Positions 1 through 64,000 of a stretch of DNA of 64,000 nucleotides are shown in pieces. The position numbers were made by a program, and so were the translations under genes. The notes under the pieces were generated by a model, which was given only the letters and a program-made list of their open reading frames with translations, made no database searches and was not told the origin of the DNA. The DNA is from Candidatus Bathyarchaeota archaeon (GTDB lineage Archaea; Thermoproteota; Bathyarchaeia; Bathyarchaeales; SOJC01), in contig JAOZHR010000027.1 of the NCBI GenBank assembly GCA_026014805.1, forward strand, positions 1 through 64,000. The letters are read 5' to 3'. How positions within the stretch are numbered: position 1 is the stretch's first letter; each line of letters starts with the position of its first letter.

Positions 1-427
1 ATGTTAGAAAAAACTCGTTTTGTGGGTTTACTATTCTCTCCACCGTATTGTTTCTGTTTTCCACATAATCCCCACTTTTTCGTCCTTCCTCTATACTCTA
101 TCTATATATTCCTTTTTCTCTCATTTTCTAAATAATCTCAGTGGATCTTCGTTTAATCATGGTTCTGATTCATCATACTCCAAAAATTCACTTATGCTTC
201 GGATACAATTGCATAACCTGTATGTTTTTCCCAATTTCTGCACTTTTGCGGTATTTTCGCGCAGCTTTGCCGGAGTTGCGCAAACTTGTGTTTTCTGAGT
301 ATTTTTTGGCAAAGACCGTAGATTTTCGTAACTATATTTTAAGAGGCCGCGAAAAACGTTGGAAAAGCATAAATGTTAATACTTGTTATCCTCAATAGAT
401 AGAGAGACATAATAGGGGATAAAAAGT
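1..427. other. AT-rich stretch with no convincing gene
   Basis: Open frames on the + strand at 20-298 and 141-398 overlap each other, show no recognisable domain and have no clear ribosome site, so I do not call them. The last 70 bases contain a promoter-like block at 357-372 (CGTTGGAAAAGCATAA) that is repeated exactly ahead of hjc at 1469-1484. It probably drives the small gene that starts at 428. Confidence 0.5.
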
Positions 428-577
428 ATGGGGGAAGAATTAACAAGCATAAAAATTCGAAAAGAAACCAGAGACGTACTAAAGAGTGTAGGAAAGAAAG
501 GTGAAACCTACGACGCCATAATCAATAGACTCTTAGACCGCGTCCTTAGAAGGAAAAGAGCCAAAGTAGAAAAATAA
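428..577 (+). CDS. Small ribbon-helix-helix-like protein (VapB-type regulator or antitoxin)
   Basis: A 49-residue protein starting at ATG 428. The first third (TSIKIRKETRDVLKSVGKKG) has the layout of an archaeal ribbon-helix-helix/VapB-like domain: a short beta-strand, then a helix with ETYDAIINRLLD and a basic tail. Such proteins bind DNA as dimers and act as antitoxins or autoregulators. No toxin gene follows; the next gene is convergent. The promoter shares a 16-base block with the hjc promoter, so this protein could regulate both; that link is inference. The family call rests on pattern recognition only, over a very short protein. Confidence 0.6.
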   Translation: MGEELTSIKIRKETRDVLKSVGKKGETYDAIINRLLDRVLRRKRAKVEK

Positions 578-711
578 GATTCGTCTATTCTAAACTCGTA
601 TTTTTAGCTGGCTAGGGCATGTGTTGTGTGCAAGAATGCAAGTTTCTGCATTAGGGCAGAGAATTCTTCAGTCTCACATAGAACTATAGAGTGTGACAAG
701 ATATTTCTTCT

Positions 712-1299
712 CTATTTAGAGATTTTTTCAATCAAATTCAGGAATACACATTTGTCTGTGACGTACCACATGCACTTTGAACCTATACAGCTAATTGATA
801 TTCCCTTACCCATTGTCAGAGGGCATCTTTTGCGTATCTGTCTTTTAGGATCATAGTATATTTCAAAAATTCTTTTCACACGTTTTGAGGCGTCTTTGAG
901 AGAAAGTTTGTCTATCGGCTTCTGTGTGTCTAGCAGTGGTATTAGATCGGTGAGGCTTAATACGCCTACTAAGTGATCAGCGTTTATCACTACTAATTTT
1001 TTGACCTTCTGCTTGACCATCTTTCGTGTGGCGCGTGTGATTGTTACATGAGGTTTTACTGTTACAAGCGGTTTTGACATAACTTCGATTGTTTTAGTTT
1101 TTGCTGGGTCCTTCTCTTTGCAAACTACTCTTTTCAATATGTCCCTTTCGGTTATGATCCCAACAGGGTTTCCATTCTTAGTGACTACTATAGAGCCAAT
1201 TTCGTATCGATTCATTATTTCTGCAGCTTTTAGAACAGTGTGCTCTGTGCTTGCGGTCTTCACGTCTCGAATCATGATGTCTTTTACTTTTTTTGGCAT
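712..1299 (-). CDS. CBS-pair protein with a Cys-containing C-terminal extension
   Basis: 195 residues. Two CBS domains occupy about residues 5-65 and 70-130; both show the typical pattern (ITERDILKRV in the first, VGVLSLTDLI in the second). CBS pairs bind adenine nucleotides and usually regulate or sense energy state. The last 45 residues are not CBS and contain four cysteines (RCPLT, ISCIGSKC, TDKC), which suggests a metal- or cluster-binding tail. It stands alone between the small regulator and hjc. Three more CBS proteins occur at 39-41.5 kb. The ligand and partner cannot be told from the sequence. Confidence 0.85.
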   Translation of the reverse strand: MPKKVKDIMIRDVKTASTEHTVLKAAEIMNRYEIGSIVVTKNGNPVGIITERDILKRVVCKEKDPAKTKTIEVMSKPLVTVKPHVTITRATRKMVKQKVKKLVVINADHLVGVLSLTDLIPLLDTQKPIDKLSLKDASKRVKRIFEIYYDPKRQIRKRCPLTMGKGISISCIGSKCMWYVTDKCVFLNLIEKISK

Positions 1300-1448
1300 G
1301 TATCTAACCTATTTTGAATCTGACTCCTTTCTTGTCTTAGTGTGCGCGCGCTGAAATAGATTATGAATACAGAATTTGGATGGGGCGTATTCATTAGATC
1401 TATTTTTAGAAAGGAAAAGATAGAAAAAGAAGTGTGACAAATGGCGTG

Positions 1449-1493
1449 TTTCCAACATGAAACTTGTTCGTTGGAAAAGCATAACTTTCCAAC
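1449..1493 (+). promoter_or_regulatory. Three copies of TTTCCAAC/GTTGGAAA in the hjc promoter
   Basis: TTTCCAAC occurs at 1449-1456 and 1486-1493, and its complement GTTGGAAA at 1470-1477. The second and third form a perfect 8-bp inverted repeat around AGCATAAC. The TATA-like GAAAAGCATAA lies inside this array, so a protein bound to the repeats would cover the basal promoter. One copy of GTTGGAAA, with the same AAAGCATAA, precedes the small regulator at 358-372. Operator function is inferred. Confidence 0.5.
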
Positions 1494-1536
1494 GTTACAA
1501 TTAATACTGACAGAAAGTTCTTGAGTGCGTTTAACA

Positions 1537-1980
1537 ATGGGAAAACCTCTAAAGATAGCTGATTTGAGGAAATGGCGAAGGCGAGGGTTCTATAGCGAGA
1601 CAGTCTTGGTCAAGAAGCTACAAGAAAGCGGCTACAACGCTGTCAGAGTACCTGTAAGCAACCCAAGCCTCCAGCCCCTTCCTGACGTAATCGCTCGCAA
1701 AGATCAGCATGTCTACGCCTTCGAAGTAAAAAACGCTAATTACTACGCCTACTTTCCAAAGAAACAAGTCGACAAACTCTTCAGATTTCTCGACGAACTC
1801 ATACCTAGTTCTAAAGAATTTAAGCATGCCATTTTAGCGGCTCACCTCGGAAAAAAATGGATCTTCCGCCAAATACCATGGGAAGATTGGGAAAAGCAAA
1901 GACTTCAAGATCGAGAACGCATTCTAAAACGGGACAAAGGAAACTTTAAGCTGGAGAGAGGATTGAAAGCTCAGTCATGA
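1537..1980 (+). CDS. hjc: Holliday junction resolvase Hjc
   Basis: Archaeal Hjc, a homodimeric nuclease that cuts four-way DNA junctions during recombination. The protein shows the expected order: a basic N-terminus, FYSETVLVKKLQESGYNAVRVPVS (split here as FYSETVLVKKL and GYNAVRVPVS), PDVIARKDQHVYAFEVKN with the catalytic D and ExK, then FPKKQVDKL. Length of about 147 residues fits the family. I use ATG 1537; a GTG at 1525 would add four residues. No Shine-Dalgarno site is visible and the TATA-like box is close, so the mRNA may be nearly leaderless. Its stop overlaps the following methyltransferase start by 4 bases (ATGA). Confidence 0.92.
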   Translation: MGKPLKIADLRKWRRRGFYSETVLVKKLQESGYNAVRVPVSNPSLQPLPDVIARKDQHVYAFEVKNANYYAYFPKKQVDKLFRFLDELIPSSKEFKHAILAAHLGKKWIFRQIPWEDWEKQRLQDRERILKRDKGNFKLERGLKAQS

Positions 1981-2726
1981 ACAAGCAGGGGTGGTTTACT
2001 TCACTTTTTGATGAATTGAATGATTACTGGGCAGAAATAGCAGACGCTCGGTCTACGGAAAAAGAAGTTGAATTCATTGAAAACGTTGTGAAAGCAGAAG
2101 GTTTAGTTCTGGATCTTTGTTGTGGCACAGGCCGCCACTCAATTCTTCTCCGCAATAAAGGATGGAATATAATAGGACTCGACATATCGCCAAATCTTCT
2201 TAGAATTGCCAAAGAAAAGATGACGGAAGAACACGTTCACTTTCCAGTAGTAAGGGGCGAAATGCGGCATCTGCCATTCCGGTCGGAAACCTTCGCATCT
2301 ATAATCAACATGTTTACGAGTTTTGGCTACCTTCCCTCAGAAAAAGAAGACATGAAAAGCCTAAGGGAAATTGTAAGAACACTTAAACAAGATGGCCCAT
2401 TCTTGATGGATATTGTGAATCGCGAATATCTCTTGCAGGTTTTTCAGGAGAAAGATTGGGGAGAATTTACTCATTTTTACATGATGGAAAGACGTACTTT
2501 AGACGCTAAAGGGTTGAAACTCCACTCGCAATGGCTTATCTTAGATAAGAACACTAGCAAATCAAGAACATTCGACCATAACCTACGATTATACTCTTTC
2601 CCGCAATTACAAAAAATGTTGGAAAAAGCAGGACTTGCAAAAGAGAAAGTTTATGGAGGCTATGAAGAGCAAGATTTTCAGCAAGGGTCCCCTCGACTGA
2701 TTGTACTGGCAAGAAAGGCATGTTAA
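1977..2726 (+). CDS. Class I SAM-dependent methyltransferase
   Basis: 249 residues. The SAM-binding motif I is LDLCCGTGRHSILLRNKG at about residues 45-62, followed by GLDIS (motif II) and FPVVRGEMRHLPF, the usual post-motif region of class I methyltransferases. The C-terminal half has a beta-rich segment (HSQWLILDKNTSKSRTFDHN) seen in small-molecule methyltransferases of the UbiE/type-11 group. It is translationally coupled to hjc by ATGA, so both are probably co-transcribed, but I see no functional link. The substrate is unknown. Confidence 0.85.
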   Translation: MNKQGWFTSLFDELNDYWAEIADARSTEKEVEFIENVVKAEGLVLDLCCGTGRHSILLRNKGWNIIGLDISPNLLRIAKEKMTEEHVHFPVVRGEMRHLPFRSETFASIINMFTSFGYLPSEKEDMKSLREIVRTLKQDGPFLMDIVNREYLLQVFQEKDWGEFTHFYMMERRTLDAKGLKLHSQWLILDKNTSKSRTFDHNLRLYSFPQLQKMLEKAGLAKEKVYGGYEEQDFQQGSPRLIVLARKAC

Positions 2727-2849
2727 TAATGGAAAGCTGGGTTTGTCACTATTTTGTAAAAAAAGTTGTATTGAAATTCAAGCATGATTATGTTTTTGCT
2801 GGTTTTACGCTAAATCGACATTGCAAGAGAACTTCTGGATGATACATTG

Positions 2850-3569
2850 CTAGTATTCTGTTATTTCCCTATCAATTTTCGTCAGTTTTTGAGGAAAGTG
2901 TGTTAATAAATTCATGTGAGCTGGCAGTTCATTTAAAAAGTTTTGCAGTTTTAGCACGGAAACTATAGGTGTGCCGCGGTGAAATTTAAAGGGACTTGAC
3001 AAAAGGGATAAGATGATTGGGATAACCGTTGTGTGCTTCCATTTGCCTAGTTTGACTTTGGCGTAGAGGCTGGGTAAGATATCTGCAAAGGCTTCAGTTC
3101 TTTCTACGTGCAGCTCTACCATTCTTGTGATTGGCGCTCTTGTCCACCTGTGTTTCCAGTGTTTGCAATCTACTGAGGCTATTAACGGTTGTTTGTAGGC
3201 TAAGATATCGATTTCCCATCGTTTCCCATTTTTTCCCTTAAACCTAAAATTATTTACAACACAATAGTCGTAAGCTTCAAAAGCCGTAGTTGTAATGCTT
3301 TCGAACTCTTTCCATTCCAGCAGTCTGCAAACGCGTTCAAAATCTGCGCCGAGCTTTATGGCCTGAACCGCAATTCTAACTCGTTGACGTGGAGCAGCTT
3401 CAATTACCTTTCCTTTCCATTTAACGAGACTGGCGTCTGCAAATTTTCGTAGAAAGCTTTCCGCCATTTGGGCTGAGATTCTGGCATTTTTACCGATTAA
3501 TGAATACTTGATTGGGCTATCTTTTGTTAGCTTCAGCACAGCGATTAGAATCTCTCGTTCAACACTCAT
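2850..3569 (-). CDS. Restriction-endonuclease-fold (RecB/Mrr-like) protein with N-terminal winged helix
   Basis: 239 residues. The N-terminal 60 residues look like a winged-helix DNA-binding domain (ILIAVLKLTKDSPIKYSLIG). The middle holds a PD-(D/E)xK pattern: FEAYDYCVVNNFRFKGKNG, then WEIDILAYKQPLIASVDCKHW, where the ID and the CK fit the catalytic Asp and Lys. The Glu of the classic motif is not obvious in D-x(n)-ExK spacing, because a Cys (VDCKHW) takes that position, so activity is uncertain. The remaining C-terminal third is unassigned. ATG 3569 has a TATA-like box 26 bases upstream, which suggests a leaderless mRNA. I would call it a conserved archaeal nuclease-like protein. Confidence 0.65.
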   Translation of the reverse strand: MSVEREILIAVLKLTKDSPIKYSLIGKNARISAQMAESFLRKFADASLVKWKGKVIEAAPRQRVRIAVQAIKLGADFERVCRLLEWKEFESITTTAFEAYDYCVVNNFRFKGKNGKRWEIDILAYKQPLIASVDCKHWKHRWTRAPITRMVELHVERTEAFADILPSLYAKVKLGKWKHTTVIPIILSLLSSPFKFHRGTPIVSVLKLQNFLNELPAHMNLLTHFPQKLTKIDREITEY

Positions 3570-3594
3570 TATATTAGAATTATATTAGAGATAT

Positions 3595-3607
3595 CTTATG
3601 CTTTTCT
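3595..3607 (-). promoter_or_regulatory. TATA-like box of the nuclease-like gene
   Basis: On the minus strand the sequence reads AGAAAAGCATAAG, ending 26 bases before the ATG at 3569. The same core (AAAGCATAA) occurs ahead of the genes at 428, 1537 and 60571. The spacing suits transcription starting at or near the start codon. Confidence 0.45.
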
Positions 3608-3908
3608 ATGAAGCTGGGCTATTGCTTAACACTCCTTATGAGTTTTTCACGTTGCCTTGTATGTACCATGCAAATCCTCACTCGAGAACGCAAATTCAAT
3701 GAATTCAGATATATCTTCCTCACATTTTTCCTTCTTGTAAAGCCTAAGAGAACACGCGCGCGCACTGAAGTATAGATATTTTTATACGCTTTCAAAAAAC
3801 TGCTCCAGCACGACTTATTTTCGCTCAGATTGTGCACTGTAAAATCTTTTGAAGTAAGCATTTAAATTAACATCCAATAAAGCTTGGTATTAGGAGCTTT
3901 GAAGTTGA

Positions 3909-5204
3909 ATGCAAAAAGATTATGCTTCGAAAACTGTTAAATCAAAGCAACTTCATGAACGTGCCAAGCATGTTTTGCCTGCAGGCGTATCGTACTTCAT
4001 CCGCTACTTTGAGCCATACCCTTTTTATATTGATTGGGCAAAAGGGAGCAAAATAAGAGATGTAGATGGCAACATTTACATAGACTTCTGGATGGGCCAC
4101 TATACGCATATTCTGGGGCATAATCCCTCGAACATAAAAGAAGCCGTTAAGGCGCAGATTGAACGCGGAACACATTATGGTGTGTGTCATGAACTCGAAA
4201 TTGCTATGGCAGAGCAAGTGGTCAAGATGGTGCCAAGCGCTCAAATGGTACGGTTTTGCAGCTCTGGCACTGAAGCTGCAATATATGCCACTAGGCTTGC
4301 ACGTTCTTATACTGGAAAAAGCAAAATCATCAAGTTTGAGGGTGGCTGGCATGGTGGATATGACGCGTTACATTTGGCTGTTAAACCTCCTTTTGATATG
4401 CCAGAATCAGACGGCCTAACAGAAGGCGCATTGAAAGACACAATAGTTGCGCCATTCAACGACTTACAAGAAACAAAGCGAAAAATCAAAAATCAAGAAT
4501 TTGCTGCAGTTATAGTTGAGCCCGTTCTCGGTGCGGGAGGATGCATACCAGCCGATAAAGAATTTTTGAAAGGTTTGAAGGAGCTTTGCGTCCAAAAGGG
4601 CGCGTTGTTAATTTTTGATGAGATTATTACTGGGTTTAGGTTGGCGCCTGGTGGGGGTCAGCAATATTATGGTGTGATTCCTGACATTACACTACTTGGC
4701 AAGATTTTAGGAGGAGGCTTTCCAATAGGCGCAGTAGCTGGCAGAAAGGATATTATGGAAAGGATGGATCCGCTGCTTTTTGAAAGGCCCAGTTTTTCAT
4801 TTCAAGGTGGAACTTTCACTGCAAACCCCATATCGTTGAGTGCTGGATTAGCGATGCTTAGAACCTTAGAGGATGGTAAAATAATTAATAAGCTTAACAT
4901 TGAAGGAAGAAAGGTTAAAAGAGGACTTGAGGGCATTTTTGAGAGAAGCAATATTGACGCTAAAGTTCACTGTGCAGGCTCGCTGTTTCATGTGCATTTC
5001 ACCAAAGAACATGTGAAAAATACAGCCGTTGCCTTCAAAACTGATAGAAAAAAACTTGAAGAATATCACATGGCCTTAATTGAGAACGGCGTTTTCTTCT
5101 TACCCAAGAAAAATGGGGCTATAAGCAACGCTCATTCCAAAGAAGATCTAGAGAAGCTTTTGGCAGAGACTGAGAGATATGCGAAGAATTATAGCAGTAG
5201 TTAG
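3909..5204 (+). CDS. hemL: Glutamate-1-semialdehyde 2,1-aminomutase family protein (class III aminotransferase)
   Basis: 431 residues, full length for the GSA-aminomutase family of PLP enzymes, which make 5-aminolevulinate for tetrapyrroles. Visible landmarks are FCSSGTEAAIYATRLAR (phosphate-binding loop), GGWHGGYDA, IVEPVLGAGG, FDEIITGFR (Asp that contacts the PLP nitrogen) and LLGKILGGGFPIGAV with the PLP lysine at about residue 265, then GGTFTANPIS. The start ATG is at 3909. No other heme or cobamide genes are adjacent, so this could be a paralogue acting on another substrate; hemL is the best family name, not proof of the reaction. It converges on cofE with a 4-base overlap of the stops. 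Confidence 0.8.
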   Translation: MQKDYASKTVKSKQLHERAKHVLPAGVSYFIRYFEPYPFYIDWAKGSKIRDVDGNIYIDFWMGHYTHILGHNPSNIKEAVKAQIERGTHYGVCHELEIAMAEQVVKMVPSAQMVRFCSSGTEAAIYATRLARSYTGKSKIIKFEGGWHGGYDALHLAVKPPFDMPESDGLTEGALKDTIVAPFNDLQETKRKIKNQEFAAVIVEPVLGAGGCIPADKEFLKGLKELCVQKGALLIFDEIITGFRLAPGGGQQYYGVIPDITLLGKILGGGFPIGAVAGRKDIMERMDPLLFERPSFSFQGGTFTANPISLSAGLAMLRTLEDGKIINKLNIEGRKVKRGLEGIFERSNIDAKVHCAGSLFHVHFTKEHVKNTAVAFKTDRKKLEEYHMALIENGVFFLPKKNGAISNAHSKEDLEKLLAETERYAKNYSSS

Positions 5205-5959
5205 AGGAAAAATTCCTTTTCAAGTGGTCTAAGCATGTCTTTTGCTGTTGCCTTTTCGGACTTTTGGTAAGAATAACCTCTCATGATAGCCACGGGAATG
5301 GCTTCGTCTGCTTGTCCGATCACAAGTTCTGCGGCAGAAGCAAGTTCATCTGCGATAGCAGTGCGTTTTACTTTCAAAACGTAATTAAAGAGGTCTTTTT
5401 CACCTCTTCTGTCACGAATTGGAATTAGTCCAGCAATGCCTATGGCAATGTTGATTTCTCCATCTCTGAGGGGTCGTCCATGAGTGTCTGAGATGATGAC
5501 TGCAACTGTTTTTTCGGTTTCTTTTTCTATTTCTTGCCTGATTTGCCTAGCTGATTCGTCTGGATCTTTCGGTAGCAAAGCGACAGTTCTTCCACCTGGT
5601 ACGTTGCTTTTGTCGACCCCAGAGTTAGCGCAGATAAATCCGTGTCTTGTTAGTGTTATGAGGCTACCGTTGTGCATGCGGATGATACTTTCAGCTTCTC
5701 TTAGAACGACTTCTACGAGTGCAGGATCTTTATGGCTTTTTTGAGCAATGGCTTTAGCAAAGTGAGAAGGTTCTATAGTGTCGAGATTGATGGTGCTGCC
5801 CTCTGCACGAGAGACTACCACATGGGTGATTACGATTATGTCGCCATTTTGAATTGGAGTTCCTTGGTTTTCAGCAGCGTTGCAGATTAGTGTGGATAGT
5901 TTGTCGCCTTTTCTGATTATCGGCAGTCCTGTTATAGGAATTATTTTAATAGTTCTCAT
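5201..5959 (-). CDS. cofE: Coenzyme F420-0:L-glutamate ligase CofE
   Basis: 252 residues. CofE adds glutamate residues to F420-0 with GTP. Diagnostic segments are PITGLPIIRKGDKLSTLI at the N-terminus, GDIIVITHVVVSRAEG, HGFICANSGVDKSNVPGG, VAVIISDTHGRPLRDGEINIAIG (split here as VAVIISDTHGRPLRDG and INIAIG) and ADELASAAELVIGQ. These match the family along its length. It implies F420 use, as in methanogens and many TACK archaea. It is followed 26 bases from its start by the MobA-like gene on the same strand, so the two are probably co-transcribed with mobA first. Confidence 0.93.
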   Translation of the reverse strand: MRTIKIIPITGLPIIRKGDKLSTLICNAAENQGTPIQNGDIIVITHVVVSRAEGSTINLDTIEPSHFAKAIAQKSHKDPALVEVVLREAESIIRMHNGSLITLTRHGFICANSGVDKSNVPGGRTVALLPKDPDESARQIRQEIEKETEKTVAVIISDTHGRPLRDGEINIAIGIAGLIPIRDRRGEKDLFNYVLKVKRTAIADELASAAELVIGQADEAIPVAIMRGYSYQKSEKATAKDMLRPLEKEFFL

Positions 5960-5984
5960 AAGGAAATATTTTTCGCGCTGTGAA

Positions 5985-6602
5985 CTAATAAGTGTGGCGT
6001 TTTATCATTGCTTCTGCCTTTTCCAAGTCGCTGGGTGTGTTGATATTAAAGAGTGTCGTGAGTTTTGGGTCAAACTCTCGAAGAACTATCGTGGAGATAT
6101 ACCGGATATTTTGCATGTTTTCTATCATGGAACGCATGTCTAGTTTTCCATTTTCTAGGGCGATTTCTGCGGCTTTAGCTGCCGTTTCAGCATGGTAGGC
6201 TGCGTGCAAGGGTTCAATGTTGTCGTTTGGCCATCTTGGAATTGCCGCATTCTTGTTTATACACATGTCCAAGACGAAGTTGAGTATTTTGGAAGATAAG
6301 AAAGGTGTGTCACACGCAAGTAGTAATGTGTATTCACTTTGAATAGTTTCGAAGCCGGTTAAAGTGCCATTTAGGGGCGATTGGACATACGTTTTGTCTA
6401 TCACAATGCGGGCTTTTTGCTTAATTATTTCAGCGAATTTTCTCTCCTGCATTTCCGAACTTACAACTACAACGACTTCATCAACTACAGCAGCAAGCTT
6501 ATCCAACACGTGAAGAACCAAAGGTTTTTCAGCCAATTTAATCGAACCTTTGTCCTGTCCAAAACGCTTGGAAATCCCTCCAGCAACAACAACGGCAGAC
6601 AT
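5985..6602 (-). CDS. mobA: MobA-like molybdenum cofactor guanylyltransferase
   Basis: About 205 residues. The N-terminus MSAVVVAGGISKRFGQDKGS carries the nucleotide-binding AGGxSxRxGxDK signature of MobA, followed by LLLACDTPFLSS (metal-binding Asp) and NINTPSDLEKAE at the end. MobA attaches GMP to molybdopterin. I start at ATG 6602, because the open frame above it begins with TTG and adds eight residues lacking family character. The gene sits upstream of cofE; CofC of F420 synthesis is also a guanylyltransferase, but the signature here is MobA-type. The assignment to Mo rather than W cofactor cannot be made. Confidence 0.8.
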   Translation of the reverse strand: MSAVVVAGGISKRFGQDKGSIKLAEKPLVLHVLDKLAAVVDEVVVVVSSEMQERKFAEIIKQKARIVIDKTYVQSPLNGTLTGFETIQSEYTLLLACDTPFLSSKILNFVLDMCINKNAAIPRWPNDNIEPLHAAYHAETAAKAAEIALENGKLDMRSMIENMQNIRYISTIVLREFDPKLTTLFNINTPSDLEKAEAMIKRHTY

Positions 6603-6726
6603 GAAAAAATCATCAGCTTTTAACAAGAATATTCATAGAAACCGTCATAATACTGTTCCGCATCTGCGAGAACACCAGTATTGCATTTCAACAACCTTTT
6701 TTTTATTGAATTGTATTATTCTGGAT

Positions 6727-7223
6727 ATGAACGCCATGAATCATCGCACCATTTCGAGGGAACAAGCTCTGAAGCTTATTGAGAATTCGAGCAAGTGCTC
6801 CCATGCCATCTTAGTATCTAGGATAATGCGGATCATTGCAAAAAGACTTGGCAAGAACGAAGATGAGTGGGAACTTGTTGAGTTACTCCACGACTTAGAC
6901 TATGGCACTGTCAGAAACGATATGAGCAGGCATGGCATCGTGGCTGCAGAAAGTCTGAAGGGAAAGCTGTCAAAAAGTGCTCTCTACGCCATAAAAGCCC
7001 ATGACCACCGAACAGGTTTTAAATCAAAAAGCATCCTAGACAAGTCATGATAGCAGTTGATGCCTTAGCCAATTTCATCGAAGATTCGAAAGTTGAAAAA
7101 ACACCGCTGGAAGTCAACATTTTGAAAAAAAAATTAAATGACAAATCCTTTTCCAAGCCGTGGCTGAAAAAAATGATACTAATCTGCGAAAACTTATGTA
7201 TGTCGCTAGAAGAATTTTTTTAA
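6727..7223 (+). pseudogene. HD-domain phosphohydrolase gene split by a frameshift
   Basis: The first part (6727-7050) encodes an HD-domain protein: SHAILVSRIMRIIAKRLG, LLHDLDYG with the HD pair, RHGIVAAESL and YAIKAHDHRTG. It stops early after KSILDKS. The rest of the family's fold continues in the -1 frame at 7047-7223: MIAVDALANFIEDSK, then KKKLNDKSFSKPWLKK and MILICENLCMSLEEFF. In relatives this is one chain of about 165-190 residues. A single missing base near 7045-7050 explains the break. The two pieces overlap by ATGA, so coupled translation of two pieces is possible but less likely. It could also be a sequencing error. Confidence 0.75.
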
Positions 7224-7418
7224 ACTGGGATTAGAGCAAAGTGAGCTAGTCTCCAATTAGCACTCATATTCGGAGTCTATTAATCGTCTATTCGGAAAAT
7301 ATGATAAATGGTCTAATCTTAAGATTTCGCGTGTGCTCAAGCCTAATTCATATTTAAAACGTAGTGCTGAGAATTTAGAATAAGCAACAAATGCAAAAAT
7401 GACAGCAAAGGTTGAGGT

Positions 7419-8195
7419 TTAAAACTTCTCTATTTTCGTGGCGATTTCTTGAAGATGCTCAGTAAAGGGGTGATCAGGTTCGTCTTTTACAAATATCTTT
7501 GTTCCGCCAGCACGTAGCACGTCACAAAAACACGGTATTATCTTCAAAATGGGTAAAGTATGAGTGTTCTCAAAACGTTTGTATACGCTGTCTCTTTCTA
7601 CTGGAGTCGACAGAAACTCAATAGGCACCTTGTTCATCAAAATCGCCGTTTTCTTCTCAAACAAGTCATACAACTCATGCGTCATCCTTTTAGTCCCTTC
7701 AATATCAGACGCGTCTATCGTGCTCACGACAAGAACAAGATCTGCGCTCACTATTGCATTTATAGAAGAATATTGCAGTCCTGGACTAGTATCAAGCAAA
7801 AGGTAGTCCAATTCCATGTCGTTAAGAAGTGTATTCTTCAGTGACAACAACCGTCCCAGAGCTCGCATCTCCCATTTACGATCCTTCGCGGACATGTCCC
7901 GCAAGGCTTCAGTCGCTGGATTCGCTAATCCTACCAACATTGTACCGCTACATTCACATTGAGGAGTGTAATTAAATAGGACTTTATTGATTTCACAAGC
8001 ACCATTCAGATAATCGTTTAGCCAATATTCAGAACCACCTAGTTTAAAGATGGATTGAAGGCTGGGTGCACGAAAATCCAAATCGAGAACACAGACTTTC
8101 TTCCCTCTTCTTGCATATATGGCGGCAAGGTTTATAGTTAAAAGTGTCTTTCCCGTACCGCCCTTGTAACTGTGAATGGCTATGATTTTGCCCAA
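7419..8195 (-). CDS. MinD/ParA-family ATPase
   Basis: 258 residues. The N-terminus IIAIHSYKGGTGKTLLTINL is the deviant Walker A of MinD/ParA ATPases, followed by VCVLDLDFRAPSLQSIF (switch I) and YLLLDTSPGLQYSSINAI (Walker B/switch II). A later TIDASDIEGTKRM fits the MinD-like nucleotide-binding loop, and ILMNKVP contains the guanine/adenine-contact Asn. The C-terminus lacks an obvious membrane-targeting helix. The winged-helix gene ends 14 bases upstream, so the two form an operon. It may serve DNA or protein positioning; the cargo is unknown. It resembles archaeal orphan MinD proteins more than plasmid ParA. Confidence 0.85.
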   Translation of the reverse strand: MGKIIAIHSYKGGTGKTLLTINLAAIYARRGKKVCVLDLDFRAPSLQSIFKLGGSEYWLNDYLNGACEINKVLFNYTPQCECSGTMLVGLANPATEALRDMSAKDRKWEMRALGRLLSLKNTLLNDMELDYLLLDTSPGLQYSSINAIVSADLVLVVSTIDASDIEGTKRMTHELYDLFEKKTAILMNKVPIEFLSTPVERDSVYKRFENTHTLPILKIIPCFCDVLRAGGTKIFVKDEPDHPFTEHLQEIATKIEKF

Positions 8196-8209
8196 GTCCG
8201 TTCAACCCT

Positions 8210-8608
8210 TTACTTTTCAACAAAGAAATAGACTTTGCGTCCCTTTCTTTCTTTCTTCAAATAACTCATTAGAACAAGTTGATTTAGATAGCCACTTTCC
8301 ACTGCCCGCGCACGCTTCGTCTGCTCCGCCACCTCCTGCGCAGTAGCACGGCCAAGCTTGCAAATCGCCACAGCTGTCTTCCTTAAATGGTCAGGTAATG
8401 AAAGAAGAGTCATCACATCTAAAGCTTCAGGCAAGTCTTGAACAATAAAGTCTTGGTTTCTTCTTTGCTTCTGAAGCTCGATGAAAACTTCCATCTTTTC
8501 ATTGAGTTTATCCAAGCTCTCTCTAATCTTTTCCAGCAACGCAGTAGGGCTCTTCCCAAGCGATTTGCTTATTGTCAACCTGTTCACACCAGAACGTGAT
8601 AAACACAT
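8210..8608 (-). CDS. Winged-helix DNA-binding protein with coiled N-terminus
   Basis: 132 residues. The C-terminal half (PDHLRKTAVAICKLGRATAQ, AEQTKRARAVESGYLNQLV, KKERKGRKVYFFVEK) is a winged-helix domain with a clear wing and a recognition helix. The middle part (LLEKIRESLDKLNEKMEVFI) is a predicted amphipathic coil that may dimerise. The ATG at 8608 heads an operon with the MinD-like ATPase, and an ATPase plus DNA-binding partner is the usual arrangement in ParA/MinD systems. The pairing is an inference from position. Confidence 0.7.
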   Translation of the reverse strand: MCLSRSGVNRLTISKSLGKSPTALLEKIRESLDKLNEKMEVFIELQKQRRNQDFIVQDLPEALDVMTLLSLPDHLRKTAVAICKLGRATAQEVAEQTKRARAVESGYLNQLVLMSYLKKERKGRKVYFFVEK

Positions 8609-8752
8609 CTACTGTACATGAGAACCATTAGCTCTATTAAATCTTACGACATAACTTTACAGATTCTTAAGCTTCTTACTAAACTATTTGGAATTATTCC
8701 TTCTGATAGAAAAGAATAGTTAGGCGACATGGTAAAGAAAAGAGAAGAGGGT

Positions 8753-9043
8753 TTAGAGAATAGCTGGTAAGCGCCGTGATTCCTCTATTATCGGAAGGAC
8801 TGTTTTGAGTTCACGGAAGTGCTTTAGGACTGTGATTCCTCGCTGAGTTATGGCGTAGACTACGCGTTTTTTGCCGACTGTTCGTTCTTCGACAAGGTTT
8901 TGTTGGATTAAAAATTCTAGGTACTGCTTGAGGACGCTACAGTTGACATTAGCTTTGTACATAATATGAGTTAGTTTGAGAGGCCCACGTTGAGACAGAA
9001 CTTTTAGGATATCTACGTACATTTCAAGTTTGGAGCGTCGCAT
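8753..9043 (-). CDS. Archaeal winged-helix transcriptional regulator
   Basis: 96 residues with the organisation of the small archaeal winged-helix family (PF14947 type): KLEMYVDILKVLSQRGPLKL, THIMYKANVNCSVLKQYLEF, LIQQNLVEERTVGKKRVVYA and TQRGITVLKHF. The sequence covers a complete wHTH plus a final helix. Related genes lie at 20254 and 20800. Targets are unknown. The start is ATG 9043. Confidence 0.8.
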   Translation of the reverse strand: MRRSKLEMYVDILKVLSQRGPLKLTHIMYKANVNCSVLKQYLEFLIQQNLVEERTVGKKRVVYAITQRGITVLKHFRELKTVLPIIEESRRLPAIL

Positions 9044-9124
9044 GTTTAAACCTCTTTAGCGTGTCCTTCAGTGATTTGGATATAAATTATTTACGTATTC
9101 TAAATCAGTGTTTCTCTCCATTAT

Positions 9125-9310
9125 CTAGCGGCATTCTGGCTTGACTTTGGTCAGCACAATTAACCTATTTTGTAATGCTGTGACTAAGTCATCACAGAGA
9201 ATTTGCTGCATTTCTGTAGAAAGTGTCCGCATTTCTGCTTTTAGTGCCTGCTTGAGTTTGCTTTGTAGTTGTCTGCGTTTTTGGAGAGAAAATGGTTTTT
9301 CAATTTTCAT
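9125..9310 (-). CDS. Small helical protein of unknown function
   Basis: 61 residues from ATG 9310. The sequence is strongly charged and helical (KRRQLQSKLKQALKAEMRTL, then MQQILCDDLVTALQNRLIVL). I do not recognise a family with certainty; the composition and lack of stop codons on this strand suggest a real small gene rather than a chance frame. It lies between the winged-helix gene and the hydrogenase protease, on the same strand. Confidence 0.5.
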   Translation of the reverse strand: MKIEKPFSLQKRRQLQSKLKQALKAEMRTLSTEMQQILCDDLVTALQNRLIVLTKVKPECR

Positions 9311-9501
9311 TTTTGCCTTCTATTCCCCCATGGTTCTATAGGGTTTGACTAGTGAAGTTTGGATTTAACTGTCTTATGAAGAAAGAATTAGTATTGAGAA
9401 TAATGAGCTACTGTCGTGTTTGAGCGATTCTTTGGTTTCTTTAGAGATTGTAGTATAAAATTGTTGAATTGGAAGGCATTGCTATGGATAGTAATAAAGC
9501 C

Positions 9502-10005
9502 TCAAATTGTACTCAGGATTTCAGTCAAAGTTTTTTTCAACTTTCCAGCGGCCCTTTCAACTTTCCTGCTCAAGCCTTCACCGAAATCAGTTCTTTGAGG
9601 CTGTATAATTATTAAGGCGATTTTAGCACCTATCGCTTTTTTCAAGTATTCACAGAATATTTTAAGGGGAAGAGCGTGGGTTGAAATTGCCACTGAGGGT
9701 GAACTTAGTATTTTGCTTGATTCCACGAGCTTGGCTTCACCCGGCTCTAACCCCAGTAAACCTGCGTCAATAACTAAAATGTGAGTAGGGTTAAACTTGG
9801 TTATTGGTTCTATAAAGCTTTCAGGTACGGTTTCACTTTCAATAAGCATCACGAGCCTAGAAACTTTATCTTTTAATCCTCTTACTATTTCAACACCAAC
9901 GAAGTCGTCTCTACGTAGTTCATTGCCAACGCCAACTACGACAATTTTCTCTGCATTCTTCACCCACTTCTTAACCGCGACTTCAAAGTCTGCAAATTTA
10001 TTCAT
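9502..10005 (-). CDS. hycI: [NiFe]-hydrogenase maturation protease, HycI type
   Basis: About 167 residues. This is a nickel-dependent endopeptidase that removes the C-terminal tail of a [NiFe] hydrogenase large subunit after metal insertion. Seen: VGVGNELRRDDFVGVEIV with the first metal-binding Asp, VIDAGLLGLEPGEAKLV with the second, and ISTHALPLKIFCEYL with the His. The DAGxxGLEPG and STHxLPL segments resemble HycI, which serves group 4 hydrogenases. The likely target is the large subunit at 52495, which carries a C-terminal extension. I use ATG 10005; a TTG at 10014 would add three residues. It is the last gene of the RNase P operon, an unusual place. Confidence 0.88.
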   Translation of the reverse strand: MNKFADFEVAVKKWVKNAEKIVVVGVGNELRRDDFVGVEIVRGLKDKVSRLVMLIESETVPESFIEPITKFNPTHILVIDAGLLGLEPGEAKLVESSKILSSPSVAISTHALPLKIFCEYLKKAIGAKIALIIIQPQRTDFGEGLSRKVERAAGKLKKTLTEILSTI

Positions 10006-10022
10006 TGTTAACAACCTCTGCG

Positions 10023-10343
10023 CTAATGTTCAAACAACTTTCTTCGAAGCGCCTTCAGCGTTCCAGAAACCGCAACAACACGAATCACTGCGCGTCTTCT
10101 ATTAATATCCGTAACAGCAGTAATAGCTGCTCTAACCATATTCAACGCCTTATGCGAGCATCTGACAATCACAATGCCTTTCTCGTTATCTCGTTTCACT
10201 AAAAACAAGGCAGTCTGACTGGCGCCAAATTCCCCAAAAAGCTGATACACCATGTCCCAAATCGCGTTCATCAAATCCTTCTCATCAATGGATTGGTCAC
10301 TATCGGCTTTTAAAGCCAAATAACGTCTTCTTACGAATCGCAG
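10023..10343 (-). CDS. rnp2: RNase P protein component 2 (Pop5/Rpp14), probable CTG start
   Basis: Subunit of archaeal RNase P, which matures tRNA 5' ends. The body (DLMNAIWDMVYQLFGEFGAS, LFLVKRDNEKGIVIVRCSH, NRRRAVIRVVAVSGTLKALR) matches Pop5/Rpp14. The first usual start codon, TTG 10319, would remove the conserved N-terminal RRRYL segment. In frame above it the sequence reads LRFVRRRYLALKAD, aligned with the MVRFKxRYL start of relatives, preceded by GGAGAGG about six bases before a CTG at 10343. I therefore place the start at CTG 10343, overlapping the end of rnp3 by 13 bases. No ATG, GTG or in-frame TTG lies between it and the upstream stop. Confidence 0.85.
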   Translation of the reverse strand: MRFVRRRYLALKADSDQSIDEKDLMNAIWDMVYQLFGEFGASQTALFLVKRDNEKGIVIVRCSHKALNMVRAAITAVTDINRRRAVIRVVAVSGTLKALRRKLFEH

Positions 10344-11068
10344 TTTGTTCCTCTCCTAACCACACGCACGCCTCTCGCCACATAACTCGAGTCGAGTTTT
10401 TCTCTATTTCGTCTGACAATAGCTGAAGGCGTGACAGAAACGGCATTCAGAGCAGACACATTATCCATCCCAAACAATAAGGCAAGGCTTGCAAGATCGT
10501 TAGGTCCACGCAATTGAAAAGGATTGCATGCATTACTACTTATCACAATAGGGATACCATTTTTCTTGGCAATTGCCACTTCTTTTCTTAAAGAAGAGAG
10601 GAGACGCATCCGATAGAAGCCTGTTACCTGAAGAAGTAACGCCATATCAATTTCAAAAGCAGCAACGCCTTGACAGGCTACCCTTGCCTCAGCTTGATCG
10701 AAAAATCGTTTACGTGGGTTGCTGGACGGAAAAGCAAGCATATCAACTCGATGGTCCTTGGCCGCTTGCCTGGCAACCGATTTTGAAATGCAGTTTACAC
10801 CTACTATCTGGAATCTTCGTCTAAACAATCTAAGGCTTTTTAATAGTGCATTGGAAGATTTCGGAGTCAAATCGATTCTTGTTGCGAAATCAACACCGTG
10901 ACTCTTACAAGTTTTCCGCAAGAAGAGGACTGTAGCCTGTTTTATTTTTGGAGGTAGAGAAATTGCCACTAGACTGTAGCCTAGATCTGTTGCTTTGCAT
11001 ATTAACTTCTCCATTTGCTCTCTCTTATCTAGAGGTGGTCGCAAATGGAGGTCGGCAAATTGCTTCAT
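10331..11068 (-). CDS. rnp3: RNase P protein component 3 (Rpp30)
   Basis: 245 residues with the TIM-barrel (PHP-like) fold of Rpp30: FADLHLRPPLDKREQMEKLI, LGYSLVAISLP, ATRIDLTPKS, VDMLAFPSSNPRKRFFDQAE and KKNGIPIVISSNACNPFQLR. It partners with Pop5 in RNase P, and the two genes overlap here. It overlaps the upstream COG1325 gene by 4 bases (ATGA), indicating a tightly coupled operon. Confidence 0.92.
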   Translation of the reverse strand: MKQFADLHLRPPLDKREQMEKLICKATDLGYSLVAISLPPKIKQATVLFLRKTCKSHGVDFATRIDLTPKSSNALLKSLRLFRRRFQIVGVNCISKSVARQAAKDHRVDMLAFPSSNPRKRFFDQAEARVACQGVAAFEIDMALLLQVTGFYRMRLLSSLRKEVAIAKKNGIPIVISSNACNPFQLRGPNDLASLALLFGMDNVSALNAVSVTPSAIVRRNREKLDSSYVARGVRVVRRGTNCDS

Positions 11069-11523
11069 GGCATTATCCCGAGTTCTCGACAGATTTCAAT
11101 AATTTCCTTCTTTTTGAAGTGAATACGTATATGAATTGGGTCATCTTTCCTAAGCTCAAGTTTGCCTTCTAACGCAGCTTGTTTGTCAAGACGAAGATAC
11201 AAGTTACCTCTCTCTACAAACAAGTTTGATTCTCTAAAAATTCTTTCTTTATCTTGCTCGCCAAGGCAAATAGAAAGTTTTTTAACAAAAGCCTTAATCA
11301 TCTCTCCTTTCTTTATCCGTGTTTTAAAAAGAACTATCCGATTGCCATAATAGCCCCTCAAAACCTTTTCCATGAAAGTCACTTCTGTAATGTGATCTGC
11401 TGGAAACAAGCTGTATGCTGCCTTTTTTACCTTCTCTGGATCCTCAGTTGCGTGAACCGAGAATCGAATATCTACATATGCTATAGGAAGCTTCAACTTA
11501 TGCTCATCCGGTAACTGATTCAA
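11065..11523 (-). CDS. Archaeal RNA-binding protein (COG1325, exosome/RNase P neighbourhood)
   Basis: 152 residues. The sequence (YVDIRFSVHATEDPEKVKKA, ITEVTFMEKVLRGYYGNRIV, LYLRLDKQAALEGKLEL, DPIHIRIHFKKK) matches the archaeal COG1325 family, often described as exosome-associated RNA-binding protein and usually adjacent to Rpp30. It overlaps genes on both sides by 4 bases. The exact biochemical role is not settled. Confidence 0.85.
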   Translation of the reverse strand: MNQLPDEHKLKLPIAYVDIRFSVHATEDPEKVKKAAYSLFPADHITEVTFMEKVLRGYYGNRIVLFKTRIKKGEMIKAFVKKLSICLGEQDKERIFRESNLFVERGNLYLRLDKQAALEGKLELRKDDPIHIRIHFKKKEIIEICRELGIMP

Positions 11524-11765
11524 GAGGTTTTTCCTTTTGCTTTAGAAACACGTTTTTTGACAATTTTGAACTTTTGCAGTTGTTGCTTCACAAGTTCCAC
11601 ATTTTCATCATGCATCGTTCGTCTTCTTACATCAACAGGCAATCCAATGTGTAAAGCTTGGCTAAAATTAATGCCGGCTTTTTTCAGTTCTCCTCTGCTA
11701 TAACCTCTTCCTACGCGTTTTTTACCATTCCTTTTACGAACAACTGAACACTTTCGTAAAGTCAT
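11520..11765 (-). CDS. rpl13e: Ribosomal protein L13e
   Basis: 81 residues, basic. The segments VGRGYSRGELKKAGINFSQA, LHIGLPVDVRRRTMHDENVE and the lysine-rich end fit archaeal L13e, a large-subunit protein found in eukaryotes and in part of the TACK archaea. It heads the leftward operon with RNase P genes. Its presence is a useful lineage hint. Confidence 0.9.
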   Translation of the reverse strand: MTLRKCSVVRKRNGKKRVGRGYSRGELKKAGINFSQALHIGLPVDVRRRTMHDENVELVKQQLQKFKIVKKRVSKAKGKTS

Positions 11766-11969
11766 TTTTAATCCCTTGAAAATTCTTTTATGAGACTTTC
11801 ATAAAAAATCTACTGTGAAGCTAATAAAACTATGTTTCCAGAATGCCAGCGAAAAGATGGTTGCAAGAAAAAAGAAAGAATGGACTGATCTATGAGGCTT
11901 TTCTTCAAGTGTTATTGGGCTAGATGCACGCTAATATTTCGAAGAAAAGAAGTTTCAGCCAAAGCTTAA

Positions 11970-12389
11970 GTGGCTAGCTTGGTTGATGATAATTATATGC
12001 AAAAGTTAAAGGTTTATGTCCATAGTTTTGAAATTCCAACTGTTGGATTTGTTGATAAGGAAGGTGCTATGCATGCTTGCGCCCAAGCCCAGAGAACCGC
12101 TTTCCAAGTTTTGAAATCTGTCTCGAGCATGATTGGAAACCGTTACCTACCTAATGAAGAAAGGGAGGTTCTAATGTTGGCTGAAGATTTTTGCAGAAAT
12201 AATGGTTTAGAATTTGAGACCATCGATTTAGGAACCATGAGCTTCTTAGCAAGATTGAGATTAAGAATTCAAGGCATAAAGACTCCAGTCATTACCTACG
12301 AGGAAAAAATATTTTTTGGCGTCCCTAGCGAGAAAGCGCGCGCGCTCATTGTAAAAGAGTTTTCTTTCCGTGTAAAGAAGTTTAAATAA
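11970..12389 (+). CDS. Conserved protein with possible thioredoxin-like fold
   Basis: 139 residues from GTG 11970; ATG 11997 (MQKLKVYVHS) is an alternative start. I do not recognise a family firmly. The C-terminal segment QGIKTPVITYEEKIFFGVPS resembles the cis-proline loop and beta-strands of thioredoxin or glutaredoxin folds, and the preceding LAEDFCRNNGLEFETIDLG fits a helix-strand pair. No CxxC is present, so a redox role is not supported. It is a single gene convergent with acs. Confidence 0.55.
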   Translation: MASLVDDNYMQKLKVYVHSFEIPTVGFVDKEGAMHACAQAQRTAFQVLKSVSSMIGNRYLPNEEREVLMLAEDFCRNNGLEFETIDLGTMSFLARLRLRIQGIKTPVITYEEKIFFGVPSEKARALIVKEFSFRVKKFK

Positions 12390-12434
12390 TTGGAAATGGG
12401 GATAGCTGTGTGAGCGTCCCCATTTGCACTGGAG

Positions 12435-14399
12435 CTAGGTTTGATATCCGATCTTTTGTTTTAGGTCTTCAACTGTTTGAGGGTTCATCAAAGTTGTTAC
12501 GTCGCCGACAGTCTCGCCTTTCACTAAGGCTTTGAGAATTCTCCGCATGATTTTTCCGCTTCGAGTCTTAGGCAACGCATCTGTTAACACTATTTTTGCA
12601 GGTTTCGCTGTAGGTCCTATTACTTTAACCACTTGTTGTATGAGTTCGTTTTCAAGTGCTGAAGAGGCTGTTACTCCCTGTTTTAGAACAACAAAGGCAA
12701 TTGGAACTTCACCTTTTATGTCATGAGGCGCGGCGACTACTGCACATTCTGCAACTGAGGTGTGTTGCGTCAGCGCGTTCTCCACTTCTGCGGTTGATAG
12801 TCTGTGACCTGCGACTTTCATCACGTCATCAACTCTGCCGGTTAAGCGTATGTTACCTAGTTCGTCCCAAAATATCGCCCCATCGCTTGTGTAATAGGTT
12901 GTATCGCTATAGACACTCCAATACTGTGCTTTGTATCTTTCTGGGTCTTTGTAGACTCCTCTTAACATGCCGGGTGCGAAAGGACTTTTTTGAACGAGGT
13001 ATCCGCCTTCGCCCATTTTAACTGGCTGTCCCGTTTCGTCTAGGATGTCGTGTGTTGTACCAGGGAAGCTTCTACCAGCGACTGTTGGGATGAACGGACC
13101 GACGCCTGGCAATGAATTTATGAGGGCTGCACCTGTTTCCGTTTGCCACCACGTGTCTATAACGGGGCATCTTTCACCACCTATATGCTTGAAATACCAC
13201 ATCCAAGCGTCTTGGTTGATCGGTTCTCCGACTGTGCCTAGAAGACGTAGGCTGCTGAGGTCGTGTTTCTTAGGCCATTCTTCGCCCCACCTTAGTATCA
13301 TCCGTATAGCTGTTGGAGCCGTATAGAACACTGTGACACCATATTTTTCTACGATTTCCCACCATCTATCGACTTCTGGGAAATTTAAGGCGCCTTCATA
13401 AACTAGGATAGTTGCGCCGTTAAGTAATGGTCCATAACACGCGTAAGTATGCCCTGTAACCCAGCCTATGTCAGCGGTGCACCAGAATATGTCCTCGTCG
13501 TGGAGATCAAAGTCCCATTTAGCAGTCCAAAGGGCGACAGTCAAGTAGCCACCTATGTGATGAACTATGCCTTTCGGTTTTCCCGTGGTGCCGCTCGTGT
13601 AAAGGATAAAAAGCGTGTCTTCGCTGTCCATAGGTTCTGGTTCGCAGTAAAGTGAAGCCTTGGCCATCAACTCGTGCCACCAAAGATCTCTATCCTTGGT
13701 CATCTTGATTTCGTTTCCTGCGCGTTTAACGACGACAACTTGTTCGATTTTTGCGTCTTTGACGCCTATGTCTGCATTGGCTTTTAGGTTAACAACTTTA
13801 CCTCTTCTGAAGTAACCGTCTGCAGTAACCAAAACTTTTGCTTCCGCGTCCTTCATCCTACTTCCCAATGATTCGCCGCTGAAAGCTGAAAAGACGACGC
13901 TGTGGATCGCTCCTATGCGTGCACAAGCTAGCATGGCGATTTGCACTTCTGGAATCATAGGTAGATAGATGCCTACGCGGTCGCCTTTCTTTACGCCTAA
14001 GCTTTTCAGTACATTGGCGAATTTGTTGACTTCGCGATAGAGGTCGTTATAAGTAAGCACTCGGGTAGGCTCGTTTATTGATTCTGGCTCCCAGATGATT
14101 GCTGCTTTATTTTTTCGCCATGTTTTGACGTGGCGGTCGAGGGCGTTGTAGGAAGCGTTAATTTTGCCATTGACAAACCATTTATAGTATGGTGGATTCC
14201 ACTGGTATGTTTCAGTCCACGGTTGGAACCATTCTAGTCCTTCTTTTGCTCTTGCAGCCCAAAAGGCTACGGGGTCTTTTGCTGCTTCTTTGTAGATTGA
14301 TTCGTCGTTTACCCATGCTCTTTTCTTCATTTCTTCGGTTGGCCAGAATACAAATTTGTCATTTGGATCTTCTTTAACCCATTTGACTTGTTTTGACAT
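12435..14399 (-). CDS. acs: Acetyl-CoA synthetase (AMP-forming)
   Basis: 654 residues, full length. The enzyme makes acetyl-CoA from acetate, ATP and CoA, releasing AMP and pyrophosphate. Seen: the P-loop [27 protein letters not shown], the [18 protein letters not shown] hinge and C-terminal lid, and [13 protein letters not shown] with the acylation lysine near residue 625. A SatP-type acetate transporter and a pyrophosphatase follow within 3.5 kb, which supports acetate use. The gene starts at ATG 14399 and is transcribed alone. Confidence 0.96.
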
Positions 14400-14704
14400 A
14401 GTTTTGCAACTCTGTTTTTTAGAGCTATGAAAGACAAAAATCTGAAATAAAATCTTTTCTCCTCGGTCGATACTGTAAACCTATTCATCATATCGCACAT
14501 AAGGTAGTTTATTACACTATCACCATTCTATATACCGACAAAAACTCTATCATTGTATAGCAAGGAATTTTTTCACTCTTGTTCTCTGTAGATTTTAGGA
14601 TAACGCTTTCACTGAACCTTCATTAGATTTTCCAAGGGAATTGTCGTCATGGCAACACATAATAATTTGAGAGTTATGTCTTTGCTGTAGAAAGAGGAAT
14701 AAAA
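14400..14704. other. Divergent intergenic region between acs and the VOC gene
   Basis: About 300 AT-rich bases that must hold the promoters of both flanking genes. I see no open frame with character and no RNA gene. No TATA box stands out clearly enough to call. Confidence 0.5.
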
Positions 14705-15055
14705 ATGGTGCACAATATTTGTCATATAGAAATTCCAGTTACCGACATTAGAAGAGCTGGAGAATTCTACAGCAAACTTTTCGGATGGAAAATAGATTAC
14801 GGCATGGCAAACTATGCTATTTTCACACCAGAAGAAGGACTCGCAGGAGGCCTAGACAAGGTTGAAAAAGTAACCCCTGGTGGTGTTATCTTTTACGTGG
14901 CGGTCGAAGACATACCAAAAACACTCAAAAGAGCTCAAGAACTTGGCGCAGAAATGGTGAAAGAAAAGACCGAAATCCCAAACGTGGGATGGTTCGGGTT
15001 GTTCTCAGATCTAGACGGCAACATTATTGGGATCTTTACCTCAAAGACTGAATAG
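14705..15055 (+). CDS. VOC/glyoxalase-fold family protein
   Basis: 116 residues. Paired beta-alpha-beta-beta-beta units are seen: HIEIPVTDIRRAGEFYSKLF with GWKIDYGMANYAIFTPEEG, and FYVAVEDIPKTLKRAQELGA with GWFGLFSDLDGNIIGIF. This is the typical small VOC protein. Metal ligands would be His and Glu; an N-terminal His (CHIEIP) is present. The substrate is unknown. A hairpin with a T-run follows the stop. Confidence 0.85.
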   Translation: MVHNICHIEIPVTDIRRAGEFYSKLFGWKIDYGMANYAIFTPEEGLAGGLDKVEKVTPGGVIFYVAVEDIPKTLKRAQELGAEMVKEKTEIPNVGWFGLFSDLDGNIIGIFTSKTE

Positions 15056-15067
15056 CCGCGTGAATCT

Positions 15068-15094
15068 CTCCTTTTTTAGGGAGTTCTCTTTTTT
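15068..15094 (+). terminator. Hairpin plus T-run between convergent genes
   Basis: CTCC at 15068-15071 pairs with GGAG at 15080-15083, and a T-run follows at 15089-15094. It lies between the convergent VOC and SatP genes and probably ends transcription of the VOC gene. Archaeal termination relies mainly on the T-run. Confidence 0.45.
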
Positions 15095-15098
15095 CCAT

Positions 15099-15659
15099 TT
15101 AGCCTATGGGTAGAACGGTTTTTCCATGAGCTTCATTTAACACTTCTGCCAGTGCTAGGTAGACCGCGCTTAAGCCGCAGATTATGCCTTCATACCCTGC
15201 TATAGTGCCTATGTCTGCGCTGCCCGTTAAATCTCGAGCTGTCAGCAAGAAGAACAGTATGGCTAAGCTTAGGAACACAAACTGCAATGCACGATTTGCT
15301 TTCAATGTACCGAAGAACATGATGAAGGTGAAAAGACCCCACATGAAAAAGTATGCTGCCATAGATGTTGTCGAGGAAGCTTGAACATCCAAGATGGAAA
15401 TACTTGGCATGAGAATTAATGCTACTAGCGACCACCAGAACAGGCCATAAGAACAGAAAGCAGTTGTTCCAAACGTGTTACCCTTACGGAATTCCATAAC
15501 ACCAGTAATAATCTGAGCCAAACCACCATACGCAAGTCCCATAGCTAGAATCATACTGTCTAAAGGGTAGAAACCAGCGTTGTGAAGATTCAATAGTACC
15601 GTCGTCATTCCGAAGCCCAAGAGTCCAAGAGGCGCTGGATTTGCGAATTTTTCATTCAA
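15099..15659 (-). CDS. satP: Acetate uptake transporter, SatP/GPR1-FUN34-YaaH family
   Basis: 186 residues with six predicted membrane helices. The family signature [20 protein letters not shown] is at residues 7-26, and [20 protein letters not shown] plus [13 protein letters not shown] follow. This family takes up acetate (or succinate) with protons. With acs nearby it supports acetate import and activation. A TATA-like AGTTTATATTC on the minus strand sits about 50 bases above the start. Confidence 0.9.
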
Positions 15660-15783
15660 TTATGATACCTCATGTTGTTATGAAGACGTTAGGCGTTGAA
15701 TCTGCAGAATATAAACTTTTTCGAAACCGTTAAAAGCACAAGCATGGTATCTCATGAAGACCTAGTGGGGTAAGATAAAAAAA

Positions 15784-17805
15784 ATGGGTTTGCTAATAAT
15801 AGCGCCAATAGCTGGCTTAGCCTCTATTATTTGTGCGCTTTACTTGTACTATTACTTAAGCAAACAAGAAATTGGCTCTTCAAAAATGGAAGAGATTGCA
15901 GACGCCATCAAAATTGGTGCTAACGCCTATCTCAGAAGACAGAACATGACGCTGGCAGTCTTCATCTTGATCATGGCATTAGTTCTAGCAATCGCGCTCG
16001 GAGCTCATATAGCACTGGCTTACGTTTTCGGAGCACTTTGCACAACATTAGCAAGCTATGTTGGTATGGCTGCAGCAGTAAGAGCAAATGTGAAAACTGC
16101 GAATGCTGCAAGAAAGGGATTAAATGAGGCATTTCCAACCGCGTTTTTCGGAGGTTCAATAATGGGCTTGTCCATAGTTGGATTGGCTCTTTTGGGACTG
16201 GGCGTTCTTTACGCCCTCTGCACGTTGATCAGTATAGAGTTCGCCCTTGATAGCATTCTAGGATTTAGCTTCGGAGCAAGTGCCCTCGCCCTTTTCGCGA
16301 AAGCTGGCGGAGGCATTTACACGAAAACCGCGGATATAGGCGCAGACTTGGTTGGCAAAGTTGAAATGGGTATCCCTGAAGATGACCCGAGAAACCCCGC
16401 TGTAATCGCTGACAATGTGGGCGATAATGTAGGCGATGTCGCAGGTATGGGCGCAGATCTCGTTGACTCTTACATCGCCGCTATTATGGCTGCGATGGTA
16501 ATAGGCTGGGGAATTGGCGGAGCTTCCAGTGAAATTTTCACGATTCTTCCGCTGTTAATTGCCTCAGTAGGAGTTTTGGCGTCCATAATTGGAATTGTTT
16601 TAATAAAAATCTGGAGAAAAGATAATCCAGGAGCATCTCTTAACAGAGGAACTTTCTCAACATGTTTCATATTCGTAGGGTTAATGTTCGTGGTAATTCA
16701 TTATGTGGAGCTTGGAGATAGAGGGCTCGGAATATTTTATGCAACACTTTCTGGACTGATTGCAGGAATGGTCATTGGTATTACAACTGACTATTTTACA
16801 TCAATAGACCGGTCACCAGTTTTGAAGACCGCAGAAGCTGCAAAAACTGGCGCGGCGATAAGCATTCTGTCTGGTTTCTCATATGGCTTGATGAGCATTG
16901 TACCGCCTGTCATTGGTATATGCGTGGCTATTTTGGCATCATGGCATTTTGCTGGTTTATATGGTGTTGCAATGTCAGCTGTTGGAATGTTGTCCATTGT
17001 TGGGATTATAATTTCTGCTGATGCTTATGGACCAATAGTGGACAACGCTAAGGGAATCGCTGAGCAATCTGGTCTGGAACAGGAAGTTATAGATGTGGCT
17101 GATAGGCTTGATGCTGCAGGTAATACTTCCAAGGCCATAACAAAAGGGTTCGCTATAGGTGCTGCGGCCTTGACAGTTCTCGCTCTATTTGCGATGTATG
17201 GTGAGATAGTTGAGCGAGTAACAGGCGAGGCATTAGTTATGGAGTTAACAAATCCTACAGTCATAACTGGTCTCTTTATTGGCGCGATGATGCCTCCACT
17301 GCTTTCAGCTCTTCTTATTTTGGCTGTGGGGACAAATGCTGACAGAATGATTGAGGAAATTAGAAGACAGTTTAGAGAAATTCCTGGCTTGCTTGAGGGA
17401 AAGGCTAAACCTGATTATGCTAAATGCGTTGATATAGCTACAAAAGGTGCCTTGAAAGAGCTTATACTTCCATGTGTGTTGGCAATTGTATCTCCTCTTG
17501 CAATAGGATTTATTCTCGGCAAAGAAGCTCTAGGAGGCTTCCTCGGAGGTAGCATAATTACAGGCGTAATCTTCGCGCTGTTTATGGCAAATTCCGGTGG
17601 CGCTTGGGACAACGCTAAGAAGTACATTGAAGCCGGAAAACTTGGAGGCAAAGGCTCAGACGCCCATAAGGCCGCAGTTATAGGTGACACTGTTGGCGAC
17701 CCTTTCAAAGACACTGCAGGGCCATCACTAAATACGATGATAACAGTTATGTCGCTAGTTGCCTCGATTTTCGCTCCTCTGATAGTTGTCTTCGCCTTAT
17801 TCTAA
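15784..17805 (+). CDS. hppA: Membrane-bound pyrophosphatase, K+-independent H+-pumping type
   Basis: 673 residues, about 16 membrane helices. It hydrolyses pyrophosphate and pumps ions. Substrate-site motifs are seen: [40 protein letters not shown], the segment [14 protein letters not shown] and [16 protein letters not shown]. The selectivity region reads [12 protein letters not shown]; a Lys at this position (instead of Ala) is the known mark of K+-independent enzymes, which pump H+. Pyrophosphate made by the nearby acetyl-CoA synthetase could be a substrate. ATG 15784 is the start. Confidence 0.95.
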
Positions 17806-18351
17806 GCTATGGAAAAGGTTTAGAGCTTCTAAAAATCTCACAGATTACATGGGAAAAGTTGTTAGTTTGTGTTTGGGGTAGACAATTCCGGCCTTGGTCT
17901 TTCATCCTCGACAAATATGGATCTGAAACTTCTGCGGAATTTTTGTTCCTATACGGTTGTAGTGCTTCCATTATGGTTTTTCATTGGATGTCTCTTTGTT
18001 CTTGAACTCTTTGTTCAAGGATATTATGAATTTCTTTGCAGAGGCGAACCCTTTTCCTTTGTGGAAGAGCTAGCAGATCAACGGTTTGTTTCTCCTTTTG
18101 GTTTTTCAAGAGTCGCGCCTAAAAGACAACGTATCGTAAATCTTAATAAAACACTTATTTCGAAAATCGACATATATCAATAAGAGAATGGTCACAAGAA
18201 ATTCCTAGTCTCTCTCTAAAAAATCGAAACTTTTCACTATATTTACGGCTCACCTAAAGTGTATATTGAAGAGTCTACTCCAATCGCCACACAGACAAAA
18301 CCTTTTTTTCTAACTCACCATCAGTAAACATAATCAGCCGGGGGCCCTTAG
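17806..18351. other. Intergenic region, no supported gene
   Basis: A 104-codon open frame at 17869-18183 has no recognisable domain, an odd composition (Phe- and Cys-rich) and no clear start signals. I regard it as chance or as a relic. The segment just before the kinase gene (18340-18351) is unusually G/C-rich (CCGGGGGCCC). Confidence 0.4.
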
Positions 18352-19158
18352 TTGCAAAGTAACAATCAAAAAACTACATTGGAATCACTTCGCGAAGAAA
18401 AATATAGACGCATTATTTGTTATCCAACCTACAAAACAGACGAATTGGAAAATCGCCTTGAAGAATTAAAAAAATTAGGAATTGATACAATCCAATTTAT
18501 GGGGAAAAAACTCGCCCATAACATACCTGTCTTGGGAAAAGGCTGCATAGGCATAGTAGTCACAGCCTACAGAAAAAATGAAAAAGTCGCCCTGAAGATT
18601 CGTAGAACAGACGCAGATAGAATAACGATGCAACATGAAGCCCAAATGCTTAGGAAAGCAAATAGAATGAAAGTTGGCCCTCGCATACTCGGAACCACTA
18701 AAAACTTTCTGTTAATGGAACTTGTTGAAGGCAAGCTTTTTCCAGAATGGATAAGAACGCTGACAGGGAAAAACGCAGGAAAAAGGCTCCGCCACACTTT
18801 GCGTCTAGTTTTAGAACAGGCCTGGAGATTGGACAAAGCAGGTTTAGATCATGGCGAGCTAAGCCACGCACCAAAGCACATAATTATCAAACCGAATGAC
18901 TCACCATACCTTGTGGATTTCGAAACTGCAAGCATTTCCAGACGTGTCTCCAACGTCACTTCTCTTTGCCAATACCTTTTCATAGGAAGCCTAACTGCCA
19001 AATTGATTCAAAAAAAACTTGACAAAATCAGCGAAGATGAGTTAGTGAATGCTTTGAGAACGTATAAGAAAAATAGAAACAGAAGAAATTTCGAGGAAAT
19101 TCTCAGAAAATGTAGAATTTTGGAAGGTACTCTTCACACTGCATATAACAGTGTATAA
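18352..19158 (+). CDS. Predicted serine/threonine protein kinase (COG2112-like)
   Basis: 268 residues from TTG 18352. Kinase landmarks: glycine loop VLGKGCIGIVVTAYR, the ATP-binding lysine in KVALKIRRTDADR, an acidic helix residue in HEAQMLRKAN, hinge LLMELVEGK, catalytic-loop-like LDHGELSHAPKHIIIK and metal-binding LVDFETAS (DFE in place of DFG). This layout matches archaeal COG2112 kinases, related to RIO and Bud32. The target is unknown. Its 3' end overlaps the convergent exchanger gene by 25 bases. Confidence 0.85.
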   Translation: MQSNNQKTTLESLREEKYRRIICYPTYKTDELENRLEELKKLGIDTIQFMGKKLAHNIPVLGKGCIGIVVTAYRKNEKVALKIRRTDADRITMQHEAQMLRKANRMKVGPRILGTTKNFLLMELVEGKLFPEWIRTLTGKNAGKRLRHTLRLVLEQAWRLDKAGLDHGELSHAPKHIIIKPNDSPYLVDFETASISRRVSNVTSLCQYLFIGSLTAKLIQKKLDKISEDELVNALRTYKKNRNRRNFEEILRKCRILEGTLHTAYNSV

Positions 19159-20060
19159 GAAATCAAATATAAAATAATAAATAACCCCCCCGCCCTTCTG
19201 TCGACTTTTTCTCTTAATGCAAGCGTTAATATTACGACGGCAGAGGCAAGTATTGCATACAAGGCAAGTAAGATCGAACGTTCAGGTGACCCAACAAAAA
19301 CAGCCGTTGGAAAGAATAACTGTCCTATAGAAATAGAAACAGTCGCATCGACAATGCAGCTCCCTATAATGTCTCCTATTGCAAGTTCATACTGTCTTTT
19401 GCGTATTGCAGTCAAGTCCACCACAAGCTCAGGAAGCGATGTGCCGATTGCCAGCACAAAAAAGCTGATGAAGAATTCGGGTACGCCTAACTCGTTCGAC
19501 ATACTGATTACCGATTGAACGACTGCTAACGCACCAACTGCAACACCAACATAACTTAGAGCAGCTATCACCAAGTGAATGAGATAGTGCCTTCCAGTCT
19601 GCGTTTTTAATTGTTTCTTTTTCACAATGTCCTTTGCCGTAGTTTTCTTTATTACTAAAAGGAAGATTGGCCAACTGGCTATCAGCAAGAATGCCTTCAC
19701 TCTCGTGAACCCGGTTAGTACTACAGATATGGCTAGTATGAGTGCCAAAACCTCGAAGGCACCTATCACTAAGACTTCCCTTCTTTTTACTTTGAATTTT
19801 CTGCCTAGAAAAGGAATAAGTCCCAATATCAACGTGATCTGGGTTAGGACGGACCCAATGGAATCTCCTACATCAATATCTCCGTGCCCACTTGAACACG
19901 CAACGATTGAATTTGCGATTTCTGGTAGATCCGTACCAATAGATACTAGTATGAGACCTATCATGAGAGAAGAAATCCCTAATGTAGAAGCAAAATGAAC
20001 CGAGTGTTCAACGGCCTTGTCACTAGAAAAAGTTAAAAGAAATATTCCTGAAATGAGCAC
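19134..20060 (-). CDS. Sodium/calcium exchanger-family membrane protein (CaCA)
   Basis: 308 residues with about ten membrane helices. Both alpha repeats are seen: MIGLILVSIGTDLPEIANSI in the first half and FFVLAIGTSLPELVVDLTA in the second, with GDIIGSCIVDATVSISIG and GDSIGSVLTQITLILGLI. These bind the exchanged cations. From GTG 20060 the first helix is short. The reading frame stays open upstream and encodes LVFGIVFAVAVLISGIFLL if translation began at a CTG at 20090, which gives a full first helix. The true start is therefore uncertain. Confidence 0.88.
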   Translation of the reverse strand: MLISGIFLLTFSSDKAVEHSVHFASTLGISSLMIGLILVSIGTDLPEIANSIVACSSGHGDIDVGDSIGSVLTQITLILGLIPFLGRKFKVKRREVLVIGAFEVLALILAISVVLTGFTRVKAFLLIASWPIFLLVIKKTTAKDIVKKKQLKTQTGRHYLIHLVIAALSYVGVAVGALAVVQSVISMSNELGVPEFFISFFVLAIGTSLPELVVDLTAIRKRQYELAIGDIIGSCIVDATVSISIGQLFFPTAVFVGSPERSILLALYAILASAVVILTLALREKVDRRAGGLFIILYLISYTLLYAV

Positions 20061-20253
20061 TGCAACCGCGAATACTATCCCAAAGACCAGAGACTCTACC
20101 GTTTCCCTTTAACATCTTTCATAATCATATACAAGATTGCTAATAATATTTCAGCTATATGCCCAGTCAAAAGGATTAAAATGACATTACCATTAGTGTC
20201 AGCAAATAGGTTTATGTTATAGAAAATACTTATATAATATATCTGGATAAGCC

Positions 20254-20520
20254 ATGAAGTTGGATTTTCCATCAGGGAGAAGGGGATCTCTGGTAATTAC
20301 AGTGACCATTCTGAGAGCCGCAAAAAAAGGCATGCTGAAAACACACTTGCTTAGCTCAGTTTCATTAAGTTGCGAGCAGTTCAACAGATACCTTGGTTTT
20401 CTAAAAGCCAAAGGCTTCGTCGAAGAATATGGTAGATTGTATAAAACTACCGCCAAAGGTTTGGAGTTAATTTCGGAATTTGAATCTTCGCCATTAACAC
20501 GCAGTGTACTAACAACTTAA
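20254..20520 (+). CDS. Archaeal winged-helix transcriptional regulator
   Basis: 88 residues. GSLVITVTILRAAKKGMLKT, VSLSCEQFNRYLGFLKAKGF and GRLYKTTAKGLELISEF form a winged-helix domain of the same small archaeal family as the genes at 8753 and 20800. The start is ATG 20254. It is divergent from the exchanger gene and may control it, but nothing in the sequence proves that. Confidence 0.8.
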   Translation: MKLDFPSGRRGSLVITVTILRAAKKGMLKTHLLSSVSLSCEQFNRYLGFLKAKGFVEEYGRLYKTTAKGLELISEFESSPLTRSVLTT

Positions 20521-20799
20521 CACTACGACATTGGCACATATCTTCCCTTTTTTTCTAATCCCCCCGACACAGCAGTAATCTGCTTTAATAATGTGGTAGG
20601 GTATTGGCTATGTCTATTCAGTTGTCACAATGATTGACACGACTGAAATGTTCTGATTTCAATACTGACGGATAGCGAAATAATCCACTGCATTGACCAA
20701 AAAACAGTTACATCTTAATACATTCTAAAACGTCAAGAACACACGCTTGGTTATTTTGTCTGGTTAAGACACCGTGTTCTAAAATGCAGATATGCAGAG

Positions 20800-21039
20800 C
20801 TAAATAAGTTCTGCCAGTTCTGTCCATTTTCCGACGAAACTAAGTCCCTTTGGAGTTGTAGCATATTCAATTGGGCTATTATGAACTTTCAGTAGCCCTT
20901 GTGATTGAAGGTAAGAGAGATACTTCACTAAAACCTTCCATGATAGACTCACACTATACATCACTTTTGTCTTCGTCTGTGGTCGTTTGCATAAACTCAA
21001 TATTTCCGCCATAATTTCGAGCCTGTTTCTTCTTTTCAT
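20800..21039 (-). CDS. Archaeal winged-helix transcriptional regulator
   Basis: 79 residues. NRLEIMAEILSLCKRPQTKT, VMYSVSLSWKVLVKYLSYLQ, SQGLLKVHN and YATTPKGLSFVGKWTELAEL show the small archaeal winged-helix pattern. It lies about 0.6 kb before the tRNA-integrated element and converges with the gene at 20254. The start is ATG 21039. Confidence 0.8.
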   Translation of the reverse strand: MKRRNRLEIMAEILSLCKRPQTKTKVMYSVSLSWKVLVKYLSYLQSQGLLKVHNSPIEYATTPKGLSFVGKWTELAELI

Positions 21040-21338
21040 TAAGATCCCTCAAGGGTATTCAAGTGCAATGGAAGTGCAAACATAAAAATTTTCTGCAAAC
21101 GGACAGAGCAAAACAAACGCTTCGATAAGACAAAGATTTCAAAGGAAGGAGAGTATTTGCTGGATAACGGCTTCCTCATTTCAGCAAAACTCTTAGTTTT
21201 GCTTTTTGGCAGACCTTTCTTCAATGACTGTGAAGAATAGTCTGTATAGTGTCTTGCAGGAATAGAGTTGGACACTCTTCAGCAGAAGGCGTCCATAAAT
21301 CCGTCTGTAACTCGTAATAATGCTAATTCGCTTTCAAC

Positions 21339-21579
21339 TCATTCTCTGATAGTGTTTGGCGTTACGTTCAGACCAGTTTCTTCTTTTCCTTGCTTCCGTG
21401 CTGGTTGGAAAGTTTTACACCTTAAAATAGGAAAAGCCATTATAGCTTTCTGCGGAGTATATCTTCCTTTAGCCTTTTTCAAGAACTCTTTTATGTGCGG
21501 CTTATCAACAAAAATCAAAGGAACATCTATGAACTCTGCAAACGTCTTGATTTCCGAGCATAGTTACGAACAGTTTCAT
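21339..21579 (-). pseudogene. Possible frameshifted small gene
   Basis: On the minus strand, ATG 21579 opens with MKLFVTML and then runs out of frame. If one base is dropped, the reading continues as EIKTFAEFIDVPLIFVDKP, HIKEFLKKAKGRYTPQKAI and MAFPILRCKTFQPARKQGKE to a stop at 21339. The joined sequence of about 80 residues looks like real protein, but I do not recognise a family. The remainder of 21040-21654 shows no supported gene. Confidence 0.3.
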
Positions 21580-21654
21580 ATTCTTGATTCAAGTCACAGA
21601 GAGGAAAGCCTTAAAATTTGAGATTACATCACAAAGGTTACTGGCTTCACCTGT

Positions 21655-21741
21655 GGGGTCGTCGTCTAGTTAAGGTGTCTGGTCTGGAGAAGGCGTGTAT
21701 CCCAGTTCCAGAGCCTCTAGTTTGGTCTAGGATACCAGCCT
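21655..21741 (+). pseudogene. Orphan 5' half of tRNA-Pro with a D-loop insert (attL side)
   Basis: GGGGTCGTCGTCTAGTT at 21655-21671 and TGGTCTAGGATACCAGCCT at 21723-21741 are identical to the first and second parts of the 5' half of the tRNA-Pro gene at 26119. Identity ends in the anticodon loop. Between them is an insert of about 50 bases that can fold (TCTGGA pairs with TCCAGA, AGG with CCT, CTAG with CTAG). It differs from the insert of the intact gene but shares GTGTATC and CAGTTCC. I read it as the host tRNA's original 5' half, cut off by integration. Confidence 0.75.
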
Positions 21742-21935
21742 TTAGCCTTAGTAATTCTGTTGTGTTGTCTGTTTTTGGAATGGTGTTGGTGTTGGTCTTT
21801 GTAGTATTTCTTTGTTATACCCTGTGTCTCTAGCGGTTGACTTTGCTGTTTTTTCATTTTGTTTTCCTCTTGAATTTTATAGGCAACTGTCTTATTTATA
21901 TGTTCGTTTTGGTCTTATACCCTGTGTTGATGTAG

Positions 21936-22082
21936 ATGTCTAAGATTAGGTTATTTATTCGTACTCGAAAGCAGGGTTCTCGTATTGAGTCTGTTCCTTT
22001 AGAGAAGTTGGTTAAGTTGTCTGCTTTTGGTAAGAGGCGTTGGGAGTTTAAGGATGGTTGGTTGATTCTTGAAGCTATGTAA
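21936..22082 (+). CDS. Small basic protein inside the element
   Basis: 48 residues from ATG 21936. The sequence (MSKIRLFIRTRKQG, then SVPLEKLVKLSAFGKRRWEF and KDGWLILEAM) is basic and ends with a tidy beta-like segment, which looks like protein rather than chance. I do not recognise it. Its place next to the left attachment site suggests an element function such as a small DNA-binding protein, which is speculation. Confidence 0.45.
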   Translation: MSKIRLFIRTRKQGSRIESVPLEKLVKLSAFGKRRWEFKDGWLILEAM

Positions 22083-22124
22083 TTTGTTTGGTTGTGTTGC
22101 TCTACGAGCACGCACAAGATGAAA

Positions 22125-24527
22125 TCAGCACCAACTAGATTGTTGTTGAGTAATCCTCAATTGAGCATTTTCCTCAGTTGGGATATTGTGTTTTCTTTTG
22201 TGGATTATTACTACTAGTGTTACTGCTATTAGTATTAGTGCAGTTGCTACTACGAGTAGTTGTGTGATTTCGAATGTTAGAGATTGTTGGGATATTAATA
22301 TTTCTTGTATTGATTGGTTATAAGCAAAGTATAGGTAACTGTGTATGTTATTTGAGCATGATAGCAGAGTATGTGAAACTTCTTCACCATTAACCAACAC
22401 TATGTAGGGACCATCCATCAAATCTTTTGGGACACACATTCTGCAAAAACTGGTAGTGCCATTCTCACCAGTTGCAGTGAAGCTTATTGCAGTGCCATTG
22501 AATTGGAAATTAGAGATTGAGGAATTGCAGATAATTTGAACGTGCCATTCTGAGGTAGCATTGAAGTCGGAAAACACTCCCATCAAAGGATAATTGTCCT
22601 TACCATTCTCATCAATTTTATACGCTGTGTCGCCTATTCCATCACGGTTCGAGTCAACTCCAATATAGTTGCTCCAGAAGTTGCCTTCAACACCGTTGTC
22701 CCAAAAATCTGTAATGTTTGGAGTTTGCATAATTACCTGTTTGCTGTTATTTATGAAATTGTTGTGACAAAATGTGTTATTTGAAGAGTTAGAGAGGACC
22801 GTACCGTTTCGGTTGTTTACTATGTGGTTTTCGGAAATGTTGTTGTTAGAAGAGTTAAAGAGATGGATGCCGTCGATGTTGCTTGTTATGTTGTTTCCGA
22901 AAAAAGTGTTGTTGTCGCAAGATTGGTAGAGAAAGACGCCCGAGTTGTTGTTGTTAGCTATTCTGTTCCCAGAAACATGGTTGTTGCTGCACGAAGACAG
23001 CAGGCGGAGACCATATGAGTTGTTTGTTATGTTATTGCCAGAAACAATGTTGCAATCTGAAGAATCAAAGAGATAAACGCCTTCGGAGTTGTTTTCTGTT
23101 ATGTTGTTTCCAGAAATTGCGTTGTATGAAGACGAATAGAGAGAGATGCCAACATCATTGTTTGCTATGTTGTTCCAAAATATAGTGCTGTTTCTTGTGT
23201 TTGCGAGTGAGATTCCAGGATTGTTCTTTGTTAGCGTTAGATTCCTGACCCTTATGTTTGTGCAATTTACGAGGACCACATACCCAGCGTCCAATGGTAC
23301 TTCAGCGTCATGTTTGTTTATCCAATAGTATACTGGTTTTCCATCGACCAAGTTAGAAGAACCTACCCAATTAACAAACTCTGAAAGCTCATCACTTCGA
23401 AGATCAAAATTGTAGCTGTTGTTAGACATAATGTTTTGTCTCACAACATTTTTCGAGGAATCCTCAAGTTGGACACCATAGGTGTTGTTTGCTATTTTGT
23501 TTCCAGAGATAACACTGTTGGATGATGAGGAGAGGCTAATTCCATACAAATTGTGAGATAGGGTGTTGTCACTGACGTTTGCATTGACACGATTTATCCA
23601 AACGCCTTTTTGCTTGTTTGCTAAGACTGTGTTATTCGTGAGTATCAAATTAAAAATTGATGATTTGCAATAGTCTTGAGCACTGGCATATACACCGTTT
23701 CCCCAATTTTCCAATATTGTGTTAGACGAGAAATTGACATTGTAAATGTCGCTTCGGCCACCCCCACCGTATGCGAACAAACAAGCCCCATTTATACCGT
23801 TTGACGAAATAGTATTGGAAGAAAACGTAACATTGCGAATGCATCTTTTGCCCTCGCGTGGGGTGTAACTTAGTAAGTAAATTCCGTTCTCTTGGTTTTC
23901 TGAAATTATGTTGTTGGTGAAAATGATACCTGAATGTATGTCAGTGTAAGTAGTTATTCCCCCAGCTATCCCATTTTTGTTCTTTGTTATGTTGTTTTCC
24001 CGTATTAGCACGTTATTTTCGCCAAGTAGTTTTATGCCGCTTTCCGAGCAATTTGTAATTTCGCTTTTTTCGATTGTTGCAAGCTTTGGGCTATTGATGG
24101 TGATTCCGTGAATAGCGTATTCTACTTTGGTGTGCTTCAGCGTGAGCTGTTCGGTTGAGTTTCCTTTGAATTCTATTGTTTTCCAAGCTCCAGCATATGG
24201 GTCTGGCGGGTTGCTTGCAACTCTGCTTGATGTAAAAATTACTGGATTGGATTCGGTTCCTGAAGCATTCAATCCGCCTTCAACAATTAGAGAAACATTA
24301 TCATCAAAATTCACATGAACTCCAGCTTCGATGGTTAACGATGCGTTTGAGTCAATATAGGTGTCGTTAACGACTCGGTAAGTATCGACAGGCGTCCAAG
24401 TGGTGTCTGAAGTTATGTGCCCTTCAATGGATATCGTGGCGTTTGCAGAAGGGATGTGAAAGCTTAGAGAAATAACGCTTGAGATTACAAGAACTAGGAT
24501 AATCAACAATACAAGCTTTCTACTCAT
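22125..24527 (-). CDS. NosD-like right-handed beta-helix surface protein, membrane-anchored
   Basis: 800 residues. A signal peptide (residues 1-31, LVLLIILVLVISSVISLSF) is followed by a beta-helix with many repeats of about 22-24 residues of the type NNITENNSEGVYLFDSSDC, rich in Asn and Ser, as in NosD/PbH1 carbohydrate-binding or copper-delivery proteins. After a short beta domain a single membrane helix (LLVVATALILIAVTLVVI) and a basic tail anchor it. Such proteins sit on the outer face of the cell. Copper delivery is not implied. It is the largest gene of the element and probably cargo. Confidence 0.85.
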   Translation of the reverse strand: MSRKLVLLIILVLVISSVISLSFHIPSANATISIEGHITSDTTWTPVDTYRVVNDTYIDSNASLTIEAGVHVNFDDNVSLIVEGGLNASGTESNPVIFTSSRVASNPPDPYAGAWKTIEFKGNSTEQLTLKHTKVEYAIHGITINSPKLATIEKSEITNCSESGIKLLGENNVLIRENNITKNKNGIAGGITTYTDIHSGIIFTNNIISENQENGIYLLSYTPREGKRCIRNVTFSSNTISSNGINGACLFAYGGGGRSDIYNVNFSSNTILENWGNGVYASAQDYCKSSIFNLILTNNTVLANKQKGVWINRVNANVSDNTLSHNLYGISLSSSSNSVISGNKIANNTYGVQLEDSSKNVVRQNIMSNNSYNFDLRSDELSEFVNWVGSSNLVDGKPVYYWINKHDAEVPLDAGYVVLVNCTNIRVRNLTLTKNNPGISLANTRNSTIFWNNIANNDVGISLYSSSYNAISGNNITENNSEGVYLFDSSDCNIVSGNNITNNSYGLRLLSSCSNNHVSGNRIANNNNSGVFLYQSCDNNTFFGNNITSNIDGIHLFNSSNNNISENHIVNNRNGTVLSNSSNNTFCHNNFINNSKQVIMQTPNITDFWDNGVEGNFWSNYIGVDSNRDGIGDTAYKIDENGKDNYPLMGVFSDFNATSEWHVQIICNSSISNFQFNGTAISFTATGENGTTSFCRMCVPKDLMDGPYIVLVNGEEVSHTLLSCSNNIHSYLYFAYNQSIQEILISQQSLTFEITQLLVVATALILIAVTLVVIIHKRKHNIPTEENAQLRITQQQSSWC

Positions 24528-24718
24528 TTTACATCGTTAACTACATGCCCTACTTAGTTCTTAATACTTATGGGAAATGAACCATTGAATTATAGATGAA
24601 CGTGATTAGCGCATGCGTGTTCCTTTTGTTTACAGAAAGTTTTCTAGGTTGCGAGCGTCAGCAAAATCAAAGCTAAAAATCTTGCATGCATTTGCACTGG
24701 TCGCAAGAAAAGTAGTAG

Positions 24719-25052
24719 CCCTTCGCTTGGGGGAAGGGTTGGGATGGGGGGATACTCGCATACACACATCCCTTCATACCTCGTCGTTAAGGCGAAAGCA
24801 CCGAGGAAGTCGCCGCGAAAAGGGTTTGCTGTGGCGTTGGGCTTCCTTAGCCGTCATTGATAGTTTGGTGAGACTAGGTCAAGGGGGGAGTCCGCTTGCG
24901 GGGGGATCCTTCCGATGTCTCACGTGTAAAGGTTACAAATACCGAATCTCTATGCTGACCTCAGTCAGCAGTTGTAAGCGCTTAATAGACTGAGTATTGG
25001 AACAATGGTTTGGGTGAGGGCGGGAGGGTGGGAGCAAGGCGAACAGCCTTGC
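24719..25052. ncRNA. Hairpin-rich non-coding stretch in the element
   Basis: Six perfect or near-perfect stems lie within 334 bases: CCCTTC/GAAGGG (24719-24738), CCTCG/CGAGG (24779-24806), GTGAGAC/GTCTCAC (24868-24923) enclosing AAGG/CCTT and CCGC/GCGG (24881-24911), GCTGAC-CTCA-GTCAGC (24954-24969), and GCAAGGC-GAACA-GCCTTGC (25034-25052). It is more G/C-rich than its surroundings. A 126-codon frame crosses it but has no protein character. The whole gap 24528-25189 has no gene. It could be a structured RNA, an origin or a packaging-type signal; strand and ends are unknown. The ncRNA type is provisional. Confidence 0.45.
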
Positions 25053-25189
25053 GGAAAAGCGCGGGGGAGAGTAGTTTTTATAAGAGTTCTTAGTAGTTCT
25101 TTCCGAGAGGCGAATGGCTTCTTTCACCCTTAGGGTGTTGTGTTGACGTGAGCAATAATTTAGAGCAATTGCTTAATGACAAAAGAGGG

Positions 25190-26236
25190 TTATTTGCGTT
25201 TTCGGAATAGTTTTAGTCCTTCCATTTCGGTTATGTATTCGAATCCGTGTTCTATTAAATCGGTGGCTTCTTTAACGTTGCTTGCGGTTTTGCAGGTGTA
25301 ATCTTCTTCTTCGTTGAATGTGATTAGTTGTGTGTAGAACATTGTTGTTTCTATTTTTTTGTGTCCTAGTCTCTGTTTTACAAGTAGGATGTCTTTTGTT
25401 TTGTCGTATAACATTGTTGCGTGGTAGTGTCTTAGGTTTCTGAGTGGGATTGTTTTGAGTTGTGGTTCTTGTAGTGTTTTTGATAGTTTGTTTCTTGTGT
25501 GTCTCCATGCTTCGCCCATTGCTCTTGAGTTTGGAAATGGTTTATCTGTTGTGTATTTGTGAAGGTATTGCCTGAGCATGTCAGCGGTTTTTTGTTTTAG
25601 TTTTATTGCTCGTGAGTTGTGTCCTTTGCAGCCCTGTGCGCTGATTATGCCCTGTTGGCTGTCTATGTGTTTGCGTGTTGTGGTTGCTAGTTCGTGTCCT
25701 TCTAAGCCTGTTTCCTTTAGGATTGTAAAGATTGTCGCGTATTTGCGTGTGGCTGCTGCTATTATTTTGTCTATGTTGGCTGTGGTTGGGATTAGTGGGA
25801 TTTTGCGTTCCCATCTATAGCGTGGTGGTGTCCACTTGATTTGATGTGTTTCTGCATAGTATTTGTATGCTTGCACCATTTTGGTTTTGGTGCTGTTTGC
25901 TACTTTGTGGTTGGCGATTGTTGCCCTTACTGCTTCGGGGTTGTGAAGGTCTGTCATTTTGCTGAGTTGTCTTAGCTTGTATGATGTGTCCTTAATGGTT
26001 GATTCTCCTAGTCCTCTGTTTTTGAGGTCTATTAGAGTGTTGATAATTTCCTGTGTTCCTGAGTTTGTGGCTTTTATCAAAGTGTTTATTATCAAGTCGT
26101 CGTATTTTGATGGTTGTTGGGGTCGTCGTCTAGTTTGCGGAATCTGTGTATCTTGGTTCAGTTCCGCATAGAGTGGTCTAGGATACCAGCCTGGGGTGCT
26201 GGTGGTCCTGGGTTCAAATCCCAGCGACCCCACCAT
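25190..26236 (-). CDS. Tyrosine recombinase/integrase of the element
   Basis: Site-specific integrase. The C-terminal catalytic part shows LRNLRHYHATMLY (Arg II), RLGHKKIETTMFYTQL (His/Gly-His and nucleophile Tyr) and the beta-strand lysine in GCKGHNSRAIKLK. The first box reads KETGLEGHELATTTRKHID: the usual Arg after TG is Glu. The open frame begins at ATG 26236, but its first 25 or so residues are the reverse complement of the tRNA and are probably not native. A likely start is near the KYDDLIINTLIKATNSG segment. The gene ends at 25190. The position next to tRNA-Pro fits its target. Confidence 0.85.
   Translation of the reverse strand: MVGSLGFEPRTTSTPGWYPRPLYAELNQDTQIPQTRRRPQQPSKYDDLIINTLIKATNSGTQEIINTLIDLKNRGLGESTIKDTSYKLRQLSKMTDLHNPEAVRATIANHKVANSTKTKMVQAYKYYAETHQIKWTPPRYRWERKIPLIPTTANIDKIIAAATRKYATIFTILKETGLEGHELATTTRKHIDSQQGIISAQGCKGHNSRAIKLKQKTADMLRQYLHKYTTDKPFPNSRAMGEAWRHTRNKLSKTLQEPQLKTIPLRNLRHYHATMLYDKTKDILLVKQRLGHKKIETTMFYTQLITFNEEEDYTCKTASNVKEATDLIEHGFEYITEMEGLKLFRKRK
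26119..26232 (+). tRNA. tRNA-Pro (anticodon GGG) with a D-loop intron
   Basis: Acceptor arms GGGGTCG and CGACCCC pair fully. The anticodon stem CCAGC/GCTGG encloses CTGGGGT, giving anticodon GGG. The T-arm is CTGGG-TTCAAAT-CCCAG, A is the discriminator and CCA is encoded at 26233-26235. The D-loop is interrupted by about 39 bases after GTCTAGT. The insert folds as TCTA-GTT-TGCGGAA with TTCCGCA-TAGA, a helix-bulge-helix expected for an archaeal splicing endonuclease substrate. Exact splice sites are uncertain. The 5' half probably came with the element and the 3' half is host. Confidence 0.88.
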
Positions 26237-26319
26237 GACCGCTTTTTTCAGAATGTTACCTTTGTCGGTTGACTTGAGAGTCTCTCTAGGATTGTTATCT
26301 GTGTTGAGGGGAAGGTTTA

Positions 26320-27576
26320 ATGCAGATTGGTGCTATTGATGTGCTTCTGTCGAAGCTAGGAGCAGTTAGTTTGGTCTTGCTTGACCCCGTGGTGGCGCTT
26401 GTTGTTTCATTCGTCTTTCTAGCAGCTATGTTGTACAAACGTGTGAGTATAGGAGTGACGTTGGTTTCCAGCGCAATAATTATGAGCCTTCTTTCAATGG
26501 GTCTGACTGGTGTTTTCAAGGTCTTGGTTGAAACCACTTCTAACCTACTTACAATCTCGCTTGTGGCAGTAACCATAGGAATAATGCTGTTGAGCCTTCT
26601 TTACAGGGAAACAAAAGCTTTAGAGTCCCTTAGCGGAAGCTTCAGCGGTTTACTTAGAAATCCTAAGCTTATAGTGAGCGCACTTCCAGCCATGATAGGG
26701 CTTCTTGCAGTGCCAGGGGGAGCTTTGATGTCAGCGCCGCTCGTGGAGAAAGAAGCTGAAAAGCTCAAACTGGAAGAAAATGAGAAAGCTTTCGTGAACG
26801 TGTGGTTTAGGCACATAATTTTTCCAGTGTATCCGATGAGCCAAGTCATTATACTTGCAGCGGCCCTTACAGGTACGTCGATAACGTCGATAGTTATGAG
26901 CCAGATTCCTGTTGCCATTGCCATGACAGTCGTAGGATATTTTGCGGTGCTAAAGAAAGCTACTGTTTCTAAAGATGTGGTCTCAGAGGCGAATTTTCAG
27001 GAGAATCTTAAGAGTTTCTTAATATCGTTTTCGCCAATCTTAGCGATGATTCTGACTGTTGTAATCTTTGGGGTTGATGTTTCCATCGCGGCATTTATAG
27101 GGATAGCCTTGTTGCTCCTTATCACCAAACCTCGTCGGCACATTATTCTTAAAACGATCTCAAACGTCGCAGTTTACAAGATAGCCTTAGCTGCCTACGG
27201 CGCCATGCTGCTGCGAAGCGCTACTATGGCCTCTGGAGTTTCAGAGGTTCTGGGCCAAACAATTGCCACTTGGAACATGAACGAGGTCTTGCTGTTGTCA
27301 GCGGTTCCAGCAGTTCTAGGATTCCTTGTCGGTTCACCCTCTGGAAGTATAGCAATAAGCGTCCCAATACTTGAAGGGACATTGAATTTTACATCAGGCA
27401 GTGCAAGTTTGCTTTATATTTCAGCTTTTCTAGGATATTTAGCCGCTCCTACTCATCTCTGCCTAGTTTTAACTGCCGATTACTTCAAGTGCTCGCTAAA
27501 CAAGGTGTACAAGTTTTTAGCGCCATCATTAGCTATGTCGTTTGCAGTGGCTCTACTGGTTTACCACATATTTTGA
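26320..27576 (+). CDS. DUF401 family membrane transporter-like protein
   Basis: 418 residues, about ten to eleven membrane helices. SALPAMIGLLAVPGGALMSA, the segment FRHIIFPVYPMSQVIILAAA and VLGFLVGSPSGSIAISVPIL are hallmarks of the DUF401 family, thought to be carriers related to the ion-transporter superfamily. The substrate is unknown. The gene begins 88 bases after the tRNA and has its own start ATG 26320. Confidence 0.85.
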   Translation: MQIGAIDVLLSKLGAVSLVLLDPVVALVVSFVFLAAMLYKRVSIGVTLVSSAIIMSLLSMGLTGVFKVLVETTSNLLTISLVAVTIGIMLLSLLYRETKALESLSGSFSGLLRNPKLIVSALPAMIGLLAVPGGALMSAPLVEKEAEKLKLEENEKAFVNVWFRHIIFPVYPMSQVIILAAALTGTSITSIVMSQIPVAIAMTVVGYFAVLKKATVSKDVVSEANFQENLKSFLISFSPILAMILTVVIFGVDVSIAAFIGIALLLLITKPRRHIILKTISNVAVYKIALAAYGAMLLRSATMASGVSEVLGQTIATWNMNEVLLLSAVPAVLGFLVGSPSGSIAISVPILEGTLNFTSGSASLLYISAFLGYLAAPTHLCLVLTADYFKCSLNKVYKFLAPSLAMSFAVALLVYHIF

Positions 27577-27728
27577 CGCTCTATCTTAATATCACATGTG
27601 CACACCTAAAGAAAAACATGGGAACATGAACCCCCGAAAAGTTCTAAACTTCTGAAACTTATTTACTTGTTCGCGTTTTTTGAGTGAAGATTTAATTAAA
27701 GCAAAACAGAAGATAATGGAGAGCTCAA

Positions 27729-29231
27729 ATGAAACAGCTGATTCACAACGGTGTCCTCATTCCGAAAAAGCCAGAATGGCGAAAATTACATGTAACAGTG
27801 CAGGGCAACCGCGTGAACTTAACGCCAGAGCAAGAAGAAATGGCTATTGCATGGGCTAAGAAGCTTGGCACCGAATATGTCAAGGATCCTGTTTTCGTCA
27901 AAAACTTCTTCCAAGACTTTCGCAAAGCACTAGGCATAAAAGTCAAGATACCATCAGAAAACTTTGACTTTTCACTTGTAATAAAGCATGTTGAAGAGGA
28001 AAAAGCCTTCAAACTGAGTCTTACAAAGGAACAAAAAAAGAAATTGGCTGCAGAACGTAAGGCGATAAGAGAGAAAAACAAGGAAAAATATGGCTTTGCC
28101 AAAGTGGATGGCGTCAAAGTAGAAATCGGTAACTATACTGCTGAGCCCTCAAGCATTTTCATGGGGCGAGGAAAGCATCCGTTACGAGGACGTTGGAAAC
28201 ATGGCGCAGGCAAAAGCGACATAGTTCTTAACCTTTCGCCAAATGCGCCAAAGCCACCGGGTAACTGGAAAGAAATAGTGTGGCAACTAGATAATATGTG
28301 GATAGCTAAGTGGGACGATAAACTTCGGGGTAAAGAGAAATATGTGTGGCTGGCGGACTCGTCACCTTTGAAACAACGCAAAGATGTAGAAAAATTCAAC
28401 AAGGCTATTGAGCTTAGTAAAAGGATAGAAGATGTTAGAAAACATATAATGACTAATCTGGATGCTGAAGATGCTACAAGGCGCAAAATTGCCACTGTGT
28501 GTTATCTGATTGATGTTTTGAAACTGCGTGTTGGCGACGAGAAAGATGCAGACGAAGCAGACACGGTGGGTGCCACAACGTTGAGACCTGGACATGTAAA
28601 ATTCGGAAAAAATCGTGTAGTAACCTTTGACTTTTTAGGTAAAGATGCTGTTAGATGGCAAAAACGAATTCGACTGCCTGAACAGGTCATTGGCAATGTT
28701 AAGGAGTTTATGAAATCTGCCGAGTCATCGATTTTCGAAGGGGTAAGGTCAAAGAATGTTTCACTTTTTCTCGACGAGATCGTGACTGGTATTTCAAGCA
28801 AGGTCTTCAGAACCTACCACTCCTCTAAGGTAGTGGCTGATTTTCTCTACAGTTCTGATGTTTCAAAGCCGGATCCGGAGTATGAAAAGAAGCATGTTGC
28901 AACTATGGCTAATCTTGAAGCTGCTATCGTTTGTAATCATAAGAGAAAGCCTAGGAAGAACTGGAAGGAGTCTTTGGAGAAAAAGATGGAGAGATTGAAG
29001 AAACTGAAAGCTAAAGGTACTCCTAGTGCAAAGAAACGAGCTAAGATTCTTCAACGCAAGATTAAGGCTTTTCGTGATACTAGAGATTACAATCTTGGAA
29101 CTTCTTTGAAGAGTTACATTGACCCTCGCATTTACTACGGGTGGGGGCGAAAAGTAGATTTTGACTGGAAGCTTTATTATCCTAAGGCGTTACAGAAGAA
29201 GTTTTCTTGGGTGGAACGCAAAACGGATTAA
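27729..29231 (+). CDS. top1B: DNA topoisomerase IB, eukaryotic type
   Basis: 500 residues, with the N-terminal core-cap domain and C-terminal catalytic domain of eukaryotic Top1. Seen: WKEIVWQLDNMWIAKWDDKL, GDEKDADEADTVGATTLRP, FDFLGKDAVRW, FRTYHSSKVVADFL with a catalytic Arg, a coiled linker and GTSLKSYIDPRIYYGWGRK with nucleophile Tyr near residue 463. It relaxes supercoils through a 3'-phosphotyrosyl intermediate. In archaea this enzyme is known from Thaumarchaeota and relatives. Its last 4 bases overlap the convergent ParB-ASCH gene. Confidence 0.95.
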   Translation: MKQLIHNGVLIPKKPEWRKLHVTVQGNRVNLTPEQEEMAIAWAKKLGTEYVKDPVFVKNFFQDFRKALGIKVKIPSENFDFSLVIKHVEEEKAFKLSLTKEQKKKLAAERKAIREKNKEKYGFAKVDGVKVEIGNYTAEPSSIFMGRGKHPLRGRWKHGAGKSDIVLNLSPNAPKPPGNWKEIVWQLDNMWIAKWDDKLRGKEKYVWLADSSPLKQRKDVEKFNKAIELSKRIEDVRKHIMTNLDAEDATRRKIATVCYLIDVLKLRVGDEKDADEADTVGATTLRPGHVKFGKNRVVTFDFLGKDAVRWQKRIRLPEQVIGNVKEFMKSAESSIFEGVRSKNVSLFLDEIVTGISSKVFRTYHSSKVVADFLYSSDVSKPDPEYEKKHVATMANLEAAIVCNHKRKPRKNWKESLEKKMERLKKLKAKGTPSAKKRAKILQRKIKAFRDTRDYNLGTSLKSYIDPRIYYGWGRKVDFDWKLYYPKALQKKFSWVERKTD

Positions 29232-30226
29232 ATCTTTTCGAAGCGTATAATGTAGACTAATTGGTTTTCGTTCCATTCACCGTACGTCTTTTTCCAAATT
29301 TCGTTAAATTCTCCTAGCGTGAAACCTCCTTCTGCCTTGGCGTCTTCTCCGTTAAAATACTTCAATCGTTTTCTTTCAACTGAGATGATGCGTAGATCTG
29401 CGAAATGTGGTTCTAATACTGTAGCGTAGACTATTTTGCCGGTTTTTATTTTTGTATCTGGAGGGGCTATTCTTGTGGTTTGAGTTTGCAAGCCTTTTAG
29501 AACAGGGTCTCTGTTGAGTGCAGTGAAAATGAGTTCGCAAGGTTCTTCAATGACCTCTTTGACGATTTCTTCAACAGGTTTTTCTGGTTCTTCAGCAGCT
29601 TTTGCAATTACTCGACGTGCTTTTCTACCGTGAACTGGTTTGCTGGCAATTTCTTTAGCGACTTCAATTTGCCTTGTCGGTTCCTCGATTTGGCGGGTGA
29701 TTGTAAGGGCTGTACTGTAGTCAAGTTTACCAAGTTCTCGTGGCACGCCCACTTTTTCTGTCGATATAATCATTTTTTGGATTTCTACGGGTGCCTCTGT
29801 TAACCTAAGCCAGTTATTGATAGTGTCGGAGGAGACGCCGATTTTCTTTCCGATAACTTCTTTCGATGGATATTTCTCAGGGTATTTTTCTAGGAGTTGT
29901 TTACAGCAATTTCCTTTCTCTACGGCATTTAGATCTTCCCTTTGTATGTTTTCGATAAGGTTCAACTCTATTACTTGCTCATCTGTGAAGTTACGGATAA
30001 TTGCAAGAACCTTTCGCAGTCCTGCCTGTTGCGATGCACGATAGCGTCGTTCGCCTACAACAACCTCGTATTCGTCGTCTACAGGTCGGAGTATGAGTGG
30101 TTCCAGAAGACCTACTTGTTTGATGCTATCAGCAAGCTCGTTGAGCCTTTCAATGTTCATGTCAAGACGTGGATTCAGCCTATTTGGACGAATTCTGTTT
30201 AATTCGATTTGCCTTAGCTCGACCAT
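29228..30226 (-). CDS. ParB-ASCH fusion protein
   Basis: 332 residues. Residues 1-90 are a ParB/Srx nuclease-fold domain (LADSIKQVGLLEPLILRPV, VVVGERRYRASQQAGL), followed by LNLIENIQREDLNAVEKG and a helix-turn-helix (IGKKIGVSSDTINNWLRL). After a charged linker, about residues 235-332 look like an ASCH domain: LKGLQTQTTRIAP, GGFTLGEFNEIW and KKTYGEWNENQLVYIIRFE. ASCH domains are thought to bind RNA or nucleotides. ParB domains bind CTP and DNA. I know of no described role for this combination. No ParA neighbour is seen here. Confidence 0.88.
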   Translation of the reverse strand: MVELRQIELNRIRPNRLNPRLDMNIERLNELADSIKQVGLLEPLILRPVDDEYEVVVGERRYRASQQAGLRKVLAIIRNFTDEQVIELNLIENIQREDLNAVEKGNCCKQLLEKYPEKYPSKEVIGKKIGVSSDTINNWLRLTEAPVEIQKMIISTEKVGVPRELGKLDYSTALTITRQIEEPTRQIEVAKEIASKPVHGRKARRVIAKAAEEPEKPVEEIVKEVIEEPCELIFTALNRDPVLKGLQTQTTRIAPPDTKIKTGKIVYATVLEPHFADLRIISVERKRLKYFNGEDAKAEGGFTLGEFNEIWKKTYGEWNENQLVYIIRFEKI

Positions 30227-30455
30227 ACATTGTTCGCCTTTCTCTTCTTTAAGAAGAAGTTGTTCTTAATCTTTTAAACTACATGTGAGCCCGCCGCCTT
30301 TGGAACTCCCTCGATTTTCATTTGGCTAAGCAGGCTACTAATAGAAGTCAAATATGAATTGTGACGCTTCAGATTAAGCAGAAGTTGGTTATGAGCATAG
30401 CGACTATAATTCGGTACAATAATTCATTGTTGGTAATGAACTTAGCTTTCCATAA

Positions 30456-30467
30456 TGTTTAAATCCT
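30456..30467 (+). promoter_or_regulatory. TATA-like box of malic enzyme
   Basis: TGTTTAAATCC lies about 48-58 bases before ATG 30515. The sequence fits an archaeal TATA box and leaves room for a short leader. Confidence 0.4.
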
Positions 30468-30514
30468 TTATGTGCCAAGCCACTATTTCTTCAAACAAGG
30501 AGAAATAACCAGTC

Positions 30515-31897
30515 ATGACCGAAGAAAAAGTCACCGTTGAACAATTACTCGAAAAAGCTAAACGCCCCGCAAAACTAGCCCTAGCTTACCATCCCTTCTA
30601 CGAAGGCAAAGTTCAAGTCATGCCAAAATGTGCCATCCGCAGCCCGGCTGACTTCGCCATCTGGTACACCCCAGGCGTCGCCGCCAACTGCCGCAAAATC
30701 AAAGAAAACCCATCGGAAGTCTGGACCCAAACCAACCGAGCTAACTACGTAGCTGTAGTCACTGATGGCACCCGCGTCCTCGGCCTGGGCGATATAGGCC
30801 CCAAAGCAGGAATGCCCGTCATGGAAGGCAAAGCATTACTCTTCAAATACCTAGGCGGGGTTGACGCGTTTCCAATTTGCCTCAACACCAAAGACCCCGA
30901 TGAAATTGTCCATGCATGTGAGCTTATCGAGCCTACTTTCGGTGGCATAAACCTTGAAGACATTAGCAAACCCAAATGCTTCTATGTACTAGATCAAGCC
31001 CGTAAAAAACTCAACATACCCGTTTGGCACGATGATCAACAAGGCACCGCAACAGTCATCCTAGCAGGCTTGCTTAATGCGCTGAAGATCGTAGGCAAAA
31101 AACCCTCTGAAGCCCTTATTACCCTCATAGGCGTCGGCTCAGCCAACACCCGTACTGCATATGTTCTCTTCCGCGCCGGATTCAAACCAGGAAATATTAT
31201 TCTCGTCGACTCCAAAGGCATCCTCCACCTCGGAAGACCCGACATAGAAAAAATAAAAGAAGAAAACCCGTGGAAATACGAACTAACCCAAAAAACCAAC
31301 GCAGAGGGCAGAACAGGCGATATGGCAACAGCCCTCAAAGGCGCAGATGCGATGGTAGCTGCCAGCAAACCAGGCCCGGGCACCATCAAAAAAGAATGGA
31401 TAAGCCAAATGGCCACAAACAGCATAGTCTTTGCATGCGCTAACCCCATCCCAGAAATCTGGCCATGGGAAGCAAAAGAAGCAGGCGCACGAATAATAGG
31501 CACAGGACGCAGCGACTTCCCCAACCAAATCAACAACAGCCTAGGCTTTCCAGCTATATTCCGCGGCGTCCTAGACGTCAGAGCCACCACAGTAACAGAC
31601 GACATGTGCGTAGCCGCAGCCAACGAGTTAGCCCAGTTCGCCGAGGAAAGAGGCATAAACGAAAACGACATTGTTCCACGCATGGAAGAATGGGAAGTCT
31701 ACCCTCGTGAGGCAGTTGCCTGCGCCCTGCAAAGCATAAAAGAAGGTGTCGCTCGTGTCAAACCTTCCAAACAAGAACTGTGGGAAAGAGCTGTAGCAAT
31801 CATCAAGAACGCAAGAGAGTCAACCCACCTCCTAATGAAACATGGACTAATCAAAACGCTGCCACCAGAAGAGGACATACTAGCCACTGGTCCATAG
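30515..31897 (+). CDS. NAD(P)-dependent malic enzyme
   Basis: 460 residues. It converts malate to pyruvate and CO2. Seen: YTPGVAANCRKIKENP, VVTDGTRVLGLGDIGPKAGM with the nucleotide/metal region, WHDDQQGTATVILAGLLNA with metal-binding residues, and a Rossmann loop ITLIGVGSANTRTAYVLFRA, plus IVFACANPIPEIWPWEA. The length equals that of bacterial and archaeal short malic enzymes. Codons end mostly in C or A, unlike its T-rich neighbours, which may reflect high expression. A T-run follows the gene. Confidence 0.93.
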   Translation: MTEEKVTVEQLLEKAKRPAKLALAYHPFYEGKVQVMPKCAIRSPADFAIWYTPGVAANCRKIKENPSEVWTQTNRANYVAVVTDGTRVLGLGDIGPKAGMPVMEGKALLFKYLGGVDAFPICLNTKDPDEIVHACELIEPTFGGINLEDISKPKCFYVLDQARKKLNIPVWHDDQQGTATVILAGLLNALKIVGKKPSEALITLIGVGSANTRTAYVLFRAGFKPGNIILVDSKGILHLGRPDIEKIKEENPWKYELTQKTNAEGRTGDMATALKGADAMVAASKPGPGTIKKEWISQMATNSIVFACANPIPEIWPWEAKEAGARIIGTGRSDFPNQINNSLGFPAIFRGVLDVRATTVTDDMCVAAANELAQFAEERGINENDIVPRMEEWEVYPREAVACALQSIKEGVARVKPSKQELWERAVAIIKNARESTHLLMKHGLIKTLPPEEDILATGP

Positions 31898-31904
31898 TTC
31901 CTCC

Positions 31905-31919
31905 CTTCTCTTTTTTTAA
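31905..31919 (+). terminator. T-run after malic enzyme
   Basis: A pyrimidine-rich tract ending in TTTTTTTAAC begins a few bases after the stop at 31897. T-runs of this kind end transcription in archaea. No strong hairpin precedes it. Confidence 0.4.
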
Positions 31920-32072
31920 CACTCACATATTTTTGCAACAAGTACACTAGATTCACCTAATTCTCAAATTTATAAATCAATTAAAGATTTCATAAACTTC
32001 CAAATCTCTCTTTGAACTCAAAAAGCCGCAAACTAGGGAATATGCGTATGTTATGTGCAATCCAAGCACAAA

Positions 32073-32780
32073 CTACTTCCCTTTAATAAATTTACAGAAA
32101 ATGCTAGATTCGTCAACTTCAATGATAGACACATTCAATCCGAATTCATCAAACAACCTGGCGAATTGGTCGTTGCTTACAGTAGTAACCTTAAAACCGT
32201 CCGCGCACACAATAGTTCCGTCGCAGGTCTTTTCCTCATCTATCTCTCCTATAAGACCAACCCGTGATTGCTGTCTAAACCATTCCAGACGAGCTTCCCA
32301 TATTTTTGGAGAATAACTAGAAAAGAGAATAATTCCATCGTCTTTTGTCACTCTTACCGATTCGGCGATGAGCTGTCTCTCGTTAACCCCAAGTGCGGAT
32401 ATGCCGTTTTGAATGCAAAACACAGCATCAAAAATGCATGAACGAAATGACATTTGAGATGCATCCATCAGAAACACGCTATAGTTTTCATGACTTCCCA
32501 TATATGACATTACAAGTTCTAAACTTTCCTTGGAGATATCATTTCCAACAATATGTGAAACAAACTGTGATACCGCTTTCATAACTCTACCATAACCACA
32601 TCCAAGTTCAAGAACCAAATCTGCACCATGAAAGCTAGAAATGACGAATTGGACCTCTGCGTCAAGATACTGTTTAATCCTTGGAGGAGCCATCTCATAA
32701 CAGCTAAGAAGCTTATTAGCTGAAAGCTTCTCTCTGTAATAAGTATCTTTGCGCATAGACCCATTTAAGGAAAAATTCAA
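32073..32780 (-). CDS. Class I SAM-dependent methyltransferase
   Basis: 235 residues. Motif I is DLVLELGCGYGRVMKAVSQF, motif II GNDISKESLELV, and the acidic post-motif is FLMDASQMSF followed by IFDAVFCIQNGISALG. The order and spacing are typical of type-11 methyltransferases. The C-terminus is not informative about substrate. It is a single gene that converges with malic enzyme. Confidence 0.85.
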   Translation of the reverse strand: MNFSLNGSMRKDTYYREKLSANKLLSCYEMAPPRIKQYLDAEVQFVISSFHGADLVLELGCGYGRVMKAVSQFVSHIVGNDISKESLELVMSYMGSHENYSVFLMDASQMSFRSCIFDAVFCIQNGISALGVNERQLIAESVRVTKDDGIILFSSYSPKIWEARLEWFRQQSRVGLIGEIDEEKTCDGTIVCADGFKVTTVSNDQFARLFDEFGLNVSIIEVDESSIFCKFIKGK

Positions 32781-32941
32781 GATTTAAATCCGTTGGCTCC
32801 TATCTCAGTGTGTACCATCGAAACTCGTTTGCTCAAAGCAACGGTGATTCACATAGAAATTATCATTCTGGAGAAGCCAAAACATAGCTAAGTTAAAGCA
32901 TTATCAGATTGTTTAAATATTTTTTCGACTAATAAGACTCT

Positions 32942-33376
32942 GTGAAAATTGGCAAGATTGAGTTTGCTGAGCTTGAGAAGGAGATTTCAGAGACAGATGA
33001 ATCTCCCTTAGAATATTTAGCTCCAGACCTCGGAAAAGTCTATGTTATCGCTATTGCTAGGGATGGGTGCTCAGCCTGTGAAAAACAGAAACCAAAGCTT
33101 AACAAATTAGCAACAGAAGTAGCACAAAAGTTTGAAGACAAAGTAGTTTTCACTCAAATACACATTAAGCACTTGCACAGTTCGGATGAAGAATCCTTAC
33201 GAAGCAAAGATATATTCGGTCACTATTTCTATCCTACTAACCTGATTCTGATAAGGACTAGAGACCGCGGTGCGATAGAGCTTTACAGAAACATTTCACC
33301 AGATATGGATGAGCTAAAAAAGAACATCGTCATTGCTGCTGAAATTGCAACAATGATTGAAAAAGAGATCACTTGA
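32942..33376 (+). CDS. Thioredoxin-like protein with CxxC motif
   Basis: 144 residues from GTG 32942. A redox motif DGCSACEKQKPKL sits after a beta-strand VYVIAIARDG at about residues 38-48, which is the position of the thioredoxin active site. YPTNLILIRTRDRG could carry the cis-proline (in FYPTN). The C-terminal helix region ends with NIVIAAEIATMIEKEI. It may reduce disulfides or act in a dedicated pathway. No partner is nearby. Confidence 0.75.
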   Translation: MKIGKIEFAELEKEISETDESPLEYLAPDLGKVYVIAIARDGCSACEKQKPKLNKLATEVAQKFEDKVVFTQIHIKHLHSSDEESLRSKDIFGHYFYPTNLILIRTRDRGAIELYRNISPDMDELKKNIVIAAEIATMIEKEIT

Positions 33377-33488
33377 TCTTGAGAGAATGCCTTTGATTGA
33401 TGAAGGTTTCTAAAGGTCCTTAATCATTGTCACATTAACCTTTAGTATTTGAAGTGAAATTGATGGCTGCCAGCGAAAGGCTTTAGAA

Positions 33489-33498
33489 AAATTTATAT
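33489..33498 (+). promoter_or_regulatory. TATA-like box of the thermosome gene
   Basis: AATTTATATTG before the thermosome gene, about 43-52 bases upstream of GTG 33541, with A-rich sequence upstream that may be the BRE. It leaves a leader of about 20 bases. Confidence 0.5.
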
Positions 33499-33540
33499 TG
33501 CTAAGCTGTTTCTGTAGTTCCGCGTAATAAAAGAAAGAAG

Positions 33541-35226
33541 GTGTATGTAAAATTGTCAGTAGGACTATCAGGAACTCCCGTTTTAATTCTCCGTGAAGGC
33601 TCCTCAAGATCAAGAGGAAGAGAAGCTCAACACGCCAACATTATGGCAGCAAAAATCGTCGCAGAATCCGTAAAATCCTCACTCGGCCCGAAAGGTATGG
33701 ACAAAATGCTCGTTGACAGTTTCGGCGACGTCACTATAACAAGCGACGGACGCACAATTTTAGACGAAATGGACATACAACATCCAGCAGCCAAAATGAT
33801 GGTGGAAGTGGCTAAAACCCAAGACAACGAGGTCGGCGACGGCACAACTACAGCCGTAGTCTTCTCAGGCGAACTCTTATCACTAGCTGAAGACCTCATC
33901 AACAAAAGCGTTCATCCCACCGTCATCATAGACGGATACAAAAAGGCAGCTGAAAAAGCTCTAGAAACACTGGAGAAAATCGCTATCAAAGTAGACTCTA
34001 CAAACAAGAAATTCCTCAAAAAAGTAGCCATGACTTCCATGGCAAGTAAACTCGTATCAGAAAGCCGTGACTATCTTGCGGACTTGGCGGTGGACGCTAT
34101 TCTTTCCGTGGCAGAAAAAACTGGAACAGAATATAAGGTCGACTTGGACGACGTGAAAATCCAGAAGAAGCCGGGCGAATCCATTAGGGGCACCAAGCTC
34201 ATCAACGGCATCGTAGTTGACAAAGAAATAGTTCACTCAGGAATGCCGAAACTAGTTGAAAAAGCGAAAATAGCGTTGCTTGACACCGCTTTAGAGATTG
34301 AGAAAACTGAATTTGACGCAAAAATCAATATTGAGAGCCCCGAGCAAATGGAAGCTTTCCTTAAACAAGAAGAGAACATGATAAAAGCAATGGTGAACAA
34401 ACTCGCGAAGGTAGGCGCAACTGTGGTTATTTGCCAAAAGGGCATCGACGACTTAGCCCAACATTTCATGACGAGAAAGAATATTCTAGCGGTGCGGCGG
34501 GTCAAAAAATCAGACATGGAAGGTTTGACTAAAGCTACTGGTGGAAAAATAGTTAGCAACTTAGATAGCATAACTAAGAAAGACCTTGGCTACGCTGCAG
34601 TCGTGGAAGAACGCAAGATAGGTGACGATAAAATGACCTTCATTGAAGGATGCAAGCACCCCCACTCGGTAACAATTCTAATACGTGGCGGAACAGATCG
34701 CATCGTAGATGAAGCTGAACGCTCAATACACGATGCCCTCTGCGTCATCAGAGACGTAGTGAAAGAACCAAGAATTGTAGCGGGCGGAGGCGCTTCAGAA
34801 CTTGAAGCAGGAAGAATATTGAGAAACTACGCAGAAACCTTACCTGGAAGAGAGCAACTAGCAGTAATGCGTTTTGCAGAAGCATTAGAAGCAATACCGA
34901 CGACTTTGGCTAAGAACGCAGGACTAGACCCAATAGACATCATATCCGAGTTAAGAGCACGCCACGAAAAGAAGCAGATATGGGCAGGAGTAGACGTTTT
35001 CAACGGCAAAGTAGGCGACATGAACAAAGCAGACGTTTATGAGCCCCTCGTCGTAAAGAAGCAAATTATAAAATCCGCAACTGAAGCCGCAACAATGATC
35101 TTGAAGATCGATGACATCATCGCATCCGGCAAAGCGAAAATGCCTGCTGGGCCTCCGGGTGGCCCTGGAGGCATGGGTGGTATGGGCGGAATGGGCGGGA
35201 TGCCTCCGGGCGGTGGGGAGTTTTAA
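33541..35226 (+). CDS. thsA: Thermosome subunit (group II chaperonin)
   Basis: 561 residues. ATP-driven protein-folding chaperonin of archaea. Seen: [51 protein letters not shown] with the catalytic Asp, [34 protein letters not shown] and the flexible tail with GGM repeats (residues 540-561). The start is GTG 33541. A DNA strand of T-rich promoter precedes it. The downstream rpoK overlaps its end by 14 bases, an uncommon pairing that may couple their expression. Confidence 0.97.
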
Positions 35227-35485
35227 GGAGACGTCTTCCCACAATAAGATCGACATAGGTCCTCCGAAGTTAACACGTTTCGAGAAGGCTCGCATAGTGG
35301 GTGCTAGGGCGCTTCAAGTCGCTATGGGTGCACCCCTCCTTGTAGAGCCTTCCACTCTTTCTAGTCCTATTGATATTGCCCTGAGTGAACTTGAAAGTGG
35401 TATGCTTCCCATGACTATCCGCAGAACGTTGCCGGACGGCACGTTTCAAGATATACCGCTTAAATGGCTTCTTCAAGAAAAATAA
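35213..35485 (+). CDS. rpoK: DNA-directed RNA polymerase subunit K
   Basis: 90 residues from GTG 35213. LTRFEKARIVGARALQVAMG, APLLVEPSTLSSPIDIALSE and LESGMLPMTIRRTLPDGTFQ form the RpoK/omega/Rpb6 core that anchors the polymerase clamp. No ATG is available after the upstream stop in this frame, and the GTG lies inside the thermosome's GGM tail, so the two genes overlap. I infer this start from the length of archaeal relatives; a start a few codons later is possible. Confidence 0.9.
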   Translation: MGSFKETSSHNKIDIGPPKLTRFEKARIVGARALQVAMGAPLLVEPSTLSSPIDIALSELESGMLPMTIRRTLPDGTFQDIPLKWLLQEK

Positions 35486-35494
35486 GCTGCTTTG

Positions 35495-35968
35495 TTACCC
35501 GCCTAGCATTTCGTTTGCTTCTTTCAAAGTTTCAGTAATTCTTTTCCAGTGGGCTCCTTGCCAATAGATTTTTCCACATTTTGGGCATTCCCAAAACTCT
35601 TTGTAATAAGTTTTGGTTGAGGGTGGAATTTTGTCGAAGATTTTATCTTTCTTAACAGATTTTATGTTAGTATTGCATTTAGGGCACCGAGAAGCGTCAG
35701 GGTTGAGTTCAAGCTTTAGGTTGAATTGTTTTGAGAGAGCTGCGAGTCGTTCTGCCTCGTTTTTTCCTTTGACGAGAAAAGCTTCTGCATGTTGACTTGT
35801 TGCTTGTTGATATAGTTCAACGTCTCGTGTTAAGAGGACGCGTTTTTCAGTTTTTGAAATTTCTACAAGTAATTTATCTTCTATGTTATTAGCATATTCT
35901 ACGTTGTGGCCTAGCATGCGTAGCCATCGTGTTAGCTTGCCCAGCATACCGTTTGTGATAAACTTCAA
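35495..35968 (-). CDS. Mut7-C RNase domain protein (PIN-like, zinc-ribbon)
   Basis: 157 residues. The N-terminal half is a PIN-like nuclease domain (FITNGMLGKLTRWLRMLGHN, VLLTRDVELYQQA). The C-terminal half has two CxxC pairs, SRCPKCNTNIKS and WECPKCGKIYW, forming a zinc ribbon. This arrangement is the Mut7-C family, found in archaea and in the C-terminus of animal Mut-7. Nuclease activity is presumed from the family; I did not verify all acidic residues. ATG 35968 is the start. It is convergent with rpoK, with 9 bases between stops. Confidence 0.88.
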   Translation of the reverse strand: MKFITNGMLGKLTRWLRMLGHNVEYANNIEDKLLVEISKTEKRVLLTRDVELYQQATSQHAEAFLVKGKNEAERLAALSKQFNLKLELNPDASRCPKCNTNIKSVKKDKIFDKIPPSTKTYYKEFWECPKCGKIYWQGAHWKRITETLKEANEMLGG

Positions 35969-36088
35969 TTCTTCGCACCTTCTCGATTTTACATTATCTT
36001 GTTTCCTTCATAAAACACTTCTTTTAGTAGAATTCTTATCCATGTTTTAGGAGGAATGCTTAGGCTACTTTTGAGTTTCAAGAAGTGT

Positions 36089-36820
36089 CTAGGTAGAATC
36101 GTTGGAGTAGCCTCTCAGGTCGTTTATGTCCCACATTAAGATGCGCAGTTCTTGAGGGAACACTTTGCCAGCAAACTGGCTTTTCAGTTCGTCCACAACT
36201 TTCTTGTTTATAGCTTCTGGGATTTCCCATTGACTTGAATAGGCTCTTTGGCTTAAATAAGCAAGGCGCTCATCTGTGTTATTAGTATAAGAAGCTACAA
36301 ATACCGACTTTGAGGGCTTGACTAAGTCTTTTAGTTCCCATTCTCCTTTCCCAAGTCTACGGCTTTCATATCCGTAGCTTCTGAGCAGTTTGTTATAGGT
36401 TTCTCTAAGCGGGTTTTTACGCACGTAAATTATTGAAACCATAAGTTTTTGAGTAACTCTGCAGATTTCCTGTAGAGCCATTTTCCACTCGCTGATTAGA
36501 TGGAGAATATGTATGCAAACCGTAACGTCGAAAGAGTCGTCTCTAAAAGGAAGAAAGCACACATCACCTTGAAGCAAATTACGTACATCTCTTTCCACCG
36601 CTTTGTCTATCATCTTCTTAGCGATGTCCACGCCTACTACCTCGAATCCGTTGTCCTGTAAAGGCTTAGAAAATCTTCCAGTTCCAACACCAGCATCCAA
36701 AACTGTGTTGTAGCCGTGCAATTCGTCGATCAGTGTTTTGACAAGTTGTTTCATAACTTGCTTGGGAGGACCCCTTGTTTTGTCATAGATTTCTGCCGCT
36801 AAGTCAAATGATATTTTCAT
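36089..36820 (-). CDS. Class I SAM-dependent methyltransferase
   Basis: About 243 residues. The start MKISFDLAAEIYDKTRGPPK suits family members; upstream in-frame ATGs at 36838 and 36844 give a short non-conserved extension. Motif I is TVLDAGVGTGRFSKPLQDNG, motif II GVDIAKKMIDKA, then LQGDVCFLPFRDDSFDVTVC. It is of the UbiE/type-11 class. The substrate is unknown. Confidence 0.85.
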   Translation of the reverse strand: MKISFDLAAEIYDKTRGPPKQVMKQLVKTLIDELHGYNTVLDAGVGTGRFSKPLQDNGFEVVGVDIAKKMIDKAVERDVRNLLQGDVCFLPFRDDSFDVTVCIHILHLISEWKMALQEICRVTQKLMVSIIYVRKNPLRETYNKLLRSYGYESRRLGKGEWELKDLVKPSKSVFVASYTNNTDERLAYLSQRAYSSQWEIPEAINKKVVDELKSQFAGKVFPQELRILMWDINDLRGYSNDST

Positions 36821-36983
36821 CTCGAAACACCCAAACATGTGCACGCGTTTAGTAATGAAATTATAGAAGCATCAAAAGCGTAAGAGTACATAAGCAAAAA
36901 AGGTATTCAGAGAGACAGTTAAAGCTATTTGAAACGATGTTCACTTATCCGAGGATTGACATCAATATTGCGGAGGATAGGGA

Positions 36984-37424
36984 TTGAAACAAATAAGAAT
37001 CCAAGCTTTAACAATCGAAGACTACGATGCCATAATTGAGCTTTGGAAGCGAGTAGGCTTGCCTTTCAAGCCGAAAGGCAGAGACAGCAAACAAATGATG
37101 GAGAAGCAGATGAAAGCTTTTCCAGAGTTCTTCACCGGTGCTTTCCACGAAGAAAAGCTTGTAGGAGTTGTGATCGGCAGCTATGAGGGAAGAATGAAGG
37201 GATGGATAAACCGCCTAGCAGTAGACCCTGAATATAAGCGGAGAGGAATCGCTCAGCAGCTTATAAGCATAGTTGAGAAAGCCTTAGAAAAATGTGGCGC
37301 CGCAATTTTCTGCGCGTTAATTGAAACGCCAAACGAAGAATCACTCAAACTCTTTCAAAGAATGGGATATGTGACTCATCAAGACATTTCATACGTTTCT
37401 AAACGGAAAAGCAAAGACATCTGA
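36984..37424 (+). CDS. GNAT-family N-acetyltransferase
   Basis: 146 residues from TTG 36984. GNAT features: IRIQALTIEDYDAIIELWKR, LVGVVIGSYEGRMKGWINRL, AVDPEYKRRGIAQQLISIVE with the acetyl-CoA pyrophosphate loop (RRGIAQ), and LIETPNEESLKLFQRMGYVT. It resembles RimI-like acetyltransferases. Either protein N-termini or a small amine may be the acceptor. Confidence 0.88.
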   Translation: MKQIRIQALTIEDYDAIIELWKRVGLPFKPKGRDSKQMMEKQMKAFPEFFTGAFHEEKLVGVVIGSYEGRMKGWINRLAVDPEYKRRGIAQQLISIVEKALEKCGAAIFCALIETPNEESLKLFQRMGYVTHQDISYVSKRKSKDI

Positions 37425-37436
37425 AAACCGTATATT

Positions 37437-38786
37437 CTATCGCAAAGCTTGCCTGCGCAGGACTCTACCAACTCCTGCTTCAGCGACGATTTCTCCTTCA
37501 TCCATAACCAATAGTCCATTTACAAACGTCTTCACTGGCATGCCCTTCACCTGGCAACCGTGAAAAGGAGAATATTTTGCCTTTGAACAAAACCTGCGCG
37601 CATCTATTTTGACTCGTCGATGCATGTCAACAACTGTGATATTGGCGTTGTAGCCTTCCTTTAAGAACCCGTCGCTGTTGAAGTGGAATATTTCGGCTGG
37701 TTTTTCAGCTGTCAACCTGACCAAATCATCCAAAGTAAGTTGCCCTTCATTCACTTTTGTCAAAAGCAACGGCAATGATGTTTCAAGTCCGGGAATTCCT
37801 GGCTTCACGTCCCAGACAGAATCTGCTTTTTTCTCGGTTACTAGGTGTGGTGCATGGTCGGATGCTATAATGTCAACTTGACCATTTCTTACTGTGTTCC
37901 AAAGCTCCTCTACAATGTTTTTGCTTCTCACTGGAGGGTCGGTAAGCAACATCGTGCCTTGTTGTTTCAAGTCTTCAGATGTCAATAGCAGCTGATGCGG
38001 CGTGGCTTCGCAGCTGACTCTCAACCCGTTTTTTCTTGCGTTATGAATGAGGCTAACTGCTTTTTTGGAGCTGATGTGACAGAAGTGAATTTGCACATTA
38101 GATTCGAAGGCGATTTTAAGGATTCTTTCAACCGCTTTAGCCTCTACTTCAGGCGTGTGTGCTTTGAGGTATGCTTCAACATCGTTATGCCCAAGCCGCT
38201 GTTCAGCCTTTGCAACATTCTCCACCGTTTCATTGTCTTCGGCATGAACCGCCACAGGAACTCCAAGCTCACTGACCCTATTGAAGGCGCGTAGCAAGGC
38301 TTCATCATCATTGATGTCAAGTCCTCCTATCTGAGCGGCAAGATAAAGTTTGAAAGCCACCGCCCCTTCTCTGACCACTTTGCCAATTTCGTCTAGGGTT
38401 TCAGGGAATGCAGAGTAGAAACCTACATTTGCCAATATGCGACGCTTAGCCACTCGCATCCGTTCTCTAAGAGAAGAGGAATCCACAGTTACTGGCTTGT
38501 TGTTAGGCATATCGAGAATTGATGTGATACCGCCTGCAATAGCAGCCGCCGTTCCAGTGAAAAAGTCTTCCTTAAAAGCCTGCAGTTGACCACGGAGATG
38601 AACGTGCACGTCAATCAAGCCAGGAAGCGCTAAACATCTGTTCAAGTTAATTCTATCAGAAGCAGGGGGCAAATTCACTTCCTTTGCAATCTTAACTATC
38701 TTGCCTTCTTCGACCGCAATTCCAGCGTCTACAATTTCGCCTTCACAGTAGACTTTCACGTTGTAAAGAACAAGGTCAACGGTCAA
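37437..38786 (-). CDS. pyrC: Dihydroorotase
   Basis: 449 residues. Metal-dependent hydrolase of pyrimidine synthesis (carbamoyl aspartate to dihydroorotate). Seen: LIDVHVHLRGQLQAFKEDFF with the first metal-binding HxH, FKLYLAAQIGG with the carbamylated Lys, AVHAEDNETVE, VQIHFCHISSKKAVSL and DIIASDHAPHLVTEKK with the catalytic Asp. These also occur in allantoinases, but the overall type is PyrC. It is transcribed alone and its end is 13 bases from the convergent GNAT gene. No other pyr genes are nearby. Confidence 0.9.
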   Translation of the reverse strand: MTVDLVLYNVKVYCEGEIVDAGIAVEEGKIVKIAKEVNLPPASDRINLNRCLALPGLIDVHVHLRGQLQAFKEDFFTGTAAAIAGGITSILDMPNNKPVTVDSSSLRERMRVAKRRILANVGFYSAFPETLDEIGKVVREGAVAFKLYLAAQIGGLDINDDEALLRAFNRVSELGVPVAVHAEDNETVENVAKAEQRLGHNDVEAYLKAHTPEVEAKAVERILKIAFESNVQIHFCHISSKKAVSLIHNARKNGLRVSCEATPHQLLLTSEDLKQQGTMLLTDPPVRSKNIVEELWNTVRNGQVDIIASDHAPHLVTEKKADSVWDVKPGIPGLETSLPLLLTKVNEGQLTLDDLVRLTAEKPAEIFHFNSDGFLKEGYNANITVVDMHRRVKIDARRFCSKAKYSPFHGCQVKGMPVKTFVNGLLVMDEGEIVAEAGVGRVLRRQALR

Positions 38787-39142
38787 AGTTTTATTTCACC
38801 CATCTCTCCAGTTCCATGAGATACTTTGCTTCGCATCGGTTAAATACAAACTCGTCCCATTCCTTTTTTGGCTTGCGGTTTATGAGTGAATCTTGGTGAA
38901 TGCATGGAAGAAAGTCTGATTATTTCAGCTCTCCCTTTCACAAATGCAATGAGCCGCAAGCCCCCTTTTTTGTCAGGTGTATTTGTCTATTTGTCCCTTT
39001 GTTTCCGGTTTGAATTTGTTGCAGGTTACATGTTCTGGGTCAACGTAATCGCATTTTTGTTGGCGCCAAAAGCAATCTTTAGAAATTAGGTAGTTGACGA
39101 AGCAGCAATCATGACATGACTTAAGAGACATGTGCAGGCGTT
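38787..39142. other. Intergenic region, nothing recognised
   Basis: About 350 bases upstream of pyrC (divergent) and downstream of the CBS cluster. A 67-codon frame at 38886-39089 has a hydrophobic tail but no recognisable domain. I see no RNA gene. Confidence 0.45.
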
Positions 39143-40066
39143 CTATTCGCTGATGAGTTTAAAGAAGTCACGTTCGGTAATTATACCAACCAGCCGTTCA
39201 TCATCAACGACTAATAGTGCACCAATATTTTTTTCGTTCATGATTCTTGCTGCTTCACTCAAATCTGCGCTAGGCATAATGGTAATCAGGTCCTTGACGC
39301 CTATTTCTAAGGCAGGGGTTTGAAGGACTTGAAGCATGGTTCCGGAGCGTAGATGTTGGAATACTTTGCCCGACCCAAAGAACCTAACCACATCCATGGC
39401 AGTCACTATGCCAACAACTTTTCCATCAGAAATAATGGGTAGGCGGCGGAAGCTCTTTTCTGCCATTGTTCTTTCGGCTTCAAATATTGTCGTTCTAGGA
39501 GTTGCGGTTACCACGTTTTTTGTCATCAAATCGGCAATTTTGGCTCCACTTATTTTACTCTTAAAAATCCTTAGCATATCTCTTTCAGTGACTATAGCCC
39601 ACACGCGGTCTGCATGGTCTAATATGGGTAAGCCACCTACGCCGTGTTGTTTCATTAGTCTAATTGCGTCTCCTATGGTGGCAGTGGTTTTAATGGATGG
39701 TGGATTTGATTGCATGATGGATTTAATTGATTCGTTTATTGCTTTGAAGAAGGAGCCTTTGAATTTTTGTTGGATTATCTGAAATTTTTCGCCTCCGCCA
39801 AAATAATTGACCATGTCAGTGCTCGTCACTATTCCTTGAAGCCTATTTGTTCCGGGATCTACGATTGGTATGCGGCGGAAACCTTCCGTCGCCATAATTT
39901 GAACAACGTCATAGACAGACGTTGTGAGCGACGCCGTGACGACTGAACGCTTTGCAATCGTCATGATTTCTCCTTCACGTGGCTTAGATGCGTGAGTCTT
40001 CAGTCTTACTGGTCCATCTCCCCGCAATGTCCGCCTGAAGCTTTCATTTTTTCTGCTATAAGACAA
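39143..40066 (-). CDS. Four-CBS-domain protein
   Basis: 307 residues holding four CBS domains (two Bateman pairs): MTIAKRSVVTASLTTSVYDV, MQSNPPSIKTTATIGDAIRL, MTKNVVTATPRTTIFEAERT and TIMPSADLSEAARIMNEKNI, each followed by a GIVT/AIVT/GIIT-type strand. The first 35 residues are basic and outside the CBS fold. It is the last of a three-gene leftward run of CBS proteins. Such stand-alone CBS proteins bind adenine nucleotides or SAM and act as sensors; the partner is unknown. Confidence 0.9.
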   Translation of the reverse strand: MSYSRKNESFRRTLRGDGPVRLKTHASKPREGEIMTIAKRSVVTASLTTSVYDVVQIMATEGFRRIPIVDPGTNRLQGIVTSTDMVNYFGGGEKFQIIQQKFKGSFFKAINESIKSIMQSNPPSIKTTATIGDAIRLMKQHGVGGLPILDHADRVWAIVTERDMLRIFKSKISGAKIADLMTKNVVTATPRTTIFEAERTMAEKSFRRLPIISDGKVVGIVTAMDVVRFFGSGKVFQHLRSGTMLQVLQTPALEIGVKDLITIMPSADLSEAARIMNEKNIGALLVVDDERLVGIITERDFFKLISE

Positions 40067-40075
40067 TTTGAACCC

Positions 40076-40882
40076 TCAAACTAGTAATTTTGCGATATCC
40101 TCTCGATCTACGATGCCGACAAGCTCGCCTTTCTCGTCAACAACGGGTAACCGTCCTATGTTTTTTTCAAGTAGGAGTTCAGCAGCCTCTCTTATGGTAG
40201 ATGTGGGCTTGAGCGAAAACACGGATGTTTTCATGACCGCAGAGATTTTCGAAGACTTCTTAAATCTGCCTTTCTTTGATTCAAAGGCAGGGAAGAAAGA
40301 GCCACTGTTAAGCATGTTAGTTTGGGTGATGATGCCCACTAGTCTTCCTTTTCTCACGACTGGGCAACCTGCAAGTTTGCGGTCTTGCATTTTACGCCAG
40401 ACGTTGTCAATTTCCTCTTCTGGTGAACAAGTTACCAATTCACTTGACATGATTTCAAGGACGGGTTTCGAAAGTTTTTGAGAATCTTTTTTCAGAAAGG
40501 CAGCTATGAAGTTCTCCAGTTCCAGCATTCCCAAGTAAGTGTTATCTTGTGAAGATTTTACCACGGCTACATACCATTTATCGGAGCGGTTCATTTCTCT
40601 TAAAGCTTGCAAGGCGTCCATTTCCATGGTGGCGACGAAGGGTGGTGTTGTCATTATTCCTTTAATGCGTATTGGTGAGATGGACGATGTTATTGTCATA
40701 ATGTTGCGGCGTGAAAGGGTGCCCACTAGGCGCTTTTCATCGTCAATTATTGGTAGAACTCTAAGGTTTTGGTTACGAAGAATGGCTCTTGCTTTTGTTG
40801 CGAGCTCGTCTGTGTAGAGTGAGGGATAGCTGTGGTTCATTATTTCTTTAACGAGCAAATAATCAGCCCTTTTAGTATTCAC
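40076..40882 (-). CDS. Four-CBS-domain protein
   Basis: About 268 residues. CBS units: VKEIMNHSYPSLYTDELATK, IRIKGIMTTPPFVATMEMDA, PVLEIMSSELVTCSPEEEID and KISAVMKTSVFSLKPTSTIR. I place the start at GTG 40882, giving MNTKRADYLLVKEIM; a start at 40909 would give a longer overlap with the preceding CBS gene. It is the middle of the three-gene run, ten bases from the following one. Confidence 0.88.
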   Translation of the reverse strand: MNTKRADYLLVKEIMNHSYPSLYTDELATKARAILRNQNLRVLPIIDDEKRLVGTLSRRNIMTITSSISPIRIKGIMTTPPFVATMEMDALQALREMNRSDKWYVAVVKSSQDNTYLGMLELENFIAAFLKKDSQKLSKPVLEIMSSELVTCSPEEEIDNVWRKMQDRKLAGCPVVRKGRLVGIITQTNMLNSGSFFPAFESKKGRFKKSSKISAVMKTSVFSLKPTSTIREAAELLLEKNIGRLPVVDEKGELVGIVDREDIAKLLV

Positions 40883-41462
40883 CTCGACTCTCAGTGCGGC
40901 AGTCCTCACAGAGAAATTCGCCCTCCATTTCCTTCAGTCGACTTGACCATTGTGCGCAACGGTCGCAATATCCAGCCATTGGAGGACTTTCTAAGGGTTC
41001 TTCCATGTTTCCGCCTTCAATACGGGCTTTCTCTTGAATTGTTTCAATGAGCTCTGGTGTGATGGCTAGAATATCTTTGCTTGAAATGATGCCAACGAGG
41101 TTGCCTTTGTAAATTACGCCGAGTCTTCGCACGTTAAGTCTGCTCATCTGCCTTGCTGCATTGCTGAGGGTTTCACTAGGGTTGATAGTGATTAAAGGTG
41201 TTGTCATAACGTCTTTTGCTATGAGTTTGCTGGGTAGCTTATTTTTGGCTAGAACTCGTGTTACAAGGTCTCTTTCTGTGATTATTCCCAGGGGCCTTTC
41301 ATCTTTGTCAGTTATGATTATACAGCCTAATTGCTGCACTTCCATAAACTGGGCTACTTTATCAACTGCTTCGCTCTCGCCAACCGTGATGACGGGGCTA
41401 GACATAACGTCTTTGACGATCATTCGTGGTCTTAAACCGATTTCTGCCACTGCTATCCCCAC
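40872..41462 (-). CDS. CBS-pair protein with C-terminal zinc ribbon
   Basis: 196 residues. One CBS pair: VKDVMSSPVITVGESEAVDK and AKDVMTTPLITINPSETLSN, both followed by LGIITERDLVTRVL- or VGIISSKDILAI-type strands. The C-terminus has two CxxC pairs (GYCDRCAQW, FLCEDCRT) 17 to 20 residues apart, which indicates a zinc ribbon. Such a fusion suggests a link to nucleic acid or protein binding. It is the first gene of the CBS run, and the upstream region has a T-rich promoter-like stretch. Confidence 0.9.
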   Translation of the reverse strand: MGIAVAEIGLRPRMIVKDVMSSPVITVGESEAVDKVAQFMEVQQLGCIIITDKDERPLGIITERDLVTRVLAKNKLPSKLIAKDVMTTPLITINPSETLSNAARQMSRLNVRRLGVIYKGNLVGIISSKDILAITPELIETIQEKARIEGGNMEEPLESPPMAGYCDRCAQWSSRLKEMEGEFLCEDCRTESRGEY

Positions 41463-41865
41463 ATACGAGAATAAATGGAAGATTTATTAAAATGTTGTTC
41501 AACTCACATAGCTCGCGTGTTCAGGAAGGTTCAGCGAAACGGGTATTCAAGCATCTTTTTAGCTACTCATTTGCAGTTCTTATAGCTGACGAAATCTTTC
41601 CTTGAGGCTTTCAATGGAAATTCCCAGAACTTCAATATTTGCGACGTCCCCTTCGCCTAGCATGCATGCATGTCCCCAATCTTTTTTTCCAATTTTGGTG
41701 ATTTTTTTCGTTATTTCCTGAGGGCAAGGCTTCCGACAGCTTTTTTAGTAGGGTTTTCCATTGTTTTCTAAAACATCTTACAATGCGCGTGTCTCTCTTT
41801 CCAATCTTAATACTTGCCTGTAGAAAGGCCTTTGCGGGCGTGCGCATCAATTAGATGGATCCTGT
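41463..41865. other. Divergent intergenic region, no supported gene
   Basis: About 400 bases between the CBS run and the nucleotidyltransferase fusion. A 72-codon minus-strand frame at 41632-41850 is Arg/Lys-rich but shows no domain, and I do not call it. It should carry promoters in both directions. Confidence 0.4.
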
Positions 41866-41874
41866 GTGATAGTT

Positions 41875-43239
41875 ATGTTCACAAAGTATGAAGAAAACTA
41901 CTCAGAAGCTTTAATATTAGCAGCGGGCGAAGGAAGCAGACTGAGAAAACATGCAAGACAAAAGGTTCTCCAGCCCATTGCAAAAATCCCATTACTTGGC
42001 AGAATCCTTCAGGGCTTAAAGGAAGCCGGAATAAAGAAAGTCCATATAGTTGTAGGATATGAAGGAGATAATATACGAGAGGAAATCGGAAAAACCTATT
42101 GTGGACTTGAAATTAACTACATAACAGCGCAAAACTGGGAAAAAGGAAACTTGTACTCTTTCATGGCGGCTAAAGGAATTTTCCAAAAGGAATTTATACT
42201 CTGCATGGGTGACCACATTTTTGATCCTCAACTTGTAAAATCTCTTATGAAGGCTAGCGTTGAAGACGTTCTGGTTCTTGCTACAGATAAAATAAGCCAC
42301 TCACATGACGATACAAAAGTGCTAGAGAAAGACGGGGAAATTCTCAGCATTGGAAAAAAAATAGACAGTTGGAATTGCGTAGATACGGGATTTTTCCTAT
42401 GCTCACCTAGAATGTTCGACTCTGGTGCTAAGGCAATGGAAGCTGGGGCATCAGAACTCGCTGAATGTGTTCGACTTCTTGCCACGAATGGATATGCACG
42501 AGTGGTCGATATAACTGGCAAACACTGGGTGGATGTCGATACAAGAAGGGACGTCGAACGTGCAAAAAAGCTGGTTGCTAAGCATTCCCAGAAAAAGCGT
42601 GGGCCATCAGACTTTATTGCTCATTACATCAACCGACCAATAGAGAATAAAATCGTCTATCTTATTTCAGATTCTCGGATTACTCCAAATCAGATAACCA
42701 TTCTCTCGAATGTGCTGGCATATGCTGTAACTGCTCTATTTCTCTTGGGTCACCTCTTAACTGGGGTGATTCTAACATTCGTAGTAGGCATAGTAGACGG
42801 TTTAGATGGGAAGCTGGCGAGGACACGTGGTTGTTCAACCAAACTGGGTCTCATGGAACATGTGTTTGACTTGCTGTATGAGTTTTCATGGCTCATAGCA
42901 TTAGCTTTCTTTCTAAGTGGCAGCCTAGGTTCAACACCGTTAATGATTGCTATATGTTCTATAACTTTCATTGCATTCTACAGGTTTTGCTACGACCAAT
43001 TTGGAAGGGCCATGGGTGTTAGTTTGGATGTTTACGGGCCATTTGAACGTACTTTCCGCAGAGTGGCGGGAAGAAGGAACATCTACAATGTCTACATTTT
43101 AATAGGAGTCCTTCTAGGAATGCCATTTTACTCGCTAATCGGAATCTTGTTTCACTCTGCCTTAACAGCAGTGGTCTACGCTTACAGAGCAGCAGTTCAC
43201 TTACACACAGCTGATAAAGCAAACATACACGCACAGTAA
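41875..43239 (+). CDS. Fused nucleotidyltransferase and CDP-alcohol phosphatidyltransferase
   Basis: About 454 residues. Residues 1-230 are a sugar- or polyol-phosphate nucleotidyltransferase (ALILAAGEGSRLRKHARQKV, CMGDHIFDPQLV). The C-terminal half has about six membrane helices and a CDP-alcohol phosphatidyltransferase motif, DGLDGKLARTRG then KLGLMEHVFD; the third Asp of the usual DGxxARx8GxxxDxxxD is His here. The same architecture occurs in bifunctional IPCT/DIPP synthases, which make di-myo-inositol phosphate. A polar-lipid or compatible-solute role is likely. ATG 41875 is used; GTG 41866 would add three residues. Confidence 0.85.
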   Translation: MFTKYEENYSEALILAAGEGSRLRKHARQKVLQPIAKIPLLGRILQGLKEAGIKKVHIVVGYEGDNIREEIGKTYCGLEINYITAQNWEKGNLYSFMAAKGIFQKEFILCMGDHIFDPQLVKSLMKASVEDVLVLATDKISHSHDDTKVLEKDGEILSIGKKIDSWNCVDTGFFLCSPRMFDSGAKAMEAGASELAECVRLLATNGYARVVDITGKHWVDVDTRRDVERAKKLVAKHSQKKRGPSDFIAHYINRPIENKIVYLISDSRITPNQITILSNVLAYAVTALFLLGHLLTGVILTFVVGIVDGLDGKLARTRGCSTKLGLMEHVFDLLYEFSWLIALAFFLSGSLGSTPLMIAICSITFIAFYRFCYDQFGRAMGVSLDVYGPFERTFRRVAGRRNIYNVYILIGVLLGMPFYSLIGILFHSALTAVVYAYRAAVHLHTADKANIHAQ

Positions 43240-43319
43240 GCATCTTGACTATTCTTAAGAGGCGGAGTAACGCGCGCCCATTTCTGAGGAATCTTTTTCA
43301 TACGCTTCCGCGCAAGGCT

Positions 43320-43820
43320 CTACGATTTCGATAGCCATTCCAAGAATTTGGGCAACAAAATTGGGAAGATTCTTAGAAGCAAGAAGAACGTCAAAACTAG
43401 CACTCCTATTAGGACAATGCCGTTAGCTGCTGGGTGAAAATTAGTTAGGAATGGGGAATAAAGTCCGTAAAAAATCAAGGAGCAGATGATGTATAGTAAG
43501 TGTGTAAATAATGTTGATGCATTTTCGTGATTAAGCCCTTTTGCAACACTATATTTTCTTGCCAGAAAGTAAGCAAATACGTCTATCAACTCTTTCAAAC
43601 CTGGTAATGTCTTGACAATCGAAAGGCTAAATGCAAAAAAGAACAGCATAGAGACGAATACTCTGGTTTGCCAGTTTAAGGATTCAGCTAGTGGAATGAA
43701 CACTAAAATGCCGAAAAGCCATATTAAGAGAGCAGCGAACAAACTAGCTAGTGTCTTTTGTCCACGCGATCTTAAGTATCTTATTGCTCTTTCAATTTCT
43801 TCCCTATTCTTAATCGTCAT
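43320..43820 (-). CDS. Membrane protein of unknown function, paralogue 1
   Basis: 166 residues with four or five membrane helices (FAALLIWLFGILVFIPLAES, RVFVSMLFFFAFSLSIVKTL, LLYIICSLIFYGLYSPF, GIVLIGVLVLTFFLLLRIF). It resembles the following gene: both have IWLFGxLVxIPxAE near the N-terminus and a similar helix pattern, so they are probably paralogues. I recognise no family. Confidence 0.6.
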   Translation of the reverse strand: MTIKNREEIERAIRYLRSRGQKTLASLFAALLIWLFGILVFIPLAESLNWQTRVFVSMLFFFAFSLSIVKTLPGLKELIDVFAYFLARKYSVAKGLNHENASTLFTHLLYIICSLIFYGLYSPFLTNFHPAANGIVLIGVLVLTFFLLLRIFPILLPKFLEWLSKS

Positions 43821-43898
43821 GTTGCACCCATCAATTTCTCGCGTTGTATAATAATTACTAAAAAGGGGGGCACGCTGTCGTTTTGTGTTAATTGTATG

Positions 43899-44513
43899 CT
43901 ATTCTTTGCTCAATTTCTCTATTTCGTTTGCCATTTTTCCAGTGTATTTGCCGATTTCTGCCGCGATTGCTCTGGCACTTCTCCAAAGGGCGAAGATCGA
44001 CCATAACACAATGAAAATGAGCAATATTGCAGGTATTGCAGCGTGGATCTTGGCAAGATAGTTGGCAAACAGCAAATAGCTCAGAACCACTACGACTACG
44101 TACAATATCCCGTCTAAGGCTGTTCGATAATGTTTGATTGATTCAATGTCTACGTCTCCACTTACTTTTCCGAACTGGTAAGCCAGTATTCCTCCTAGTC
44201 CACTAGTTAGTCTGCGGATGTCAACGAATACTGTGAAGATAATAATCGCCAATGCCGCAACGAAAATGGAGCTGATAATTGCGTCTACTGGATATCCAAA
44301 GAATATCTCTTGCATTCCTTCTGCGATAGGTATGATGACAAGGGTTCCAAACAGCCAGATAAGTATCGCAGCGCCGACGGAGAGTACTACGCGAGTGCCA
44401 ACTTCCCTAACGGCCTTCGCGGACTCGAGATACATTTTCGCGCCGAAAGCCTCTATCCTTCTCTCTTCTAAGCCGTGTTCTTCTCTTTTAGGTTCATCTT
44501 TCTTTATACTCAT
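43899..44513 (-). CDS. Membrane protein of unknown function, paralogue 2
   Basis: 204 residues: a charged N-terminal 40 residues, then helices around VLSVGAAILIWLFGTLVIIP, AIISSIFVAALAIIIFTVFV, ILYVVVVVLSYLLFANYLAK and AIPAILLIFIVLWSIFALWR. The IWLFGTLVIIPIAEG segment matches the gene at 43320. It is the upstream member of the pair. The function is unknown. Confidence 0.65.
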   Translation of the reverse strand: MSIKKDEPKREEHGLEERRIEAFGAKMYLESAKAVREVGTRVVLSVGAAILIWLFGTLVIIPIAEGMQEIFFGYPVDAIISSIFVAALAIIIFTVFVDIRRLTSGLGGILAYQFGKVSGDVDIESIKHYRTALDGILYVVVVVLSYLLFANYLAKIHAAIPAILLIFIVLWSIFALWRSARAIAAEIGKYTGKMANEIEKLSKE

Positions 44514-45212
44514 TTTACCACTTCATTTGTGTGTGCATCTAAATCTACTCATAGAATATCGTCTAGCATAAAAAGCTTCAGGTGCGTGCTATGTTGTTTC
44601 ATAATTTCATGCCGATACACACATATCTTAATCCAGATTTTTATCAACAATACATTTAGACTACTTATACTGAATATTTATTCCATACATGACGTTTGCA
44701 GCATCCGTATGCGTCATAGCTTTGCTTGTTTACTCCGCGTGCATCTTGGATTCGTTTATGCCGCAATGACAAGAAGAATCCAAGTATTCATGATGATACT
44801 CGGAATGTTCATTACTTTGACGTTAAAATGGTTGACATGATTGTGTGAAAGGAGGTATTTATAAACTGATTCACATTTACTTCGAGGCGATTATTTTGTC
44901 AGAAAAAACGCCGAAATTTGAGATCTGCGAAGATTCTGCTGGCATGCATTTCTCCATATTAGATTGAAACGCGCGCACATAGTCAAATGTTCATAGGCTA
45001 AGAGTGCTACGGAGAGACATGTTATTATGAAAATGGCAACTCCATCAGCCCTTTCCAAAATCTTTTCACGAGGCTTCCATCCTTCTGCTTTGAAAATGAA
45101 CTTATAAATTGCATGATATTTATTTGTCTTTTAACCGTGTTTATCGATATTAAATATTTGAACTACTAAGCGCAATATACGTTATCTCAATGCGCTCTGC
45201 GAGGATGGTTTA
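44514..45212. other. Long intergenic region with promoter and a gene relic
   Basis: About 700 bases. It contains the relic of a DUF1508 gene (44896-44967) with its own TATA-like GTATTTATAAAC at 44856-44867. The rest has no supported gene. It must also contain the promoter for the hydrogenase L-M block, and an AT-rich stretch lies at 45120-45170. Confidence 0.5.
44896..44967 (+). pseudogene. Remnant of a DUF1508 (YegP-like) gene
   Basis: From TTG 44896 the frame reads SEKTPKFEICEDSAG, which matches the start of archaeal DUF1508 proteins (KFEIYEDxAGEYRFRLKAxNG). It then changes to MHFSILD and stops at 44967. In another frame just after, RLKRA recalls the RLKA that should follow. A short indel plus truncation explains this. 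The TATA-like box at 44856-44867 has correct spacing, so the promoter may survive. Confidence 0.55.
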
Positions 45213-47309
45213 TTGCTTCCATATGCACCGTGGCTTTGTTGGCTTATTCCGATGATTGGGGCTCTGCTTACGCCACTCTTTGCCTCAGTACATCGTAAGC
45301 TGAGAGATTATGCGCCGGTGGCATTTGTTGGCGCTAGCGTCGTTTTTTCGCTCTCCATGGCACTCGACGTTTTCACAGGAAATGCAGTCAACTGGGTTAG
45401 CGGGGAAGTGTTGGGCAACATTCCTTTTGATTGGCAGATTCCGTGGGTCGGATCTCTCGGCCTAAATCTAGGGGTGCTGGTCGATCCGTTTAGCGTACTT
45501 ATGGCTATTGTAGTCAGTAGTATAGGTTTTTTGGTCACCCTCTTCTCCGTAGGATTCATGCGTGGAGACCCCAGCTTGACTAGGTTCTGGTTTCTCATCC
45601 AGCTTTTCATCGCCGGATACTTGGTAATAGTGATAGCTGATAACCTCCTATTCATGTTCATAGGTTGGGAATTAGTTGGGATATGTTGCGCCGGCCTTGC
45701 AGCTTTTTGGTACAAAGACCCCAAGAAGGCGCATATAGGCTTGAAAACTTTCCTCGTCCTCCACGTTGCAGATGTGCTCTTGCTCGCGTCTCTTTTGATA
45801 ATATATGCCTACTCTCACACTCTTAACATCATGGAACTCTCACAAAACAATAACTGGATGGGAGAATTATCAAGGTCTGGCTTGTTGTTTGTTACGGCCC
45901 TGATGTTCTTTGGTGGAGCCGTAGGAAAGGCAGCTCAGTTTCCCTTGCAAGAATGGCTTCCGGATGCACTAGCTGCCTCACCTTCCTCTTTTAACGCTCT
46001 AACTGAATGTCTGGCTGGTCCTTTTCTTATGGCTAGAGTCCTCCCAATTTTCCATGAGGCTTCCGTCATGGGATACAGTGGCATGATTAATTTCTTTTTA
46101 GTCATGACATTTGTGGGTGCACTCACAGCTGTGATTAGTGCTCTTATAGCGATCGTCCAAGTCAACATATTTAAAGTTCTTTCATATGGTATCTCAAGCG
46201 CGATCGGGTACATGATGGCAGCTTTTGGTTTAGCTGGATTAATGGCTGACATGAGCTGGGGATACTTAGCTGGCACCTTTCTCTTAACCATAGACTCCTT
46301 CGTCTCAGCGCTGCTATTCCTCTCTGCAGCGTATATTTCATATGCAGTTGGATCGGACAATTTGCACTATATGAGCGGGTTCAAAAGTAGGATCGCACAT
46401 AGAAGCATGGAAGTGGGAGCTCTTGCTCTAGGAGGCATACCGCTACTAAGTGGTTTTTGGTGTGCGAATTGGATTCAAACAGTCGCTTTGGATTTTGCAC
46501 AAGAGGCTGGCTTAAGAGGACAGTTCATGCTGATGGTTTCTGGCTACTTGATTTTTGCTCTGTTAATAATTGGAGCTGGAATAACAGCCTTTTACGCTCT
46601 CAGAATGCTGGGGCTTGTCTTCGGAAAGGAGAGTTACGGATCAGATGGAAAGGTTATCAAGAATCCCCCATTCTTAATGCGTAGTTCCCTTACAATAACC
46701 CTTTTAGTCACCGCATTCTTAGATTTTCTAGCAATTCTCCTCATCTGGCCCTTTAACAAGTTTCTTCTACCCCTACCATTCTTAGGGCAGTTGACTTTCA
46801 ACAACATTGTTGAGGTTCTTGTATACCTTGTTCCTTCTATTAGTACGGTCTTAACATGTGTGGCGGTGGCGTTTGGAGGCTATCCAGCTTACAGAATTTA
46901 CGTATCACACAAGGCTGATGCTAGGAGGTTGACGGAAAAATATCGGTTTCTGAAGGCAGCCCATAAGCTTCTGCTAAATCGCTTCTACATCAACGCATTC
47001 TATTATAAAGTCGCCTACTCCACATGTTTCCTTTCACATAAAATACATAACAGCTTAGAATATCGCATTGATGCGCTCAACTACTCCGTTGCAGGCTTCT
47101 TCAGAAGACTTTCCGAGGTTGTGTACAAGTACCCAGAACTTAGGGGCATTGACGCATTGAACTATTTAATAGCAAACCTTTTCACATCATTTTCTCAACG
47201 TTTCAGAAAGATTCAGACAGGTGTGTTGTCCTATAATATGATATTGGCTTTTATTGGAGCTACGTTACTAATAGTTCTGTTGTTCCTATTTGGAGGACAT
47301 ATTCCCTAG
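45213..47309 (+). CDS. Membrane arm subunit, NuoL/FpoL-like antiporter-type
   Basis: 698 residues from TTG 45213, with 15 or 16 membrane helices. The antiporter core has LLFMFIGWELVGICCAGLAA, GGAVGKAAQFPLQEWLPDAL and LLSGFWCANWIQ, with the conserved Glu and Lys residues used for proton transfer. A long C-terminal extension after residue 530 includes an amphipathic stretch (RFLKAAHKLLLNRFYINAFY) and a final helix, as in NuoL's lateral arm. It heads the L-M block, 11 bases before M. Confidence 0.92.
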   Translation: MLPYAPWLCWLIPMIGALLTPLFASVHRKLRDYAPVAFVGASVVFSLSMALDVFTGNAVNWVSGEVLGNIPFDWQIPWVGSLGLNLGVLVDPFSVLMAIVVSSIGFLVTLFSVGFMRGDPSLTRFWFLIQLFIAGYLVIVIADNLLFMFIGWELVGICCAGLAAFWYKDPKKAHIGLKTFLVLHVADVLLLASLLIIYAYSHTLNIMELSQNNNWMGELSRSGLLFVTALMFFGGAVGKAAQFPLQEWLPDALAASPSSFNALTECLAGPFLMARVLPIFHEASVMGYSGMINFFLVMTFVGALTAVISALIAIVQVNIFKVLSYGISSAIGYMMAAFGLAGLMADMSWGYLAGTFLLTIDSFVSALLFLSAAYISYAVGSDNLHYMSGFKSRIAHRSMEVGALALGGIPLLSGFWCANWIQTVALDFAQEAGLRGQFMLMVSGYLIFALLIIGAGITAFYALRMLGLVFGKESYGSDGKVIKNPPFLMRSSLTITLLVTAFLDFLAILLIWPFNKFLLPLPFLGQLTFNNIVEVLVYLVPSISTVLTCVAVAFGGYPAYRIYVSHKADARRLTEKYRFLKAAHKLLLNRFYINAFYYKVAYSTCFLSHKIHNSLEYRIDALNYSVAGFFRRLSEVVYKYPELRGIDALNYLIANLFTSFSQRFRKIQTGVLSYNMILAFIGATLLIVLLFLFGGHIP

Positions 47310-47320
47310 GAGAAGTCAAC

Positions 47321-48775
47321 TTGATCCCCCACGCCCCCCTATTGGCAATCATTATCCCCATAATTTCAGCGGTCGCCCTTTATGTTTTTGGAAGGCGTGT
47401 CGAGAAGCATGCCGGATGGTTAGCGACGATAGCGGTCTCGCTATCCGTCTTTATGATTCTTTCAATGGTGACAGACCTCATTGAGCGAGGTTCCATACAC
47501 TTTACATATGCATGGATCCGTACACCATCACTCAAGTTGACTTTCGGTTTCTGGGTTGACATGATTAGCTTTCCTGTTGGATTAATTGTTGCAGTTGTCA
47601 GTGCGCTCTCATGTTTTTACTCGATCAAGTACATGAAGGGTAAAAGTGGGCAAAGGGGCTATTACGCAAATCTATTGCTTTTCATGGCTGGCATGATCGG
47701 AGTAATACTTTCCGCGAACCTTTTGCAATTTTACTTCTTCTGGGAGTTGATGCTTGTTCCATCCTATTTCTTAATAGCTTTTTGGGGGACATCAAAAAAG
47801 AGGTTAGCCATCGGTTTCAAATACTTTATATTTACACATTTTGGATCGCTTTGTATGCTTCTTGGAATACTGTCCATCTATGTATTTACTGGCACCTTCG
47901 ACCTTGCCGCATTGCCATATGCTGCCGTCAATATCCCTCCAAGTAGCATACTTCCAGTGTTTGTTCTGTTACTGATTGGTTTTTGCGTGAAAATGGCGCT
48001 CTTTCCAGTTCATACGTGGTTGCCTGATGCCCACGCTGAAGCCCCAGCGCCAATAAGCGCGATGCTGTCAGGCGCCATGATCAAGTGTGGCGCCTACGCC
48101 ATCGCAAGGATTCTTCTTTCTGGATTTGGTCAAACAATGGTACAGACATCAGATGTCTTGATGGCTCTTGGGGTTATCACAATGATTTATGGTGGACTGT
48201 TAGCCCTTGCGCAGACCGACATCAAACGGTTGCTAGCCTATTCTAGTATTAGCCAGATGGGGTACATCTTCTTCGGACTTGCGACTTGGCTGCCCGACGC
48301 AACACTGGGGGCCACTGGCGGGCTCTTTCACGTGATTAATCACGCCATTTGTAAGGCTCTTCTCTTCATGTGTGCCGGCGCGATCATACACCAAACAGGG
48401 ACGCGCAACATCAAAAAGCTGGGAGGCTTAGCTGGAAAGATGCCAATAACTTGTATCGCATCATTGATAGGCGCCTTGTCCCTAGCCGGAATTCCACCGT
48501 TGAACGGTTTTTGGAGCGAGTGGATGATTTTCTCAGGGGGAATCTCCTCTGGAAAAATTTTCATAACCACAATCGCAGTATTCAGCACTGTAATTACCCT
48601 TGGATACTACCTGTGGTTCGTCTGGAGAGTGTTCTTCGGAACTACCCCTAAAGAATTAGAGAACACAAAAGAAGCGTCTTGGCTATTGTATATTCCAATA
48701 GTTGTGTTGTCGGCAATCGCTTTCGTCTTAGGGATCTGGCCTGATATCATATTAAGGCTTATAGCATTAGGCTAA
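47321..48775 (+). CDS. Membrane arm subunit, NuoM-like
   Basis: 484 residues from TTG 47321, with about 14 membrane helices. FYFFWELMLVPSYFLIAFWG holds the conserved Glu, and VKMALFPVHTWLPDAHAEAP with ISAMLSGAMIKCGAYAIARI the Lys and the HTWLPDAH signature. LAYSSISQMGYIFFGLATWL follows. It is a proton- or sodium-translocating module. Its 3' end overlaps the convergent N-like gene by 17 bases. Confidence 0.93.
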   Translation: MIPHAPLLAIIIPIISAVALYVFGRRVEKHAGWLATIAVSLSVFMILSMVTDLIERGSIHFTYAWIRTPSLKLTFGFWVDMISFPVGLIVAVVSALSCFYSIKYMKGKSGQRGYYANLLLFMAGMIGVILSANLLQFYFFWELMLVPSYFLIAFWGTSKKRLAIGFKYFIFTHFGSLCMLLGILSIYVFTGTFDLAALPYAAVNIPPSSILPVFVLLLIGFCVKMALFPVHTWLPDAHAEAPAPISAMLSGAMIKCGAYAIARILLSGFGQTMVQTSDVLMALGVITMIYGGLLALAQTDIKRLLAYSSISQMGYIFFGLATWLPDATLGATGGLFHVINHAICKALLFMCAGAIIHQTGTRNIKKLGGLAGKMPITCIASLIGALSLAGIPPLNGFWSEWMIFSGGISSGKIFITTIAVFSTVITLGYYLWFVWRVFFGTTPKELENTKEASWLLYIPIVVLSAIAFVLGIWPDIILRLIALG

Positions 48776-50249
48776 TGTATCTCTGCACTTCCAATGCCGC
48801 TTTAGCTGCCTGTGAAGCCATAGTGATAAACGGTCCTGGATAGACTCCAATTATTATGCAGAGAGCTGCGAGAATGAAAGTGGGAATGAGCATAGATGCT
48901 GGAGCCTCTGTTGCTTTTTTGGACACCGCGGTAGGCTTTTCTAATAAGATTATGCGAATAACGCGGGTGTAGTAGATAACCGAAATGATCATGTTAGCGA
49001 GCATTAAGGCTGAAAACAGAATCATTTCGGCTTCTAGGCCTGCCGTCACGATCATCCACTCGCTCCAAAAACCGTTCAACGGTGGAATAGCCGAGATCGC
49101 AATAGCGCCGATGGCAAAAAACATACTTGTCATGGGCATCGTCTTCCTTATCCCCTTGAGCTTCCTAAGATCCTGTGTTTTCACTCGATGAATGAATGAC
49201 CCAGCGCAAAGGAAGAGGAGCCCCTTCATAATTGCGTGATTCATGATATGGAACAAGCCTCCAGTAAATCCAGACAAGGATGCCATTGATAATCCGAAAA
49301 TAATGTAACCCATTTGGGCAATAGTGCTGAAGGCGAGCAAACGTTTGAGGTCGTTTTGCCACAAGGCCATTATATTCCCGCCAAACATCGTGAAAACAGC
49401 GAAAACGGCTAGCGTTATTTGCCATACTGACTGCATAGAACCAAAAACGAGAATTAGAATACGGATGAGGGCATAAGCACCTGTTGGCACCATAACACCA
49501 GAAAGCACCGCGCTTATCGGGCTCGGTGCAGCTGAGTGGGCGTCTGGGAGCCACGTATGGAATGGGACGATGGCCGCTTTGATTCCGAAGCCGACTATGA
49601 TCAATGTCAACGTTACGTAAAGCCATCCGTCAGGTGTAGCATTGTTAAGTCTGGCTGCCAGACCCGCGAAGTTCACTGTCCCAGTCATGCCATAGAGAAA
49701 CGACATGGCTAGGAGGATGGTTGCACTTCCGGCAGCACTCATGATGAGGTATTTGAACCCGGCTTCTATCGCCTCCCATCTTTGCTTTCGAAAGGCAACT
49801 AATGCGTAGGATGTAAGGCACATGAGCTCCCAGAAGACAAACAGCGTAAAGAAGTCGCCAGCGAAGACAACACCTGTCATGCCAGCGATCATACCTAAGA
49901 GAAGCGTATAATACTCTGTTAACCCGGTGTCATGTTCCATATACCCAATTGAATAGACAACAGCAAATAACCCAGTTATCGTGAAAAGGGACGCCATAAA
50001 AACGCTGAGCATATCTATCTTTAGGCAGGCTCCTAGAGGGGGACTGAAAGGCAGTTGACCAACTATTAGGACGACACCTTTCTCAGCAACTTCCTTGTAC
50101 AGTTCATAGAGAAAGTAGGCTGTGACTGAAAGCCCTAGGGCGGCATATATGCCCTGAATTTTTCGATTCGCCTTTTTGTATGCCACCCACCCAATCACTG
50201 GCGTTGTAATCGTGAATATGAGGAGGACATCCAAAGGCTGGGTAAACAT
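48759..50249 (-). CDS. Membrane arm subunit, NuoN/M-like (HyfF/Mrp-D type)
   Basis: 496 residues, about 14 membrane helices. FTLFVFWELMCLTSYALVAF, GFGIKAAIVPFHTWLPDAHS, ISAVLSGVMVPTGAYALIRI and LLAFSTIAQMGYIIFGLSMA are the antiporter-like signature. It ends the leftward block J1-J2-K-N. By position it takes the place of N in complex I, although its sequence is like M and the Mrp D subunit. Confidence 0.92.
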   Translation of the reverse strand: MFTQPLDVLLIFTITTPVIGWVAYKKANRKIQGIYAALGLSVTAYFLYELYKEVAEKGVVLIVGQLPFSPPLGACLKIDMLSVFMASLFTITGLFAVVYSIGYMEHDTGLTEYYTLLLGMIAGMTGVVFAGDFFTLFVFWELMCLTSYALVAFRKQRWEAIEAGFKYLIMSAAGSATILLAMSFLYGMTGTVNFAGLAARLNNATPDGWLYVTLTLIIVGFGIKAAIVPFHTWLPDAHSAAPSPISAVLSGVMVPTGAYALIRILILVFGSMQSVWQITLAVFAVFTMFGGNIMALWQNDLKRLLAFSTIAQMGYIIFGLSMASLSGFTGGLFHIMNHAIMKGLLFLCAGSFIHRVKTQDLRKLKGIRKTMPMTSMFFAIGAIAISAIPPLNGFWSEWMIVTAGLEAEMILFSALMLANMIISVIYYTRVIRIILLEKPTAVSKKATEAPASMLIPTFILAALCIIIGVYPGPFITMASQAAKAALEVQRYISLML

Positions 50250-50258
50250 CTTAGACCG

Positions 50259-50573
50259 TCAACCCCTCAACCGCCTTAGTTTTCGAACATCTAATGTGCC
50301 ATAATGTCTGTAGGCGTAAGTGACGATTGTCAAGGCTACGCCAGTGATACAACCCGCGAACACTATTGACATAATCACAATGGCGTGACCGAGCGGGTCT
50401 ATGTAACCCACAGTTCTGTATGCTGAAAACACAATGAAGGTTAAGTGGGCAGCGTTCATTAGGATCTCAACTCCGATGACAAGTCTGATCATGTTCCGCT
50501 TTGAAGCTAGACAATACATGCCAATGACGTAGAGGGCGATAGCACCTGCGAGGTAGTAGACAAGCGGAATCAC
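50259..50573 (-). CDS. Membrane arm subunit, NuoK-like
   Basis: 104 residues, three membrane helices. LVIGVEILMNAAHLTFIVFS contains the conserved Glu in helix 2, and HAIVIMSIVFAGCITGVALT helix 3. This is the NuoK/MnhC-type small subunit. It overlaps J2 by 4 bases and precedes N by 9. Confidence 0.92.
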   Translation of the reverse strand: MIPLVYYLAGAIALYVIGMYCLASKRNMIRLVIGVEILMNAAHLTFIVFSAYRTVGYIDPLGHAIVIMSIVFAGCITGVALTIVTYAYRHYGTLDVRKLRRLRG

Positions 50574-50842
50574 TTTTTCTCCTCAACCCTTAACACCGCT
50601 ACACAGCAAGCGGCCGCCGCGAACAAAACAAATGCCTGTGCAATTAGGTCGATTAACCGATAAGTCCACAGGAACCGGCTAACCTCTGGCCCTATTGCAG
50701 TTGTTTCAGTTTCAATGAGTTCTGCAGATGGACTTGCATATTCGAAGGCTGGAAATCCATACCTCACGATCAGCATGGAAAAAACCAGTACAACTAAGGC
50801 GACAGTTGTTAAACCAGCTACTCTAACCCAGTCTATTTTCAT
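50570..50842 (-). CDS. Membrane arm subunit, NuoJ C-terminal half
   Basis: 90 residues with two membrane helices (VAGLTTVALVVLVFSMLIVR, and LIDLIAQAFVLFAAAACCVA). It corresponds to the second half of NuoJ, split from the first half as in the Fpo operon of some methanogens. The start at 50842 overlaps the J1 gene's end by 20 bases. Confidence 0.85.
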   Translation of the reverse strand: MKIDWVRVAGLTTVALVVLVFSMLIVRYGFPAFEYASPSAELIETETTAIGPEVSRFLWTYRLIDLIAQAFVLFAAAACCVAVLRVEEKK

Positions 50843-51065
50843 TTTGTGGCTTCTCCTTCCTCGCCGTTAACATAACGGTGGCTATGAAGAGAACGATCAC
50901 AGCCCCTGTGTAAACCAATAGCTGAAAGACAGAGACATACGGTGCGTTCAGCAGCCAAAATAATGCTCCTATGGCGGTGCACATCCCACCCATGCAGATG
51001 ACAGCGTGAAGCATGTCCTTCAGTTCAACGGTCAACAATGCCAGCAAAACCGTTAAGACTATCAA
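50823..51065 (-). CDS. Membrane arm subunit, NuoJ N-terminal half
   Basis: 80 residues, two or three membrane helices: IVLTVLLALLTVELKDMLHA, VICMGGMCTAIGALFWLLNA and FQLLVYTGAVIVLFIATVML. The last matches the conserved YxGAVxVLF(V)xxVML of NuoJ. It starts the leftward J1-J2-K-N block and faces the A-like gene across about 170 bases. Confidence 0.88.
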   Translation of the reverse strand: MIVLTVLLALLTVELKDMLHAVICMGGMCTAIGALFWLLNAPYVSVFQLLVYTGAVIVLFIATVMLTARKEKPQNENRLG

Positions 51066-51238
51066 AGCAATCTGCAGTAGATCATTAAGCGTTAAATCTC
51101 TCTCCCATCATCTTTGTATCAGAAGACTTTGGAAGCTCTCTTTTAAGAGTTTTCACCAAGGTCATGAATTTTTAAAGTAAACCTAAAAGCATTAAATAGA
51201 GTGTACCTTTAGAGATAAGTCGAAAGGTCAGTGAACTG
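51066..51238. promoter_or_regulatory. Divergent promoter of the two hydrogenase blocks
   Basis: The 173 bases between J1 (leftward) and the A-like gene (rightward) must contain both promoters. A plus-strand TATA-like CATTAAATAGAG lies about 40-50 bases before ATG 51239. For the leftward side I see no confident box. Control of both halves from here would keep catalytic and membrane subunits balanced. Confidence 0.45.
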
Positions 51239-51574
51239 ATGCAGACCGATTTGTTGATTTCCTTGCCCCTCATCTTCTCCCTATCCATAGTTGTTGGGTT
51301 AATCCTCTATTTGGTGGGGTGGATGATTGGAGCAAAGGGTGAAAAGACCGAGGGTAAGGTTGCTCCTTATGCCTGCGGTGAAGATCTCCTGCCACTTAAG
51401 CTTCAGGTAAACGCTGAAAGATTCCTCATTTACGCCGTCTACTTCCTCGTCTTCGACATCCTCGCGTTCATTCTCGCCACATCGCTAAACACACCTGGTC
51501 CCTTTCCAGCTATTTATGCGCTAATCGTATTAATGGCCGTCGTTATTTTACTCCCATTATTACGGAGAGGGTGA
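51239..51574 (+). CDS. Membrane subunit, NuoA-like
   Basis: 111 residues, three membrane helices. After helix 1 comes VAPYACGEDLLPLKL, equivalent to NuoA's PYECG loop, then FLIYAVYFLVFDILAFILAT and IYALIVLMAVVILLPLL. NuoA-type subunits link the membrane arm to the peripheral arm, and they are usual in complex I and Fpo but not in the common group 4 hydrogenases I know. It leads the A-B-C-D-H-I block. Confidence 0.88.
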   Translation: MQTDLLISLPLIFSLSIVVGLILYLVGWMIGAKGEKTEGKVAPYACGEDLLPLKLQVNAERFLIYAVYFLVFDILAFILATSLNTPGPFPAIYALIVLMAVVILLPLLRRG

Positions 51575-51575
51575 T

Positions 51576-51998
51576 ATGGGATTATTAAAGTGGGGCAGAA
51601 CTAAATCACCTTGGATCATCCATTTCAATACAGGTGGCTGCAATGCATGCGACATCGAAGTTGTAGCCGCCTTAACGCCAAGATATGACATCGAACGTTT
51701 TGGAATAATCATGCGGGGCAGCCCAAGACACGCGGATGTGCTGGTTACTACTGGGCCAGTAACTAGACAGGTGAAGGATAGACTGGTTAGGATATACGAA
51801 CAGATACCTGAGCCCAAATCTGTCATCGCGGTCGGCTCTTGCGCGATTAGCGGCGCCCCTTTCGCGGATTGTTACAACGTTTACGGAGGAATAGACACAA
51901 TGATTCCCGTTGATGTCTATGTTCCTGGATGCCCTCCGAAACCCGAGGCCATAATCAACGGAATTGTAAAACTTATCGAGAAACTCAAGGCTGGCTAA
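51576..51998 (+). CDS. [NiFe] hydrogenase small subunit, group 4 type (NuoB-like)
   Basis: 140 residues. Cys ligands for the proximal [4Fe-4S] cluster are C22 and C25 (TGGCNACDIEVVAALTPRYD), C89 (VGSCAISGAP) and C119 (PGCPPKPE). The CxxC start is that of EchC/HycG/MbhJ-type small subunits; NuoB has adjacent cysteines instead. GSPRHADVLVTTGPVTRQ is common to both. It follows the A-like gene by one base. It binds the large subunit at 52495. Confidence 0.93.
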   Translation: MGLLKWGRTKSPWIIHFNTGGCNACDIEVVAALTPRYDIERFGIIMRGSPRHADVLVTTGPVTRQVKDRLVRIYEQIPEPKSVIAVGSCAISGAPFADCYNVYGGIDTMIPVDVYVPGCPPKPEAIINGIVKLIEKLKAG

Positions 51999-52000
51999 AA

Positions 52001-52495
52001 GTGACGGAAGAAACAACGGAAGAAAACGCAATCATTAGAGAAATGAAACATCTTATTGGAAAGAATATTCTAGAAAGTGAAGTCCCTCGCCCTCGCAGAA
52101 TTTTCATTCTTATTAACAAGAAAGTGTTTATAAAAACAATTCGTTATTTAACAAAAAAGATGGGGTTCTCCCACGTTTCAACAATAACAGGCGCCGATGT
52201 TGGAAAAGAAATTGAGGTTATTTATCATCTAAACCGTGACGGAACGATTGAGCTTTCGCTGAAAATTCGAGTGGCGAAGGATAAACCTGTCTTGCCAACC
52301 ATTACCGATCTTATACCTGGCGTCACACTTTATGAACGAGAAGTCCACGACATCCTGGGAGTTATTTTTGAGGGACATCCAGATTTGTCTCCCCTAATTT
52401 TACCTGATGGATGGCCGTCTGACGTTTATCCGTTGAAGAAAGAATGGACAATCAAAAAAATCCAGAAGAAAGTTACGAAGGGAAGAAAGCAGTAA
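52001..52495 (+). CDS. NuoC/HycE-N-like subunit
   Basis: 164 residues from GTG 52001. The N-terminal domain with RRIFILINKKVFIKTIRYLT, and FSHVSTITGADVGKEIEVIY, followed by ITDLIPGVTLYEREVHDILG and FEGHPDLSPLILPDGWP, is the 30-kDa subunit fold (NuoC; the first part of HycE). It makes contact with the large subunit. The stop overlaps the start of the large-subunit gene by one base. Confidence 0.9.
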   Translation: MTEETTEENAIIREMKHLIGKNILESEVPRPRRIFILINKKVFIKTIRYLTKKMGFSHVSTITGADVGKEIEVIYHLNRDGTIELSLKIRVAKDKPVLPTITDLIPGVTLYEREVHDILGVIFEGHPDLSPLILPDGWPSDVYPLKKEWTIKKIQKKVTKGRKQ

Positions 52496-53658
52496 TGTCT
52501 TATCCAACTATCCGTATCCCATTTGGACCACAACATCCATACCATATCGAACCTGAGTATTTCATGTTTGAAGTTGACGGTGAACGTGTTATAGGTGTCA
52601 AGCCACGTATTGGTTATGTTCATCGAGGAATCGAAAAGGCAACAGAAAACCGAACATTTATTCAAAACCTCTATCTAATTGAGAGAATATGTGGAATATG
52701 CTCACACGCCCATACAACTTGTTATACTCAAGCTATCGAAGAAATTTTGGGCGCTGAAATACCTCCTAGAGCTAAGTTCATTAGAACCATTATCGCAGAA
52801 CTTGAAAGAATTCACAACCACTATCTCTGGTTTGGACTGGCCTCGCATGAAATTGGTTTTGATACGCTTTTTATGTATTTGTGGCGAGACCGAGAGATAG
52901 TTATGGACTTGTTAGAGCTGGTTTCAGGAAACAGGGTACACTATGCTATGAACACCATTGGAGGAGTACGAAGAGACATAACGCCAGAAATTGCGGAAAA
53001 GATTGGAGAAGGACTCGATGCCCTTGAAGAGAGAATGAAGTACTACAAGAAAATCGCGATGACTGAACCTACAATCTCGAAAAGGACAGTTGGAATTGGA
53101 ATCCTAAAGCCAAAAGACGCCATAGCACTTTGCGCCATTGGACCAACCTTACGTGCCAGCGGAATCAAACGAGACGTCAGAGCGGATGATCCCTACATAG
53201 CCTATGATGAAATCCCGTTTAATGTCATAACCTATGATGGATGCGATGTAATAAGCCGACTGTTTGTTCGATGCGACGAAGTATTTGAAAGCGTAAACAT
53301 TATCCGTTATGCTATGGACCACCTACCAGAAGGAAAGATAAGAATCAGAGTTCCACGAAGAGTCCCCGAAGGTGAAGCTGTTTCTAGAGTTGAAGCACCA
53401 CGAGGAGAACTCATTCACTATGTAAAAACAAATGGGACCACAAAGCCAGAGCGATACAAAATAAGAAGCCCAACCTTAGGAAATATTCCATCCCTCTGCA
53501 AAATGCTTGTTGGAGAATACATCGCTGATATACCAGCCATTATGGTTGGAATAGATCCGTGCTTCAGTTGCACCGACCGAATGACGTTCGTTAATGTAAA
53601 TAATAATAAGCAATGGATTCTGAGCGGCAAAGAATTGAGGAGATACGCAATTAAATGA
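52495..53658 (+). CDS. [NiFe] hydrogenase large subunit, group 4 (NuoD/EchE-like)
   Basis: 387 residues from ATG 52495. L1 motif ERICGICSHAHTTC places C66 and C69, and L2 motif IDPCFSCTDRM places C356 and C359; together these bind Ni and Fe. NuoD and FpoD lack these cysteines. After R362 a 25-residue tail (VNVNNNKQWILSGKELRRY in part) resembles the C-terminal extension of HycE, which a HycI protease removes after the Arg. An in-frame ATG at 52444 would add 17 residues inside the C-like gene; I prefer 52495 for fit to the family. Confidence 0.94.
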   Translation: MSYPTIRIPFGPQHPYHIEPEYFMFEVDGERVIGVKPRIGYVHRGIEKATENRTFIQNLYLIERICGICSHAHTTCYTQAIEEILGAEIPPRAKFIRTIIAELERIHNHYLWFGLASHEIGFDTLFMYLWRDREIVMDLLELVSGNRVHYAMNTIGGVRRDITPEIAEKIGEGLDALEERMKYYKKIAMTEPTISKRTVGIGILKPKDAIALCAIGPTLRASGIKRDVRADDPYIAYDEIPFNVITYDGCDVISRLFVRCDEVFESVNIIRYAMDHLPEGKIRIRVPRRVPEGEAVSRVEAPRGELIHYVKTNGTTKPERYKIRSPTLGNIPSLCKMLVGEYIADIPAIMVGIDPCFSCTDRMTFVNVNNNKQWILSGKELRRYAIK

Positions 53659-54620
53659 TACCGGAAGAAATAACAACGCTCATAGAAATTCTTCTATTTC
53701 CAGGTTTTCTCTTTTTCATAGCTTTAGCCTTCTTCTACGAGTGGGTAGATAGAAAGTTCTTAGCCAAGCTTCAAAACAGATACGGTCCGCTTTACACAGG
53801 CCCTTCGGGTCTACTTCAGCCCTTCGCAGACTTCATTAAGTTGCTCTCTAAAGAAGACATCACACCAAAAGCAGCAGATAAGTTTATGTTCAGTTGCACA
53901 CCACTTCTTATACTGTCTTTTCCCCTCTTTGCATTATTCCTCATCCCCGTCACTGGTTTAACCGCCCCTATCAACTTCGAGGGCGACCTAATTTTTCTGA
54001 TGTTTTTATTCACTCTAATAGCAGTCACCATTTTCATCGCTGGCTGGAGTTCAGTAAACAGGTTCAGCACGATCGGGGGCGTAAGAGCGGCATTCCAGAT
54101 GCTGGGATACGAGATTCCCCTTACTCTTGTAATGGTTGGTCCAGCAATTGCAGCTAGAACTTTGTCCATCAGTCAGATTGTGGCTTGGCAGACTCATAAC
54201 GTGACTTGGTTCATCTGGCTTCAACCTCTAGGCTTTGCCATATTCGTGCTTTGCCTGCAAGCAGAGCTGGAATTTATCCCGTTCGATATTCCAGAGGCAA
54301 ACACAGAGATCGTAGCCGGGTGGTCCACCGAATTTAGCGGTAGGAAGCTGGCATTGATTCGACTTGGAAAGGACGTAGAGCTCGTGCTCGCCGCGTCGCT
54401 AATTACCTCGTTGTTCTTGGGCGGCCCAAACAGTTCATTGCCAATTCTGGCTATTGGGTTTTTCCTCCTAAAGACAACACTTGTAGTTGTGCTTCTGACG
54501 ACCTTACGGGCGCTGTTTGCCAGATTTCGTGTTGACCAAATGATTGGTGGAGCATGGAAGTACCTGTTGCCCCTCGCTATTCTTCAAATAATACTGGTTC
54601 AACTTGGTTTGGGACGGTGA
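53655..54620 (+). CDS. Membrane subunit, NuoH/EchB/HycD-like
   Basis: 321 residues, eight membrane helices. RYGPLYTGPSGLLQPFADFI, KLLSKEDITP and QAELEFIPFDIPEANTEIVA with GWSTEFSGRKLALIRLG are the conserved loops of the subunit that joins the peripheral arm to the membrane and passes protons. It overlaps the large subunit by 4 bases and precedes I by 14. Confidence 0.95.
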   Translation: MIPEEITTLIEILLFPGFLFFIALAFFYEWVDRKFLAKLQNRYGPLYTGPSGLLQPFADFIKLLSKEDITPKAADKFMFSCTPLLILSFPLFALFLIPVTGLTAPINFEGDLIFLMFLFTLIAVTIFIAGWSSVNRFSTIGGVRAAFQMLGYEIPLTLVMVGPAIAARTLSISQIVAWQTHNVTWFIWLQPLGFAIFVLCLQAELEFIPFDIPEANTEIVAGWSTEFSGRKLALIRLGKDVELVLAASLITSLFLGGPNSSLPILAIGFFLLKTTLVVVLLTTLRALFARFRVDQMIGGAWKYLLPLAILQIILVQLGLGR

Positions 54621-54633
54621 TAGAACCTTGGCG

Positions 54634-55002
54634 ATGTTAAGAGAATTGCTCAATCATTTGCTCAAGAGACCTTTTACCTTAAAGTATCCGCTTGAAAAAA
54701 AACCCCCTTTTAAGGGCTTTAGGGGAAGACCTATCTGGGACATGAAACTGTGCACTGGGTGCGAACTTTGCTATAAAGTCTGTCCTTCTGAAGCCATTGA
54801 AATGATTGGTAAGGGGCTAGAAGCGGAATTTAAACATTATCTTGATCGATGCCTATTCTGTGGGCAATGCGAGGAGGGTTGCCCTGTAAACGCAATCACA
54901 ATGACAGAGGAGTATGAGTTAGCCAGTTACGATCGAGCTGGAATGATCATAGAGTTTGAGAGAGAAGAAAAGACTAGTGAAAAACCTATCTCGATCGAGT
55001 AA
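54634..55002 (+). CDS. Two-[4Fe-4S] ferredoxin subunit, NuoI/EchF/HycF-like
   Basis: 122 residues from ATG 54634; TTG 54628 is an alternative. Two cluster motifs: LCTGCELCYKVCPSEAIEM and RCLFCGQCEEGCPVNAITM, each CxxCxxCxxxCP. It passes electrons, probably from ferredoxin, to the small subunit. It is the last gene of the block. No diaphorase or F420-oxidising subunit (NuoEF, FpoF) follows. Confidence 0.93.
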   Translation: MLRELLNHLLKRPFTLKYPLEKKPPFKGFRGRPIWDMKLCTGCELCYKVCPSEAIEMIGKGLEAEFKHYLDRCLFCGQCEEGCPVNAITMTEEYELASYDRAGMIIEFEREEKTSEKPISIE

Positions 55003-55345
55003 GATCTTTGACATAAAACGAATTCCTGATTTTTAAAATGGTGATGCCCCAAAGAATTGGGCGCGCGCTTGAGGCTGTTCCCTTTGAACCATCTCTCAGC
55101 ATATTCATCTAGTTGTTTCAGAACTTCAGCTTGGAAACTGGTTCCTCTCTTCTGAAAAATGTTGGAATCTTAATGGTCTTTTTCCATGTGTTCATTAGGC
55201 TGTTCTGAACAGGTTCACTATGGTTCAAACAAAACTATGAAAAATTCAAGGTTAATTCAACGGTTGAAAAAGTGGTTGTTCAACTTTTTTTGCAGTGCAT
55301 GCATATTCAACTTTGCGGGCGTTCCTTTACATTATTTTCGAGTTT
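55003..55345. other. Intergenic region, nothing recognised
   Basis: About 340 bases between the end of the hydrogenase block and the convergent NFACT gene. A 65-codon frame at 55186-55383 has no domain and I do not call it. Confidence 0.45.
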
Positions 55346-57355
55346 TCAGTGATTGCTTATTTTTCCTTTTCCAAAGGGAATAAAGGCTTGTATTTCTTCA
55401 ATTGGAATTTTGGAGACCTTTTCCTGTAGGTTCTTGGAAACTTTATGTTTCAGCATGTGCAGTATTTTGTTCGCTAGCTTGCTGCTTGAAATGTCTCCAG
55501 GAGTTATTTCTACACAAATGTCAGTTCTGCTTTTCACCGCTTCTTTTGGTCCACCTATCAGGGTTAATGGCGTTCTCTCAATGTCAATTCCTATGGCAAG
55601 TTGTAACGGTGTTCTTCTGACATAATTTTTTTTGCCACGAATCATGAAAGCTCCTCTTTTAAGGTATTCTCCAGAAGGTGGAGTTTTACTAACTTGTTCT
55701 GGATGGACCCAGTAAACATCGATGGCGCTAAACTTGGCTTTCCAAGCTCGTGAATGTGAAGCTGCCAGCTGGGCTGCTTCGGTTATTGACTTTTGGGAAG
55801 GCGTTTTTCCTTCAGCTTTTATTATCACGAAGGGGGCGCCTGCAATGTCGGCGTGAAAAACTAAATCGTGAGGTTCTGTGTGTTTCTTGATCAAGATTTC
55901 ATTTGTAACGGCGTCCTTTCCGCCAACCACTAACAGGTTTTCTGACGTGTAGAACCATCTAAACTTTTCATACCAAGCCTTCTTCCTTCTCTTCTTAATC
56001 GGCTTGCTAGTCTCTTCAACCACTATTTCTTTCCGCTGTCTTAACTTTTCGATGCGAAATAAAGTTTCTTCTATCGCCTTTTCGGCGCCTTTCACCTTCT
56101 TTTCTGCCTTTTTCGCTCGTTCATAGTAGGTTGCGGCGTTTTCTTGAACCGATTTGCGAAGCTTAAGAGAAAAGGACAAGTTGTCAATAGACACGTTGAG
56201 AACTAGTGTCTTTACGTCTAAGGAGTCAAAATACACTGATGGCGCTTTCCCACGTTTTTTCTCATTTTCAATTTCTGATATGATTGCTTGCCAAGCCTTT
56301 CCATTCCTCTTTTCATCCATAATTCTCTGTAAAAGCGTCTGTAACTGATGAAAATGAGCGTAGATTCTATCTCCAACTCGTCTCGATCGCCTGGCTTCTC
56401 GCCTTGCCTTTTCTAAAGATTCCTGTTGGTCACTAAGAACTCTCTGCTGTCTGCCAATCTTCTCCTCAACCTTGTCTGACAGTACCGTAACTTCTTGTTC
56501 AACAACAGTTTTTGCGTAGTATTCGTCCAAGGCTTCGTTGAAACTTTCGAATTCTTTACACTTCAACTCTTCATACTTTTTTAATGGAATGGAAACCACG
56601 TCAATCTGCATATCTTTCTCATCTTTCATTATACAGGGTTTAAATTCTCCAGTTTTGAGATGGAAAAAGAGTTCATTTAAAGCATCAAAAATTTTCTCAA
56701 ATTCGCCATTTTCTAGCGACTTGCATTCCTTCTTTTTGTCAACATGAGCACGGAGAAGAATCTCTTCCGCATACATGCCACCTATGCTTAGAAACCTCGT
56801 AAGTGCCTTGACCACCTCCAAGCCTTCAAATTTTTTCAGTTCAAGCAGATCTGGCAACTCGATTCGCAGAGGATTTCTTCCACTAGATGGCGCCTGTTTA
56901 AAAGATTCACTCCGCAAAATGTTCCGGTCACGCATCTTCTTGAATACAAGAGCCTGTTTGATAATGTCCTGAGCATCCACAAGTACTATGTTGCCATCAC
57001 CAAACAACTCCAAAACCAACTTGAATTCACCTTCTTTAGTCCTAGCTCTGATTGTTACTATGCGTTCAAACTCGTACTGACTAATCTCGGCGAGAGTAGC
57101 GTTCCTAAGGTATTTCCTAAGAGCCATGCAGAAAGCAGGTGGTCTCTGAGGCTTTTCCAGAATATAGGAGGTTAGATGTAAGCGTTTGCCTGACTCGATT
57201 AGAAGGTTCAAAGGTGGCTCGTTTGGTTGATGAAGTTTTAGAATTACAGTTTTTCCTTTGATTTGATAGATGTTCTGTATTCGAGCACCTTTAAGCTGCT
57301 CTTTAAGCTCCGAGACAAGGGCGGCTATGTCGAAGCTTGTCATCGTTTTTTTCAT
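55346..57355 (-). CDS. rqcH: NFACT/Rqc2-family ribosome quality control protein
   Basis: 669 residues. N-terminal NFACT-N domain (VSELKEQLKGARIQNIYQIK, LVLELFGDGNIVLVDAQDII), a helix-hairpin-helix region, a long coiled coil (residues 290-430) and C-terminal NFACT-R domain (ILIKKHTEPHDLVFHADIAG, HPEQVSKTPPSGEYLKRGAF). Archaeal members bind stalled large subunits and add C-terminal tails to nascent chains in the way of RqcH/Rqc2; this is family knowledge. ATG 57355 is the start. Confidence 0.93.
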   Translation of the reverse strand: MKKTMTSFDIAALVSELKEQLKGARIQNIYQIKGKTVILKLHQPNEPPLNLLIESGKRLHLTSYILEKPQRPPAFCMALRKYLRNATLAEISQYEFERIVTIRARTKEGEFKLVLELFGDGNIVLVDAQDIIKQALVFKKMRDRNILRSESFKQAPSSGRNPLRIELPDLLELKKFEGLEVVKALTRFLSIGGMYAEEILLRAHVDKKKECKSLENGEFEKIFDALNELFFHLKTGEFKPCIMKDEKDMQIDVVSIPLKKYEELKCKEFESFNEALDEYYAKTVVEQEVTVLSDKVEEKIGRQQRVLSDQQESLEKARREARRSRRVGDRIYAHFHQLQTLLQRIMDEKRNGKAWQAIISEIENEKKRGKAPSVYFDSLDVKTLVLNVSIDNLSFSLKLRKSVQENAATYYERAKKAEKKVKGAEKAIEETLFRIEKLRQRKEIVVEETSKPIKKRRKKAWYEKFRWFYTSENLLVVGGKDAVTNEILIKKHTEPHDLVFHADIAGAPFVIIKAEGKTPSQKSITEAAQLAASHSRAWKAKFSAIDVYWVHPEQVSKTPPSGEYLKRGAFMIRGKKNYVRRTPLQLAIGIDIERTPLTLIGGPKEAVKSRTDICVEITPGDISSSKLANKILHMLKHKVSKNLQEKVSKIPIEEIQAFIPFGKGKISNH

Positions 57356-57564
57356 GGTTCTTCTCCCTTCTAATAGTTTTTAGGCCGGGTAATTGCATGC
57401 CTAAGTTAAGTATTTAATCTTTTTTTGGGTTAAGCATGAGGGAAAACTGAAAAAAAGGAAATGATACGGAAGATATTGTTACTGCTCTTGTCACTAGTCA
57501 AAACCTTAAATTAGAAGCCGTTGAATGTATAAGAAAAAGTAAGTTTCGTTTGAGCTGAAGCTTC

Positions 57565-58128
57565 ATGAAACCCCTAAAGATAATTTACTGGACTCGCGCT
57601 GGTTTAGGAGTAATTATAGGTATTTTATGCGCGGTTTATGTGATTTTCTTCGTAACTTCCGACCTCGCCCTTTATACCACGCTGCTGACAGGATTATCAT
57701 TTGCAATGCTTTTCTACATGTCCACCTATTACATTGTGAAGCTCAAGTTCTTTTCGAGAGTTGAAAAACAATCAAAACTAATGACTCAGGGAATCGGAAT
57801 TTACTTCTTCGCATGGCTTGTATCCTGGACTTTAATCACTACCTTGCTCATGCCATCAGTGGCAGTGAACATATACGTCAGTGACACGGGAAGATTGGCT
57901 GAGGGGCAGAAGTTCTGGGTGGCGGCGCGGAACGACGCTGGTCAAGTGGTCCAAAATGTGACGACTACCTCAGGGGCTCTTACGATCACTCTGTTGCCGC
58001 CCGACACTTACACCTTCGAGTTAGGAATCATCGAGTTAGGAACCTTCGAGTTAGGAGAGAGGAATCAAACTCAACCATTAAGGATAGGCTGGCTACAGTC
58101 TTTAAATGTAGTTTTTAATGTTACATAA
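57565..58128 (+). CDS. Membrane protein with C-terminal beta domain
   Basis: 187 residues. Three membrane helices (ARAGLG-region VIIGILCAVYVIFFVTSD, LYTTLLTGLSFAMLFYMSTY and IGIYFFAWLVSWTLITTLLM) are followed by an outside domain of about 85 residues that looks beta-rich, with a short repeat FELGIIELGTFELGE. The last repeat region is encoded by three copies of TCGAGTTAGGA. I recognise no family. It overlaps the convergent gene by 8 bases. Confidence 0.65.
   Translation: MKPLKIIYWTRAGLGVIIGILCAVYVIFFVTSDLALYTTLLTGLSFAMLFYMSTYYIVKLKFFSRVEKQSKLMTQGIGIYFFAWLVSWTLITTLLMPSVAVNIYVSDTGRLAEGQKFWVAARNDAGQVVQNVTTTSGALTITLLPPDTYTFELGIIELGTFELGERNQTQPLRIGWLQSLNVVFNVT
58014..58056 (+). repeat. Triple TCGAGTTAGGA repeat in a coding region
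   Basis: TCGAGTTAGGA is repeated three times with 3- to 4-base spacers, encoding ELG(I/T/E) three times. The copies are almost identical in bases, which suggests recent expansion. Confidence 0.6.
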
Positions 58129-58540
58129 CCTTCTGGCTAGATTCTGCATATTGGATGATTCTTGTTTGTCCTTTGGAGTCTGGTTTAGGCTTTGACTCTT
58201 CTATTGTCCTAATTAGAAGTTGAGTGTAGTCAACCCATGCTGAGAAGAAGCCGCGGTCGAAGTTGTCGTCGAATCTGCTCTTGACGCGTTTTGAGAATCC
58301 CTTTTTGTGTTGTTCTATTGCCATTTTGTCATTAAGGTTGATGTTCTGCAAGAAAGTGTGTTGGTTGCCGTTAGCTTTCCGGGCGAGGAGCATGCCTTGC
58401 AACGCTTTATAGTATCCGTGGTCCCATTTGGTTTCCGGGGTTTTGTCTTTTATTCGTTGTAGTTCTCTTTGGGCTTCAGTGAATTGGCGGTTATTGATGA
58501 GTTGAAAGAAGCGTGTGGCTAGGGCTTGAGGGAAAGTCAT
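58121..58540 (-). CDS. Conserved archaeal protein of unknown function beside RadA
   Basis: 139 residues. The sequence (LATRFFQLINNRQFTEAQRE, KWDHGYYKALQGMLLARKA, FSKRVKSRFDDNFDRGFFSA and WVDYTQLLIRTIEESKP) is all-helical and seems to be conserved because it is dense in aromatic and charged residues, but I do not know a function. It starts 3 bases after the radA stop, so the two form an operon, and a role in recombination is possible but unproven. Confidence 0.7.
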   Translation of the reverse strand: MTFPQALATRFFQLINNRQFTEAQRELQRIKDKTPETKWDHGYYKALQGMLLARKANGNQHTFLQNINLNDKMAIEQHKKGFSKRVKSRFDDNFDRGFFSAWVDYTQLLIRTIEESKPKPDSKGQTRIIQYAESSQKVM

Positions 58541-58543
58541 GGT

Positions 58544-59584
58544 TTATCGCTTTCCTCTTTGTTCGTCTTGATCTACCTCCTCTACGCCATTTTCGGTAAT
58601 TTTGAAGATGCACTCGCCATCTGGGAGGTAGGGGCTGGAGACTAGGCGGGCGATTCTTACTGGTCCTCGAGCGGATTTTCGCAGGTATATCCGTGTGTTG
58701 CTGGTGTGGGCTACCACGTGACCACCGATGGGGTGGACGGCATCGCCAAAGAAGACATCAGGTTTGGACATGACTTGGTTTGTTACTACTGCGACGGCGT
58801 TGAAGGCACGAGCTAAGCGGACTAATTTGTGCATGTGTCTGTTGAGTCTCTGTTGGCGGATGGCAAGGGTTTCTCTCCCGACATATTCGCTACGAAAGTG
58901 GCTCGTAAGGGAGTCGACTATAATAATGCGGATGTTGTTTTCTTTGATTATCTTGTCGGCGTTTTCGAGGAGGAAGACTTGGTGGTCGCTGGTGTATGCG
59001 TCAGCGACTATCACATTTCTAGCTACCTCTTCAGGGTTAAGGTTGAGGTGCTGTGCCATGGAGACTAGGCGTTCGGTGCGGAAGGTATTTTCGGTGTCGA
59101 TGTAGAGAGCTGCAGCGTTCAGTCCGCCTCGCTCTAAGGGAAGTTGGACGTTGACGCACAGTTGGTGGCAAATTTGGCTTTTGCCGCTTCCGAACTCACC
59201 ATAGAATTCTGTAATTGTTTGGGTTTCGAGGCCTCCCCCAAGTAGGTTATCTATGGTTGCGCTGCCTATAGTGAGTCGGTTGATGTTTTGGCGCTGTTTT
59301 AAAAGTTCGTCGGCTCTGATGAAGGATAGGGTAATGCTGCCGCGGGCGTGGCGGATAACGTCTAGGGCCTTTTTTTCACTGATGCCTGCTGGTGCGAGTT
59401 CGCGGGCGGTGGCGGTGGCGAGAGCTTCGATAGTGTGGAAGCCCATTTCTTGTAGTTTTTTGCTGGTAGTGGGTCCTACACCTGGGAGGTCCTCTAAGCA
59501 TTCATACTGTTTCTTAGGTTGAGGGCTTGTGGATTCGGTTTCTTCTGTAACTGTCATTTTGGGTGACTGTCCTTTTGTGTACAT
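58544..59584 (-). CDS. radA: DNA recombinase RadA
   Basis: 346 residues from ATG 59584; ATG 59557 (MTVTEE) is possible. RadA forms filaments on single-stranded DNA and exchanges strands. Seen: an N-terminal helix-hairpin-helix domain (LPGVGPTTSKKLQEMGFHTI), GGGLETQTITEFYGEFGSGK (Walker A GEFGSGKS), VLVDS-type Walker B IRIIIVDSLTSHFRSEYVGR, loop L1/L2 region and MSKPDVFFGDAVHPIGGHVV. The open frame extends upstream of ATG 59584 by 19 codons that cover the promoter and are not conserved. Confidence 0.97.
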   Translation of the reverse strand: MYTKGQSPKMTVTEETESTSPQPKKQYECLEDLPGVGPTTSKKLQEMGFHTIEALATATARELAPAGISEKKALDVIRHARGSITLSFIRADELLKQRQNINRLTIGSATIDNLLGGGLETQTITEFYGEFGSGKSQICHQLCVNVQLPLERGGLNAAALYIDTENTFRTERLVSMAQHLNLNPEEVARNVIVADAYTSDHQVFLLENADKIIKENNIRIIIVDSLTSHFRSEYVGRETLAIRQQRLNRHMHKLVRLARAFNAVAVVTNQVMSKPDVFFGDAVHPIGGHVVAHTSNTRIYLRKSARGPVRIARLVSSPYLPDGECIFKITENGVEEVDQDEQRGKR

Positions 59585-59608
59585 GGACAAGGGAACAATT
59601 TGATGTTT

Positions 59609-59620
59609 GGTATATTTAAG
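59609..59620 (-). promoter_or_regulatory. TATA box of radA
   Basis: On the minus strand TTAAATATACC lies about 25-36 bases before ATG 59584. The spacing suggests that transcription begins at or just before the start codon (leaderless mRNA). This also argues for the 59584 start over upstream ones. Confidence 0.55.
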
Positions 59621-59690
59621 TTGCACGAAGAATATGAGCATATTTTACTGGGAGAGACCACTGAAACTATTGAATTTCAAGTTCATTGAA

Positions 59691-59989
59691 CTAAGTATGA
59701 TATACAGGCAAGAGAATTAGTGTATGATCTAGCCTTGCGCTAAGCGCACACTCGTAATCTACTTTTTGAAATTTTGATTCAGGAGTTCCGCAGATAGGAT
59801 AGTTCTCCGGTTTCTTACCATCAGCAACGTAGCCGCATATTGTGCAAACGTGATACTTGGTACTTCGCTGCGCTATCAAATGATTCAGTGCTCTCTTGTT
59901 AAGCCATGTGTGTCCCTCGTCAACATCTCGAGTCTGCGAAAACACGAGGCAGCACTCTCCTCCCCATCCTCATCTGCCTCCGGCAACAT
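59691..59989 (-). pseudogene. Decayed rubrerythrin (C-terminal half, frameshifted, ligand lost)
   Basis: From ATG 59989 one frame reads LPEADEDGEESAASCF, and the next frame continues as SQTRDVDEGHTWLNKRAL, then YHVCTICGYVADGKKPENYP and ICGTPESKF. Together this is the C-terminal half of rubrerythrin (ExxH iron site plus rubredoxin domain). A single T missing in a T-run near 59940 joins the frames. In the rubredoxin part the third Cys is Tyr (NYPICG for NCPxCG; TAT). The N-terminal half of the ferritin domain is absent and the C-terminus is non-homologous. Confidence 0.7.
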
Positions 59990-60138
59990 CCTCACAGCCA
60001 AAAAAAATCAAAACAGAAATAATTTAACCTTTCATAGCCTACACCGAAAACCAACACAATTTTGCGCACGTCAACCACTTATTTTGCCCAAAGTTCCACA
60101 AAACACTTGCAGCGAGAATCTCTCGGAGTTCGAGATAC

Positions 60139-60363
60139 TCATTTGCGTTCAGGAAGTTTCGAATACGTTCCATCCGATGTCCTATAAACCGCTAATCGTC
60201 CAACAGTTTCCCACTCGTCTCCCTTCCTGCGTCTAATTTGCACAGCGATAACTTCAGCAGTTGGGTCGGCTTTTCCACGCCATACCGTTATGCCTAGATA
60301 ATCTTGGTCATTGACACGTGTATAGAACCGCGCTTTTGGCTGAGAGGTTTGGCTCAACTCCAT
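60139..60363 (-). CDS. Small conserved protein of unknown function
   Basis: 74 residues from ATG 60363. ARFYTRVNDQDYLGITVWRG, ADPTAEVIAVQIRRRKGDEW and ETVGRLAVYRTSDGTYSKLP form a beta-rich domain. I do not recognise the family by name. The tidy pattern and lack of stop codons make it real. It is divergent from the helicase gene. Confidence 0.6.
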   Translation of the reverse strand: MELSQTSQPKARFYTRVNDQDYLGITVWRGKADPTAEVIAVQIRRRKGDEWETVGRLAVYRTSDGTYSKLPERK

Positions 60364-60535
60364 CACCATAATTCCATAAGTCGCATATGTCTTTTATTTT
60401 TATTCATTGAACATTCTCTCAATTGCCTTATTTTTCCGTGTGCGTGCGATGCAATTCCATTTTCTTATCATTCCCACAATGCCTTATATCTTATGTTATT
60501 GGCTACCTGTTTTGATTGACATAGAAACAATCAAC

Positions 60536-60545
60536 AAAGCATAAG
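60536..60545 (+). promoter_or_regulatory. TATA-like box of the helicase gene
   Basis: AAAGCATAAG ends 25 bases before the GTG at 60571. It is the same core as at 363-373, 1476-1485 and 3595-3607 (minus). The spacing indicates a leaderless mRNA. Confidence 0.45.
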
Positions 60546-60570
60546 TTGCTGAGCAGCAAGATTATGGCAA

Positions 60571-62658
60571 GTGAAAAAGTTGCCTCAAACTTACGCTTGC
60601 CGACGCTGTGGAAGGACATATTCCCTTGAAGAGTATGAACAGAGTCGGTTTTGCCGCTACTGTGAAACATACTTGATGCCGAAGAGCAAAGTTTCCAAAC
60701 TCTTCAAAGGAATAGACAAGGTTGCAACACAGGAAGAGAGAGGTAAAACTTCAAAGAGTAGGCAGTTTCCTAGAAATTATGAAATACGAAAGGGACAGTC
60801 GGAATTCATTGAAGAAGCATTCGAAGCTATCAAGAATAATGAGATTTTTCTGGGAAGCGCTCCGTGTGGTATAGGGAAGTCCATAGCTTCCCTTCTGGCT
60901 GTTTTACCCCAGCTTGAAGATAACAAGCTCATGATTAGTTTCAGAACCAGAAGCCAACTGCACATTTACCTAAAGGAGTTAAAGGCGCTAGCGAGCAATC
61001 TCTCGGCAGTGTCCTTTTTCAGCAAACAAAACATGTGCCCGCTACGTGTAAAGGGCGACCTCTCATACGTTGACTTTTTTGAGGAATGTAAGAGACTGAA
61101 GGATAACTGCGAGTCCTCTACTAAGCCATATTGCAAGTTTTTTTGGAACACGATCAGAAAGAAAAAGGAAGCTGAACAATTAGCTTTGAATTGCGCCCAA
61201 AAGCTCCTTACTCCAATGGAATCAGTCAAACTGCTATCGAAGCAAGGGTTCTGCGCTTATGAAGCACTAAAAAGGGTTCTAAATAAAGCCAACATTTTTC
61301 TTGGAACCTATCATTACGTCTTCAACTCTAAAATTAGGGAAGTAATGCTAAAAAGTCTAGGAGTGGACCTTACCAAGGTCTACCTCATCGTGGACGAAGC
61401 GCACAATCTTCCTATCTTTTCTAGAGAGTTGCTCTCTGATCGACTGACAACAATCACAGTGGACAGAGCTCTCAATGAGACTAAGAGGTTCGAACATAAG
61501 GCTCTGCAGTCAGTTCAAGAGTACCTGAATGTGTTGGATAAAGAGGTTTTTCAACGCACTCAACAGATATTAAGGAAGGAGGAGCTTAAGCAGCTCAACC
61601 CGCAGAAAGTTAGCGACCTGTTTCTTGAGCAAAGCGGAGTGTCTGGTTCTGAAGCGGCAGAGGTTCTTCGTGAATATGGACAACATGTGAGAGAGACGCG
61701 GCAAGAGCTCGGTCATGAGAGGATTTTCAGTTACAATCAGCGAGTAGGCGAGTTTTTGGAGAATTTTTTTGAGAAAATGGGAGAGAAGTACATTCACTTA
61801 GTTAAGAGAGATTCGCGGGGTAGAATTGATTTAGAGGTTAGAAGCTTCGATGGAAGGGAGATAACAGATCCTGTTTTGCGACAAACACGTGGAAGCATCC
61901 TTATGAGTGGATTTCTCTCTCCGCCAAAAGTCTATAGAGACTTGATGTTTTATGAAAGGAATGACGTCTGTCTCAGAGAGTTTGACTCTCCTTTTCCACC
62001 TGAAAACAGGTTGATTTTAATTGCGGAGGATGTGTCGTCAAGGTTTGAAAAAAGAACTAGCAAAATGCTTGAGAAGTGGAAAGATTATATTGAGGCCATA
62101 TTCAAGGCGAACGAAGGGAACGTTGCCGTCTTCTTTACAAGTTACGGACTAATGCATGCCGTTCTGTCACTGATCAAAACGGACAGAGACATAGCTGTAG
62201 AGCAACGTAAGACCGAGAGAGATGAGGTGATGAGGCAGCTAACTGAATCTGATGACAATGCCTTGTTTGGCGTTATGAGTGGGAAGTTCAGCGAAGGAAT
62301 GGACTATCCAAACAATCTATTAACATGTGTAATATCTGTTGGTCTGCCTTATGCCACTTGGAACGTGTACCAGAAGGCCTTGATAAAATACTTTGATCAA
62401 CAATTTCCTGAAAATGGCAGGATGTACGCTTACTTGGCGCCCGCAATACTCCGCCTAATTCAAACCTGCGGACGCGTCCACAGATCAGCTGACGACAAAG
62501 GATGCATAGTAATCCTAGACGAACGCCTTTCACACCCAAACATCAAAAAGCAACTCCCTAGTTATTACCAAAAAGAAATGATAACTATAAGAAGCCCAAT
62601 TGACTGCGCTAACCAGATGAAAAAGTTTTGGAAAGAACCGCACAATGCGCGTTCATAA
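60571..62658 (+). CDS. XPD/Rad3-family DNA helicase with N-terminal zinc ribbon
   Basis: 695 residues from GTG 60571. An N-terminal zinc ribbon (YACRRCGRTY and RFCRYCETY) precedes the helicase. Walker A is SAPCGIGKSIAS, the DEAH box is VDEAHNL, and motifs V/VI are GKFSEGMDYPNNLLT and QTCGRVHRSADDKG. Four cysteines between Walker A and DEAH (NMCPLRVKG, EECKRLKDNCE, PYCKFFW) fit the [4Fe-4S] cluster of XPD/FANCJ/DinG. It unwinds DNA 5' to 3' in repair. The zinc ribbon is not in textbook XPD. Confidence 0.92.
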   Translation: MKKLPQTYACRRCGRTYSLEEYEQSRFCRYCETYLMPKSKVSKLFKGIDKVATQEERGKTSKSRQFPRNYEIRKGQSEFIEEAFEAIKNNEIFLGSAPCGIGKSIASLLAVLPQLEDNKLMISFRTRSQLHIYLKELKALASNLSAVSFFSKQNMCPLRVKGDLSYVDFFEECKRLKDNCESSTKPYCKFFWNTIRKKKEAEQLALNCAQKLLTPMESVKLLSKQGFCAYEALKRVLNKANIFLGTYHYVFNSKIREVMLKSLGVDLTKVYLIVDEAHNLPIFSRELLSDRLTTITVDRALNETKRFEHKALQSVQEYLNVLDKEVFQRTQQILRKEELKQLNPQKVSDLFLEQSGVSGSEAAEVLREYGQHVRETRQELGHERIFSYNQRVGEFLENFFEKMGEKYIHLVKRDSRGRIDLEVRSFDGREITDPVLRQTRGSILMSGFLSPPKVYRDLMFYERNDVCLREFDSPFPPENRLILIAEDVSSRFEKRTSKMLEKWKDYIEAIFKANEGNVAVFFTSYGLMHAVLSLIKTDRDIAVEQRKTERDEVMRQLTESDDNALFGVMSGKFSEGMDYPNNLLTCVISVGLPYATWNVYQKALIKYFDQQFPENGRMYAYLAPAILRLIQTCGRVHRSADDKGCIVILDERLSHPNIKKQLPSYYQKEMITIRSPIDCANQMKKFWKEPHNARS

Positions 62659-62786
62659 AATGTGAACAGGATTGCATTTTTTGCTTATAACTCGCGCACA
62701 CATGAGCCTCTCCCTATAAAACCGACAAAAATTCATTGTACAAAAATAGCAGAAACTTCATTAAAGCAACACAATATAGAGAAGAC

Positions 62787-63314
62787 ATGCTTCGAGATTT
62801 TAACCTTCTCGTAACAACTACTCGTGGAAATGAAGAAGACGCCTGCTCAGAAGTTTGGTACCTACTAGGCGAAATCGGAGATACCGCAGCAAAAGTTGAC
62901 AAGACTGGAGTTTCAGGCTTGATAGCAGTGAAAACATCTCTCCCACCCCTGGAGGCCATTGAAAAGCTCCGCGCTATTCTAAGAGAACGCCCCTACGAAT
63001 TCCGGTATAGCCTTCGCATGATCCCTATTCAGGAAGTAACACGAACAGGCCTAAACGAAATCGAAAGCATCGCCACAAAGCTCTCAGCAGAAATCCGAAA
63101 AAATGAAACCTTCCGCATAACTGTCGAGAAACGTTTCACAAATATCTCCAGCAAAGACGTAATCAAAGCTGCTGCGATGAACATCGAACGAAAAGTAGAC
63201 CTAACCAGTCCAGACAAGATCGTTTTAATCGAAATCGTAGGCGGACTCACCGGAATATCAATCCTTAAACCATCCGACATAATCTCAACAATAAAAGAGA
63301 AAATTGAAAGCTAA
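62787..63314 (+). CDS. THUMP-domain protein (Tan1-like)
   Basis: About 175 residues. DFNLLVTTTRGNEEDACSEV, KTSLPPLEAIEKLRAILRER, IRKNETFRITVEKRFTNISS and DKIVLIEIVGGLTGISILKP fit the THUMP fold that binds tRNA, in the arrangement of yeast Tan1 and archaeal homologues; these act with an acetyltransferase in ac4C formation at position 12 of some tRNAs. An upstream in-frame TTG at 62736 adds 17 residues I consider non-coding. It converges with Cgi121 with 4 bases overlap. Confidence 0.85.
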   Translation: MLRDFNLLVTTTRGNEEDACSEVWYLLGEIGDTAAKVDKTGVSGLIAVKTSLPPLEAIEKLRAILRERPYEFRYSLRMIPIQEVTRTGLNEIESIATKLSAEIRKNETFRITVEKRFTNISSKDVIKAAAMNIERKVDLTSPDKIVLIEIVGGLTGISILKPSDIISTIKEKIES

Positions 63315-63874
63315 CGTTGAGTAACCAGAATGGCAATGTGCTCAATCACTAGATCAGAAAGAGCCTTCACTTTCCCGTTTCCCTCCGATTTGGTTGCCAA
63401 CTCCATGTCAGAGATACCGAAGAGTCTTCTAACACGCACAACTTTTTCGTTTGACAAATCGAGAACTGTGTCGTCGCGCTTCCCAGGAACTAATTTTGAA
63501 GCTTCTTCTAGAGACTTAGAAGTAACTCCTTCTTCATCCGCCACAATCAATATAGCGATTTGTGACGAATCTTTCTTTATTCCAATTAAATCTAAAGCAA
63601 CTCTAATCTGCCTTCGAGCAGAAGCATAAAGAAGACATTCAACTGCGAAATTCTTTGAAATATTCGTTCGGTTTTTGAAAGCCTTCAAGGCATTAAGCGT
63701 AGCAAAATAAAGATGTTCCCATCCCGCAATCAGCCTAGCATCAAAAAATTGAACATCTACACTGCTCAACTTTTCACGGGTCAGATTGAGAATATAGTTA
63801 ACATCGCTTATGTGAACATCTCTGAAGCCTGCCATAGCAATGTACTTGTTAAACCCCTCTACTTCCTTTATCAT
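63311..63874 (-). CDS. cgi121: KEOPS complex subunit Cgi121
   Basis: 187 residues. The middle shows FFDARLIAGWEHLYFATLNA, KAFKNRTNISKNFAVECLLY, SARRQIRVALDLIGIKKDSS and QIAILIVADEE, which match Cgi121/TPRKB, the subunit that binds the 3' CCA end of tRNA in KEOPS and supports t6A37 formation. The start ATG overlaps the end of the upstream gene by ATGA. Kae1 and Bud32 are not in this window. Confidence 0.88.
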   Translation of the reverse strand: MIKEVEGFNKYIAMAGFRDVHISDVNYILNLTREKLSSVDVQFFDARLIAGWEHLYFATLNALKAFKNRTNISKNFAVECLLYASARRQIRVALDLIGIKKDSSQIAILIVADEEGVTSKSLEEASKLVPGKRDDTVLDLSNEKVVRVRRLFGISDMELATKSEGNGKVKALSDLVIEHIAILVTQR

Positions 63875-64000
63875 CCAGAACGCTCCGACACTTCTCTGAC
63901 AAAACGCTCCGCCAATTCTGAGTCAAAACCATACCTTACTAACGTCTGCTTTGCATCTTCAACCGACTTCTCATTTTGCTCGAACTTTTCAATAACCTTT
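63871..64000 (-). CDS. 3' end of an unidentified gene upstream of cgi121
   Basis: The window holds only the last 42 residues: VIEKFEQNEKSVEDAKQTLV and RYGFDSELAERFVREVSERS then G and stop. Hel308-type helicases often precede Cgi121 in archaea, but the fragment is too short to decide. It is coupled to cgi121 by a 4-base overlap. Confidence 0.55.
   Translation of the reverse strand, partial: KVIEKFEQNEKSVEDAKQTLVRYGFDSELAERFVREVSERSG

Follow-up and report, generated by a model that had tools for sequence, protein, structure and literature searches.

The origin of non-canonical introns in archaeal tRNA genes is an open question. Transposition of tRNA introns in Thermoproteales, with gain of non-canonical introns, was reportedly described by Fujishima and co-workers in 2010 (cited in PMC4390854). 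In Sulfolobus, the attachment site (att) of the SSV1-type integrase overlaps the integrase reading frame, and the 3' part of the tRNA gene is used.

The closest described case is the tRNA-Thr(GGU) gene of Caldiarchaeum subterraneum, where a 1.9-kb insertion is bordered on one side by a 5' tRNA fragment and on the other by a tRNA that has an additional D-arm intron at position 24/25 (PMC3293823). Sugahara et al. 2012 proposed that an intron-bearing attP had integrated into an intronless attB (PMC3293823), and a 2021 review restated this model as a proposal (PMC8371274); the principle of element-delivered introns has therefore already been put forward, from this single case. The same review covers the suicidal integrases of the pTN3-like kind in Thermococcales (Cossu et al. 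2017): their attB corresponds to the 5' half of a tRNA gene, the att site is internal to the integrase gene, and the recombined tRNA is expressed from the integrase promoter (PMC8371274). Furthermore, one 5'-end insertion was recorded among thaumarchaeal elements (Krupovic et al. 2019, PMC6563490). It should also be added that introns were proposed by Randau and Soll to protect tRNA genes from integration, as cited in PMC3293823 and PMC4390854.

Here we report on a stretch of 64,000 nucleotides of Bathyarchaeia DNA (hereafter, the window), in which a tRNA-Pro(GGG) gene and an orphan copy of its 5' half lie on either side of an integrase-bearing segment. Taken as a whole, an explanation by a Bathyarchaeia element that has an intron-bearing tRNA-Pro(GGG) 5' half as its att, and that delivers the intron upon integration, appears to us highly probable.

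Genomes and comparative approach

The window genome (G000) is a draft of Bathyarchaeia, and its relatives are titled Candidatus Bathyarchaeota. The whole analysis was comparative sequence work on genomes that were mostly draft assemblies. Genes for tRNA-Pro were collected with pattern searches over 163 genomes of the order; exact exons were demanded, so some genes were missed. Intron structure was compared across 14 introns.

Two copies of the tRNA-Pro 5' half in the window

The intact tRNA-Pro(GGG) gene, with an intron in its D-loop, is located at 26119-26235 (forward strand), and the orphan 5' half, with its own, different intron, at 21655-21741 on the same strand, joined to the host upstream flank (attL). 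The exons of the left copy, GGGGTCGTCGTCTAGTT at 21655-21671 and TGGTCTAGGATACCAGCCT at 21723-21741, recur identically on the right over 17 + 19 bases (26119-26135 and 26174-26192). This agreement had been pointed out in the first-pass annotation together with the difference between the two D-loop inserts, and both observations were confirmed: relative to an intronless tRNA, the orphan carries 51 extra bases vs 38 in the intact gene. The predicted introns span 21672-21722 (51 nt) and 26136-26174, both on the forward strand, the latter amounting to 39 nt if each 3-nt bulge is cut after its second base. Predicted splicing would leave the orphan half as CTAGTTTGGTCTAGG, identical to the intronless relatives.

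The right copy is followed by the whole tRNA-Pro(GGG) 3' half, in which CCA is encoded, up to 26235 (attR), and would combine an element 5' half with a host 3' half. It is the sole complete tRNA-Pro(GGG) found in G000, where no second copy of the orphan half was found either. ARAGORN called no tRNA, as expected from the D-loop intron, and the Rfam match at the intact gene covers only the part from 26173. Both copies share the 17-mer GGTCTAGGATACCAGCC (right copy at 26175-26191, forward strand), the putative site of exchange according to the repeat search and to the comparison of genomes G008 and G066 given below. The window contains two exact occurrences of it; when as many as three mismatches were allowed, three matches were found vs 0.05 by chance.

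The integrated element of about 4.4 kb extends between these repeats from 21742 to 26118. The conserved part of a tyrosine integrase (304 aa, 25190-26104, reverse strand) adjoins the intact tRNA, is directed away from it and has a frame without antisense interruption across the tRNA 5' half. As cargo, the element bears a gene for an 800-aa NosD/beta-helix protein (22125-24527, reverse strand). Near its left end it also has a putative 48-aa ORF (21937-22081, forward strand), the DNA of which is 86% identical in an element of genome G149. The segment shows the features of an integrative element at a tRNA gene, namely a direct repeat at both ends, an intact tRNA at one of them, an adjoining integrase and a comparable site in relatives; the element is inferred to be, or to have been, mobile. 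A candidate TATA-like sequence, TTTATTAT, occupies positions -34 to -27 of the tRNA (26085-26092, forward strand) inside integrase coding DNA, and comparable sequences are present in several members of the group; the hybrid tRNA is probably driven by a promoter supplied by the element, in line with what is described for pTN3-like insertions (PMC8371274). Outside the element, the window also encodes a eukaryotic-type topoisomerase IB beside a ParB-like protein with an ASCH domain (27729-30226).

Occupied and intronless sites in relatives

Genome G001, of the same genus, has the same host neighbours on both sides of the locus (DNA 89-93% identical to the window), with host homology reaching the repeats at both borders, and carries its own, different element between them. 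Its orphan host half, GGGGTCGTCGTCTAGCTTGGTCTAGGATACCAGCC, is intronless, and the intact tRNA beside its integrase bears an intron. At this shared locus, then, it was the element that brought the intron. The first-pass annotation had recommended a comparison with a relative, and its proposal that the element brought its own 5' half together with the intron is supported by G001.

What looks like the same locus was found in G006, of the same family, with a similar upstream flank and a piece of a DUF401 gene about 3 kb downstream, and with no such element on the 5' side. The tRNA-Pro gene of G006 has no intron in the D-loop but has one in the anticodon loop. The G001 orphan and the D-loop-intronless G006 gene together indicate that the ancestral host gene was without a D-loop intron. 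Neither of the outcomes regarded beforehand as contradicting delivery by the element was seen, namely an uninterrupted site with the right-hand intron or two separate tRNA-Pro genes in relatives lacking an integrase.

Two separate tRNA-Pro genes, or a tandem duplication, could in principle also produce a direct repeat of a tRNA half with no integration involved. The chance of this is in our estimation negligible: the orphan ends exactly at the shared block, the integrase stands directly beside the repeat, and in G001 both host flanks are homologous although the element they enclose is another one.

Two further genomes inform on the position of exchange. In G008, an intronless orphan is found on contig C235, and an intron-bearing intact tRNA-Pro with an integrase on C88. 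In G066, the gene concerned is tRNA-Arg(GCG), with an intronless orphan at L071:11196, an intron-bearing intact tRNA at L071:14633 and an adjoining integrase that is 53% identical. In both cases the two copies differ in a base, the orphan GGTTTAGG standing against GGTCTAGG in the intact copy of G008, and GAATC against GGATC in G066. From these differences the exchange is placed to the right of the differing bases, roughly within TAGGATACCAGCC and 3' of the intron, and therefore the intron travels with the integrase side. The original suggestion of integration at the anticodon side was right as to integration into the tRNA gene, but the exchange falls in the D-stem/anticodon-stem block and not at the anticodon itself.

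Considered alone, the window would also be compatible with an exchange within the 5' exon, which at 17 bases is as identical between the copies as the 3' block; the left intron would then be the element's and the right one the host's. We hold this to be very unlikely, since the base differences in G008 and G066 put the exchange 3' of the intron and since the integrase-linked introns of G008 and G090 closely resemble the right intron, the integrases of these two genomes being likewise closely related to that of the window. Delivery of the intron from the integrase side remains our reading. As the window orphan is itself intron-bearing, intron gain is invisible in the window genome alone and rests on G001, G008 and G066, in each of which the intron-bearing attP and intronless attB of the model of Sugahara et al. 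2012 were found. At the level of sequence comparison, it is shown that the element side brings the intron, that the ancestral host site was intronless, and that this recurs in other genomes and with a second tRNA.

Predicted structure and splicing of the introns

The majority of the 14 introns have a fold in which exon TCTAG is paired with CTAGA close to the intron 3' end, a three-base bulge stands on either side of this exon-intron helix, and the intron forms a hairpin of 6-9 bp. In the intact tRNA of the window, the hairpin is GCGGAA/TTCCGC, the loop motif GTATC and the H' strand TAGA. Across the alignment, 68 of 78 cells in the hairpin are paired, as compared to 42.7 after shuffling (p about 2e-5; 1e-4 on a reduced set). 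The predicted fold is hence that of a bulge-helix-bulge, with two 3-nt bulges, a short helix, boundaries within the bulges and covariation in the hairpin; it is assigned to the relaxed (HBh') type because an outer exon helix is not evident. The intron of G149 and that of the window orphan fit the consensus fold more poorly. G000 has two splicing-endonuclease genes of family PF01974, and we infer that the D-loop introns are spliced by the host endonuclease.

The hairpin loop region contains GTATC in all 14 introns (once as GTGTC and twice as GTATA). Of the two cores that the first-pass annotation had noticed in both window inserts, GTGTATC is a real one and conserved in all introns of this type; CAGTTCC is given no special weight here. 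Exactly 27 bases separate the loop 7-mer with GTATC from the exon 7-mer with GATAC, which together form the inverted repeat GGTATCC/GGATACC. A shuffle test of GTATC:GATAC gave p 0.013, a weak result as the partners hardly vary. The pair may represent a contact between loop and exon in the precursor, or a DNA site. We also considered that it could be a mere by-product of a conserved peptide (I-P) encoded on the other strand; in G129 and G155, however, both sides have changed jointly to GTATA/TATAC, which favours base pairing.

The fixed arrangement of GGTATCC, 27 bases and GGATACC could be a protein site, and the whole insert might accordingly be seen as a binding site of the integrase that disables the tRNA rather than as an intron. 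The covariation in the hairpin and the exon-intron helix nevertheless fit an RNA intron, integrase-free tRNAs keep the same structure, and the genome yielded no second complete tRNA-Pro(GGG), so that we regard this possibility as highly improbable. We therefore continue to treat the inserts as introns.

The integrase and its clade

The window integrase matches the Pfam family Phage_integrase (PF00589; E 2e-13), and its profile matches XerA and XerC/D-like structures. The regions of the Lys, second Arg, His and Tyr residues align. The first catalytic arginine is absent, TGLEGHEL vs GLRVSEL (usual form TGLRxxEL), in the window integrase and in the clade alignment, and RNLRH or RNLRN is found in the clade where HxLRH is usual. 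The protein is by sequence a homologue of tyrosine recombinases; this does not prove activity, which is not assured with the usual first arginine missing.

Relatives of this integrase are common, occurring in 152 of 201 relatives searched. Twelve members are set apart by profile score (E <=1e-121 vs 1e-92 for the next), and these integrases associated with 5' halves form one group with support of 100/100 in a midpoint-rooted tree. All twelve stand divergently against the 5' end of a tRNA gene: Pro(GGG), Arg(GCG), Gly(GCC) or Val(CAC). D-loop introns accompany all Pro members, one of three Arg members and no Gly or Val member. When 398 genomes were drawn evenly from the phylum, no clade member was found outside the class, and no integrase match there attained the clade's scores. 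No integrase relatives were found in viral contigs, and a search of genome contigs returned only the own contig of G008 and one distant match.

Several relatives outside the clade occur in other arrangements, next to tRNA-Thr, tRNA-Ala or the gene for RNase P RNA. A sister integrase group was observed directly beside the archaeal RNase P RNA gene at L045, L047, L049, L057, L060 and L143; this recurrence in several genomes suggests that gene as its integration site.

Intron-bearing genes with and without integrases

The pattern searches returned 13 intact tRNA-Pro genes with a D-loop insert and 28 intronless matches, three of the latter being orphan halves. The insert of G109, with neither the motif nor an integrase, was dropped from the intron type. 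An integrase directly 5' and divergent is present at 7 of the 12 intact tRNA-Pro genes with the intron type and at 0 of the 25 intact intronless ones (Fisher exact test, calculated by hand, p about 8e-5). One further intron-bearing tRNA-Pro, in G128, has only the 5' end of an integrase beside it; this locus (L123, contig C177) has the appearance of a decaying element.

Introns of the element type were found without any integrase in G113, G124, G142 and G129. It could be argued from these four intact loci that the introns are old host introns, captured together with host tRNA halves, and that the two copies diverged after integration, the more so as three of the four (G113, G124, G142) are at the ancestral locus, where the upstream DNA is the host neighbourhood common to intronless relatives and the upstream RIO gene is conserved. 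Most relatives at this locus are, however, without a D-loop intron (G018, G106, G079, G115, G104), including G104 of the same genus as the intron-bearing G113, and the orphan host halves of G001, G008 and G066 are intronless. Moreover, the most similar introns span families and include element-borne copies: the G113 tRNA with its intron is 93% identical to the element-borne tRNA of G001, from another family, and that of G142 is 91% identical to the tRNA of G090. An old host origin is, in our judgement, unlikely.

We prefer to see the intron of the window orphan half, and those of G113, G124 and G142, as probable remnants of an earlier element. The window orphan half combines a host flank with an intron of the element type, by which the host half was probably marked by such an earlier insertion. 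The orphan had been interpreted at first as a host half with the host's own intron; it does lie on the host flank, but its intron is of the element type and probably not an old host intron. Most economically, the host gene would have kept the intron of a first element and later received a second element with a different intron; the earlier element was perhaps lost by recombination within the 15-base 5' exon.

Several other arrangements were recorded. Tandem elements occur in G149 (L065, contig C119), with an intron-bearing att at 5128, a second at 10141 and an integrase before each. In G155 (L073) and G141 (L068), integrases or pieces of them flank the tRNA-Pro at both its 5' and 3' ends. An insert in the anticodon loop is present in some tRNA-Pro genes without a D-loop intron (L098, L099, L103, L109, L110, L112) and in none of those with one. 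Finally, G004 has an intronless tRNA-Pro 5' half (L120:10480) with no matching intact copy or integrase nearby, possibly a rearranged insertion.

Antisense overlap with the integrase frame

Where it could be traced in the members, the integrase frame extends antisense across the tRNA half. The length of the insert, relative to the intronless gene, is divisible by three in every lineage except that of the 38-base insert (window, G008, G090); in the window and in G090 there seems to be compensation for this at another place. The antisense frame beginning AGIL is stop-free in all introns of multiple-of-three length, other frames having mostly stops (product of chances about 2e-3 over 8 distinct introns), and a peptide of the form AGILD-(H/Q)-S...IP...TRRRP recurs.

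When the element ends are joined in silico, the left end of the window element (21742-21860, reverse strand) continues in a stop-free frame through the att site into the integrase, with an ATG 117 bases before the core. The circle of element 2 of G149 likewise has a stop-free frame with a start in the left end and a leader similar to that of the window. In G001 the frame starts at the junction, and in G008 only by a TTG inside; both are without a leader of the window type. We read this as moderately favouring an att site within the integrase gene, of the kind found in suicidal integrases, and the intron may also code for integrase on the other strand. Tentatively, and with somewhat less than even confidence, we propose a dual-purpose intron, spliced from the tRNA on one strand and selected on the element as in-frame integrase coding sequence on the other. 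If this is true, the integrase family would continually supply archaeal tRNA genes with new D-loop introns.

Proposed mechanism and comparison with known systems

In the proposed mechanism, the att site of the element would carry a tRNA-Pro(GGG) 5' half with a D-loop intron and probably a promoter. Recombination of this site with the host gene by the tyrosine integrase would take place in the short D-stem/anticodon-stem block 3' of the intron, and the host 5' half would remain at the opposite end of the element. The functional tRNA would then consist of an element 5' half and a host 3' half and would have to be spliced by the host endonuclease.

No report of the family-wide pattern, the left-over introns or the overlap with the integrase frame was found in a search limited to open-access papers. 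What is new here is repeated delivery by a defined group of integrases, into two tRNA species, with before-and-after states within a genus and with left-over introns. This group offers a ready system for studying the origin of introns, the splicing of newly arrived ones and the cost of a hybrid tRNA gene. Simple protection by introns is disfavoured, since the window host half, if it already bore its intron as we suppose, was used all the same.

Intron transposition in Thermoproteales resembles our case in the gain of non-canonical archaeal tRNA introns, but is not tied to an integrative element. As compared to the SSV1-type integrase, the 5' half of the tRNA is used here and the catalytic part of the integrase stays whole after integration. 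The pTN3-like integrases, as described in the review, resemble the present group in having the 5' half of the tRNA as att; no introns are mentioned for them there (PMC8371274), and the group here belongs to Bathyarchaeia. The Caldiarchaeum case is like the window in its succession of 5' tRNA fragment, insertion and tRNA with a D-arm intron, but concerns one population and one tRNA, with a recombinase recognised only by a classifier and read as pNOB8-like. In contrast, the Bathyarchaeia data come from a defined clade of integrases and extend over several genomes and two tRNAs; they further include left-over introns, a common intron structure and a frame that overlaps the integrase.
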